From contig CAIMCT010000397.1 of NCBI GenBank assembly GCA_903839535.1, positions 1-41,172 on the forward strand: a stretch of 41,172 nt of DNA, written 5' to 3'. The DNA comes from an uncultured Desulfobacteraceae bacterium. Its GTDB lineage: Bacteria > Desulfobacterota > Desulfobacteria > Desulfobacterales > Desulfatirhabdiaceae. Positions within the stretch are counted from its first letter, which is position 1, and every line of letters starts with the position of its first letter. Of the stretch, positions 1-41,172 are shown one piece after another. The notes under the pieces are model-generated. The model saw only the letters and a program-made list of their open reading frames with translations, searched no databases and was not told where the DNA came from. A program made the translations under genes and the position numbers.

Positions 1-778
1 TATCAATTAGCCTGCGAAGGAAAAAATGCATTTTTTTGCATTGAAAGCATTGATAATCGGTGAATTCCGTAATTTCAATAACCGGCGCGATTGCCCCAAT
101 CCATGGGTGTCCATCTTCTGTGACACCGGTGGATATGGATTCTGAAGGCGGGGGAGGAGCCAAATTCCAATAGGCAGGAAATTTGGTAATCATGGCAAGA
201 AAAACCGCCCCAAATACCAGCGTCAACAACATGATCCAGGGTCTTTTTTTATGCCACAGGAATCGAACATCCAGAAACAAATCTGCTATAAGTCTGTTAT
301 TGCCGAATCGCCTTCGAATCAGCCACGCGTAGAACAGCAGCAGAAAATTAATGGCGTAACTAACTATACACATCATGCAATAGCTGTGAATATACAAGGC
401 TGAAATCAGCCCCAGTGCAAGGCTGTAAAGGCTGAACCCCAGAAATATCCAGAACAGAAAAGACCAAATACGCTCTTTTCCAGCTTCTTTGGATCCGGCA
501 AAAGGCAGGAGAACAAGAACGCATAAATATCCAAAGACCCCCCAAACCGGAACCGGCGCTCCCCAGAGGATTGAATATGGGCTCTGAGAGACCGTATCAC
601 AGTTGATGGCCTTTGAAATGGCGCAAAAGCTGGCATATCCGATATCGGTATAAACCCGATAATGGGATATCGACAGGTAAATCGCATCTGCAAGGCCCAT
701 TATGGCCAGAACAACGAATGTCCATAAATAAACCGGAAATGGAAGCGGAATAACTGGTTTGGGTGAATTGCCTTTCAT
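1..778 (-). CDS. VKOR family protein fused to a DsbA-like thioredoxin domain (partial, C-terminus outside window)
   Basis: The reading frame is open from an ATG at 778 to the window edge (259 codons) and has an in-frame stop just upstream of that ATG. The N-terminal half is a multi-pass membrane protein with VKOR hallmarks: a loop cysteine pair (Cys52 and Cys60) in the first extracytoplasmic loop and a CMMC redox motif at residues 134-137 in a membrane helix. After another hydrophobic stretch and a proline-rich linker, a thioredoxin-like segment begins (ITEFTDYQCFQCKK, CxxC at 244-247) and is cut by the edge. Bacterial VKORs reoxidise DsbA-like proteins with quinone, so this would be a single-chain oxidative folding enzyme of the cell envelope. 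The family call is firm. The missing C-terminus prevents any check of the rest of the thioredoxin fold. Confidence 0.88.
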   Translation of the reverse strand, partial: MKGNSPKPVIPLPFPVYLWTFVVLAIMGLADAIYLSISHYRVYTDIGYASFCAISKAINCDTVSQSPYSILWGAPVPVWGVFGYLCVLVLLPFAGSKEAGKERIWSFLFWIFLGFSLYSLALGLISALYIHSYCMMCIVSYAINFLLLFYAWLIRRRFGNNRLIADLFLDVRFLWHKKRPWIMLLTLVFGAVFLAMITKFPAYWNLAPPPPSESISTGVTEDGHPWIGAIAPVIEITEFTDYQCFQCKKMHFFLRRLID

Positions 779-913
779 TATGAAAAAAATCCGATATTGT
801 TTGTATGATCAGCCTGTTTGACTGCAAGGTTATAAAATGGATACTATCATAAGCACTTGCTCAGGGAACCAATCCGGCTAAGTGATTTTATTACCCCCTC
901 CTTGTAAATTCAA

Positions 914-1996
914 TCACAGAACCCTTAAGCCCACACATTGAGCATCCATATCCATTCTCGCCAGAGCCATTCCCACCAGTTTGGCATTTATAACGCCGGC
1001 AGCCCGCAGCGCCTTTACCAATTGCTGCGCTTGCTCAGTTGGAACTGATAAAAGCAGACCTCCTGATGTCTGCGGGTCGAAGAGAAGCTCTCTTTGTGCG
1101 GATGAAAGATTGGCCTTTACCTCCAGATGCACTTCGACGAGTTTTCGATTGGCCTGGTTGCTCCCCGTGGTTTCTCCTTTGCGATACATGTCTTCGGCAT
1201 TGGCATAAAATGGCAGGTCTGCATAAACGAGATCAATTTGCACGCTGCTGCCGTGAGCCATCTCCAGCGAGTGGCCCAAAATGCCAAAGCCGGTAATGTC
1301 CGTGCAGCCATGAACGTCATAAGCCAGCGCCACTTGAAGGGCAGTGTGATTGAGGGCGGCGACTTCGGGCAGGATAGATTCCAACTCCGACCATGGCAGC
1401 TTCCTGGCCCGGTGAGCATTGAAAAGGACTCCCGTCCCCAGAGGCTTGGTAAGAATAAGGGCATCACCTGGGCGAACCGCTGTGTTGGTCAGGATGCGGT
1501 CTGGTGATACAATTCCGGTTACAGCCAAACCGTATTTGGGTTCCTCGTCTTCCACAGAGTGACCGCCGGCCAGAGATGCGCCAGCCTCCGTGATTTTTTC
1601 ATAACCACCGCGAAGAATTTCCTTGAGCATATCGGACCCAAGTTTCTCCATGGGATACATGACCAGATTCAGAGCCGTGATGGGGCGACCTCCCATGGCA
1701 TAAACATCCGACAGTGAATTGGCGGCCGCGATGCGTCCAAACCAGATGGGATCATCCACAGGCGGTGTAATGAAATCGACTGTTGAAATGACTGCAAGTT
1801 CAGAGCTGAGGCGATAAACCGCAGCGTCGTCGCTGGACTCAAACCCTACCAGAAGATTGGGATCAGTGGGCGATGGGAACCCATGAAGTGCGTCCGACAG
1901 AGCCGTCGGACCGATTTTTGCCGCTCAGCCACAGGTCCGTGCCAGCCCGGTAAGTGTTTTCTTTCGAGGTGGTAACTCGATGCCAAAGAGATTCAT
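914..1996 (-). CDS. selD: Selenide, water dikinase (selenophosphate synthetase), selenocysteine-containing
   Basis: SelD makes selenophosphate from selenide and ATP for selenocysteine and selenouridine synthesis. The frame starts at an ATG at 1996 with a purine-rich ribosome site (AAAGGAAAG) and runs 360 codons. It contains one in-frame TGA at 1925-1927 (codon 24) in the context ARTCG-U-AAKIGP, the catalytic position that is Cys or Sec in SelD. Downstream are the family blocks: GFESSDDAAVY, the STVDFITPPVDDP segment, SLSDVYAMGG, GGHSVEDEEPKYG and TDITGFGILGH. A plain ORF call would begin at 1759 and lose 79 residues, including the active site. A bacterial SECIS-like hairpin follows the UGA. 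The gene therefore encodes both a selenoprotein and the enzyme that supplies its selenium donor. It lies between the binding lipoprotein and the VKOR gene on the same strand. Confidence 0.95.
1892..1911 (-). promoter_or_regulatory. Bacterial SECIS-like hairpin for the selD UGA codon
   Basis: In the mRNA sense, GUCCGAC, a six-base loop GGCUCU and GUCGGAC form a perfect 7-bp stem. It begins 13 nt after the UGA at 1925-1927. Bacterial SECIS elements recruit SelB from just this position and usually carry exposed G and U residues in a small loop, as here. The hairpin is directly visible; its function is inferred from position and form. Confidence 0.8.
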
Positions 1997-2082
1997 CTTT
2001 CTTTCCTTTCTGGATGCGGCTTGTATCTCCGTTTACAAGTCCCTGGACTCAAAATACTTCGCGGATGAGTTGCTTTTCATTG

Positions 2083-3282
2083 TCAGGGAGGACAAAGCGG
2101 TATGGGTTGATCTTCTGTAAGGAAATGGAACTTACCATTGCAATACTGTTTCAAATACATTGGTGCATGTTTCTGTACGTCTCCTCCAATACCAAAGATA
2201 ATGGCGCCCGTTGCTCCGTACCACTTTTCCGGCAGCAGCAGCTCTGAGGCGACTTCCCAGACATTGACGGTTTTGGCGCTTTCGATGCTTGTGGCCAGCA
2301 TTGAAAGTGCGACGTATGCCCTGGCAGCCCAGATATCAGGCTGATTATTCGGATATTTTGCCTTAAATTGTTTGACAAAGTCTTTCACAGCCGGATCTGA
2401 TGCGTCCGGATTGAAATAAGTGGCCATCACCACGCCATTTGCGGCTGTCCCGGCTGCCTGCAATTGTGCAATGTCATCCAGCTCAACGGAACTAATAATC
2501 GGCACGCGGATGTTCATGGACCTGATCTGATTAATGATGGACACACTATCCGAAACATTGCATGCAATATAAATCGCATCCAGCAAATTTTGATTTTTAT
2601 TGGCGCTTTCTCTCAGACTCCAGAGCAGCTGGCGAATATCCTTTTCCCATGAAAAATAGGATATGGAGTGGGAGATGTGAATGTCGGACTCCGCGGCGGA
2701 TTCGGTAAATGCCTTGGCTTGCGAAACAAACATCCCACTACGTTCATTAATTACGGCCATATTGCGCCAGCGCCGTTCCAGGTTTGCGACAATTTTTTTG
2801 GATGCGATGCGGTCGTTGGAAATGATTCGAAATGACAGGGGAGATGCTTGAGAAACAGATGTGGAAGTATTGGCCACCAGTATGTGTAGTATGTTTGATG
2901 TCATCAGGATTCTGTCTGTGGCGGATGTATATCGCGAAGTCAGACCATTAATGACAGCAATGGTATTGTGATGTTTGGCAATCTTCTGAACGATGCCCAT
3001 TTCGTTATTCGGAAATTTGGGCTCCAAATATACCTGCACCTGCATGGGCTGATTCTGAAAAGTCGGTCTCTCGTTGATTTCCTCAAGGGCCAGTTGCATT
3101 CCGCGCTGAAGGGAATCGTGATTTGTGACGGATGTGAGAAGGCCGATAACAATGGGGCCGCTACCCAGCTCTTTGTTTTCCAGGCTTATTTCGGGAGGCT
3201 TCAAGGCGCCACCGTCATCGCACCCAGACAGCCCCGCCATTCCAATAATTACAACTGCGAACAACCGGATAAAAATGCGCAT
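2083..3282 (-). CDS. Periplasmic-binding-protein type 1 lipoprotein (LivJ/LivK-like ABC substrate-binding protein)
   Basis: The 399-residue product starts with a lipoprotein signal peptide: MRIFIRLF, a hydrophobic core, and lipobox LSGC with the lipidated Cys at 21. The mature part has the two-lobed branched-chain-amino-acid receptor pattern: PIVIGLLTS at the start, a segment on GMQLALEEIN, AVINGLTSRYT near the hinge, and a C-terminal DPAVKDFVKQFKAKYPNNQPD block typical of LivK-type proteins. No permease or ATPase genes for this family lie beside it, so it may be an orphan receptor or feed a remote transporter. An AGGAGG site overlaps the stop codon of the upstream SPFH gene, 14 nt before the ATG, which suggests translational coupling. 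The ligand cannot be told from the sequence. Confidence 0.85.
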   Translation of the reverse strand: MRIFIRLFAVVIIGMAGLSGCDDGGALKPPEISLENKELGSGPIVIGLLTSVTNHDSLQRGMQLALEEINERPTFQNQPMQVQVYLEPKFPNNEMGIVQKIAKHHNTIAVINGLTSRYTSATDRILMTSNILHILVANTSTSVSQASPLSFRIISNDRIASKKIVANLERRWRNMAVINERSGMFVSQAKAFTESAAESDIHISHSISYFSWEKDIRQLLWSLRESANKNQNLLDAIYIACNVSDSVSIINQIRSMNIRVPIISSVELDDIAQLQAAGTAANGVVMATYFNPDASDPAVKDFVKQFKAKYPNNQPDIWAARAYVALSMLATSIESAKTVNVWEVASELLLPEKWYGATGAIIFGIGGDVQKHAPMYLKQYCNGKFHFLTEDQPIPLCPP

Positions 3283-3300
3283 GATCTATAATAAAGCCTC

Positions 3301-4221
3301 CTATTTATCCGCTCCCAGAATAACGGGCAAACCGTTTTCACCGTTTCCGATGACCACTACCTTGGCATTGGGGGATAGGGCGATGTTCTCGGTGGCGATG
3401 ATTCCCTTCCATTTAAGCATCTCTGGCGTAAGGGACGCGTTGATCAGATCGTTATAGTTTTTGATCCCCGTGGCTTCAATGCTCTTTCTCTCTGCTTCCT
3501 GCTTCTCCCGTTGCAGCTTGAATTCATAAGCCAGGGCCAGGTGTTTTTCCTGCACTTTATTCTCGATGGCTTGTTTGACGCTTTCCGGTAAAGTGATTTT
3601 TTTAATGAGTACATCATCAATCTGTACATAGCGCTGGGAAACTTTTTCGATGGCCTGGTTTACGGTGGATTCCAGGATGAATGTGGGCGCTGTATAAAGC
3701 TCTTCAGCGCTCATTTTGCCGAGATTAGTCCGGATTACGGATTCGACTTCCGGAATAACGATGGCATTGATGTAGTCAGGGCCTACATGCTGATGCAGCA
3801 TGCCCAGCAGCCCGTAATCCGGATAGCAGATAATGGAAGACTGAATTATGACTTTGAGCCCATCTTTGGTCAGAACTTCATTTTCATGGTGAACCTGCTG
3901 AACCCGGAGATTATAACGATACATAATATCCCATGGCCAGATCAGATGAACCCCCTCTCCATAGACCCTGGTTATTACGGTACCGCCGAAAAAACGACGA
4001 TACAACACCGCAGCTTCTCCCGGCATTACGTTAACCACGATGCTGTTAAACAGATAAGCCAGCAGAAACAGGATTACGAACGCTGCTATCAGCAGATAGG
4101 GTAGATTCCGCCGGGTCCATTTCAGGGCGGCTTCATTGATGCGCTTCGCTCCAATTATCGTCCATTGCTTAGTTGCTTCAAACGCTCTTGTGACGGCTAT
4201 TCGTTTCATTCGTGGTTCCAT
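3301..4221 (-). CDS. SPFH/prohibitin (band 7) family membrane protein
   Basis: The protein has 306 residues. A short basic cytoplasmic leader is followed by one transmembrane segment (about residues 41-62, LPYLLIAAFVILFLLAYLF), then an SPFH/band-7 domain with the typical opening NVMPGEAAVLYRRFFGGT and GEGVHLIWPW. The C-terminal part is charged and helical (EKHLALAYEFKLQREKQEAERK), as in prohibitins and HflC/HflK. Members form ring oligomers in membranes and modulate proteases or microdomains. The ATG at 4221 has no clear ribosome site; Met5 at 4209 is an alternative start. It lies downstream of the peptide exporter on the same strand, separated by a 104-bp palindromic element, so membership in the NRPS transcription unit is uncertain. 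Confidence 0.87.
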   Translation of the reverse strand: MEPRMKRIAVTRAFEATKQWTIIGAKRINEAALKWTRRNLPYLLIAAFVILFLLAYLFNSIVVNVMPGEAAVLYRRFFGGTVITRVYGEGVHLIWPWDIMYRYNLRVQQVHHENEVLTKDGLKVIIQSSIICYPDYGLLGMLHQHVGPDYINAIVIPEVESVIRTNLGKMSAEELYTAPTFILESTVNQAIEKVSQRYVQIDDVLIKKITLPESVKQAIENKVQEKHLALAYEFKLQREKQEAERKSIEATGIKNYNDLINASLTPEMLKWKGIIATENIALSPNAKVVVIGNGENGLPVILGADK

Positions 4222-4246
4222 TTATTTTTATATCCGTGAGATGTTT

Positions 4247-4350
4247 ATACTGCAAACGGGCATAATCTGCACTTTCCTTATGCTCCCTCTCTCAGCGGGG
4301 GAGGGTTGGGGTGGGGGTCCAAAAGTGCAGATTGTGACAGTTGGCAGTAT
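4247..4350. repeat. 104-bp MITE-like inverted-repeat element with G-rich core
   Basis: The ends are inverted copies: ATACTGC at 4247 and GCAGTAT at 4350, with an inner perfect pair AATCTGCACTTT and AAAGTGCAGATT. Over 29 bp the two termini match at 25 positions. The centre holds a CCCTCTCTCAGCGGGGGAGG palindrome and a G-rich tail, related to the core of the element inserted in the NRPS reductase domain (6941-7056). It fills the gap between the exporter and SPFH genes. It could be a non-autonomous mobile element, a transcript hairpin, or both. Confidence 0.75.
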
Positions 4351-4369
4351 ATTTTAACAGCAGGATTCT

Positions 4370-6016
4370 TCACCCGTTAACGATCTGACCATCTTCCATT
4401 TTAAGAATCCGATCCGCTGCGTGGAAAAAGCGGTCATCGTGAGTAACGGCAATCACTGTTTTTCCGCGCTGCTTCAGATCCTGGAGCAATACCTCATAGA
4501 AATACTTTCGAAACTTCGGATCTTGGTCAGCAGCCACTTCATCAAACATTAAAATGGGCTTGTCCTCCAAATGGGAGGCAATCAAAGCCAATCGTTTGCG
4601 CTGGCCGGTGGACAGTTTGGTGTTAGTAAATTTGTCATCGACAAAAGATGTTTTATCAGACAGCTCCATGATATCCAGCAGCTCAAATACTTTTTGAGCT
4701 TCAATTTTCCCAAGGCCGTAGAGCCGGTCGAATAAATGGAAGTCCGTAAAAATTATGGAAAACAGATTGCGGTAGCGGGCATAATGGGCCGGCTCCAACA
4801 CCTTATTATTCAGTAGCATTCTTCCGTTGTGGGGATAATACAGGCCAGCCAGAATTTTTAAAAGCGTTGATTTGCCGCTCCCGTTTCCCCCTACAATGAA
4901 CAGCACTTCGCCGGCCTTTATGCTCAGGTCGATGGGACCCAGGGTAAAAACTTTATGTCGGTCTGGATCCATATAAGAAAAGGCAATATTTTCCATAAAA
5001 ATGGCATCAAAACCTGTCTGCGGCCTGCTGAAATCAACCGAGCCTGTGATGTGACCTTCATCTGCGGCATCCAGGGATTTTTCCAGGGTTTCGATATTGG
5101 TAATGGCCACATCCGCCCTGGCGACCAGGGGCAGTGCTTCCACGATGTTGCCCAAAGGTCCTACCATGAACAATACCACAGCCGTAATGTTGGTGATGAT
5201 TCCGTAACCCAGATCCGTGATTTGCGGGAGCAAAAAAATGATGGTTGCCAGAAGAATATAAAAAAAAGCCTGTGCAAAAATATAATTGTCAATAAAGCGA
5301 TATTCTGTGCGGATATTAATGTCACGGGCCTCCGTGGAAATCTGCTGAATATGGCCTTCATAAAGATCCCGGCTTTTGGCCGTATTCATTTTGATCTCTT
5401 TGAATCCATCCAGCAGGTGATTAACCCCATCAAAAAATTCATTTTCTTTTTTCAGGCACTCTGTCAGATCTTCACCTGTGGCTTTTTGATTAATGAGATA
5501 GATGGAAACTCCGCCGCTTATGATAATAACTGCCAGAAAAAAAGCGGTAATGGACAAATGCCCGATATATAAAAAAGAAAAAATCAGCATCACCGCCGAT
5601 GATCCAGCATTGGCAATCAGGCGGGATGCATCAAAAATGGTTTCAGTATTTTCCGCCAGAACCGTATAAATCTGGGATTTACCAATATCTTCAAAGGCCA
5701 TAAGCCCAGTATTCCGGATTTTATCCAAAAACCGCAGCCGGATGCTAAAGACAATATGTTGAATCAGGCTGGCTGTCATTGTCAGAGAATATCGTTTAGC
5801 CAGTATAAAGCCGCTGATACAGACGATAAACATCAGCAGGTAACGAAAATTAAGGCTTTTTTCAGGGAATTTTTCAGCAGCGCCATTGATGATAACCATG
5901 ACCATGCCCTGGAGCAACCCGGCCATAGAGGCAAAGGCGCTGATTTTAAGCGACATTTTGCCAGCTTCCTTGCGAATAAATCTAAAATATTTTAATTTCA
6001 TTTGACCGTTTACCAT
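4370..6016 (-). CDS. ABC exporter of the cyclic-peptide/siderophore type (PvdE/SyrD family)
   Basis: This 548-residue half-transporter has an N-terminal domain with about six membrane segments (residues 25-295) and a C-terminal ATPase. Visible motifs are Walker A GGNGSGKST (376-384), a signature loop LSTGQRKRLAL, Walker B ILMFDE followed by VAADQDP, and a switch histidine in VTHDD. The LSTGQ signature and DQDP D-loop are typical of the PvdE/SyrD group, which exports nonribosomal peptides or their precursors. It lies about 200 bp downstream of the NRPS on the same strand, so it is the likely exporter or periplasmic delivery pump for the NRPS product. The start is ambiguous: ATG at 6016 or 6001, neither with a strong ribosome site. 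Confidence 0.9.
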   Translation of the reverse strand: MVNGQMKLKYFRFIRKEAGKMSLKISAFASMAGLLQGMVMVIINGAAEKFPEKSLNFRYLLMFIVCISGFILAKRYSLTMTASLIQHIVFSIRLRFLDKIRNTGLMAFEDIGKSQIYTVLAENTETIFDASRLIANAGSSAVMLIFSFLYIGHLSITAFFLAVIIISGGVSIYLINQKATGEDLTECLKKENEFFDGVNHLLDGFKEIKMNTAKSRDLYEGHIQQISTEARDINIRTEYRFIDNYIFAQAFFYILLATIIFLLPQITDLGYGIITNITAVVLFMVGPLGNIVEALPLVARADVAITNIETLEKSLDAADEGHITGSVDFSRPQTGFDAIFMENIAFSYMDPDRHKVFTLGPIDLSIKAGEVLFIVGGNGSGKSTLLKILAGLYYPHNGRMLLNNKVLEPAHYARYRNLFSIIFTDFHLFDRLYGLGKIEAQKVFELLDIMELSDKTSFVDDKFTNTKLSTGQRKRLALIASHLEDKPILMFDEVAADQDPKFRKYFYEVLLQDLKQRGKTVIAVTHDDRFFHAADRILKMEDGQIVNG

Positions 6017-6080
6017 GACAATTATGAATTATATGTATCATTCTTAAATTTCATCAACAATCACAACTAAAATCGAAAGG

Positions 6081-6173
6081 ATTCCCCCCTTTGAAAAAGG
6101 GGGGCCAGAGGGGATTTAGGAGGTTATCCACCCGAAAAATCCCCCTCGATCCCCCTTTTCCAAAGGGGGAAGT
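6081..6173. repeat. Inverted-repeat element with CCCCCTTT/AAAGGGGG arms
   Basis: A left arm (6081-6117, ATTCCCCCCTTTGAAAAAGG onward) and a right arm (6137-6172) are near-perfect inverted copies around a 19-bp spacer. A solo right-arm copy occurs at 14562-14600. Together with a shared 32-bp tail (6182-6213), it occupies the region just after the NRPS stop codon. It could act as a transcript hairpin between the NRPS and the exporter; the primary signal is a dispersed repeat. Confidence 0.8.
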
Positions 6174-6223
6174 ATCATGTACATATATGGGGTGATCGAA
6201 TTTAAGAAAGATATAATTATATC

Positions 6224-9200
6224 TTACTCCGTTATATATTTCAGGTAAGTCCGGAATAAAGCGGCATCCGCCGGTGGGCAGACAACACCTGTTCCTGCCA
6301 GATATTTTAATGTATTGCTGCAGCCAAAACGCTGTACAGACAAAGAAGCCGGCAATTCCTTGATGAGCGGTAAAAATGGATACAATGGGTTGTGCGGCTG
6401 CATTTCCAGCTTCGCCACCATCCGCTCACGCCACTGGCTGTCCGGAACAATATCCAGCTTGTATCCGGCCTGCTGCAAACAGCTCAGTATCAACGGAGCA
6501 GGCATGGGATGCGGATTGATGAGATGAAAAATCTTGCCGATGGCATCGGGTTTCAGGGACAACACGACCAGCGCTTTCGCCGCAAAATCAACAGGAGTCA
6601 TGTCTTCATCTGCGTAGCGATCTGAAACCATGTTCAGTTCTATATACCCGCGCAATGACCTTACAAACAGACTTTGCGGGTCGCTAAGGCCACTCTGGCT
6701 ATGGCCGGTGATGCGTCCAGGACGAAAGATTGTAACAGCAAGTCCTTTGTCCCTGGCAGCCAGAACCAGTTTCTCAGCCGCCCACTTGCTCTGGTCATAA
6801 CCGGTTTCAAGGCCTGTCCAGTGGGCAGGCGGGTCCTGTTCGTCAATCCGTGCATCAAATACAGTGTCGTTAGATGCGAAAGATTTTTCGCCACTAACTC
6901 GCCCTTCGTCCTTATCTCGTCCCTCGTTACTCAATCCTTGCAAGCGTTCAGACCCCTCCCCCCAGCGGGGGGAGGTTGGGAGGGGGGAAATGCCGTCATG
7001 CCAACCAATTGCCCTCCCCCCGGCCCCCTCCCGCTGGGAGGGGGAGTGAACGGTTGTCAATCCTTGCCCCTGTTTTGGAAAAACAGAAAGCGTGGATACA
7101 AAATGCAAGCGTTTGGCCGGGCCGATTGTCGCCAGGTTTAAAATCGTTTGTGTTCCAAGTACATTTTCCGCACGAAGCCGTTGGTAGGGTTGTAAAAAAT
7201 CAACGAGCGCGCCGTTATGATAGATCATGTCCAAACGCTGGCCCAGTTCGGAAAACGCCCGAGGATCAAGCCCAAACCAGGGCTTTGCCAAATCCCCCGG
7301 AATGGGCGCTATACGCTTTTCGTATTCGGGATGCCAAAGATCAACGGTCTTTAGTTTGGAGATGAGACGAGCCATACCGTCTTCAGGCCGACTGCAACGC
7401 ACCAGACAATACAGCTTGGCGTTAGTCTGCTCCAGAAGCTCGGCCAGTAAAAATGCGCCCAGAAAACCCGATGCGCCGGTGAGGAAAATCGCACGGGAAT
7501 CTGGCCAGGATTGCGGCCATGGGGGCGGTGTAAAAGACGCATCCAACAACTGGCTGTCAGATTCAGGACCAGGCCCATGTATCTCCTGGCAAGGGGCGAC
7601 AATCTGATTGCCTTTAACGGCACCCTGTTCCTCATTGTGCAGCATGGCCGCAAGCTGTGCAACTGTTGGGTGCAGGAAAATCATTCTGACTGGAATCTCC
7701 TGTTTTAGTTGTTCACAAAGAAGGGTTGACAGCCGGATGGCCTTGAGAGAATTGCCGCCCCAGTCAAAAAAATCTGCCTCCTTGTTCAGCTCTTTTTTAC
7801 CAAGAACCGAGCTAAATGCCTCAAGTAATATCTTTTCCAGATCATTGGATGGCGCAGCAACCTGGTATTGCTTCCGGCTTTCAGATTTTGCGGCGACTGC
7901 AAGCAGTGCTTGACGGTCAATTTTGCCGCTTGGTGTCAACTGCAGCATATCCACGGGGATGATTCTATCCGGCAGACAATACCTTGGTAATCGCTCGGCC
8001 AAGTAGTTTTGCAGGGGGGGGCTGGCATTGAGGCCTGCCCCTACTGTTTGCAGCAGCCTGCCAGTATCCATAACGAACTGAACAAAGGCGAGCAGCTCAT
8101 CGGTTTTCCCATCCGGGGACCATTTCATTACAGCCGCATCTTTGACCTGAGGGTGGCTTCGGAGCACTGATGCAATTTCATTGGGTTCAATCCTGAAGCC
8201 GCGGATCTTGATCTGGTCATCTATCCGGCCCAGGAAAACAAGCTGTCCGTCCGCCCGCCACTTTCCCATATCTCCGGATCGGTAGAGACGCTGGCTATGT
8301 AGATATGGATGAGAAATAAATTTTTCTGCAGTCAGATCTGGCCGGTTCATATATCCTCTTGCCAGCCCGATGCCGGCAATACAGATTTCTCCTGAAACAC
8401 CAATGGGAATGGCCGGTTTATCTTCTGATCCCATAGCCGATACAAGAGCGCCAGAATATCCTTTAGCCAGAAGATAAACAGGAGCGCCAGGCAGGGGCTG
8501 ACCAATGGGAATATCGCCGGCCTCCGTATTAGCCGACGCTCTTGTGGCGGCTACAAGAGCGTTTGAATCTAACCGGTAGATGGCGGCGCAGACAGAGGCT
8601 TCCGTGGGTCCATAAGCGTTAAATACTGTTCTGGCGCGGCTGTGAAAAATCAGATCCTCGGTAATGGCGGCTTCGCCGGCAGTGATCAGAACTCGCAAGG
8701 GAGACATATTCACACGGGGAAGTACATGCAGATAGGCCGGTGGCAAGGTGGCCACTGTTACCCGGTAATCCGCCATAAACCGCAAAAATGTGTATGGGTC
8801 GCGTATCACGGCATCCGGAATCATGACCACGGCTGCTCCGCAAAGAAGGGCCATAAAGATTTCAGACAAGGAAGCATCGAAACCCGGCGAAGCAAATTGT
8901 AGGACCCGGTCATGGGGAAGAATGCCAAAAACATCGATCTGAGTCTGAATCATATTCAGAAAACCATCGTGCTGAATCATGACCCCTTTGGGCTGACCAG
9001 TGGAGCCGCTGGTATAAATGACATACATGAGATCATGAGATTGGCGCAGTTTGGAAGACTGGCAGCACTGGGGTGCGGCGCTCCCGGGATGATGCCGGCC
9101 GAGGAGGATATGTTGTGTGGTCTCCGGTTCTGTCCCCAGTTGATCGGCGGACAAAATGGACTCGGGTATCCGCAATGTCTGAATATGGGGAAATGGTGGA

Positions 9201-12200
9201 AGACGGCTCTCATACGCCGACTCTATCAGGATGATCTGACAATTGCTGTCGGAAATCATGTATTGGATTCTTTGGATCGGGTAATCAGTATCTATGGGCA
9301 AATAAGCGGCCCCGGCTTTTAAAATACCCATAATGGCGATAATTAGTTGCCGGGACCTTCCCAGCATTACGCCTACACAGGTATCGGTCAACGGTAAATC
9401 ATCGTGTCCTTGAAAGCGGGTTCTGAGCATATTAGCCAGCACATTGGCTTCATGATCCAGTTCCCTGTATGTTAGAATCCCATCGGCATCTATAACCGCC
9501 GTGCTATCCGGAAATTGATCCACGGCTCTGGCGAATACATCGGTTAAATGCAGCAAAGACCATTCCTGCACGGGCCGGGACAATGCAGGGGCATTGAAAT
9601 CCACCAGTACCTGCTGCTGCTGGGCTTCGGACAACATCTCCAGTTCATGGATTTTCTTTTGGGGATGGGTGAGGCAATCGGTCAGAAGCCTTTGCCAATG
9701 ATCCGCAACTCGCTGGATCGTATCAGGTGAAAACAGATCCGAGCAATAGGAGAGATTCAAACTTAAGCCATCCAAGCTCTCAATAAATTCAAAGGTCATA
9801 TCAAAACGGCTGGTTCCGGTATCCAACGCTAAATGCTGGATGCTCATATCTTTTGTGGCCGTAGATGTTGGTACATATTGCTGGATGACAACCATCACAT
9901 CAAATACTGGCACCCGGCTTTGATCACGAACCGGCTTCAGCTCATCCACCAATTGATCAAAGGGGTAACGTTGATGCTTGTGGGCCAGAAGAACTGTTTC
10001 TTTGATCTGAGTCGCCAGATCCTCGAATCGCTTCTGGGGGTCAATTGAATCGCGAAGCGTCAGGATGTTGGCGAAAAATCCGACCTGATGCTCCAAATCC
10101 GGATGTGTTCGACCTGAAGCCGCTGTACCCAGGGTAATCTCTGTCTGACCGGTATAGCGATGGAGCAGAACTTTCACAGAGCTGACCAACAGAATGAATG
10201 GCGTGGTCTGATACCTTCCTGCAAGTGTTCTAAGATTCGTAAATACGGACGATTCCAGAGGCAGGCGCAGGGTATGGCCTTTATAAGAAGGCGTAGCCGG
10301 ACGTGGGAAATCCAGAGGAAAATCCAGCGGTTCAGGAAGGGGCAAGAGCTGCGAATGCCAAAACTTTCGGTCCTCGGCATATTGAGAGCCAGCCTCCAAG
10401 CTTTGCTGCCAGAGCGCATAATCCCGGTATTGAATGGACAGGGGAGGCAGATTGGAATGCGATATGCCGATATTTGCTGCATACGCTCTTGTAGCCGGCA
10501 CAAGAGCATCGGCTAAAACAGCCATTTCTTTGGCCAGGATGTCCATGGACCAGGCATCGCAGACAATGTGGTGTGCATGGATAAAGAGAAGGTGCTGGCT
10601 TTTTCCTGTCCGGATCAACATAACCCGAAACAGGGGGCCTGTGGACAGATCAAAAGGTGCAGTGGACAACTGGCGGATCAGGGTTATCGCCGCCTGAACC
10701 GGATTTTCACGGGAGCGCATATCCTCCATTTCCAGTACTGTCTCTGAAGATTGAATGACTTGCCGCGGCTCGCCATCCACCACACGAAACACAGTGCGCA
10801 AGGATTCGTGTCTATCAACTATAAGCTCAAATGCCTGACGTATTAGATTTGGCTCAATTTCGCCATTGAGCCAGAAAGCTCCGGGCATATTATAGGCCGG
10901 TGATTCCGGATTCATGCAATGTAAAACCCATAAACGGCGTTGTGCATGAGATAATGGATAATGGGCCTGAACTGGACCTTGCGTAATTTTATTCAGAACT
11001 TTAGCATCTTTTGATCGCAGCATTTTGGCGATTTCAAAAACTGTGGGATGGGCGAAAATATCCTGCAAACTGATTTCCACACCCATCTCCCGGTGGATGG
11101 CGGAGACCATTCGCATGGCTTTCAGGCTATGACCCCCAAGATCAAAAAAATTTTCATGAATGCCAATGGCAGGACGCTCCAGAATCTGCTGCCAGATTTC
11201 TGCGATTCTGGCCTCGTCTGGTTTGGGAAAATGTGCGGTAGAAGAAATATCTAATGGGGAGCCGCACTGGGGTGCGGCGGTCCCAGGAGAAAGGGCATCA
11301 CAAGGAATACCTGATGGTGGAGAAAAATGGACATCTGTTGTAAGAGCAATTTGCCGGGGATCGGGCAATGCTTTTTTATTGATCTTGCCGTTTGGTGTCA
11401 GAGGCAAGCGCTCCATCTGAACAAAATGAGATGGTATCATATAATCCGGAACAAGTTGACGCAAGAACTCTCGCAAAGCCGGTATGATAGAACGCTGCCC
11501 GCTTTCCGATTCCTGTAGCGCCGGCATCTTGCCGGAAACGAGGGAATGAGAGTACACCAGATAAGCCGCCAGCTCAGGGCCGGTCACTGATCCGGTCCAG
11601 GCAATCACGACCGCATCCCGTATTGGCACACCCGGAAACTGCTTGATATGGCTTTCTATGTCTCCGGTTTCAATACGGTATCCGCGAATTTTTACCTGGT
11701 CGTCGCGCCTGCCCAGACATACCAGCGTACCATCGGGTTGCCAGTACCCAAAATCACCAGTTTTATACAACCGCTTGCCCGGCTCAAACGGATGCTCAAT
11801 AAAAGCCGCCGCGGTCTGCTCCGGCAATTCGAAATAGCCTTGGGCCAGACCCTTTCCAGCGATACATATCTCACCTACTGATCCGATGGGCATCAGGTCC
11901 AGATCCCGCGATAGAACATACACCTGTTCGTTTTTTAAGGGCGATCCAATATTAACGGGGTTTAGGATCGAGGGTCGAGGAGTTGTCAGGGGCGGAACAT
12001 TTTTCGCCCCTATCTCGCCCGTCTCCTCTCGTCTCTCGCTACTCATCAACTGCTGGCTCATGGACCAGATCGTGGCCTCGGTAGGACCGTACACATTAAA
12101 TACCCTGACACTGTCAAAGATCGGCTGAATCCGCTCAAACAAGTCGAGTGGAAGCGGCTCGCCGCCAATCAAAAGAACCTGCAATTGGCGTAAAGCGGCG

Positions 12201-14449
12201 GGAATGCCTGAAGATACAGGATTCTCATTTTCCAGCAGCAACCTGAGGCGCGATGGTGTAAGCTGTAAGGCGGTAATTTCCTGTTCTTGAATGATGTCCA
12301 GAATGCGCTTAGGTTCCCGGATTTCGGCTTCCGGAGAGATCACCACTGTTAGACCAGTCATAAGGCTATTAAGAATTTCCAGTACCGAAATGTCAAAGGA
12401 AATTGTGGTCAGGGCCAGTATCCGGTCCATAGGTTTGAACCCAAACACAGCCGTCATGTTAGCGTTAAAGCTAACCACGTTCTGGTGGGTTACTACGACA
12501 CCTTTGGGCTGTCCGGTCGATCCGGAGGTGTACATCACATAAGCAGGGTCGAGGGCCGAGGGCCGAGGGGTTGTCAGGGGCGAAAAATTTTTCACCCCTA
12601 TCTCGCCCATCGTCCCTTGCTCATCGTCACTCACTGTTTCGGACAGGGCTGCGTCCAGAAAACACACGGCAGTCCCTTCAGGAATGGCGATTCGGGGCGG
12701 AACGGATGAACTTAGGTGGTTGGCCTGGGTGAGCAGCACCTTGCAGCGGCTGTTTGTTAAAATAGCGTCCACACGCTTTTGTGGAAAAGCCGGATCGATG
12801 GGAATATATGCGGCACCGGTGTATAAAATTCCCAAAATAGCAGCAACCATATTTTCGCTGCGATCCAGTAACACACCAACGCGATCTTTGGGTAGAACAC
12901 CGGCAGCCTGTAAATGAGATCCGATTCTTGCCGCCCGAAGATGCAAAATGGAATATGTCAGGGATTGGCCATTGCTTATGATTGCCGGAGCATCTGGCCT
13001 GAGGGCTGCCTGGGACTCAAATACATCCACAATGGACTGATTCTGAGGATACGGCCAATCAGTTTGATTGAACACTGTCATCAACTGGTTTTTCTCGGAT
13101 TCGGATAAGATGGATATTCTCTTGACATCAATGCCTGGATTTTCCTTGGTTTTGTATGCCAGAACAGATGTTATCATTTCGCGTAGATGATGTTGGATGG
13201 CTTCGATCTGATCAACCGAATACACCCTTGCATTAAAGCGAAATGTGAACCTGATCTGCTCCCCCGGACCAACGGCGATTTCCAGGGGATAGTGGGTCTG
13301 TTCAATGTTTTCGTAGTGTTCAAGTATCAACCGGTCGCTTTGCTCCGGTTGCACTGCTGCCTGTTCAAAGGAATACCTGGAGATATTTGGGTCAAAGGTC
13401 AGTATATGGTCAAACAATCCTTGTTTCAAATGGCTGTTGGCTTGAATATCTGCAAGAGGAAAAAAATGATGTTTCATCCCGGAAGCCATCTGATTCATAA
13501 GCTCTGTCAGAATTTCTGAAAAAAGGCGGTGGCTGGGGGCATGGACCCTTAGTGGCACAGTATTGATAAACAGCCCCACGATATGTTCGACACCTGCAAT
13601 TTCATAAGGCCGACCGGATACGACAATACCAAAAACCACATCTTCCACATCATTGGTTTTTGCCAGCAAAACGGCCCATAGAGCCTGTACCACGATATTC
13701 AGGGTTACCCTGTTTTGGCTAGCCAACTGGCGCAGAGCACAGGTCGTGTCAGCATCCAGAAACATCGAAAAGGTTTTTAGATCATAAGCCTGGGTGGAGG
13801 CTTGTTTCGGAAACGTGGCGAGTTGATCATAACCTTCCAGATAGTTTTTCCAGAATTCGCGGGAGGTGTTCCTGTCCCGTTTTTCCAACCACTCTACAAA
13901 GGTCCGAAATGCTTCCGGTTTCGGAAGGTTTGGATCATTTTGATTGATCTGTCCGCTATAAAGGGCCATTAACTCTTGCTGAAGGATGGGCAAACACCAC
14001 CCGTCCATGATGATGTGGTGAAAACTCCAGACCACACGGAATACAGCATCCCCGGTCTGCAAGACCCGCAGTCGCATCAATACATCACGGGACAGGTCAA
14101 ACGGCGTGCTGCGATCTTTTTGTAGCACGTTCTTAATGGCTTTATGCTGCATTGCTGGATTCATGCTGCGCAGATCCTGGAAAGAGAGATTCAATCGCCT
14201 GTGTTTCAGCACGAACTGAAGCGGTTTGGGTACATGACGATGAATAAAAACCGTGCGCAGAACATCGTGGCGCTGAATCAACTGGTTCCACGCAGTTTCA
14301 AACGCCCCGACATCCAATGCGCCACGAAGGCAATAGGTAATCTGCTGCAAATAGGCTAATGAATTCGGTTCATAAAGGGCGTGAAAAAACAGTCCTTCCT
14401 GCATCGGCGTCAGCGGATAAACTTCTTGAAGATTTTCTTTGCTCAGCAT
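6224..14449 (-). CDS. Dimodular nonribosomal peptide synthetase with terminal thioester reductase (C-A-PCP-C-A-PCP-R)
   Basis: The product has 2741 residues. The chosen start is ATG 14449, preceded by GAGGG at 8 nt; a TTG at 14464 is in frame. Domains in order: C1 (YPLTPMQEGLFFH, HHIIMDGW near 150), A1 (YTSGSTGQPKG near 640, NVYGPTEATIW), PCP1 (LGGHSLKAM near 1110), C2 (HAQRRLWVLH, HHIVCDAW near 1300), A2 (YTSGSTGQPKG near 1815, NAYGPTEASVC), PCP2 (WGGNSLKAI near 2235), and a reductase with TGASGFLGAF near 2330 and catalytic YDQSK near 2560. Pocket residues aligned by eye to GrsA read D-I-L-Q-L-G-V-I-W-K in A1 (glycine type) and D-A-S-T-I-A-A-V-C-K in A2 (Tyr/Phe type). A terminal R domain releases an aldehyde or alcohol with NAD(P)H. 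The leading C domain implies an acyl or peptidyl donor not seen here. Many palindromic repeats sit in frame within linkers. Domain calls are firm; substrate calls are inference. Confidence 0.96.
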   Translation of the reverse strand: MLSKENLQEVYPLTPMQEGLFFHALYEPNSLAYLQQITYCLRGALDVGAFETAWNQLIQRHDVLRTVFIHRHVPKPLQFVLKHRRLNLSFQDLRSMNPAMQHKAIKNVLQKDRSTPFDLSRDVLMRLRVLQTGDAVFRVVWSFHHIIMDGWCLPILQQELMALYSGQINQNDPNLPKPEAFRTFVEWLEKRDRNTSREFWKNYLEGYDQLATFPKQASTQAYDLKTFSMFLDADTTCALRQLASQNRVTLNIVVQALWAVLLAKTNDVEDVVFGIVVSGRPYEIAGVEHIVGLFINTVPLRVHAPSHRLFSEILTELMNQMASGMKHHFFPLADIQANSHLKQGLFDHILTFDPNISRYSFEQAAVQPEQSDRLILEHYENIEQTHYPLEIAVGPGEQIRFTFRFNARVYSVDQIEAIQHHLREMITSVLAYKTKENPGIDVKRISILSESEKNQLMTVFNQTDWPYPQNQSIVDVFESQAALRPDAPAIISNGQSLTYSILHLRAARIGSHLQAAGVLPKDRVGVLLDRSENMVAAILGILYTGAAYIPIDPAFPQKRVDAILTNSRCKVLLTQANHLSSSVPPRIAIPEGTAVCFLDAALSETVSDDEQGTMGEIGVKNFSPLTTPRPSALDPAYVMYTSGSTGQPKGVVVTHQNVVSFNANMTAVFGFKPMDRILALTTISFDISVLEILNSLMTGLTVVISPEAEIREPKRILDIIQEQEITALQLTPSRLRLLLENENPVSSGIPAALRQLQVLLIGGEPLPLDLFERIQPIFDSVRVFNVYGPTEATIWSMSQQLMSSERREETGEIGAKNVPPLTTPRPSILNPVNIGSPLKNEQVYVLSRDLDLMPIGSVGEICIAGKGLAQGYFELPEQTAAAFIEHPFEPGKRLYKTGDFGYWQPDGTLVCLGRRDDQVKIRGYRIETGDIESHIKQFPGVPIRDAVVIAWTGSVTGPELAAYLVYSHSLVSGKMPALQESESGQRSIIPALREFLRQLVPDYMIPSHFVQMERLPLTPNGKINKKALPDPRQIALTTDVHFSPPSGIPCDALSPGTAAPQCGSPLDISSTAHFPKPDEARIAEIWQQILERPAIGIHENFFDLGGHSLKAMRMVSAIHREMGVEISLQDIFAHPTVFEIAKMLRSKDAKVLNKITQGPVQAHYPLSHAQRRLWVLHCMNPESPAYNMPGAFWLNGEIEPNLIRQAFELIVDRHESLRTVFRVVDGEPRQVIQSSETVLEMEDMRSRENPVQAAITLIRQLSTAPFDLSTGPLFRVMLIRTGKSQHLLFIHAHHIVCDAWSMDILAKEMAVLADALVPATRAYAANIGISHSNLPPLSIQYRDYALWQQSLEAGSQYAEDRKFWHSQLLPLPEPLDFPLDFPRPATPSYKGHTLRLPLESSVFTNLRTLAGRYQTTPFILLVSSVKVLLHRYTGQTEITLGTAASGRTHPDLEHQVGFFANILTLRDSIDPQKRFEDLATQIKETVLLAHKHQRYPFDQLVDELKPVRDQSRVPVFDVMVVIQQYVPTSTATKDMSIQHLALDTGTSRFDMTFEFIESLDGLSLNLSYCSDLFSPDTIQRVADHWQRLLTDCLTHPQKKIHELEMLSEAQQQQVLVDFNAPALSRPVQEWSLLHLTDVFARAVDQFPDSTAVIDADGILTYRELDHEANVLANMLRTRFQGHDDLPLTDTCVGVMLGRSRQLIIAIMGILKAGAAYLPIDTDYPIQRIQYMISDSNCQIILIESAYESRLPPFPHIQTLRIPESILSADQLGTEPETTQHILLGRHHPGSAAPQCCQSSKLRQSHDLMYVIYTSGSTGQPKGVMIQHDGFLNMIQTQIDVFGILPHDRVLQFASPGFDASLSEIFMALLCGAAVVMIPDAVIRDPYTFLRFMADYRVTVATLPPAYLHVLPRVNMSPLRVLITAGEAAITEDLIFHSRARTVFNAYGPTEASVCAAIYRLDSNALVAATRASANTEAGDIPIGQPLPGAPVYLLAKGYSGALVSAMGSEDKPAIPIGVSGEICIAGIGLARGYMNRPDLTAEKFISHPYLHSQRLYRSGDMGKWRADGQLVFLGRIDDQIKIRGFRIEPNEIASVLRSHPQVKDAAVMKWSPDGKTDELLAFVQFVMDTGRLLQTVGAGLNASPPLQNYLAERLPRYCLPDRIIPVDMLQLTPSGKIDRQALLAVAAKSESRKQYQVAAPSNDLEKILLEAFSSVLGKKELNKEADFFDWGGNSLKAIRLSTLLCEQLKQEIPVRMIFLHPTVAQLAAMLHNEEQGAVKGNQIVAPCQEIHGPGPESDSQLLDASFTPPPWPQSWPDSRAIFLTGASGFLGAFLLAELLEQTNAKLYCLVRCSRPEDGMARLISKLKTVDLWHPEYEKRIAPIPGDLAKPWFGLDPRAFSELGQRLDMIYHNGALVDFLQPYQRLRAENVLGTQTILNLATIGPAKRLHFVSTLSVFPKQGQGLTTVHSPSQREGAGGRAIGWHDGISPLPTSPRWGEGSERLQGLSNEGRDKDEGRVSGEKSFASNDTVFDARIDEQDPPAHWTGLETGYDQSKWAAEKLVLAARDKGLAVTIFRPGRITGHSQSGLSDPQSLFVRSLRGYIELNMVSDRYADEDMTPVDFAAKALVVLSLKPDAIGKIFHLINPHPMPAPLILSCLQQAGYKLDIVPDSQWRERMVAKLEMQPHNPLYPFLPLIKELPASLSVQRFGCSNTLKYLAGTGVVCPPADAALFRTYLKYITE
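6874..6936. repeat. Diverged copy of the TTTTTCGCCCCTATCTCGCCC repeat inside the NRPS reductase domain
   Basis: The forward text GAAAGATTTTTCGCC, ACTCGCCCTTCGTC and CTCGTTACTCA follows the same order as the copies at 11982-12050 and 12570-12640. In protein it contributes the low-complexity EGRVSGEKSFASND region of the reductase domain, directly adjoining the 116-bp element to its right. It is more degenerate than the two adenylation-domain copies. Confidence 0.6.
6931..7066. mobile_element. 116-bp palindromic element (6941-7056) flanked by a 10-bp direct repeat, inside the NRPS reductase domain
   Basis: TCAATCCTTG occurs at 6931-6940 and again at 7057-7066. Between them is an inverted-repeat element with CGTTCA near one end (6945) and TGAACG near the other (7047-7052), and two oppositely oriented CCCTCCCCCCAGCGGGGGGA-type cores. 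Element plus one direct repeat is 126 bp, exactly 42 codons, so the reading frame survives. It encodes peptides such as SPSQREGAGG and PLPTSPRWGEG, which have no place in a reductase fold. The core matches the intergenic element at 4247-4350. This is best read as an in-frame insertion with target-site duplication. Confidence 0.78.
8011..8044. repeat. GTAGGGGC...GCCCCTAC-type palindrome in the A2 domain tail
   Basis: The arms GCAGGGGGGGGCTGGC and AGGCCTGCCCCTAC form an imperfect inverted repeat. In the protein it gives QTVGAGLNASPPL between the A8 and A10 regions of the second adenylation domain, where other NRPSs have a short loop. Related palindromes lie at 15522-15549 and 22402-22431. Confidence 0.6.
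8435..8452. repeat. Half copy of the ACGCTCTTGT palindrome in the A2 domain
   Basis: The forward text AGCCGATACAAGAGCGCC matches one arm and loop of the palindrome at 8536-8562. In protein it lies in the expanded loop YSGALVSAMGSEDKPA, just before the GEICIAG motif of A2. The single arm suggests a decayed copy. Confidence 0.45.
8536..8562. repeat. Perfect 27-bp palindrome ACGCTCTTGT-N7-ACAAGAGCGT in the A2 domain
   Basis: Two perfect 10-bp arms surround the loop GGCGGCT. The element encodes ALVAATRASA in the loop after the YGPTEASVC motif of the second adenylation domain. Copies occur at 10483-10509 (9 of 10 arm bases, loop near-inverted) and as half copies at 8435-8452 and 15566-15586. Confidence 0.8.
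9062..9087. repeat. GCCGCACTGGGGTGCGGC-type palindrome, copy 1, before the A3 motif of A2
   Basis: The forward text GCAGCACTGGGGTGCGGCG, followed by CTCCCGG, repeats at 11261-11287 with few changes. It encodes PGSAAPQC in the loop preceding YVIYTSGSTG of the second adenylation domain. The core can pair as GC(A/C)GCA with TGCGGC around a CTGGGG loop. Confidence 0.65.
10483..10509. repeat. ACGCTCTTGT palindrome, copy 2, in condensation domain C2
   Basis: The arms ACGCTCTTGT and ACAAGAGCAT (9 of 10 complementary) flank the loop AGCCGGC. The repeat encodes VPATRAYAA in a loop of C2 between the HHxxxD motif and the QYRDYALWQ motif, where typical C domains carry a shorter linker. Confidence 0.75.
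11261..11287. repeat. GCCGCACTGGGGTGCGGC palindrome, copy 2, in the A1-PCP1 linker
   Basis: The stem GCCGCA/TGCGGC with loop CTGGGG is followed by GGTCCCAGG. It encodes PGTAAPQCGSP in the linker between adenylation domain 1 and its carrier protein. It shares the AAPQC peptide with copy 1 at 9062-9087, so both are read in the same frame and orientation. Confidence 0.7.
11967..12050. repeat. In-frame repeat encoding GEIGAKNVPPLTTPRPS in A1 (between motifs A5 and A6)
   Basis: Bases 11982-12020 match 12570-12608 at 36 of 39 positions. They are preceded in both copies by GGGTCGAGG-type text and followed by a CTCGTCTCTCGCTACTC-type tail. The translated insert lies in a loop of the first adenylation domain after NVYGPTEATIW. 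The related but diverged copy is at 6874-6936. Confidence 0.82.
12546..12640. repeat. In-frame repeat encoding GEIGVKNFSPLTTPRPS in A1 (before motif A3)
   Basis: This is the partner of 11967-12050; the 39-bp core at 12570-12608 differs at 3 positions. It is a second insertion in the same adenylation domain, placed just before YVMYTSGSTG. Both copies are read in the same frame and give nearly the same peptide. That argues for a duplicated mobile unit rather than ancestral domain sequence. Confidence 0.82.
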
Positions 14450-14514
14450 TATGTCTGCCCTCAATAATTAATTCAGATGGATGGCCATGATAAAAGAGAA
14501 ACCGCGAATATGTG

Positions 14515-14553
14515 TTACCGTGAAAATACTTTTAAACCACGAAACACACGAAA
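14515..14553. repeat. 39-bp direct repeat flanking the PPTase gene, copy 1
   Basis: TTACCGTGAAAATACTTTTA, continuing into AAACCACGAAACACACGAAA, matches 15480-15518 at 37 of 39 positions in the same orientation. The pair brackets the PPTase gene and its 3' repeat. The CACGAAA-type motif is a common dispersed repeat, so mobility is only one explanation. Confidence 0.78.
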
Positions 14554-14561
14554 ATTTTCAT

Positions 14562-14640
14562 TAAATCCCCCTCGCTCCCCCTTTTCCATAGGGGGAAGTA
14601 GCTTTTTCATATGTGGATTGATCGAATTTTAGAAAGATAC
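14562..14640. repeat. CCCCCTTTTCC repeat with shared tail, downstream of the PPTase gene
   Basis: Bases 14562-14600 match the right arm of the element at 6081-6173. Bases 14608-14639 match 6182-6213 at 28 of 32 positions (CATATGTGGATTGATCGAAT onward). The copy ends 9 nt from the PPTase stop; the other ends 10 nt from the NRPS stop. The two genes thus share a duplicated 3' flank. Confidence 0.75.
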
Positions 14641-14648
14641 GTTTATTG

Positions 14649-15257
14649 TTAAATGTTTAAGGGTTGCCGTTCAGACACTAACCACCCTGAAATATCCTGA
14701 ACCATCCACTGGACAACTGGATGAGCAAGGATGGCGGCGATGTGGCCGTTGAAATAATAGTGTTCGACATCAAACTCCTGTTGTTTGTAAGACAGCATAA
14801 GATGATGGTCATCCACAATCTTGATGACACGGCACAGGGAAAGCGCTTTCAGTCCGATCCCAACGGATTTCAACACAGATTCCTTGGCTGTCCAGTAACG
14901 TAAAAACAGCAGATCGCTTACCGACTCTCCCAGTTTCCATTCCGCATCATCCGCCGTCATACGATAAAGCCCTGGGGCGCAGGGTCTGATTTTCTCGACA
15001 TCCATACCAATTGGAAAATCAGCCACAACCCCGGCCACATAGTCCGTTTTATGAGCAAGAGACCAGAAATAACCTCCAACCGGAAGCGGCGCGCCTTCCG
15101 GAGATTTCATCAACTCGCCAAGTTTGACACCACTTTGATTCGCCGAAAGCTGTACAGCCTGGCGGGCAAGGCTGCTCAACTGGAGAACCTTGTCTCTGCC
15201 CCGCAATTGGCGATCAGCTTCAGGAACCGCCACAATGAATGGGTAAATAGTTTTCAT
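14649..15257 (-). CDS. Sfp-type 4'-phosphopantetheinyl transferase
   Basis: The enzyme moves phosphopantetheine from CoA to the conserved Ser of carrier proteins and so activates both PCP domains of the adjacent NRPS. The 202-residue product shows the family blocks: PVGGYFWSLAHKTDYVAGVV, GMDVEKIRP (metal-binding Asp and Glu) and FLRYWTAKESVLKSVGIGL (WxxKES). The ATG at 15257 follows GGCAGGTTGAAAT. It is the first gene of the minus-strand biosynthetic set, about 200 bp upstream of the NRPS. It is bracketed by a 39-bp direct repeat and carries the same 3' flank repeat as the NRPS. Confidence 0.93.
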   Translation of the reverse strand: MKTIYPFIVAVPEADRQLRGRDKVLQLSSLARQAVQLSANQSGVKLGELMKSPEGAPLPVGGYFWSLAHKTDYVAGVVADFPIGMDVEKIRPCAPGLYRMTADDAEWKLGESVSDLLFLRYWTAKESVLKSVGIGLKALSLCRVIKIVDDHHLMLSYKQQEFDVEHYYFNGHIAAILAHPVVQWMVQDISGWLVSERQPLNI

Positions 15258-15479
15258 ATTTCAACCTGCCCTCTTGGCGGCATACGGCAGTTATGAGTAA
15301 TAATTGTTAGAGATGAGTTCAAAAACCCGACAGTTCGTTCATGGCTTTATCAACAATTTGAACTGACAATACCCTGATTAACTCTCGATGTAAAGACCAT
15401 CATCTTTCAACACCGCTTCCTTGCGTCAAGGATATACCGGTTTTTCACTTCTCAATGAACAACAAATTGCTGCATCCAT

Positions 15480-15518
15480 TTACCATGAAAATACTTTTAA
15501 ACCACGAAAGACACGAAA
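15480..15518. repeat. 39-bp direct repeat flanking the PPTase gene, copy 2
   Basis: TTACCATGAAAATACTTTTA and the following AAACCACGAAAGACACGAAA differ from 14515-14553 at two positions. With copy 1 it marks a 965-bp unit holding the PPTase gene. Confidence 0.78.
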
Positions 15519-15521
15519 CAA

Positions 15522-15549
15522 GTAAGGGCGACCGGCCGGTCGCCCCTAC
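15522..15549. repeat. 28-bp palindrome GTAAGGGCGACCGG-CCGGTCGCCCCTAC
   Basis: The two 14-base halves are complementary except for one A/C position. It belongs to the same GTAGGGGC...GCCCCTAC class seen inside the NRPS (8011-8044) and inside the unknown gene at 22402-22431. Here it is intergenic. Confidence 0.75.
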
Positions 15550-15669
15550 CGCCTTTGCGTGAGAAACGCTCTTGTGTCCGCTACCAGTTTTATATATTTT
15601 GGTCATTCATGGGGTGCCATAGACCATGCCATGAGCGTTTATAGCATTTATGTTTTCCAGCTTTACGGA

Positions 15670-15698
15670 TTGACAAGAGAAATCATTTTTTCTATAAG
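15670..15698 (+). promoter_or_regulatory. Sigma-70 promoter of ppdK
   Basis: TTGACA at 15670-15675, a 17-bp spacer, and TATAAG at 15693-15698. It is a near-consensus housekeeping promoter 83 bp upstream of the chosen ppdK start and points to the right. Confidence 0.75.
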
Positions 15699-15781
15699 TA
15701 GATGTTAATGAACCAGCGAGTGATTCACCCCATCCACCACAAATGACATCCTACAATTTACCAGAAAAGAGGCAAGAAAAG

Positions 15782-18505
15782 ATGACAAAAAAATGGGTAT
15801 ATCTCTTTGATGAAGTTCAACAGGTTGAAGCGTATGTTGGCGGAAGCAGGGATGCGGTTCGCGGACTTCTGGGCGGCAAGGGTGCAAACCTTGCGGAAAT
15901 GGCCAGAATTGATGTCCCCGTACCTCCGGGATTTACCGTAACCACAGAAGCCTGCAATGCCTACCTGGCTGCAGGCAGTATTTTTCCCGAAAGCATGTGG
16001 GACCAGGAGATTCAGGCCCTTCATGAGGTTGAAGCCAGAACCGGAAAAATATTCGGTGATGCGGAAAATCCTCTTCTGGTCTCTTGCAGGTCTGGTGCCA
16101 AGTTTTCCATGCCAGGCATGATGGATACGGTTTTGAACATTGGTCTTAACGATGAAACCGCAGAAGGCATGGTACGGCTTACCCAAGATGAGCGATTTGT
16201 TTACGATGCCTACCGCCGACTGATTCAGATGTTTGGAAGCGTGGTCATGGATATTCCGGATGCGCACTTTGAAGAAGTTATCACTGCAACCAGACAGCGC
16301 GCAAGAGTTGACAGCGACGCAGAGATTTCCGGCAAAGACTGGAGAGCCGTTACCGAAGAATTCAAGAAAATTTTCAGGCGCCATTCCAAACATAAATTTC
16401 CGACAGACCCTTACGAACAACTCAGTCTGGCAACCGAAGCGGTTTTTAAAAGCTGGAATGGCAAAAGGGCTGTTGACTATCGCAACGCCGCCGGAATTGC
16501 GCATAACCTGGGTACTGCTGTCAGCATTGTAACGATGGTTTTCGGCAACATGGGCAACGACAGCGCCACCGGTGTCGCCATGACCCGCAACGGAGGCACA
16601 GGTGAGAATAAAATTGAAGGAGATTACCTGACCAACGCGCAAGGTGAAGATGTTGTGGCAGGAATTCGATTGACCAAAGACATTTTTCAGTTGAAAACGG
16701 AAATGCCCAGAGCGTACATGGAATTTGAAGCCATTGCCAAACGCCTTGAAAACCATTACCGCGAAATGCAGGATGTTGAGTTTACCATTGAAAAAGGCAA
16801 ACTGTGGATGCTGCAGACCCGCGATGGCAAGCGAACTGCTCAGGCTGCGGTCCGCATTGCCGTGGATATGGCCGAAGAAGGGTTTATAACCCGTGAAGAA
16901 GCTGTTCTCAGGGTCAGCCCGGATCATGTGGATTTTTTTCTCCACCCCCAGTTCGACAGCAAGTCTAGACAGGCTGCCAAAGCTTCGGGCGATTTCCTGG
17001 GAACCGGCTTGAATGTCTCCCCTGGCGCAGCTTTCGGCGTGGTGGCGTTGGATGCAAATCTGGCGGAATCATGGGCCAAACAGGAAGGCAAGCAGGTGAT
17101 CATGGTCAGGGCCGAAACCCGGCCGGATGATGTTCACGGCATGCTGGCGGCCCAAGGTATTCTGACCAGCCGGGGTGGCAGAACCAGCCATGCGGCATTA
17201 GTCGCCCGGCAGTTTGGAAAACCGGCAGTGGTCGGCGTAACGGATCTGAGAATTGATATGATCAAACGCCGCATCATGATGAAGGACAAGATCATTCGGG
17301 AAGGGGACTGGATATCGATTGACGGCACCGTCGGAGAAGTTTACCTTGGAAAACTCAATACAACCATTCCGGACATTAATGACCCATGGCTCATCAAGCT
17401 GCTGTCCTGGGCGGATAAATACCGGCGCCTTGGTGTCTGGGCCAATGCCGACTATCCGAGGGATGCCGCCAGGGCCAGGGAATATGGGGCGGAAGGCATC
17501 GGACTATGCCGCTCCGAACACATGTTCTTTGAAACCGAACGGCTTCCTTTTGTTCAGAAAATGATCATGACAGATCTTCCCATTGAAAGGCGTGAAGCCC
17601 TCGACATGATTCTGCCGTTTCAGCGGGAAGATTTTTATGGCATCTTCAAGATCATGGACGGGCTTCCAGTCATCGTTCGACTGCTGGATCCACCGCTTCA
17701 TGAATTCCTGCCCAATCATGTTGATTTGATACGTGATCTTGCGGATTTAAAGATTCGAATCAAACAGGCCGCCAATCTTACTGAACTTGATGAACTCCTT
17801 AACCAGATTCGAGCCAAGGAAACTGTTCTTAAAAGATTGGAGAATCTAAGAGAATCCAATCCCATGCTGGGAATGCGTGGAGTTCGTCTGGGGATTCACA
17901 TTCCGGAAGTAACCATCATGCAAGTCAAGGCGGTATTCGAGGCTGCATGCATGGCCACCAAGGAAGGCATTCATGTTCATCCGGAAATCATGATTCCGCT
18001 CACCTGCCATGTGAACGAGCTGAAGACCCAACGCGAGATACTTGAGACTGAAGCGAAAAAAGTCATGGATGAATGGGGCATGGATATCGATTATAAATTT
18101 GGGACCATGATCGAGATTCCCCGTGCAGCGCTGACAGCAGAAAAGATCGCTGAATACGCAGATTTCTTTTCTTTTGGAACAAATGATCTGACACAAACGA
18201 CTTTCGGCATTTCACGGGATGATGCGGAAGCCAGTTTTCTGGTCCACTATCTGGAAGCAGGCATTCTGCCGCACAATCCCTTTACCACCATTGATCGGGA
18301 AGGTGTGGGAGAGTTGATGAAAATCGCTCTGATCAAGGGCAGATCCGTTAAGCCCGATCTGGAATGCGGGATTTGTGGTGAACATGGCGGAGACCCCCAG
18401 TCCATTCATTTATGTCATGAACTGGGATTGACTTATGTGTCATGCTCTCCGTTCCGGGTTCCAGTTGCACGCCTGGCTGCGGCGCATGCTGCGCTGCGAA
18501 AGTAA
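15782..18505 (+). CDS. ppdK: Pyruvate, phosphate dikinase
   Basis: PPDK interconverts pyruvate, ATP and phosphate with PEP, AMP and pyrophosphate. In anaerobes it links pyruvate to gluconeogenesis or pyrophosphate-based glycolysis. The start is ATG 15782 (MTKKWVYLFDE), with AAGAGG upstream; an ATG at 15743 would add 13 residues with no ribosome site. The 907-residue length suits the family. Visible are the ATP-grasp segment GGKGANLAEM and VPVPPGFTVTTEACNAY, the phosphohistidine motif GGRTSHAALVARQFGKPAVVG, and the PEP-binding TIM-barrel end with SFGTNDLTQTTFG and the ECGICGEHGGDP cysteine loop. It is the only plus-strand gene in the first half of the window and has its own promoter. Confidence 0.97.
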   Translation: MTKKWVYLFDEVQQVEAYVGGSRDAVRGLLGGKGANLAEMARIDVPVPPGFTVTTEACNAYLAAGSIFPESMWDQEIQALHEVEARTGKIFGDAENPLLVSCRSGAKFSMPGMMDTVLNIGLNDETAEGMVRLTQDERFVYDAYRRLIQMFGSVVMDIPDAHFEEVITATRQRARVDSDAEISGKDWRAVTEEFKKIFRRHSKHKFPTDPYEQLSLATEAVFKSWNGKRAVDYRNAAGIAHNLGTAVSIVTMVFGNMGNDSATGVAMTRNGGTGENKIEGDYLTNAQGEDVVAGIRLTKDIFQLKTEMPRAYMEFEAIAKRLENHYREMQDVEFTIEKGKLWMLQTRDGKRTAQAAVRIAVDMAEEGFITREEAVLRVSPDHVDFFLHPQFDSKSRQAAKASGDFLGTGLNVSPGAAFGVVALDANLAESWAKQEGKQVIMVRAETRPDDVHGMLAAQGILTSRGGRTSHAALVARQFGKPAVVGVTDLRIDMIKRRIMMKDKIIREGDWISIDGTVGEVYLGKLNTTIPDINDPWLIKLLSWADKYRRLGVWANADYPRDAARAREYGAEGIGLCRSEHMFFETERLPFVQKMIMTDLPIERREALDMILPFQREDFYGIFKIMDGLPVIVRLLDPPLHEFLPNHVDLIRDLADLKIRIKQAANLTELDELLNQIRAKETVLKRLENLRESNPMLGMRGVRLGIHIPEVTIMQVKAVFEAACMATKEGIHVHPEIMIPLTCHVNELKTQREILETEAKKVMDEWGMDIDYKFGTMIEIPRAALTAEKIAEYADFFSFGTNDLTQTTFGISRDDAEASFLVHYLEAGILPHNPFTTIDREGVGELMKIALIKGRSVKPDLECGICGEHGGDPQSIHLCHELGLTYVSCSPFRVPVARLAAAHAALRK

Positions 18506-18537
18506 GTGCGCGAGTAGGAAAAAGAGAATTAACATGT

Positions 18538-18600
18538 ATGAACAGGATAGACAGGATAAAAAAAGCTAACAAACTGTTTTTTGTCTTTTATCCTGTTCAT
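18538..18600. repeat. Inverted repeat ATGAACAGGATA ... TATCCTGTTCAT downstream of ppdK
   Basis: Perfect 12-bp arms (18538-18549 and 18589-18600) enclose 39 bp that contain A-rich and T-rich runs. CAGGATA/TATCCTG motifs of this kind are common dispersed repeats. It lies between the convergent ends of ppdK and the REC-PAS gene and could also limit read-through from both sides. Confidence 0.55.
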
Positions 18601-18655
18601 CTTGATCAAAAGATACCAAAATTTATGAATATTGCGGCGATGTTAATATTTTTTC

Positions 18656-19447
18656 CTAATGGCTAATTTCCTCAATAACAATGATCCAACCGACAAACTC
18701 ATCATTCACTTCAAGGAGCGATACGGTATTGCGAATTTCTTTGGAATCAATGGTTGCTGAAAAAACAATTTGCTTCAACTCACGATGACGGGCGATTTTG
18801 TTTAACTCATTGGCAAGTTTGAATTTCTCTGAAGGAGGGAAAATCGTTGTTACATGGCGATTCAGAACTTCCCATAGTGATTTATGAATTATCTCCAGCC
18901 CCTGTTCATTGGCTCTGATAATTGTGGCGTCTTTGTCCGCAATAAATATTCCAACTCCGATACATTTAAGAATCGCTTCCTGAAAATCCATGGCATCAAT
19001 CAGTTCGGCTGTGGATTGTCGGGAGTACAGTTTTACAGGTTCAAGGACTTCCGTATGATCAGGAAACGGAAAAGACTGTTCTTCCAGCTTGTCCATAAAC
19101 CGGTTGATATGACCAGACATTGTTCCGATAGGGCCTTTTGCAATATAAAAATCAGCGCCGAATTTATGGATATTTTCAATTTGTTCAATCAATGTCCCGG
19201 ATAATACAACAATCGGGAACCTGGCATCGGGAAACTGCTGTCGGGTATATTGGATCATCTGTCTGCCGTCGATCTTGGGCATGACCATATCCACAAATAA
19301 AACATCTACAGGTTTTTCAGTAAGTATGGTGATACCTTCCTTGCCATCATAAGCCTTGAAGACTTCATACCCGCGTTTCTGAAGAATCCCGGCCAGAAAC
19401 TCGACAAAAAAGAAATCGTTATCCACTACCAGCGCGTTTTTAGCCAT
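18656..19447 (-). CDS. Response regulator with REC and PAS domains
   Basis: The 263-residue product has an N-terminal receiver domain (residues 5-118): acidic pocket VDND at 8-11, phosphoacceptor Asp53 in VLFVDMVMPKIDG, conserved Ser84 in VVLSG and Lys in FYIAKG. A PAS-like domain (about 150-262) follows, with AILKCIGVGIFIADKDATIIRANE and a closing GWIIVIEEIS strand. There is no HTH, GGDEF or HATPase, so output is probably by protein contact. It is the last gene of the roadblock-MglA-GspE set, 75 bp after the ATPase gene. It is a plausible controller of pilus or polarity function; its kinase is not in the window. Confidence 0.85.
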   Translation of the reverse strand: MAKNALVVDNDFFFVEFLAGILQKRGYEVFKAYDGKEGITILTEKPVDVLFVDMVMPKIDGRQMIQYTRQQFPDARFPIVVLSGTLIEQIENIHKFGADFYIAKGPIGTMSGHINRFMDKLEEQSFPFPDHTEVLEPVKLYSRQSTAELIDAMDFQEAILKCIGVGIFIADKDATIIRANEQGLEIIHKSLWEVLNRHVTTIFPPSEKFKLANELNKIARHRELKQIVFSATIDSKEIRNTVSLLEVNDEFVGWIIVIEEISH

Positions 19448-19521
19448 TGTTTTACCTTATAAATTGCAGAGACTCTGCAGTTGTAATATAGACTTACTGG
19501 ACTTCTATTGACTGAAAAAGG

Positions 19522-21891
19522 TCACCCGATACAGACCCTGTTAACCTCTTTCATATCAGTAAAACCTTTAATAACCTTTTGTATTGCATCCTGTTTCAAA
19601 GTGATCATTCCTTCACCGGCTGCATGAATTAAAATATCTTCAGCAGATGCCTGCTTTTTAATCAACCGCTTGATCTCACGGGTTCCTTCCAGGAGTTCAT
19701 GAATTCCCATCCGACCCTTGTATCCGCTTCCTGAGCAGGTATCACAGCCTGCAGAACGATAGAGGACAAAATCATGGGTATTGGCTATACCGGTCAGTTT
19801 GAAGGCTTCAGAACCGTAAGAAGCTACAATATCAGCAAATTCTTCCTCAGTTGGAGAATAGCTCTGACGACATTTGGTGCAAAGGGTTCTGACGAGCCGC
19901 TGAGCCAGAACGCCCAAAAAAGCATCTGAAAAGTTCAGGGGATTCATACCCATGTCCAAAAGCCGGGTAATGGTTTCGGGTGCGCTGTTGGTATGCAGGG
20001 TCGAAAACACAAGATGCCCGGTTAACGAAGCCTCAATTCCGATGGATGCCGTCTCTTTATCGCGCATTTCACCAATCATGATCACATCAGGATCTGCCCG
20101 AAGAAAAGATCGCATGACCCTGGCGAAATCCAGGCCAATTCGAGGTTTTATCTCAACCTGTCGCAGCCCGTCCTGCGTAATTTCAACCGGATCCTCAGCA
20201 GTCCATATCTTGATGCCGGGTTTATTGATGTGCCCTAATGCGGCATGAAGGGTTGTAGTTTTCCCGGAACCCGTCGGACCCACTACCAGAATCATGCCAT
20301 AAGGTTGAATCAACAATTTTTCCATGATCTTCAGATTTCGCTCATTCAATCCCATTTGCACCAGTTTCATGGCCCCTGCCTTTGCCAAAAGCCTCAGCAC
20401 TGCATCTTCAAATCCGCCCGTTGATGGAATGGTCGCCACCCTAAGCTCAAAAGGTGGAACACCTTTTCTACGAAACTTTATTTTCCCGTCCTGAGGCAGC
20501 CTGCGCTCGGATATATCAAGATTGCACATGATCTTGATTCGGGACAAAATCCCTCTGGCCATTGTGTTCGGAACTTTCAGATACTCCTGACAAACACCAT
20601 CCATTCGGAACCTGATCCCCGTTTTATTAGTAACAGGCGATGGTTCAATGTGAATATCCGAAACACCGCTCCGGTAAGCCACCACCAGAATCTGATCCAC
20701 CAGACGGACCACCTGGCTGGTGGATTCATCCATAGACTCAACCGCCTCCTCATTTTCTTCATCAAAGCTGATATCAGGAACAATCTCATCAAAATCTATA
20801 GACGATTCCTTGGAATCTATCGGCTTCTCTTCGTAAAACATGTTAATAAACTGAATGATATCTTCTTTGATTCCTACTAAAAGCTCAATATCGGGGATTT
20901 TGATCAGAGCTTTTATATCATCGGTTTTTCGGATGTCCTTGGGGTCATCCACAATGATTTTCATGACGTTTTTCCCCCAGTCCAGGGGAACCCATACATT
21001 ATGAATCAGAAAAGATTTTTTTAGTCTTCGAATGAGTTCGAAAGGAACGGGATGTTTGGGGTCAAAGGATACGAATGGACAGCCGTAAAACGCGGAAAGG
21101 GATTTGCCGATATCTTCTTTTTTCAAGTGGAACTCTTCCATAAGAATAAATTCCACGCTTTTTCGAGTTTTTTGATAAATGACCAGAGCTTTCTGAAGTT
21201 GCCCTGGAGTAATTAATTTTTGATGAATCAGATAATCGTACCGCGATCCCGGCGCCAGTTGCACCATAAGGGCATTCAGTCTCAACTCGATCTTTTTGTC
21301 CCCCTGATCCATTTCAAGAGCAGATTTATACAATTCAATCGCATAATCCTTTTGCTCCAGTTTTTCAAACTCAAGCCCCATAGTGAAAACCAGATTGGCT
21401 TGTTCAGGCTTCCCAATAGCATGGGCATGAATCAGGCTGGAAAAATGATCCACAACTTGGCGCGGGGTGAGAAGTTGAAACAGACAGTTCATGAGCCGAT
21501 TCACCAGATCTGGAGCAAAAGGATTCTTGGCGAATGCTTTTTCATACTCAATGACAGACTCTTTAAATAGTCCAAGTTCTTTAAGGGCGGCTGCGCTTTC
21601 CATCAGAGTTTCAGGAGTTTCATCAGCAATGGGGCTGGCTTGAAGAATGGAAAGCTCTTTCTGGGAAACTTTGCCAACATCTTCTTTCTCCAGTTCCTGG
21701 ATTTGCGTACGAAGGGAAGTAGCCCTGCTTTGAATATTCTCTTCTATTTGCGGATCCGAGATACTTGAGTCTGAAAGCAAGTGGCAATAGATTTCCAGAC
21801 TGGCTTCCAAAAGCCCCATGGACTGATACATCTCAGCCTCACGAATCTTGGTATTCAGATCTGACTGGTTATGGGCGGCAGTAGCACTCAT
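19522..21891 (-). CDS. GspE/PilB-like secretion or pilus ATPase with N-terminal TPR-like region
   Basis: The 789-residue product has helical TPR-like repeats (about 95-205), a degenerate MshEN-like segment (215-275), and a C-terminal type II/IV ATPase (from about 390). Motifs: SDIHIEPS, Walker A GPTGSGKTT (538-546), Asp box AEDPVE, Walker B RADPDVIMIGEMRD (599-611), His box STLHTNSA, and a tetracysteine zinc site (CTKC near 671 and CDTC near 717). It powers type IV pilus extension, type II secretion, or a related machine. Pilin and inner-membrane PilC genes are absent, so the target lies elsewhere. The long TPR leader is not usual for PilB. It sits in the MglA/roadblock operon, which suggests polarity-controlled motility. 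Confidence 0.9.
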   Translation of the reverse strand: MSATAAHNQSDLNTKIREAEMYQSMGLLEASLEIYCHLLSDSSISDPQIEENIQSRATSLRTQIQELEKEDVGKVSQKELSILQASPIADETPETLMESAAALKELGLFKESVIEYEKAFAKNPFAPDLVNRLMNCLFQLLTPRQVVDHFSSLIHAHAIGKPEQANLVFTMGLEFEKLEQKDYAIELYKSALEMDQGDKKIELRLNALMVQLAPGSRYDYLIHQKLITPGQLQKALVIYQKTRKSVEFILMEEFHLKKEDIGKSLSAFYGCPFVSFDPKHPVPFELIRRLKKSFLIHNVWVPLDWGKNVMKIIVDDPKDIRKTDDIKALIKIPDIELLVGIKEDIIQFINMFYEEKPIDSKESSIDFDEIVPDISFDEENEEAVESMDESTSQVVRLVDQILVVAYRSGVSDIHIEPSPVTNKTGIRFRMDGVCQEYLKVPNTMARGILSRIKIMCNLDISERRLPQDGKIKFRRKGVPPFELRVATIPSTGGFEDAVLRLLAKAGAMKLVQMGLNERNLKIMEKLLIQPYGMILVVGPTGSGKTTTLHAALGHINKPGIKIWTAEDPVEITQDGLRQVEIKPRIGLDFARVMRSFLRADPDVIMIGEMRDKETASIGIEASLTGHLVFSTLHTNSAPETITRLLDMGMNPLNFSDAFLGVLAQRLVRTLCTKCRQSYSPTEEEFADIVASYGSEAFKLTGIANTHDFVLYRSAGCDTCSGSGYKGRMGIHELLEGTREIKRLIKKQASAEDILIHAAGEGMITLKQDAIQKVIKGFTDMKEVNRVCIG

Positions 21892-22042
21892 TATTTTAAA
21901 AACCTCAGCCAGAAAACTTGAAACTCTGGCGGTTTCAAAGGGTTTGAAAATACTTTACAGGAATAGCGAAATAGCCTTTGGCTGCTGGAATAGTCATTTC
22001 AGGGTCTATCGCCTGAGTGCAGGAAGTGGATCGGAAGGGTTT

Positions 22043-22216
22043 TTAATTCCCTCTTTCATCTGCTTTATCCACCTGTTCAGTTTGACTGCTCTCTAAAACA
22101 GATTGTGGAATCTTAAAAATATCATGACAGTTTCGGCATTTAAATTCTGCCGGAATGGTGGATAGTTGTTGCGGGAGAATATATTTTTCTCCGCATTCTT
22201 CACAAAATATTACCAT
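22043..22216 (-). CDS. 57-residue zinc-ribbon protein (MJ0042-type)
   Basis: ATG at 22216, stop at 22043-22045. The N-terminal 38 residues form a complete CxxC...CxxC zinc ribbon (MVIFCEECGEKYILP and FKCRNCHDIFKIP; Cys 5, 8, 27 and 30), followed by an acidic tail. Ribbons of this MJ0042 type are frequent at the N-terminus of myxobacterial and deltaproteobacterial regulators. Here the ribbon stands alone between the GspE-like ATPase and the unknown 228-residue gene, in the same direction. The ribosome site (GAGAGG) is 16 nt upstream, which is rather far; the upstream in-frame TAA rules out a longer start. Function unknown; a protein adaptor is possible. Confidence 0.8.
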   Translation of the reverse strand: MVIFCEECGEKYILPQQLSTIPAEFKCRNCHDIFKIPQSVLESSQTEQVDKADERGN

Positions 22217-22243
22217 AAGCGTTTTGGATTATCCTCTCTTTTG

Positions 22244-22930
22244 TCACAACTTGAGTTCAGATCTTAGCGCAGTGAACTCTGTACGAATGTTTTTTTTAAT
22301 CTCTTCAAGGGCATAAAGGACAGCTTCAAGGGAAGGCATCCGTTCTTTATCAGACACAATATTGGCGCGGATCGCCGGATCATAAGAAGGGCAGTCCGAA
22401 GTGGAGGTGGGTTCGGAACCCGCCCCTACACCTGATTTTTCGGCAAGATACCCAGTCATGGGCTTGGAAGGTACAGCCAGTTTTTCCTTTAGTTTCATGA
22501 ACTGAGCGACTTCATCAACAAGAATGTTTCGCCTGACAGTTTCTGAAATTCCTTTGGACAGCAGAAGAATTTCCAGGTCACGATATATGGATTGCAGCAG
22601 TTTGATGGAATCCGGGTGGGTCAGGGCTTTTTTTTGCAGGATATACTTTCCAAGTGCTTCCAGTAATTGAAGTGATTTCACCACGATCTTGTCCTGTTTA
22701 AAAACAGCCTTTAGCCGGTTCAGCTCTTGAATAAACTCTTTTAAAATTGGATCGTTAATTTCCCATTCCATGGACAGAACAATGGATTTCAGGGATGTCA
22801 GAGGCGACACAGACGAACTCTCCATTTCTGAATTACCTGGTGAAAGCACAGTTGGGCTGTCATGACCCAAAAGATCATCCAATTGTTTTTCAATTTCTGA
22901 GCCGCGGGTTCCAACACGTTTTGAATGCAT
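22244..22930 (-). CDS. Protein of unknown function in the MglA/GspE operon, with in-frame repeat insertion
   Basis: I do not recognise the family. The 228-residue product is mostly helical and soluble. It has a polar N-terminus (residues 1-45), a helical block with conserved-looking hydrophobic spacing (50-160, such as PILKEFIQELNRLKAVFKQD and KSLQLLEALGKYILQKKA), a low-complexity stretch (172-188, GVGAGSEPTSTSDC), and a C-terminal amphipathic helix (EAVLYALEEIKKNIRTEFTAL). The low-complexity stretch is encoded by a GGGGCGGGTTC/GAACCCACC palindrome. It starts 15 bp after the mglA stop, so it is surely cotranscribed; a scaffold or effector of the MglA GTPase is a guess from position only. Confidence 0.75.
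   Translation of the reverse strand: MHSKRVGTRGSEIEKQLDDLLGHDSPTVLSPGNSEMESSSVSPLTSLKSIVLSMEWEINDPILKEFIQELNRLKAVFKQDKIVVKSLQLLEALGKYILQKKALTHPDSIKLLQSIYRDLEILLLSKGISETVRRNILVDEVAQFMKLKEKLAVPSKPMTGYLAEKSGVGAGSEPTSTSDCPSYDPAIRANIVSDKERMPSLEAVLYALEEIKKNIRTEFTALRSELKL
22402..22431. repeat. GTAGGGGC-class palindrome inside the unknown gene at 22244-22930
   Basis: GTGGAGGTGGGTTC and GAACCCGCCCCTAC form an imperfect palindrome. The same class lies in the NRPS (8011-8044) and intergenically (15522-15549). It encodes the SGVGAGSEPTST stretch, which looks unlike the rest of the protein. It shows that in-frame repeat insertion is not limited to the NRPS. Confidence 0.65.
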
Positions 22931-22945
22931 GAAATGCTTCTCCTG

Positions 22946-23548
22946 TTATAGCCTCTTCTGAAAAGATGCAATCGTAAGGGCAATGACTCTTTTAAGGGTA
23001 AGCACAACATTATCCCCATTTAATGCGCTTGCGGGAAATGAAGGGACTTTTAACTGGCGATTCAGATCATTTTCAAGGGTTTCAAGGGAAAGAATGGGAA
23101 TTCCAGGTTCGTCCAGATCCCTTTTGTTGTATTGCAGAACAAGAGGAACATGAAAAATATCTTTTTTGTGAGCAGCCAGGTTAATCTGGAGATTTTTTAG
23201 GGAAATCAGATTCTTTTCCCGCTGAACCGCCAACGAATCCGCTACAAATACGATGCCGTCAACCCCCTTTAAAACAAGCCTTCGAGTAGCATCATATTTC
23301 ACCTGTCCTGGAACAGTATATAGTTGCACTCGAGTCGAATACCCCATGATCTTGCCGACATCAAATGGAAGAAAATCAAAAAAAAGGGTTCGATCTCCAT
23401 GTGTCTTAATACTGACCATATCTGAAGGGATACGATCTCGAAACTGCTTATAGATATACTCCAGGTTGGAAGTTTTCCCACCTCGGCCAGGTCCGTAATA
23501 AACAATTTTGGCCTGAATCTCTTTATTTTTCATATTGATAAATGCCAA
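22946..23548 (-). CDS. mglA: MglA-type small Ras-like GTPase (polarity switch)
   Basis: MglA GTPases set cell polarity and direct type IV pili or gliding motors; roadblock proteins such as MglB act as GAPs. The 200-residue product begins MAFINMKNKEIQAKIVYYGPG, matching the MglA N-terminus, so the TTG at 23548 (with GGAAGG 10 nt upstream) is the right start. Motifs: P-loop GPGRGGKTSN (residues 19-28), switch II TVPGQVKYDATRRLVLKG, VDGIVFVADS, and G4 NKRDL. The family's Phe/Leu pair after the P-loop Gly is replaced by Arg-Gly. The roadblock gene is 42 bp upstream and the GspE-like ATPase is downstream, a typical MglA neighbourhood. Confidence 0.92.
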   Translation of the reverse strand: MAFINMKNKEIQAKIVYYGPGRGGKTSNLEYIYKQFRDRIPSDMVSIKTHGDRTLFFDFLPFDVGKIMGYSTRVQLYTVPGQVKYDATRRLVLKGVDGIVFVADSLAVQREKNLISLKNLQINLAAHKKDIFHVPLVLQYNKRDLDEPGIPILSLETLENDLNRQLKVPSFPASALNGDNVVLTLKRVIALTIASFQKRL

Positions 23549-23590
23549 TGGAGAAATTCCTTCCTGATAGATTCTTCAATAGATTGTTTT

Positions 23591-24019
23591 TTAGGTGGAT
23601 TTCCAAATTTGCTGGATTTTCAATATGGCGTCAGCCACTTTCATGCGCAGAAGCCCCAAAATAATTTCTTTTCCAAATACTGAGATGATCAGCAATTCGT
23701 TATTCACTTTGCTGAAGTATAAACTTCCTGTTTCGCCCTTATGAAAAAGCAGGGCGAATTCTTCCTGGCCCACAATTTTCGCCATTGCCTCAACAGCCCC
23801 GAAATTAGCCGCTGAAAGGGCTGCCAGAGAATAGACATCAATCTGGGATCGTCCGTCATCCCCTTGCGCGATGATGTTGCCGGCAAAGTCAATCAGCAAG
23901 ACACAGTGAACGCCGCTTGCAATCAGATCTGTAAGAAGAATCTGTTCAATTTTATCCAACTGATCTTGCCCAGGTGCGTATTCCGTTAAGTTCATTGATT
24001 TTTCATGATGAGGAGCCAC
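23591..24019 (-). CDS. Roadblock/LC7 domain protein (MglB-like)
   Basis: The 142-residue product carries one roadblock/LC7 fold (about residues 20-135): IASGVHCVLLIDFAGNIIAQGD, LAALSAANFGAVEAMAKIVG, ALLFHKGETGSLYFSKV and LLIISVFGKEIILGLLRM. MglB-type dimers stimulate GTP hydrolysis by MglA and mark the lagging pole. The start is taken as GTG 24019, with a perfect GGAGG 9 nt upstream; ATG 23995 would remove 8 residues but lacks a good site. It is the first gene of the minus-strand operon with mglA immediately downstream. Whether it is a GAP or another roadblock partner cannot be told from sequence. Confidence 0.9.
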   Translation of the reverse strand: MAPHHEKSMNLTEYAPGQDQLDKIEQILLTDLIASGVHCVLLIDFAGNIIAQGDDGRSQIDVYSLAALSAANFGAVEAMAKIVGQEEFALLFHKGETGSLYFSKVNNELLIISVFGKEIILGLLRMKVADAILKIQQIWKST

Positions 24020-24168
24020 CGATCATATCCTCCACCCATTAAGTTGTATATGACTCTGCTTGCATAAGAAAATTATGAAGGTTGAAGGATGAATTATGAA
24101 GGAAAATATTCCGCTTTCATCCTTTTTCATACTTCATCCATCATAATTCATACTTTATAAAAATTCCC

Positions 24169-24516
24169 TTATGCTTCGGTGTCACAGCAGCATTCGGACT
24201 CATACCACAAATCAATTGTGTGGCCCACTGTAAATTCCTTGATATCTGTCCGTGATTTGAACCAGTCTGAAACAAATTCCATGTCCGCGACATCCGGGCA
24301 GGAATATCGTTTGTTTCTGGCAATGACCCCGTCCCAGGCATCCTCAACGGAACAGCCGCCTATGAATACGAGCCCTCTGGACTCAATCGCATCCAGGAAG
24401 TCCTGAATAAATTTGTCAAAATCCGCTTCCGGTAATTCCTGATTTTTCCAGGTGATCTCGAATCCTGTTTCTTTAAATTCTCCCAAATTCAGTTTTTTTC
24501 TGATTCGTTTTTTCAT
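24169..24516 (-). CDS. YggL family (DUF469) protein
   Basis: The 115-residue product begins MKKRIRKKLNLGEFKETGFEI, the signature N-terminus of YggL (basic leader, RLRKK-like motif, EFxExGF), followed by DFLDAIESRGLVFIGG and DAWDGVIARN. E. coli YggL is reported to bind the 50S ribosomal subunit. The C-terminus is unusual in ending with an acidic, cysteine-rich tail (ESECCCDTEA), which may bind metal. It stands alone between the roadblock operon and ispD; its neighbours give no function hint. Confidence 0.78.
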   Translation of the reverse strand: MKKRIRKKLNLGEFKETGFEITWKNQELPEADFDKFIQDFLDAIESRGLVFIGGCSVEDAWDGVIARNKRYSCPDVADMEFVSDWFKSRTDIKEFTVGHTIDLWYESECCCDTEA

Positions 24517-24602
24517 TCAATAACTCCTTGTTATATGGGTAATACGTTTGTGTTAATGTGAAAATAAATGGGACCGTTTATGACTTATCTCTTATATTTC
24601 GT

Positions 24603-25307
24603 TTATTTTTCCATGTTGCAAGACTTTCGTTTAAATATCCCCTCTGCCAGAGCCAGATCCTCTGGAGTTGTAATTTTCATGTTCAGCCTGGAACCAGGGA
24701 TGATCCTGATCTTTCGTCCCAAACGCTCAACCAGCATGGCATCATCAGTTCCCATGAAGCGATCCAACCTGGCTTTTTCATGGGCCATCCGGATCAGATT
24801 CAAATCGAAAGCCTGAGGTGTCTGAGCAAGCCAGATAGTGTTTCGATCCAGCGTACGTTCAATCTGACCCGAATTCACCAGTTTTGCCGTGTCCGTCGCA
24901 GGCATTCCAACGATGCAGGCACCTGATACACGCGCCTCGGCGACACAGGCTTCGATTATATGGGAGCTGACAAAGGGACGAACTGCATCGTGAATCACCA
25001 CGACTTCACATAACTGTCCCAAAATTGCCTGAATTCCTCGATAAACCGAATCCTGTCGCTCAATGCCTCCTGCAACAAGATGAATTTTTTTATGCAAGGT
25101 CAAGGAAGAAATCCATCTTTCAGGGCGGATATCCAGGTCATCGGGCGGCACTACCAGATAAATCTCTTCGATGCAATGGCATGAGTCGAAAACTTCCAGC
25201 GTATGATAGACGATAGGCTTACCCGACAGCAGCATGTACTGCTTGCGTACGGCGGCACCCATTCGAATCCCCTTTCCTCCGGCAACAATAATGGCTGATA
25301 CAGACAT
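24603..25307 (-). CDS. ispD: 2-C-methyl-D-erythritol 4-phosphate cytidylyltransferase
   Basis: IspD couples CTP and methylerythritol phosphate in the non-mevalonate isoprenoid pathway. The 234-residue product has the nucleotide-binding start SAIIVAGGKGIRMG with QY in VRKQYMLLSGKPI, then EIYLVVPPDD, VVIHDAVRPFVS, the IVGMPATDTAK block and the late TDDAMLVERLG and MKITTPEDL motifs. All belong to IspD. The length is usual and the ATG at 25307 needs no change. No ispF is fused or adjacent, so the next pathway enzyme lies elsewhere. Confidence 0.95.
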   Translation of the reverse strand: MSVSAIIVAGGKGIRMGAAVRKQYMLLSGKPIVYHTLEVFDSCHCIEEIYLVVPPDDLDIRPERWISSLTLHKKIHLVAGGIERQDSVYRGIQAILGQLCEVVVIHDAVRPFVSSHIIEACVAEARVSGACIVGMPATDTAKLVNSGQIERTLDRNTIWLAQTPQAFDLNLIRMAHEKARLDRFMGTDDAMLVERLGRKIRIIPGSRLNMKITTPEDLALAEGIFKRKSCNMEK

Positions 25308-25358
25308 GATGAATTATGAATGATGAATTGATCCAGTATGCGCTACTGGAATTAGTAA

Positions 25359-26663
25359 TTATCTAAGATACTTCAGTTCTTTTGGAAGCAGAACCCCTTT
25401 TCCCATCGTATCTTCCCCGTAGTTAACACCAGCCAGAATTTCAATATCGGCCAAGGCTCTAGTATCGCCTTCAAAGATCACTTCCGCAACATTTTCCTTG
25501 TGAATTTTCCCGCCGGCCCATTGAATATCCAGAACGCTGCTGGCATCAAACCGGTCATTTCCGACACAAAGTTCGACTTGTCCGCCGTAATGCTGAACAA
25601 TTTTAGCCACCAGAAGACTTGGCCGACTGTGAAACCCCAAGGCTACCGGAATGCCGACTTTGATGGATGACCGTTCAATATTCTCGTTCAGGATTTCGCG
25701 CGCCAGCTTTTTCCCGGTGTTCAGAAAATGACAGGCATAATAGAGACCGTAATTGATGGTCCGGTCCAGAAGTATCTCTGGATCCACCAGGGAAGAAAGC
25801 CGATCCTGAACCATTTTATAGGTATTTTTATATCCGGCTTCATGAAGATGCCGCTCATAAAGATGAAGTAGCCGTCCTGTCATCTGAAGCAGATGAAAAA
25901 CGACAGAAAAATGCCCGCGCAGATCCGTCAGATTTCGCTTTCCAAACCGGTAACCTCCGTGAATCACATAGGTATCAAATGAAGACTGAAGATTGTGGAC
26001 CAGCATCTCAAAACGGCGAATTTCGACTTCATTAACTTTTTCCGGAACAATCGCCCGAATTTCTTGAATATCTAATGGTTCATAAAAACCCAGTTGATCA
26101 AAATTGCCAGCGATACTGAGAAACTCACTGGCGATTTTAACAATGTGCTGTTTCTGCTGATCCTTATCCGTATCATCAACATCGGATTCCAGCATATCAC
26201 AGGTGGTCGCCGTTGGAAAATCAGAGGGTTCATAACCTCTTTCAGGTATGGGGACATTCAGCCTTTGGGCTTCATCCAGGATTGCTGGCGCCATTTTCAT
26301 CAGTGACGAATTGAGAAATGCCTGTGTAATCTGACCCTGGACTTCGAATTCAGTCGTATTTTCGAGTCCATAAAAAACGAGACGATTGGAAACATGTTTT
26401 TGGGAATAACTGCCGATACTGAGATGAATAAGTGTAGCAGTAAGTTCTCTGAAATAATACCAGTTTTTATTGCTCTTGGCACCATGAAAATCCAGAAAAT
26501 CTTCCAGCAGTTTGGTGGTTGCTGTCAACTTGGAATACAGCATCTTTGTGAACAGATTTTGCTCCGATGTAAAACTGGAAATATACAGACAGCATTTGAA
26601 AAGGTCATGCGCAAAAAACTGAGTTTTTTCAATAAAAGGAATGTCACAAGAGGGATCTGACAT
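25359..26663 (-). CDS. HPr-domain protein with a large unknown N-terminal region
   Basis: The last 100 residues (about 335-434) are an HPr-like domain: VALGFHSRPSLLVAKIVQHYGG, with His345 and Arg347 at the positions of the PTS phosphoacceptor loop (LHARP in HPr), then GKIHKENVAEVIF in place of the Ser46 loop and GDTRALADIEILAG at the end. The first 330 residues are helical, with no family I recognise; they resemble a helical scaffold rather than an EI domain. No PTS enzymes are nearby. The domain could be phosphorylated by an HPr kinase or EI elsewhere, or could be a vestigial fold. The ATG at 26663 has a strong AAGGAG site. Confidence 0.85.
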   Translation of the reverse strand: MSDPSCDIPFIEKTQFFAHDLFKCCLYISSFTSEQNLFTKMLYSKLTATTKLLEDFLDFHGAKSNKNWYYFRELTATLIHLSIGSYSQKHVSNRLVFYGLENTTEFEVQGQITQAFLNSSLMKMAPAILDEAQRLNVPIPERGYEPSDFPTATTCDMLESDVDDTDKDQQKQHIVKIASEFLSIAGNFDQLGFYEPLDIQEIRAIVPEKVNEVEIRRFEMLVHNLQSSFDTYVIHGGYRFGKRNLTDLRGHFSVVFHLLQMTGRLLHLYERHLHEAGYKNTYKMVQDRLSSLVDPEILLDRTINYGLYYACHFLNTGKKLAREILNENIERSSIKVGIPVALGFHSRPSLLVAKIVQHYGGQVELCVGNDRFDASSVLDIQWAGGKIHKENVAEVIFEGDTRALADIEILAGVNYGEDTMGKGVLLPKELKYLR

Positions 26664-26730
26664 GTTCTAAATCTCCTTCTGAGATAAATTTGTTAGGACA
26701 GCTCTCACACATTTGTATAAGCTTGTACAA

Positions 26731-26746
26731 AAGGGATTCGTCCCTA
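26731..26746 (-). terminator. Weak terminator-like hairpin after rnpB
   Basis: In the minus-strand sense AGGGA, loop CGAA and TCCCT are followed by TTTT, 15 nt past the RNase P RNA 3' end. The stem is only 5 bp but has a stable tetraloop and U tract. It may be a terminator or 3' processing hairpin. Confidence 0.4.
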
Positions 26747-26760
26747 ACCCCTCATAAGAA

Positions 26761-27173
26761 ATGGCCGAAGCAGCCCGTAAGCCGAATCCTGTATCCGGAA
26801 CCGGTTACCCGATTCCGGTTGACGATCATTCAACTATGGACACCTGTTGCCAGGCATCTCATGCAACCTACCCGGGAGCTCAGGCGGGCCGCCTTCAGAC
26901 GCTCCTCTATTTGGTCTTGCACCAGGTGGGGTTTACCAAGCTTCTTCGGTCACCCGAAGAACGGTGCGCTCTTACCGCACCATTTCACCCTTACCCTGCT
27001 GTTTTCGTCTTCCGCAATCTGCGCGAAAAGCGAAAGAGCCGGGCGGTATATTTTCTGTTGCACTTTCCTTCGTGTTACCACGACTCCACGTTATGGAGCA
27101 CCCTGCCCTGTGGTGTTCGGACTTTCCTCCGGACTCTGTTGAATCCGGCGATCGTCTGTTCTGCTTCGGCCAT
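26761..27173 (-). ncRNA. rnpB: RNase P RNA, bacterial class A
   Basis: RNase P RNA trims the 5' leader of tRNA precursors. The ends pair over 13 bases as helix P1 (ATGGCCGAAGCAG at the 5' end, CTGCTTCGGCCAT at the 3' end). The universally conserved 5' core GAGGAAAGUCCGAACACCAC and CAGGGCAGGGUG (J3/4-P4 region) is present. Late in the transcript come the GUAACACGAAGGAAAGUGCAACAG segment and the CR IV/V-type GGGUAAGGGUGAAAUGGUGCGGUAAGAGCGCACC block, typical of class A. About 413 nt is a normal length. The 5' end lies 7 bp past the stop of the upstream zinc-ribbon gene, so its promoter must be inside that gene. Confidence 0.96.
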
Positions 27174-27179
27174 GTATAA

Positions 27180-27890
27180 TCAAATCTGCTTCCAGTATAT
27201 GATCCGCTGACAGTTCGGACACATTCTCAATTTGTCACACCGTTGAAGTTCATTGTACATTTGCGGTGGGATATTGACATAGCATCCATGACAGACGGCA
27301 TCTTGAACCGGAACAACGGCATTTCCACGAACTTGCTGTGACTGAACCTTCTGAAACAACTTCAGCAAATCTGCGTCAATTTTACCTGACATTTTCAGCC
27401 GTTCCCGATCCAGTTCTTTCAGTCGTTTTTCGGCTGTCCCGGTTTCAACACCGACAACCTGCTGTTCCTGAACAATGTCATTTTGCACCAACTGAAGCTC
27501 TTCATGTATCGCCACCATTTTTTTCTCCGCATCATCAACCTGATTCAGGCAATCAATCATCAGTTCTTCGGTTGCGAAATTAGTTCGCTTGAGTTCTTCA
27601 ATTTCTTTTAACAGCGCCTGATATTCCCGGTTGTTCTTGATGGAATTCAGTCGATCCTGACTCCTTTTAATCATGACCTGATTCTGTTTGATGTCGGATT
27701 CGTGAGAGCGATACTTTTTTTTCGATTCTTCAATTTTCGCAGTTTCATCCGTGATGCGCTGTTCCAATTCATTCTGGCTGTTGCTTAGAACATTCAGCCG
27801 TTTTGATATGGAACACAGGTGTGCATTTACACTTGTAGATTCAATTTCAATTTCCTGCAGTGAAACAAGAATATCTATCTGATCTTTCAT
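27180..27890 (-). CDS. C4-type zinc ribbon protein with long coiled coil (zf-RING_7 / DUF164)
   Basis: The 236-residue product is a long alpha-helical hairpin (residues 1-180; heptad-rich, IEELKRTNFATEELMIDCLN) followed by a C-terminal zinc ribbon: Cys pair AVCHGC and second pair RMCPNC, the pattern of the DUF164/CdsZ group. These proteins are widespread and act near nucleic acids, but their exact role is unsettled; CdsZ is known in Chlamydia and related proteins in Helicobacter. It lies upstream of rnpB and downstream of nif3, an arrangement seen in several deltaproteobacteria. ATG 27890 is the natural start. Confidence 0.87.
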   Translation of the reverse strand: MKDQIDILVSLQEIEIESTSVNAHLCSISKRLNVLSNSQNELEQRITDETAKIEESKKKYRSHESDIKQNQVMIKRSQDRLNSIKNNREYQALLKEIEELKRTNFATEELMIDCLNQVDDAEKKMVAIHEELQLVQNDIVQEQQVVGVETGTAEKRLKELDRERLKMSGKIDADLLKLFQKVQSQQVRGNAVVPVQDAVCHGCYVNIPPQMYNELQRCDKLRMCPNCQRIIYWKQI

Positions 27891-28004
27891 GTTTTTACCC
27901 GCAATGTTGGGGTTAATAAATTGGGGTTAAGGGCTGTGGACAATGGTAAGTGTCCAGAACCTATCACCCATACCCATAGCCTATCGTCCATCCCCCTGTT
28001 TATC

Positions 28005-29120
28005 TTATATCATGGTAAATGGGTCTTTTTCAAGCTGATAGGCTTCCACACGAATTTCCCAGGAAGCACTTGATATTTGCCTGCGAAGATAATCGCAGAC
28101 CGGTTCGATCATCAGGTGTTCAGATGCAAAATGTCCGATATCAAGCAATGCCTTCCCCGCCAATTCAGCGGCTCTGGCATCGTGATACCGGAGATCGCCA
28201 CTGATATACACATCGGCGGTTGAAGCAAAAAAAGCATTCAGGAGGCTGGATCCGCTTCCGGAACAAACTGCGGCCCGCTGAACCATCATGAGCGGATTTC
28301 CGGAAATTTTTAAATTCGGCAAACAAAGTTTTTCCTTAACTTCTTGAGCGAATTGAAACAGATTCATGCGCCCGGTTATCGCACCTGTCCGGCCAAAACC
28401 GTGTCTGCTCTCAATAGGCAACAGGGGGTAAACATCAAAAGCCATGGTTTGGTAGGGATGATGGCTTCTGACATGAGAAAGAACAGCAGAAATGTCCTTT
28501 TTTCGTACAAGGGTTTCAATCCGTATTTCATCCGGATGAGAAATCTCGTCGACTTTTCCGATAGAAGGTCTTGCCAAGTCTCCAGGAAGAAAAGAGCCTT
28601 TGCCGGCGGATCTGAACGCACAGCACGAATACTCGCCAATGATTCCGGCAGAGGTCTGAAACAGCGCGTTCAGGACCTGCTGCTCATAATCGGCAGGAAC
28701 ATACAGGACGAGTTTGCAGGATTCAGAATCTTCACCCGGCGCAAACACATCCACTGAATCAAGTCCGATTCGCTCTGCAAGGATATCGTTCAAGCCACCG
28801 GATACTTTATCCAAATTGGTATGGGCGCAGTAAACTGCAAGTTGATTGACAGCGGATTGATAAAGGATTGAACCGGTAGGCGAGTTAAAGTTCAGATTTT
28901 TAAGGGGCTTAAACAAAAGTGGATGATGGGTGATCAGCATGTCAACATGCTGATCGCAGGCTGCTGCAACCACTTCCGGCAATGGATCCAGCGCCACCAT
29001 GATCGTACGAACAGGCCAGTCCTTTCTACCTACCTGCAGGCCGACAGTATCCCATGATTCTGCAAGGCTGGAGGGTGCCAAGTCTTCCATTAAATTGATA
29101 ATATCCTGAACGTTCGGCAT
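28005..29120 (-). CDS. Nif3-like dinuclear metal centre protein (YqfO/YbgI type)
   Basis: The 371-residue protein is the long form of the Nif3/YbgI family with a CutA-like insert (about residues 115-240) between the two halves of the metal-binding domain. Visible ligands: MLITHHPLLFKPLK (His pair), YCAHTNLDKVSGG and the C-terminal GDLRYHDARAAE with DIGHFASEHLM. Family members bind two metal ions and form toroidal hexamers; the reaction is unknown despite an old GTP cyclohydrolase label. It is in tandem with the zinc-ribbon gene, 115 bp upstream, and follows the tRNA on the same strand. Confidence 0.92.
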   Translation of the reverse strand: MPNVQDIINLMEDLAPSSLAESWDTVGLQVGRKDWPVRTIMVALDPLPEVVAAACDQHVDMLITHHPLLFKPLKNLNFNSPTGSILYQSAVNQLAVYCAHTNLDKVSGGLNDILAERIGLDSVDVFAPGEDSESCKLVLYVPADYEQQVLNALFQTSAGIIGEYSCCAFRSAGKGSFLPGDLARPSIGKVDEISHPDEIRIETLVRKKDISAVLSHVRSHHPYQTMAFDVYPLLPIESRHGFGRTGAITGRMNLFQFAQEVKEKLCLPNLKISGNPLMMVQRAAVCSGSGSSLLNAFFASTADVYISGDLRYHDARAAELAGKALLDIGHFASEHLMIEPVCDYLRRQISSASWEIRVEAYQLEKDPFTMI

Positions 29121-29140
29121 GTTGCTTACCCCTGAAAATG

Positions 29141-29169
29141 AAAAAAAGGCGTGGAATCATTCCACGCCT
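29141..29169 (-). terminator. Rho-independent terminator of the tRNA-CAU transcript
   Basis: In the minus-strand sense AGGCGTGGAAT, a one-base loop region and ATTCCACGCCT form a near-perfect stem of about 10 bp followed by TTTTTTT. It lies 15 bp downstream of the tRNA 3' end and upstream of the nif3 gene. It separates rpoD/tRNA transcription from nif3. Confidence 0.9.
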
Positions 29170-29184
29170 CTTCAATCGTATTGA

Positions 29185-29257
29185 TGGGCCCACCTGGGTT
29201 CGAACCAGGGACCGACCGGTTATGAGCCGGTGGCTCTTCCAGCTGAGCTATAGGCCC
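29185..29257 (-). tRNA. tRNA with CAU anticodon (elongator Met or tRNA-Ile2)
   Basis: A complete 73-nt cloverleaf: acceptor GGGCCTA/TGGGCCC, D arm GCTC/GAGC, anticodon stem ACCGG/CCGGT with loop CTCATAA, and T arm CCTGG-TTCGAAC-CCAGG. The discriminator is A and no CCA is encoded. The first pair is G1-C72 and the anticodon stem lacks the three G-C pairs of initiators, so it is not tRNA-fMet. CAU may be read as Met, or as Ile if C34 becomes lysidine; identity elements cannot settle it by eye. It lies 43 bp past rpoD and is closed by its own terminator. Confidence 0.95.
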
Positions 29258-29300
29258 ATTAACTTCTACCTTTAACTTCCAGATCAATTTTTGTCAAGCT

Positions 29301-31064
29301 TTACATGTCAATAAAACTTTTTAGCTTTCTGCTCCTTGTGGGATGCCGAAGCTTTCTGAGGGCTTTTGCCTCAATCTGACGAATGCGCTCGCGTGTGACG
29401 GCAAAGTCCTGGCCAACCTCTTCAAGGGTGTGATCTGCTTTTTCTCCGATTCCAAAACGCATCCGTAATACTTTTTCTTCCCTGGGGGTTAAGGTGGCCA
29501 GAACTTTTCGAGTCTGTTCCGCCAGATTCAAACTGACTGCCGCGTCTGAAGGAAGCATGAATTTCTTGTCTTCAATAAAATCGCCAAGATGGCTGTCTTC
29601 TTCTTCTCCAATGGGAGTTTCCAGTGAAATCGGTTCTCTGGCGATTTTTAATACTTTTCGAACCTTCTCCAGGGGAATTTCCATTTTTTCGGCAATTTCT
29701 TCCGGTCTGGGTTCGCGGCCCAATTCCTGAACCAGATACCTTGAGGTGCGAATGAGTTTATTGATGGTTTCAATCATGTGAACCGGAATGCGGATGGTCC
29801 TGGCCTGGTCGGCGATAGCCCTGGTAATGGCCTGACGTATCCACCAGGTGGCATAAGTGCTGAATTTATAACCCCTGCGGTACTCGAATTTATCCACCGC
29901 CTTCATCAAACCGATGTTGCCCTCCTGGATAAGATCCAGAAACTGAAGCCCGCGGTTAGTATATTTTTTGGCAATACTGACCACTAGTCTCAAATTGGCC
30001 TTGGTCAGTTCGCTTTTTGCCATTTTGGCTTTATATCGGCCTTCATCGACATCCGAGAGAATTCTTCTCAATGCCTGAGATTTTGATTTTACAGTCAGTT
30101 CCTTTTCGGTAATCTGCTGGTTGAAACCGAACAAATCCGAAAACAACACACCAGCCTCATCTGGATTCAGTCGGCAGCGCGGCTGAATCCAGACTGAAAA
30201 ATCCTCAACAGTGTTCAATCGACTGATAAGTTCCGCCACGGACACACTCAGGGCATCCGATGTCAACGCCAGTATCTTGTTCATGGCATCGAACCAGTCT
30301 ATTTGCTTACGAATGATCTGCTCAATCTTGTCAACGACATTTCCCTCAAGCCGCCAGTCTTTCAGCATTTCAAATATTTTGGTATTTTTTCTTGCAATTC
30401 CGCGCCGGATTCTGCGAATCTCATCATAATCCAGTTCCGAAGCAAACAATTTTTCGCGGGATGCCTTGTTTTCTTCATGAAATGCCTTGATCTGACGAAT
30501 GGTGTTTAAAAACTTTTCTGTTTGAACCACTTCATCCACATAAGCATCGCCTTCATCAATGTCTTTCAGAACATATTTGGGACGTAAGGCTCCGTTTTCA
30601 ATATCGACACCTAAATTTAGCAAACACTCAATGCCGGTGGTCGTATCAATCAGAGCCTTCAAAACTTCCTGTTCACCGGCTTCGATTTTTTTGGCGATCT
30701 CCACTTCCCCTTCCCGGCTGAGAAGGGTTACCAGTCCCATTTCTCGCAAATACATCTTAACCGGGTCGGTTACAGCCCCAAAATCAGTCATGGCTGTTTC
30801 TTTTCTGGCCAGTATCACCGTTTCATCAGCTTCGTTTTCGCTTGAGCTTGAGACTTTTTCTTCCAAAATATCAATATCCAGTTCATCAAAAATCATCAGC
30901 GTTTCATCTAATTGTTCAGAGGTAATCATATCATCAGGCAGTGCCCGGTTAATGTCATCATAGGTGATGGACCCTTTTTCCTTTCCCTTTAAAATAAGAT
31001 CCGTTATGGTCTTTGATGTAATTTTTTTATCAAGTTTCCGTTTGATAACGGATGTTTTTGTCAT
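29301..31064 (-). CDS. rpoD: RNA polymerase primary sigma factor (sigma-70)
   Basis: The start is ATG 31064 ([11 protein letters not shown]), with AGGAGG 9 nt upstream inside the end of dnaG; the 13 residues before it in the open frame are not used. The product is 587 residues. Domains: sigma-1.1 (about 15-70), region 1.2 ([11 protein letters not shown]), a non-conserved region, region 2 ([62 protein letters not shown]), region 3, and region 4.2 helix-turn-helix ([20 protein letters not shown]). It directs housekeeping transcription. dnaG-rpoD is the ancient macromolecular-synthesis operon order, here without rpsU. Confidence 0.97.
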
Positions 31065-31066
31065 AA

Positions 31067-32851
31067 TTACCTGCCTCCTGCGGATACCTGACCGTCTAAA
31101 CATTCTTTTGTTAGTTGTTGAAGCAATTCTTGTTCGCCACTTTCTTCAGCAGTTTTCATTCTTTGCCTCAATAACCTGAGGTTATCTCGCTTTTGATTTC
31201 TTTCAATTTGTTCAATCAGTTTACGGCAGCCCTCAAGGCCCCACTCCTCCTTCTGAATGGAAAACGCAGCAACCAGACGTTTTTTTTCATCATTGTTTGC
31301 AGCCATCAAAACGATAGAAGGCAGGTCATTGATCTGCTCTGGGGCATTATCCAGATCACGATAACAGGCCAATATATCACTTCCTGTGGATTTTAGCAAA
31401 GGATCTGAAATAAACTCGATAAGATTTTTTTCAATCAGTACCGGGATGATTTCAGGAAATTGAAGCATCATGGCAATCAGGTGCTTCTCAAATTTATTTC
31501 CTGCATCTGGCGCCTTTTCGGCAGGTTTCGCCCTCAGAGGTCTGCTCGGAGAGTTTTCCCTAAGCTTTTCCTGTATCGCACTCTCATCTATCCCAGTTTT
31601 TTCGGCAATTTCCTTGATTGCCGCAATCCGGGTCAGTCCATCAGTCAGTGTTGATAACGGCCCCTCCATCTCATGGATGACCCGAAGTTTTCCTTCGAGA
31701 GACAGTCCGTGTTTTTTTATGGCCACATCCATCAGAAAGGAAAACACCCCTGAGGCTTCATTGGCGGCGTTTTTAAAGGCTTCCAGCCCGAATTGCTGGA
31801 GATAGGTATCGGGATCATGTCCTTCGGGCAGCACAAGGATGCGAATATCCTCAGGCTGGTGATAGGCTCTGAAAAGCTCAATGCACCGCTGGGCGGCCTT
31901 GATTCCTGCCTGATCCGAATCGTAAACCAGTGTGATTTTCTGGCAAACTCCCTTCAGAAGCCGAATGTGTTCTTCAGTCATGGCAGTGCCCAGTGTGGCG
32001 ACTGAATTCTGAATGCCATGAAGATGCAGCGAGAGCAGGTCCATATAGCCTTCGGCGATAAACACTTCACCGGTCTGTCGGCAAAACGGTTTTGCCTGAA
32101 AAAGACCGTAAAGCGAGCGGCTCTTGCTGTAAAGCGATGTTTCTGGAGAGTTCAGGTATTTGGGCGAGGAATCATCCAGAACCCTTCCCCCAAAACCCGC
32201 CACCTGTTGGTGGGTATTGAAAATTGGGAAGATGATGCGATCCCGAAAACGGTCATAATAGCCACTCCCACTTTGGCGGCGGCTGATAAGACCCGCCTTT
32301 TCCACAAGAGCCAAGGCCACGCTTTTTCCTGAAAAATAATTCGTCAACTGGTTCCAGCCCGGCTGAGCATATCCCAGTTTGAAGTCCGTGAGGATACGGG
32401 GAGGCATCCCGCGACGGGTGAGATAGGAAAGCGCCGAAGTCCCGGTTTGCGGATCCAACAACGTATGATGGAAAAACTCCATGGCTTGTCGGTTGATCTG
32501 AAAGAGAATATCCCTTTCATTTATCTGATTTTTTAAAGCAGGACTTGAGGTATGATCAACTATCACGACACCATAACGTTTGGCCAGAAATCTGACGGCT
32601 TCCGGAAACGCTATTCCCTCCTGCTTCATGACAAAGGTAAAGACATTGCCCCCCTCTCCGCAGCCAAAGCAGTAAAACATCTGCTTGTCCTGGCTTACGG
32701 TAAACGAGGGGGTCTTTTCAGAGTGAAAGGGGCAAAGTCCGAGGAAGTTCCTGCCCGCTTTTTTCAACACGACCGCATCGGAAATGATTTCCAGGATATC
32801 TGCGCTGTGTTTTATCTCAGATATTTTTTCTGCCGGGATGGAGTAAGACAA
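31067..32851 (-). CDS. dnaG: DNA primase
   Basis: Primase makes RNA primers for replication. The start is TTG 32851 ([15 protein letters not shown]), with GGAGG 7 nt upstream; the longer frame from 32884 lacks a site. The product is 594 residues. The zinc-binding domain has [16 protein letters not shown] and [10 protein letters not shown]; the catalytic core has the TOPRIM signature [12 protein letters not shown] and LVYDSDQAG; the C-terminal helicase-interacting region is shorter and diverged. The gene ends with GCA GGA GGC AGG TAA, which doubles as the rpoD ribosome site, so the two are translationally coupled. Confidence 0.97.
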
Positions 32852-32915
32852 GAACAAGCCTCCAAAATCTTTCGGAAAAGGCAAACAGTAGGAGGATGGA
32901 ATTTAAAAGTAAGAA

Positions 32916-32944
32916 AAAGTAATGCAGATCACATTAATTGTCAA
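32916..32944 (-). promoter_or_regulatory. Probable sigma-70 promoter of dnaG-rpoD
   Basis: In the minus-strand sense, TTGACA at 32944-32939, a 17-bp spacer, and TACTTT at 32921-32916. The -35 is consensus and the -10 matches at four of six bases. It is 65 bp before the dnaG TTG start and lies outside the small upstream ORF. Confidence 0.6.
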
Positions 32945-32966
32945 TTTAAAATATAAGTCGCCCCAT

Positions 32967-33182
32967 TCAGTTCTCGAGTTCATCCAGACACATCATGAAA
33001 TCATCTGAAAAAGCATCCAGAAGGGTTTGTTCCTGGCCAAATTCAGATATATCCTCGGCCTTATTATTGCCGACACCATACTCCACATGCCACCCTCTGT
33101 CTTTCAATTTTTGAATTACTGCATCCACCTGATCACGGGTGACACCCCCACCAAGATTCCCTTCAGCAAGAAAAAATTTCAT
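32967..33182 (-). CDS. Small protein of unknown function (71 residues)
   Basis: I do not recognise the family. The product (MKFFLAEGNLGGGVTRDQVD onward) has a mixed alpha/beta look: a hydrophobic start strand, a helix with conserved-type spacing (DQVDAVIQKLKDRGWHVEYG), then an acidic C-terminus (FSDDFMMCLDELEN). GAGG lies about 9 nt before the ATG. It sits between the cyclase gene and dnaG on the same strand. The clean codon pattern, good ribosome site and absence of an overlapping gene make it a likely real gene. Confidence 0.65.
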   Translation of the reverse strand: MKFFLAEGNLGGGVTRDQVDAVIQKLKDRGWHVEYGVGNNKAEDISEFGQEQTLLDAFSDDFMMCLDELEN

Positions 33183-33229
33183 CAGTATGTCCTCACATAT
33201 TATTTAGTTGGCCGTTGAATAGCAATTTA

Positions 33230-34321
33230 TCAGACTTCTTTTTCACTAACAGCGCGGCTTTTGCCGGTCCGCTTGGCTGTATACAGGGCCTTATCCGCAC
33301 GATCAATAAATGCATCGCAAGAGTCCTTTTTTCGAAGTTCGCTTACACCGATACTGACAGTAAAACATATCCGTTCATCCGGTCGCAACGAATCAATGAG
33401 GAACTGTTTGCCTGCCAACAGTTTGCAAAAAGACCGGGCCCGCTTTAACGCCTCTCGAAGATTGATGCCAGGAAGGATAATAGCAAACTCTTCACCCCCA
33501 TATCGGGCGACAAAATCATCACTACGAAACATGGTTTTACATTCCTGAACAAAGCATTTCAGTACCCTATCGCCCACGATATGGCCGTAAGTATCGTTGA
33601 TCTGTTTAAAATTGTCCAGGTCACACATCATCAGGGAAGTTGGGTTCCATACGATTTCACTGCGCTGGATCACCCACTGCATTCGCGCATCAAATGTCAT
33701 GCGGTTAAACGCGCCGGTCATGGCATCCATCATTGAGGCATCCTTGACCTGTTCAAGACTGGAGCGCAGCACAGTCACCTCTTTTGACAGAGATTCGATC
33801 CGCTTGGAGTCGTTGGCCTGCTTTTCCTGAATGATTTGCTTCATCTGACGGACTTCGGTTTTCAAGGATTCCTTGATTTTCCGGATATCATCAAGCTGGG
33901 TGATGGCCTCCATCCTGACGTTTTGGTCATATATTTTCGCGTTGAAGTTGCGGGTATCGCCGAACATAGCAGTCATGCCGTTTCGCAGCATCTCGATGAT
34001 GTTCATGAATTCGGCTTCTTTTTCCCGAATGTGATTTTTCTGTCGTCCGATAAAATCCAGAATGAACAGTTTGTGATCCGAAAAAGCGCCTTTCAGATCA
34101 TAAACTGTCCGGTCTGGCTGAAAATTTTCTGTAATCTTGTCCAACCGGTTTTTAAAATCATCCGTTTCTATTTCAGCAATATCCATCGCAAATTCTCTGA
34201 TGAAAAAAATCAGCGAACCGGAAACGTTGAGCAGAACCTGAACGCGCTCATTGCATTCATCCAGAAGCTGGTTGGATTCCGGGGTAATCCCTGACGGTGT
34301 TTTACGCTTAAATAGATTCAT
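33230..34321 (-). CDS. Diguanylate cyclase (GGDEF), soluble with coiled-coil N-terminus
   Basis: The enzyme makes cyclic di-GMP from two GTP. The 363-residue protein has an N-terminal helical region (residues 15-190) ending in a coiled coil (KESLKTEVRQMKQIIQEKQA), then a full GGDEF domain: DAMTGAFNRMTFD, CDLDNFKQINDTYGHIVGD, and the active-site GGEEF in ARYGGEEFAIILPG. An RxxD inhibitory site (RSDD) lies exactly 5 residues before GGEEF, so product inhibition is expected. There is no membrane segment or recognised sensor. It is divergent from the MshEN-GspE gene, whose N-terminal domain belongs to a c-di-GMP-binding type. Confidence 0.95.
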   Translation of the reverse strand: MNLFKRKTPSGITPESNQLLDECNERVQVLLNVSGSLIFFIREFAMDIAEIETDDFKNRLDKITENFQPDRTVYDLKGAFSDHKLFILDFIGRQKNHIREKEAEFMNIIEMLRNGMTAMFGDTRNFNAKIYDQNVRMEAITQLDDIRKIKESLKTEVRQMKQIIQEKQANDSKRIESLSKEVTVLRSSLEQVKDASMMDAMTGAFNRMTFDARMQWVIQRSEIVWNPTSLMMCDLDNFKQINDTYGHIVGDRVLKCFVQECKTMFRSDDFVARYGGEEFAIILPGINLREALKRARSFCKLLAGKQFLIDSLRPDERICFTVSIGVSELRKKDSCDAFIDRADKALYTAKRTGKSRAVSEKEV

Positions 34322-34612
34322 GACACAAAAGACATCCTTACACTCATGACTGAGGGGAACGGAGGCAGCCCATTCATATAATTATACACATAATGTTCTT
34401 CAGTACCGCATTCCAAGGGTTTTAATCAAGAATATTTCATGGGCTGTCCGATTTATTTACCCTGAAATCTTTGTAACAATCCGGATTATTTTAGTTTCAT
34501 GCATGTCAAGAATGAACGCCTTGACATCTTTCACGGGTTATGGTTAACATACAAGGTTACAGCAACACATAAACATTCACAGTCCTCATTTTCACAGCCA
34601 TCATCCATCTGA
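34322..34612. other. Divergent intergenic region between the cyclase and GspE-like genes
   Basis: It contains a candidate plus-strand promoter (34521-34549) and, on the minus strand, a TATAAT-like hexamer inside the AT-rich stretch 34376-34395 without a clear -35. No repeat or small ORF was convincing. It must contain the regulatory start of both genes. Confidence 0.5.
34521..34549 (+). promoter_or_regulatory. Probable sigma-70 promoter of the MshEN-GspE gene
   Basis: TTGACA at 34521-34526, a 17-bp spacer, and TTAACA at 34544-34549, 63 bp upstream of the ORF's first ATG. The -35 is consensus; the -10 is weaker. Confidence 0.5.
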
Positions 34613-36574
34613 ATGCAGGTTTTCTCAGTGAACACTATCATGCCGAATAATGACCCCGGAAAGCCCGTCTTTACCGAAAAGCTGCCGAATCATCAGCACC
34701 AGGAATATGGTGAAGTGATTAAGATGCTGCTACTCGACAACCTTCTCACACAGAAGCAGTTGCAGTATGCTTTACGGATATACGCCAAACTCAAAACACC
34801 CGATCCCCTGCTTGTAGTCCTAAAGGAACTCAAATACATCAGCGATGAGCAGATACAGAATACCCTGCGGAGCCATCTGGCGTCAATCCGCATTGGCAGC
34901 CTGCTGGTGGAGTTGGGTCTTATCAAGTCATCCGATCTGGAGGCGGGTCTGACCATCCAGTCAACAGAAACGCCCAAACGCAAACTCGGTGAAGTGCTTG
35001 TGGCGCATAATTTCATCGATGAACGTAAAATGATCGAGGTACTGTCCATGCAACTTGGGTTCCCTCAAGTTGACCCTGAGTTTGTTGAGATAGATCGAAA
35101 CCTGCTGATCCGGGTACCGTTCCAGGCGTGCTGGATGCATAGTTTTATCCCCATCCGCAGGGATGGCGACGCGGTACTCGTCGCTTTTGCCGATCCGCTG
35201 GACCACCGCGATCTGGACAGGGCCCGTGAGCTCTTCCAGAGCGATATCATTGCGGCCATTGCCAGCAAGAAGTCCATCCAAACCACTTTGCAGCAGAATA
35301 AGCCCACAGGTGTTCCCCGACAAAACGCGGCTGACCAGGGGGAAGTGTCCGTAGTGACCATTGTAGATGACTTGATTCTGTCGGCTATCAAAGAGAAGAA
35401 TGTAAGCGATATCCATATCGAACCCATGCGCGACCGGTTGCGAATTCGATTCCGTATGGATGGCGTACTGGTCCACCACAAGGATTTCCCTGTACGGCTG
35501 ATACCGGCCATTACCAGCCGCATCAAGATACTCTGCGGGGCCAACATCGCCGAGAAGCGGCGTCATCAGGGTGGACGGATGGTCTTCAACAATGAGGGCC
35601 GCGAGATGGACATGCGGATATCCTTTTATGTCACAATCCACGGCGAAAAGATCGTTATGCGTCTTTTGAACCGCCAGAACGAGCTGCTCAGGATCGAAGA
35701 CCTGGGCATGCAGCCCCGTATGCTGGAGCGCTTTCGGATAGATGCCCTGGATACGCCTAGCGGTGTTCTGATCGTGACGGGTCCTACTGGATCTGGAAAG
35801 ACTACGACGGTATATAGTTGCATCAATTACCTCAACAACCCAGAAACAAGCATTATCACGGCCGAGGAACCGGTGGAATATATCGTTGAAGGCATTGCGC
35901 AATGCTCCATCATCCCGGGGATCAACCTGACTTTCGAGGAGACCTTGCGTCATATCGTACGCCAGGATCCGGATGTTGTCGTCATCGGCGAAATTCGCGA
36001 TTCATACTCAGCCGATGTTGCTGTTCAGGCAGCGCTCACCGGGCACAAGGTCTTGACCACCTTTCATACCGAAGACAGCATTGGCGGACTGATTCGGCTG
36101 CTGAATATGGACATAGATGCTTTTCTCATTTCATCGACTGTACTCTGCGTCGCCGCTCAACGCCTCCTGCGCCGGGTTTGCAATATATGCGCTGCTCCCT
36201 ACCAGCCGACCACAGCCGACTTGCAGCGTATGGGCTACACAACGCAGGGTCTTGCCGGATCAACCTTCCGCAAAGGTCGTGGCTGTATCGAATGTCGTCA
36301 TACAGGCTACAAGGGGCGGATCGCAATCTATGAACTACTGATTCTAAACGAAGATGTGCGGGACGGTCTTCTCGACCACAAGGCTGGCCATCAGATTCGC
36401 AAGATCAGTATCGAATCAACTGGATTAGTGACTCTGCTGGAAGACGGTATCCTTAAGGCATCCGACGGCATCACTACCGTGGATGAAGTGCTGCGCTGCC
36501 TTCCAAGACTTGTAAAACCGAGACCGCTGCATGAAATCAGACGGCTGCTGGGGGGGGTAAATTGTGAATTCTAA
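34613..36574 (+). CDS. GspE/PilB-family ATPase with MshEN (c-di-GMP-binding type) N-terminal domain
   Basis: The 653-residue protein has an N-terminal MshEN region with two consecutive motifs (about 93-155: RIGSLLVELGLIKSSDLEAG with Q115, then KLGEVLVAHNFIDERKMIEV with Q147), the form that binds cyclic di-GMP in MshE. The ATPase follows: SDIHIEPM, Walker A GPTGSGKTT (390-398), AEEPVE Asp box, RQDPDVVVIGEIRD Walker B, TTFHTED His box, and cysteine pairs CNIC and CIEC. It powers a type IV pilus or type II secretion machine not encoded here. Start is uncertain: ATG 34613 has no ribosome site; a GTG at 34629 follows AGG. The HDOD gene overlaps its 3' end by 11 bp. Confidence 0.92.
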   Translation: MQVFSVNTIMPNNDPGKPVFTEKLPNHQHQEYGEVIKMLLLDNLLTQKQLQYALRIYAKLKTPDPLLVVLKELKYISDEQIQNTLRSHLASIRIGSLLVELGLIKSSDLEAGLTIQSTETPKRKLGEVLVAHNFIDERKMIEVLSMQLGFPQVDPEFVEIDRNLLIRVPFQACWMHSFIPIRRDGDAVLVAFADPLDHRDLDRARELFQSDIIAAIASKKSIQTTLQQNKPTGVPRQNAADQGEVSVVTIVDDLILSAIKEKNVSDIHIEPMRDRLRIRFRMDGVLVHHKDFPVRLIPAITSRIKILCGANIAEKRRHQGGRMVFNNEGREMDMRISFYVTIHGEKIVMRLLNRQNELLRIEDLGMQPRMLERFRIDALDTPSGVLIVTGPTGSGKTTTVYSCINYLNNPETSIITAEEPVEYIVEGIAQCSIIPGINLTFEETLRHIVRQDPDVVVIGEIRDSYSADVAVQAALTGHKVLTTFHTEDSIGGLIRLLNMDIDAFLISSTVLCVAAQRLLRRVCNICAAPYQPTTADLQRMGYTTQGLAGSTFRKGRGCIECRHTGYKGRIAIYELLILNEDVRDGLLDHKAGHQIRKISIESTGLVTLLEDGILKASDGITTVDEVLRCLPRLVKPRPLHEIRRLLGGVNCEF

Positions 36575-37412
36575 CGACTCTTTTCTCGACATTGTCCAGA
36601 CTTACCTTAAAAGCGGCAAGGTCGTGCTTCCCGTATTCGATGGAATCGGAATGCGCGTTCAGCAAGAAGTCGCCAAGGAGGATCCCGACATGCGACTCAT
36701 CGAAAAAATCATCTGTAGCGACCAGACTCTCACAACCCAAGTGCTTCGAACTGCCAATTCGGCTTTTTTCAGGGGACTGAACAAGGTCAACTCAATCAGG
36801 GAGGCTATCACCCGTTTGGGTACCAATGAGGTAGCCAATATCGTAATCCTTTCCGCCCAGCAGGTGAATTTTCGCTCGCGGGATCCTTTCATATCTGGGC
36901 TGATGAAAAAACTTTGGCAACATTCGGTGATCTGCGCCATTGGTGCCCAGTGGCTGGCTCATCAGCTTAAATTCGTCCCTCTGATCATGGAGGCATTCAC
37001 AGCCGGCCTCTTGCATGATATCGGCAAATTGCTGATATTAAAGGTCATTGAAGTCATCAAGTGTTCGAAGTCCGTCAGCGTTCAGCCGTCCGAAACATTT
37101 GTGTTCGAGGTACTTAACAGCTTGCACGCCGAACAGGGCTATCATCTGAGCAAAAACTGGCAATTACCGGACTCATATTGCCACGTCATTCAAGCCCATC
37201 ACGATGTCGAGATTCAAACCAACGACACGCTTCTGATACTGGTGCGCATGGCCAACAATGCCTGCAACAAGATGGAAATCGGCCTGAAATCCGACCCTGA
37301 TCTCTCTCTTGAAACTACCCCCGAGGCCAATCTACTGGGACTGAACGATATTTTCCTGGCGCGACTGGAGATACAGATGGAGGATTCACTTGCATTAACC
37401 AGCCCAAACTGA
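36564..37412 (+). CDS. HDOD domain protein
   Basis: HDOD proteins are catalytically inactive HD relatives that organise signalling, often in motility and c-di-GMP control. The GTG at 36564 (after a G-rich site) overlaps the upstream ATPase gene by 11 bp, so translation is coupled. The 282-residue product has the HDOD core: LPVFDGIGMRVQQEVAKEDPD, LIEKIICSDQTLTTQVLRTANSAFFRG, IREAITRLGTNEVANIVI, and GLLHDIGKLLILK, which keeps an HD pair (His-Asp). It likely works with the ATPase and the nearby cyclase. Confidence 0.92.
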   Translation: MNSNDSFLDIVQTYLKSGKVVLPVFDGIGMRVQQEVAKEDPDMRLIEKIICSDQTLTTQVLRTANSAFFRGLNKVNSIREAITRLGTNEVANIVILSAQQVNFRSRDPFISGLMKKLWQHSVICAIGAQWLAHQLKFVPLIMEAFTAGLLHDIGKLLILKVIEVIKCSKSVSVQPSETFVFEVLNSLHAEQGYHLSKNWQLPDSYCHVIQAHHDVEIQTNDTLLILVRMANNACNKMEIGLKSDPDLSLETTPEANLLGLNDIFLARLEIQMEDSLALTSPN

Positions 37413-37470
37413 CAGTAGAATTATTATACTCAGATGGTTCCTTCACTGCAGCCCTACGGTGCTTCGGTGA

Positions 37471-37692
37471 GAACCTTTCGGCAACCGGATCCATCAGGCT
37501 TCGGCGGACTATATCCGAGTAGATAAACACCTCTGCTATTGGCACGCTCAGCATGCTGCTCCAAGAGATGCGGATGAATCGACGATCGAAGAGTTTCTTG
37601 ATCATCCTGCTCCTGTCCTGTTTCCGGGTGGAACTCAGATCGCCTTTGCCATGCGGCATTGGGCATCCTTCATTTCCTTGTTGACACCTTAA
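37471..37692 (+). pseudogene. Possible integrase (phage-type) N-terminal domain remnant
   Basis: One frame stays open for 74 codons between a TGA and a TAA, and reads like the SAM-like core-binding domain of a tyrosine recombinase: DYIRVDKHLCYWHAQH, then DADESTIEEFLDHPAPV, then FAMRHWASFISLL, with the catalytic domain missing. There is no start codon or ribosome site. The other frames are also partly open on the minus strand, which weakens the case. This is a composition-based guess. The rest of the 37413-37792 gap shows no further gene. Confidence 0.33.
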
Positions 37693-37792
37693 TGCCGAAA
37701 TGGCGAGATACACATATGCCGGCATCCCGGCAAAAAGTGTCAACTACTTTTAGGGACAGAAGGATGCCTTTTTTATTGGGAACTTAAAAACC

Positions 37793-38878
37793 TTACAGCG
37801 CCCCCTTTTCCTTTTCTATTGCATAGTCCACCAGTTTGGTCACCCTATCTTCAGTGATTGGCGGAACTGGTATGTGTGGTATGGCGCGATCCGTGTTGCT
37901 ACGGTCGAAGACGGGATTATTGGAAAAGTGGGACAAGATGGTCTTCATCTGGCGCCAAACCATACGCTCTATCAAATTGCGCGGCTCAGTAATTGGAGTT
38001 CCGGCTCCGGAAAAATGGATTCCACCCATATTGAACCGTTTGCAAATATAGTTCATGGTCCACTGATGACTTGGGGGATCAGTGTGCGTAAGATGAAAGA
38101 TATTGTTATGATTATCCGAACTTTCAATGATTGCCACCGCAGCCTTGGCAACGTAATCCACAGGGACTATGTTGGTAGCGGCATGGGAGTATGCAGGCAG
38201 ATTTATGTTGAGATCCAGTCTGTTTGAGTCTTTACTTTCATGCAATAGCCGGTCAAGAAGATGCAATGCCTGGAACAAAATATACCAGCCGGTGAAGGAT
38301 TTGCAGCGAGCAGTTTCGGAATGTCCCACAATGATTGATGGCCGCAGCAAGGTGGCTTTTCCATGCCAAAGCTGCTCAGCATCCCATTTGCTTTCTTCAT
38401 ACACATTCACGAAATCGCCTCGCGGATGGTTGATCTCCCGGATTATAGCATCTTGAACCAAGCCGCATACATAAGCCGTGCTGATAATATGAACCTGCAT
38501 GGGAATGCGCGCTAAAAGTCGGACCAGAACCTTTGCGCCGCCAAGATTGGTTCTCAGGGGATCCCCCAATTTGTCCATATAAAGTCGAGTGGAGGCGGCG
38601 CTGTGCAGCAGAGTATTCACCTGATCGATCCCATGATTTTGCTGACACAATTTATCCCACTGCTCATCCAGTTCGAGAACCTCGCACTTGAACCAATGAA
38701 GGCCGTCGGCATTACGGGGTAAACCCAGACTGCCCAGGAATCGGATTGTGTCCAGTCGCCTGGATTCACTTCGGTAGAGGGCCCAGACCGTATGCCCCCT
38801 CTCCAAAAGCTCAACCAGGAGATATTCCCCAAGAAAACCGGTTCCACCAGTAAGCAGCACCTTCATCGGTCCGCTCAT
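37793..38878 (-). CDS. SDR family NAD(P)-binding protein of thioester-reductase-like type
   Basis: Start at ATG 38878 (or the adjacent ATG 38881), after a perfect AAGGAGG; the open frame extends 34 residues further without support. The 361-residue product has the dinucleotide motif VLLTGGTGFLGEYL, a LLHSAASTRLYM segment, VHIISTAYVCG, and the catalytic pair in VYEESKWDAEQLW, the same YxxSKW form as the R domain of the NRPS. That places it among extended SDRs near fatty acyl/thioester reductases rather than sugar epimerases. Substrate unknown. It is 22 kb from the NRPS, so any link to that pathway is speculative. Confidence 0.85.
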   Translation of the reverse strand: MSGPMKVLLTGGTGFLGEYLLVELLERGHTVWALYRSESRRLDTIRFLGSLGLPRNADGLHWFKCEVLELDEQWDKLCQQNHGIDQVNTLLHSAASTRLYMDKLGDPLRTNLGGAKVLVRLLARIPMQVHIISTAYVCGLVQDAIIREINHPRGDFVNVYEESKWDAEQLWHGKATLLRPSIIVGHSETARCKSFTGWYILFQALHLLDRLLHESKDSNRLDLNINLPAYSHAATNIVPVDYVAKAAVAIIESSDNHNNIFHLTHTDPPSHQWTMNYICKRFNMGGIHFSGAGTPITEPRNLIERMVWRQMKTILSHFSNNPVFDRSNTDRAIPHIPVPPITEDRVTKLVDYAIEKEKGAL

Positions 38879-39200
38879 CATTTCCTCCTTGCCCGTCGAA
38901 TAGAGACTTGAAATCCCTCTCAATAGGAAGCCACCACCGAAGAAATCAACCGGCACAGCGAGCAGGTTCGTCGGAGTCAAAATCCGTGTCCTGCTCGGGT
39001 TTTACCCAAAATGTCAGGAAAAATCTGATTACTTGAATGGAAACTCAGTCACTCCAGAATCCTTATTTCTTCCCGGTCACTCACCGAACTGAGGCTTCTT
39101 TCCAGCATAGGTAAGGATACCCAATTACCCCTCAAAATCATTCCCTGCGCACATGAGTCCTTTACAACTCTTTGAAAACAATCCCTTCATGCTTGAGTGG

Positions 39201-41042
39201 TTAATCCGTTTCTTTAAGTTTTGTCGCCCGGATCGTATGTCGCTTATGAGCATCCAGAATTGTTTTTCTCAGCCGGATGGATTTGGGGGTGACTTCAACC
39301 AGTTCATCATCCCTGATAAAATGAATGGCGCGCTCAAGCGTCATGGGCTTTACCGGCGAGAGCAACACATGATCGTCCTTTCCGGAAGCCCGCATATTGG
39401 TCAGCTTCTTTTCCTTGCAGGCATTGACATTGATGTCGTTGTCCCGGTTATGCTCGCCGACGATCATGCCTTCATAAACAGGCGTTCCTGCAACCACACA
39501 CAACTGGCCCCTGGGTTCCAGATTAAACAGGGCGTAAGGCACAGCAACTCCTTGTCTGTCCGAGACAATGGATCCGGTAAACCGGGAGGGAAAATCCCCT
39601 CTGTATTCTTCGTATCCTGAAAAATACGAATTCATGATGCCGGTTCCTTTGGTGTCGGTCAAAAATTCATCCCGATATCCGATCAGAGACCTTGAAGGAA
39701 CGCTGAATTCGATGCGAACCCGGCCCTTGCCATTGTTAACCAGGTTGATCATTTTTCCTTTCCGGTTGGAGAGCTTTTCCGTGACAATCCCCATAAAACT
39801 TTCGATGCAGTCCACAAAAAACCGTTCGATGGGTTCAAGCTGCTTGCCATCCTTGAATTTGAAGATCACCTTGGGTCTTCCAACGCACAGCTCGAAACCT
39901 TCCCTGCGCATGGTTTCAATCAGAATGGCCATTTGAAATTCGCCGCGGCCCTTAACGGTAAAAATCTCCTTGTTCTCGGTCTCCTCGACCTTGATACCCA
40001 CATTCATCAAGGTTTCCTTGAACAGGCGTTCCCTGATTTTGCTGGACTGAACGTATTTGCCTTCCTTGCCGCTGAACGGTGAGTTGTTGATGCCAAATTC
40101 CATGGATACGGTGGGCTCATCCACAGTGATGCGTTTCAAAGCTTTTGGAAAGCTGCGGTTACAGATTGTATCGCCGATTTTGACATCTTCGATACCCGAC
40201 AGCACGATGATATCTCCCGGCTCGACCTCGGTGGCTTCGCAGAAAGTCAAGCCCTGATAGGTCTGAAGCCGTGTGACCTTAAGCGGATTCTGTCGGGCCT
40301 GGTCATCAATGCAAATCAGGCTGTCATTTGATCTGACCCTGCCATTGACGATTTTGCCAATGGCGAGTCTGCCAAGGTAATCCGAATATCCCAGATCCGA
40401 AACCAGCATCTGAAAAGGTTCTTCAGGGTCATAAGTTGGGGCGGGTATGTAATCGACAATCATATCGAAAAGCGGATGCAGATTGACACCTTTTTCTTCC
40501 AGGGTAGTCTGAGCTACTCCTTCACGGCCGATGGCATACATCAGCGGAAAATCAAGCTGGTCCTCAGCAGCGTCCAAATCAATAAATAAATCGTAGATTT
40601 CATCCAGAATTTCAGCGGGTCTGGCATCTTTTCGGTCAATCTTGTTGACGACCACAACAACCGGAAGGCCAGCCTCGAAGGTTTTTTTCAGTACAAATCG
40701 GGTCTGCGGTAATGGTCCTTCGGATGCATCCACCAGAAGCAGTGCGCCGTCCGCCATGGACAGTGCGCGCTCCACCTCGCCGCCGAAATCGGCGTGGCCC
40801 GGGGTATCAATTATGTTGATTTTAACTCCTTTCCAGATGACAGAGCAGTTCTTGGCTGCGATGGTGATTCCACGCTCCCGCTCCAGATCCATGTTGTCCA
40901 TGATGCGGTCGTTTACATCCTGGTTTTCGCGAAACAGTCCGCATTGCCGGAACATGGCATCTACCAGGGTGGTTTTTCCATGATCAACATGGGCAATGAT
41001 GGCAATGTTTCTAATGTGTTCATTTTTCATTACTGATTTCAT
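39201..41042 (-). CDS. typA: GTP-binding ribosome-associated protein TypA/BipA
   Basis: BipA is an EF-G-like GTPase that aids 50S assembly and stress or cold growth. The 613-residue product has G1 AHVDHGKTTL, switch RGITIAAKN, G3 DTPGHADFGGEV, G4 NKIDR, a domain-2 beta barrel, domain 3/4 EF-G folds, and the BipA-specific C-terminal EYRGDFPSRFTGSIVSDRQG and KEKKLTNMRASGKDD segments. Length is typical. The frame opens at ATG 41042; ATG 41030 (MKNEHIRNIAIIAH) is also possible and closer to the family start. It is a single gene with no evident operon partner. Confidence 0.96.
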   Translation of the reverse strand: MKSVMKNEHIRNIAIIAHVDHGKTTLVDAMFRQCGLFRENQDVNDRIMDNMDLERERGITIAAKNCSVIWKGVKINIIDTPGHADFGGEVERALSMADGALLLVDASEGPLPQTRFVLKKTFEAGLPVVVVVNKIDRKDARPAEILDEIYDLFIDLDAAEDQLDFPLMYAIGREGVAQTTLEEKGVNLHPLFDMIVDYIPAPTYDPEEPFQMLVSDLGYSDYLGRLAIGKIVNGRVRSNDSLICIDDQARQNPLKVTRLQTYQGLTFCEATEVEPGDIIVLSGIEDVKIGDTICNRSFPKALKRITVDEPTVSMEFGINNSPFSGKEGKYVQSSKIRERLFKETLMNVGIKVEETENKEIFTVKGRGEFQMAILIETMRREGFELCVGRPKVIFKFKDGKQLEPIERFFVDCIESFMGIVTEKLSNRKGKMINLVNNGKGRVRIEFSVPSRSLIGYRDEFLTDTKGTGIMNSYFSGYEEYRGDFPSRFTGSIVSDRQGVAVPYALFNLEPRGQLCVVAGTPVYEGMIVGEHNRDNDINVNACKEKKLTNMRASGKDDHVLLSPVKPMTLERAIHFIRDDELVEVTPKSIRLRKTILDAHKRHTIRATKLKETD

Positions 41043-41172
41043 AACAAATGGGTATTCCTGTTCTTTGTGTGTTGGAAAACTGGTAATTCAGAATTATTCA
41101 AAAAACCATTTATTATAGAACAAGAATTATTAAGTTGCAAATTATAATCCAACATCTGTCGCACGGGGGCAA

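Follow-up and report, generated by a model that had tools for sequence, protein, structure and literature searches.

A second selenocysteine-form selenophosphate synthetase gene, most likely laterally acquired, in an uncultured Desulfobacteraceae bacterium

Selenophosphate synthetases (SelD) that themselves contain selenocysteine (Sec) are well known in bacteria, as is evident from the portions available of four papers (PMC13188914, PMC9312934, PMC1794560, PMC8318568). In the available part of PMC1273633, the Sec isoform of Photobacterium profundum adjoins a selAB operon for which lateral acquisition is assumed, and it groups with neither T. denticola nor the gammaproteobacteria. Photobacterium sp. 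FC4.9 also lists two selD genes in the excerpt seen of PMC9642325. On prokaryotes, the accessible sections of PMC4561486 mention fusions and contain no pair of two Sec-SelDs. Table 3 of PMC1794560, a source consulted in part, lists SelD for deltaproteobacteria without copy number, and the excerpt of PMC8318568 describes a marine deltaproteobacterium in which a subset of the Sec proteins is multi-copy; SelD is among its Sec proteins, and that excerpt does not say whether it belongs to the subset. In the literature that we searched, which most subscription papers fall outside, no description of a Sec-plus-Sec selD pair was found. Paired selD genes were reportedly seen in a Gram-positive anaerobe, according to an older report.

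The locus described here resembles these systems in several respects. As in the bacterial Sec-SelDs (SelD/SPS2) of PMC13188914 and PMC9312934, so far as the parts available describe them, Sec would occupy the N-terminal catalytic position, a SECIS element follows right after the UGA, and the host has SelA, SelB and tRNA-Sec. As in P. profundum (PMC1273633, excerpt), there are two selD genes in one genome, and the occurrence of duplicate selenophosphate synthetases in one genome also recalls the metazoan SPS1/SPS2 duplications (PMC4561486, in the sections available).

The DNA analysed (the window) is a stretch of 41,172 nucleotides from an uncultured Desulfobacteraceae bacterium, a member of a group in which selenium proteins abound. 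The original prediction placed a SelD gene at 914-1996, and these coordinates are correct; the strand, which it did not give, is minus. The gene, of the type that we call B1, runs from 1996 to 914, beginning at an ATG (1994..1996) behind a ribosome-binding-site-like AGGAAAG (2007-2001), both read from the sequence on the minus strand, and ending at a TGA stop (916-914, minus). When TGA is read as Sec, the frame is intact over 360 amino acids and closes at that stop; on the plus strand, translation in frame from 914 gives nonsense. The single internal TGA is codon 24 (1925..1927, minus); it lies in the motif LARTCG-U-AAKIG and corresponds in position to Cys17 of E. coli. The predicted protein scored 371.7 bits against the TIGR00476 selD profile (cut-off 125), covering profile positions 2-310 of 311, and the solved SelD structure 3u0o aligned with its residues 15-342 at 240 bits, such that Sec24 and Lys27 match Cys17 and Lys20 of 3u0o in the glycine-rich loop. 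We take Cys17 and Lys20 of E. coli SelD to be the catalytic Cys-or-Sec and the Lys of that loop. Translation, family profile and structural alignment agree in supporting the proposal that an in-frame UGA replaces the catalytic Cys in ARTCG-U-AAKIG. From these features we infer that Sec is inserted at codon 24 and that the protein has selenophosphate synthetase activity. Judged by its sequence, the gene most likely encodes a Sec-form SelD that makes selenophosphate in the ordinary way, Sec serving as its reactive residue.

Mechanical gene calling with table 11 yields a truncated, GTG-start open reading frame of 281 amino acids (914..1759, minus) that lacks the active-site loop. The loss of 79 residues, active site included, that had been foreseen for standard calling is therefore borne out by the comparison of 281 with 360 residues, and the annotation is corrected accordingly, since the mechanical frame would drop the active site. 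The existence of this shorter frame is also what could be said for reading the UGA as a true stop, produced by pseudogene formation or a sequencing error, with the gene either dead or starting at the internal GTG. We regard that reading as very improbable, because the UGA stands at the same codon in the congeners and relatives read, everything downstream of it is intact, and the synonymous sites of the stem that follows it are constrained.

The host genome (5.66 Mb in 580 contigs, 99.5% complete, 1.6% contaminated) contains selA (600 bits), selB (371 bits) and a tRNA-Sec (77 bits), to which ARAGORN assigns the anticodon TCA (UCA-type tRNA). The window contig belongs to this genome, as shown by its TypA, which shares 98% identity with the TypA of the congener G001. 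The original prediction held that the host must have SelA, SelB and tRNA-Sec and proposed looking for their absence; since all three are present in the same genome, it is not refuted. Its expectation of further selenoproteins elsewhere was also supported: two genes scoring above the FdhA family cut-off contain a single in-frame TGA each, which in both stands at CAR(L/T)-U-H and is followed by a foldable stretch. We take CARxUH to be the known Sec site of the formate dehydrogenase alpha family, and other recoded genes therefore exist in the genome. A third, partial FdhA match below the cut-off also has one in-frame TGA. SelA was found as one copy in each of 56 genomes of the same order and was not found in G038, which is 65% complete; with one SelA per genome in these 56, the idea of several SelA copies was dropped.

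A bacterial SECIS element is a stem-loop shortly after the UGA, with a G in its apical loop. The perfect 7-bp hairpin with a GGCUCU loop that had been predicted 13 nt past the UGA can be read directly at 1911-1892 on the minus strand, its arms GTCCGAC (1911-1905) and GTCGGAC (1898-1892) enclosing the loop GGCTCT (1904-1899), and it fits the SECIS rule in both the stem and the G-containing loop. When the protein was held fixed and synonymous codons were redrawn, 1075 of 20000 versions folded at least as stably, and against chance this single hairpin, taken alone, is suggestive only. The only known RNA families in the window at gathering scores were RNase P and a tRNA.

Comparison across sequences was more informative. 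Among 142 distinct Sec-SelDs, the first 36 nt after the UGA had a mean z of -1.59 with 63 sequences in the best 5%, and the following 36 nt a mean z of -0.26 with 13 of 142 in the best 5%; these are counts and not probabilities, because these are related sequences and the shuffles for every species were weighted with a single codon table, that of the window genes. The same synonymous-codon test gave z -0.51, with 1 of 16 in the best 5%, for a sample of Cys-SelDs drawn mostly from one genus, from which a motif filter had left out seven Cys-SelD rows. In the window's own subtype, the stem codons for Pro6, Leu9 and Ser10 after the UGA are CCG, CTG and TCG in 27 of 27 distinct sequences each; elsewhere in the B1 genes, CCG is used for 40% of Pro, CTG for 47% of Leu and TCG for 25% of Ser residues. 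One further B1 row (L101), which the same kind of motif filter kept out of both the 142-sequence folding set and the codon counts, has a perfect 7-bp stem with TTG instead of CTG. At the first base of the loop, 21 of the 27 rows have G, 5 have A and 1 has C; at the second, all of them have G. We also examined covariation in 26 of the 27 B1 sequences (two are identical). Paired cells amounted to 96.2%, compared with 19-43% in slid versions of the stem; four of the seven pairs are invariant, one pair is changed on both sides (G-C to A-U, in 2 of 26 rows), and between 20 and 186 of 500 column shuffles reached the observed covariation values. Covariation was dropped as proof of the stem, as variation is too scarce. 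Overall, the cross-sequence comparison, rather than any one hairpin, shows that the hairpin is more than chance and is selected beyond coding, and the synonymous sites of the stem are nearly frozen in the window's own clade.

We searched 57 genomes of the window's order for selD. The search gave 62 above-cut-off rows with a single in-frame TGA, spread over 50 genomes; in one further genome (G018) the only match was partial and did not include the UGA region, and in six genomes nothing scored above the cut-off. All 62 rows with an active-site loop carry the UGA, and this part of the finding is therefore already known. UGA-bearing selD genes number two or three in ten of the 57 genomes. The host is one of those with two, on contig C184 (type A) and on the window contig C397 (type B1), each with one TGA, and the C184 copy clusters with the A copies of its genus. 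In a 61-row tree of the order, a branch with 100/100 support separates the 16 rows of the window's type (B) from the rest. The tree puts both types in 10 genomes, B alone in 6 and A alone in 34, with G033 assigned by identity alone, as its sequence (L029), an extracted piece without the UGA region, was omitted from the trees. Three SelD genes with one in-frame TGA each were found in G346 (C16, C7, C65), G001 (C75, C53, C97) and G032 (C7, C26, C37).

The two types differ in more than their position in the tree. Every B-type row read has the UGA at the same place, within a loop motif R/KTCG-U-AAK, and the A motif is mostly GxG-U-ASK. The commonest hairpins are GTCCGAC/GTCGGAC in B1, AGCCC-GGTC-GGGCT in a second subtype, B2, and TCCAG-GGGAC-CTGGA in A, and the loops of all three begin with GG. 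Type B is the only SelD found in five SelA-positive genomes (G013, G015, G035, G036 and G047), and in two of these, G013 and G035, it is of the B1 subtype, which is therefore presumably functional.

A scan of the phylum at 1e-60 gave SelD matches in 341 of 395 genomes, and two or three matches in 21 of the 395, the codon being listed for some of these matches. Among the matches listed, all but one row had an in-frame TGA, a figure from which the share of Cys forms is not derivable, because the rows listed are the best scorers against a Sec-type query. In G327, which additionally has a TGA-type SelD, a TGA-less match (C51:23658-24650) lies inside an open frame of 746 amino acids and is probably a fusion.

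The affinities of the window copy run opposite to those of its host. We used TypA, a gene of the window contig, as the sole yardstick for organism relationship; it had no match in 8 of 37 genomes asked, five of them carriers of B1 outside the order. Sixteen genomes outside the order have SelDs that share 58-76% identity with the window SelD, and TypA identity is 46-56% in the 11 of these where TypA was found; to 11 B2 copies of the same order, the window SelD is only 48-54% identical. SelD and TypA identities are 76 and 54% for G346, 70 and 52% for G278, and 69 and 56% for G268, all outside the order, compared with 52 and 78% for G008 and 51 and 72% for G017 within it. The B copies of G013 and G035, which also belong to the order, are 67-68% identical to the window SelD; with 67% for SelD and 79% for TypA, vertical descent fits G013 less badly. 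Further relatives occur in Syntrophobacteraceae MAGs (69-73%) and on contigs labelled Deltaproteobacteria, Thermoanaerobaculia (Acidobacteriota) and Bacterium BMS3Bbin05 (64-66%).

A further tree, of 68 rows, drew L119 to L132 plus L134, L135, L156 and L159 from a set of 80 loci, and it included six of the 45 A copies of the 61-row tree. In it, the B1 copies of the window's genus group with G346 (99/95) and next with the Syntrophobacteraceae MAGs (95/90), and G013 and G035 are placed with G268 and others, apart from the own-genus copies. The B2 subtype contains same-order rows only among the 68 sampled. In approximately unbiased (AU) tests, whose groups were chosen with the trees already known, a single clade of the same-order B copies was rejected at p 6e-5 when the group included L119, a contig from a public MAG nested among the own-genus copies, and at p 1.7e-4 without it, an omission that favoured rejection; forcing the own-genus copies together with G013 and G035 was rejected at p 2e-5. 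The gene tree conflicts with the organism relationships, as judged by the AU tests and by TypA as one yardstick.

These data bear on the alternative that an ancient duplication gave rise to the two SelDs, which then descended vertically within the order with many losses, the window copy having never been transferred. Such a history would accommodate the deep, fully supported split between A and B, the co-occurrence of both in 10 of 57 genomes, and the restriction of B2 to the order among the rows sampled. We nevertheless consider it improbable, because the own-genus and G013/G035 copies associate separately with different lineages from outside the order, the AU tests reject their union, and the SelD identities run opposite to those of TypA. 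The distribution among close relatives argues against it as well: no match to a B-type SelD was found in the congeners G003-G005 (89, 98 and 67% complete), and the two congeners with the window-type gene, G001 and G006, carry it at another location. Compared with window positions 1-6100, G001 matches at 959-2032 and, beyond that, only weakly through its A-type SelDs; the SelD match of G006 (966-2009) is on one contig, with the window's flanking blocks on two others. In G002 (840 contigs), the neighbouring VKOR gene was matched and SelD was not. The assemblies are mostly fragmented, so part of this patchy distribution may reflect missing contigs. Lateral acquisition of the window copy from a lineage outside the order, hairpin included, is most likely on the evidence of these sequence comparisons, and the direction of transfer would be into the order.

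No shared B1 neighbourhood was found across families. A conserved operon around SelD-B was considered and rejected, as the widest cluster of non-SelD frames recurred in 8 of 16 loci at varying distances. In the window, the gene downstream of selD encodes a VKOR-family membrane protein (PF07884; 2-778, minus) that runs off the contig end; its cut C-terminus, TDYQCFQCKKM, resembles a thioredoxin-fold active site, and the last part of the gene recurs at 98% on contig C557. On the other side, a dispersed palindromic repeat of about 107 bp with the ends ATACTGC..GCAGTAT occupies 4245-4351. Elsewhere in this genome it has at least 36 copies of 93-99% identity and at least one of 83% (37 of 442 first-look candidates were scored); it also has diverged copies in congeners, folds as a long hairpin (z -5.2) and is MITE- or REP-like. 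Beyond it lie a non-ribosomal peptide synthetase of 2746 amino acids (6227-14464, minus), in which condensation and adenylation stretches occur twice each and an NAD-binding reductase domain at the C-terminus would release an aldehyde or alcohol, and beside it a phosphopantetheinyl transferase (14652-15257, minus).

We then asked what a second SelD might be for. Selenouridine was set aside as the reason, as SelU occurs in 3 of the 57 genomes and in none with B. The selenium-cofactor trait was likewise rejected for this organism, YqeB having been found in 0 of 7 genomes of its genus. With SelU found in none of the 16 B genomes and YqeB not found in the genus, Sec synthesis through SelA is the only recognised sink in this organism. 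A rather unlikely reading is that the second SelD is specialised, serving another selenium sink (the selenium cofactor of molybdenum hydroxylases, or another) or another selenium supply. Across the order, YqeB, the marker of that cofactor, is present in 8 of 16 genomes with B and in 5 of 41 without (p 0.004 in a Fisher test that ignores relatedness and genome size), and B has its own motif and its own hairpin. That YqeB was not found in the window's genus, nor SelU with B, argues against specialisation, as does the finding of B as the sole SelD in the five SelA genomes named above.

We favour the reading, to which we assign a probability of about 0.87, that the window gene is a second Sec-SelD which works, came in by lateral transfer and supplies a single Sec pathway, in which the two copies would be redundant. 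UGA codon 24 would be decoded as Sec by SelB and tRNA-Sec with the hairpin in the coding sequence 13 nt downstream; Sec24 and Lys27 in the glycine-rich active-site loop would take part in converting selenide and ATP to selenophosphate, which the genome's single SelA would use to form Sec-tRNA. The B1 copy would have been acquired horizontally from outside the order with its in-frame hairpin, and since that hairpin travels with the gene, the host SelB could decode the transferred selD. What is established about the pathway implies that SelD needs its own product for its own synthesis: SelA makes Sec-tRNA from the SelD product, and SelD therefore supplies a building block of itself. A division of labour, with one Sec-SelD devoted to Sec synthesis and the other tuned to another selenium sink or supply, or acting as a guard against collapse of this self-dependent loop, seems to us a rather unlikely extension. 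If it were true, the self-dependence of SelD would be a reason for gaining and keeping extra copies. That a second copy helps with this self-dependence is speculation; the presence of both types in 10 of 57 genomes of the order offers a natural test of whether a self-dependent enzyme gains from a backup copy. More generally, a Sec-decoding host has two selenoprotein SelDs, one of which seems to have passed from one lineage to another, taking along the recoding signal that lies within its coding sequence. A gene with such a signal would spread only among Sec decoders and would therefore mark exchange within that group.

Compared with the known systems, the Sec-SelD itself is familiar; what is unusual is a second SelD that also uses UGA, belongs to a separate clade and carries a different hairpin. 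Unlike the bacterial Sec-SelDs of PMC13188914 and PMC9312934, as far as the available parts of these papers go, the window SelD is one of two Sec-SelDs in its genome. In the part available of PMC1273633, P. profundum has one Sec and one Cys selD, the Cys form beside ybbB and the Sec form beside selAB, whereas here both are Sec forms, no SelU was found and the B copy is not beside sel genes. In the metazoan duplications, as presented in the accessible sections of PMC4561486, one duplicate usually replaces Sec and changes function, whereas here both copies keep the UGA and the motif.

Follow-up and report, generated by a model that had tools for sequence, protein, structure and literature searches.

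The 41,172-nucleotide stretch of DNA analyzed here (the window) corresponds to contig C397 in the genome (5.66 Mb in 580 contigs) of an uncultured sulfate-reducer-type bacterium. On its minus strand, at positions 6224 to 14464, lies an NRPS gene of 2,746 amino acids with the domain content C-A-PCP-C-A-PCP-R, R being a thioester reductase. It adjoins a PPTase-like gene and an ABC exporter of the cyclic-peptide type. The NRPS gene has an 84-bp direct repeat (85%) on either side (6137 to 6220 and 14563 to 14646), and a 39-bp direct repeat brackets the PPTase-like gene (14515 to 14553 and 15480 to 15518). The same-genus genome G006 carries an orthologue (G006:C229, hereafter G006A), a repeat-free, collinear frame of 2,578 amino acids with 70.8% amino acid identity to the window NRPS over 2,517 aligned codons. 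Over these codons dN is 0.20 and dS is 1.23 (dN/dS, about 0.16), which implies purifying selection on the window NRPS, averaged across both lineages.

The repeats of this gene belong to five families. F1 is about 114 bp and, when folded, forms a long hairpin; the core of F2 is GGGGCGAAAAATTTTTCGCCCC; F3 is TTAGCCGACGCTCTTGTGTCGGCTACAAGAGCGTT, made of two interleaved inverted repeats (AGCCGAC/GTCGGCT and GCTCTTGT/ACAAGAGC); F4 is GCCGCACTGGGGTGCGGC followed by TCCC(A/G)GGA; and F5 is a GTAGGGGC-type palindrome. In the window we counted two F3, two F4 and three F2 cores, and none in 100 dinucleotide shuffles of it. Genome-wide, F1 occurs in about 40 or more places, mostly at 81 to 97% identity. 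F3 gave 42 strand-matches, some sites being counted twice because F3 is palindromic, and these come to 40 distinct places at up to 4 mismatches; F4 gave 85 matches, of which 76 places were classified. F4 commonly forms inverted pairs with F3-like sequence between them, and it occurs as singletons in assembly lines. REPIN-like F4-F3-F4 composites, in which an inverted F4 pair encloses an F3-like core, were seen at L240, L255 and L216. A search for F1 to F5 among known RNA families was fruitless, Rfam returning only RNase P RNA and one tRNA in the window.

All of the repeat motifs in the NRPS fall within its single 2,746-amino-acid frame. As the original prediction held, every insert keeps the frame. 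That prediction had also counted at least nine copies from at least four families, at positions that proved exact or within a few bases. Eight copies, from F1 to F4, are firm; a degenerate copy at 8435 and an unclean one at 8011 bring the total to 10 at most. In module 1, F2 copies occupy the loop before motif A3 (12546 to 12638, plus strand) and the loop after motif A5 (11958 to 12045, plus), and an F4 copy lies in the A-PCP linker (11257 to 11296, plus). In module 2, an F3 copy follows HHxxxDxxS downstream, in the variable loop of C domain 2 (10483 to 10516, minus), F4 occupies the loop before motif A3 (9060 to 9096, plus), and F3 occupies the loop after motif A5 (8529 to 8562, plus). A domain 2 also holds a degenerate F3 half copy (8420 to 8450, plus), for which blastn found no second copy, and, in its C-terminal part, the F5 palindrome (8008 to 8047, plus). 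The R domain carries F1 (6942 to 7056, plus) between what we take, from SDR-type R domains, to be the catalytic Ser/Thr region and YxxxK; a partial F2 copy (6864 to 6938, plus) lies beside it in the same loop, and the two jointly encode about 67 amino acids. The same loops thus hold different families in the two modules, and the pre-A3 loop, which takes F2, F4 or another repeat, is also occupied in other NRPS genes.

In an alignment with G006A, each of the eight clear copies falls on a gap, and so the expectation that the inserts would be absent from the closest homologue was borne out in this 70%-identical protein. The degenerate half copy of F3 at 8435 is likewise an insertion relative to G006; at the F5 site, G006 has a different sequence of similar length, and there is no clean insertion. 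A domains from other phyla are also gapped at the inserts, including both F2 copies of module 1. A second NRPS of the same genome, on contig C446, carries about ten inserts that its orthologue in G006 (G006B) lacks, and several of these inserts match the repeats. We found no F3 in the 113 relatives searched and no F4 in six genus mates, and the absence of the families from same-genus genomes implies that their spread is recent. In a 224-kb sample of G006, dispersed repeats of any kind are few, and its assembly lines contain none. F4 is common in an order mate, G076, where it is mostly intergenic; in another order mate, G039, several F4 copies are apparently coding, in other genes (L168, L180, L186 and L192).

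Structural models placed most of the A-domain inserts on stretches of low confidence. In the AlphaFold (AF2) model of A domain 1, both F2 copies coincide with stretches of pLDDT below 50 (residues 144 to 160 and 347 to 368); further short low stretches (120 to 124, 182 to 184 and 510 to 519) contain no repeats. In the A domain 2 model, the regions of pLDDT below 50 overlap F4 at residues 132 to 165, F3 at its end (340 to 342), the degenerate F3 at 365 to 368 and 370 to 378, and F5 at 500 to 507. Most of F3 (residues 327 to 341) is modeled as a low-confidence helix rather than as plain disorder, which is a point against the reading that tolerant loops and linkers house the repeats. The core catalytic motifs seen in the A-domain alignment are kept, and the inserts avoid the conserved cores.

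We compared repeat densities on stretches of the genome, with genes called by a home-made hexamer finder (88% coding), a repeat library limited to the intergenic DNA of contigs selected arbitrarily, by number, and a megasynthase set chosen, the window itself excepted, by Condensation domains and not by repeats. The NRPS/PKS genes (88 kb) contained 27 insertions and the other genes (440 kb) contained 8, a 17-fold difference in density (p 6e-15), and inserts were present in 13 of 15 NRPS/PKS genes versus 8 of 374 others; some of the eight inserts in other genes look like wrongly called N termini. Without the window, the megasynthases still had 25 repeats in about 80 kb. A control set of 32 other genes of about 880 amino acids or more had 2 repeats in 99 kb, so that repeats are about 15 times as dense in NRPS/PKS genes as in these controls; intergenic DNA carries about 1 repeat per kb. 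By our reading, megasynthases contain 19 interior coding copies of F3 and F4 genome-wide, or 20 if a PfaD-like gene is counted, and no more than about four lie in other genes. In-frame F3 or F4 was also seen at L202, L212 and L159, in genes of the PUFA-synthase-like kind (KS, AT, tandem ACPs and PfaD-like); these genes stand outside the unbiased density test because they were found through their repeats. The predicted concentration in the assembly line is therefore real, but it is not specific to NRPS genes, as repeats also occur in PKS and in PUFA-synthase-like genes.

The same families had also been noted between genes and in an unrelated gene. Besides the intergenic copies, F1 lies in frame in holB, encoding the delta' subunit of DNA polymerase III (L067:3872-3994), with the Walker-A helix on one side and the CxxC cysteine module on the other, where it encodes a peptide nearly identical to that in the NRPS R domain. 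The example of an unrelated gene offered within the window, at 4182, is a mere 18-bp match (E 0.007). The presence of F1 in an essential-type gene such as holB shows that tolerance is not limited to assembly lines.

Across C domain 2 as a whole, the window NRPS has 72 to 74% nucleotide identity to G006A and 44 to 49% to the C446 NRPS; at the left flank of F3 this relationship is reversed, with 63% identity to G006A, 84% to C446 and 77% to G006B, the repeat-free orthologue of C446. Diagnostic sites were scored after exclusion of F3 and its unalignable border. Within positions 10439 to 10552, 23 of 24 were C446-like, versus 100 of 535 outside, and the same test against G006B gave 17 of 20; none of 20,000 permutations reached either score (p < 5e-5). 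To judge from these alignments, this 114-bp stretch (minus strand), which matches the C446 NRPS and not its own orthologue, is a gene-conversion tract that carried F3, flanks included, between two NRPS genes. Most simply, the C446 NRPS received the F3 insertion first, and F3 was then copied together with its flanks into the window NRPS, a direction that we infer. No other repeat-containing conversion tract stood out in an all-against-all blastn comparison of the megasynthases. In a separate cluster, on contig C162, tandem NRPS modules are 90% identical (L053:17657-17658 versus L054:3272-4339), and one of them lacks 1,068 nt in frame, fusing the C-terminal part of an A domain to half a C domain. 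A repeat-mediated origin for this deletion, the one recent in-frame loss that we found, was rejected, as its junction contains no repeat.

Taken together, these results make it likely that selfish, REP/RPE-like repeats, filtered by selection, survive where the loops and linkers of megasynthases tolerate them. Several families of short, palindromic, nonautonomous repeats would have spread recently in this genome, and those insertions that kept the frame in flexible loops or linkers would have been tolerated. Repeats would in this way build up in multidomain megasynthases of the NRPS, PKS and PUFA type and be mostly purged from compact genes, as selfish DNA sieved by purifying selection on protein function; the mechanism of tolerance is our inference. 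At least one repeat would later have moved between NRPS genes, with its flanks, by conversion at a homologous C-domain site. The idea that NRPS linkers are tolerated landing sites came through on both points on which it could have failed, the inserts being absent from a close homologue and their density being far higher than in other genes, long ones included.

The enrichment could also reflect not loops as such but weaker selection on secondary metabolism. Were assembly lines so dispensable that repeats persisted in them as in decaying genes, with the loops incidental, the spread of the enrichment to PKS and PUFA-like genes would be accounted for, but we consider this unlikely given a dN/dS of about 0.16 over 2,517 codons, the intact core catalytic A-domain motifs and inserts that all keep the frame and that avoid conserved cores. 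A selected function for the encoded peptides, whether in docking, in flexibility or in regulating the synthetase, seems very improbable. F4 is frequently read as AAPQCG and F3 as ALVxATRA, but each family is read in three phases and both orientations, and these recurrent peptides are partly explained by stops that exclude some frames. The peptide is not conserved and no function for it is indicated; moreover, the repeat-free orthologue appears, from the pairwise dN/dS, to be under purifying selection as well.

The original prediction further suggested that the repeats mediate domain recombination. In its strong form, palindromes would cause breaks or supply homology, modules would be exchanged through them, and the repeats would be active drivers of how assembly lines recombine and diversify. 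In favor of this idea are the tract of some 114 bp by which the window NRPS would have acquired F3 from an NRPS like that of C446 and the tandem duplicates on C162. Against it, the repeats define no domain or module boundary, we saw no repeat-bounded domain swap, the repeat-free G006 gene is collinear with that of the window, the same loops hold different families in two modules and the C162 deletion junction is free of repeats. A repeat does lie within the one conversion tract found between NRPS genes; as a single event, it cannot separate the repeat as cause from the repeat as hitchhiker. We therefore regard active recombination by the repeats as distinctly doubtful, and the suggestion is unsupported as originally put. 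We would offer only as speculation, and with little confidence, the broader notion that palindromic repeats breed in modular assembly lines, where homologous modules allow conversion to spread inserts from gene to gene, palindromes stimulate conversion and selfish repeats help shape NRPS/PKS diversification.

On the preferred reading, that of selfish repeats retained in tolerant loops and linkers, the inserts amount to a map, drawn by nature, of the sites at which NRPS/PKS enzymes tolerate insertions, with up to about 67 residues accepted under strong purifying selection. Such maps are directly relevant to assembly-line engineering. The repeats also represent a case of intragenic repeats strongly biased by gene class, and the copying of a repeat between megasynthase genes by gene conversion makes the idea of repeat recombination testable in a concrete instance.

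Among known systems, F3 (40 places) and F4 (76 places) resemble REPs and REPINs in being palindromes of 20 to 40 bp present in tens of copies or more, and many F4 copies form inverted pairs at short distance. No GTAG/CGTC end tag is evident in the F3 or F4 consensus, the element ends being only approximate. No RAYT flanked by F1 to F5 was found within the flanks examined. RAYT-like genes occur on contigs C115 (above the cutoff) and C540 (below it), but none of F1 to F5 lies in these flanks, and we found no mobilizing enzyme for the repeats. The RAYT-like transposase of C115 appears at L291 as two match pieces about 60 bp apart in one open frame of 1,151 amino acids. For a MITE, we identified no parent IS, and the empty sites available for comparison share only about 70% identity at the protein level, a divergence that would mask target-site duplications.

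In-frame insertion of REPs and RPEs is already established (PMC3733652). Di Nocera et al. (2013; PMC3733652) described GTAG/CGTC-tagged REPs within ORFs and discussed modular proteins and flexible regions, stressing DNA synthesis and repair genes; the word "nonribosomal" does not occur there. Like those REPs, the present repeats are short palindromes, mostly intergenic, that form inverted dimers and lie in some cases in frame in genes, and F1 in holB fits the emphasis on DNA repair genes. Unlike them, they lie predominantly in megasynthases where they are found within genes. The enterobacterial RU-1/2/3 elements (PMC2759123), small mobile sequences that occur within genes, are likewise small nonautonomous repeats inside reading frames, but they are other families in other hosts, and the abstract of that report states no comparable concentration in a gene class. 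Searches of a literature without most subscription journals returned nothing relevant on palindromic repeats with NRPS or PKS; the new elements here are how strongly the repeats concentrate in assembly lines and the repeat copy borne by conversion, neither of which we found in that literature.

The parallel to Rickettsia palindromic elements (RPEs) drawn in the original prediction is sound as an analogy and not as membership, the likeness resting on described features rather than on sequence homology. Like RPEs, these repeats are palindromic and dispersed, lie both between genes and in frame in functional genes, are absent from orthologues and sit in tolerated positions. They differ in belonging to another lineage, in comprising several unrelated families read in several frames and both orientations and in being concentrated in assembly lines. 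Recombination and gene conversion between NRPS domains are well known, with short tracts exchanged between homologous domains; unlike those exchanges, the tract described here has a mobile palindrome in its middle.
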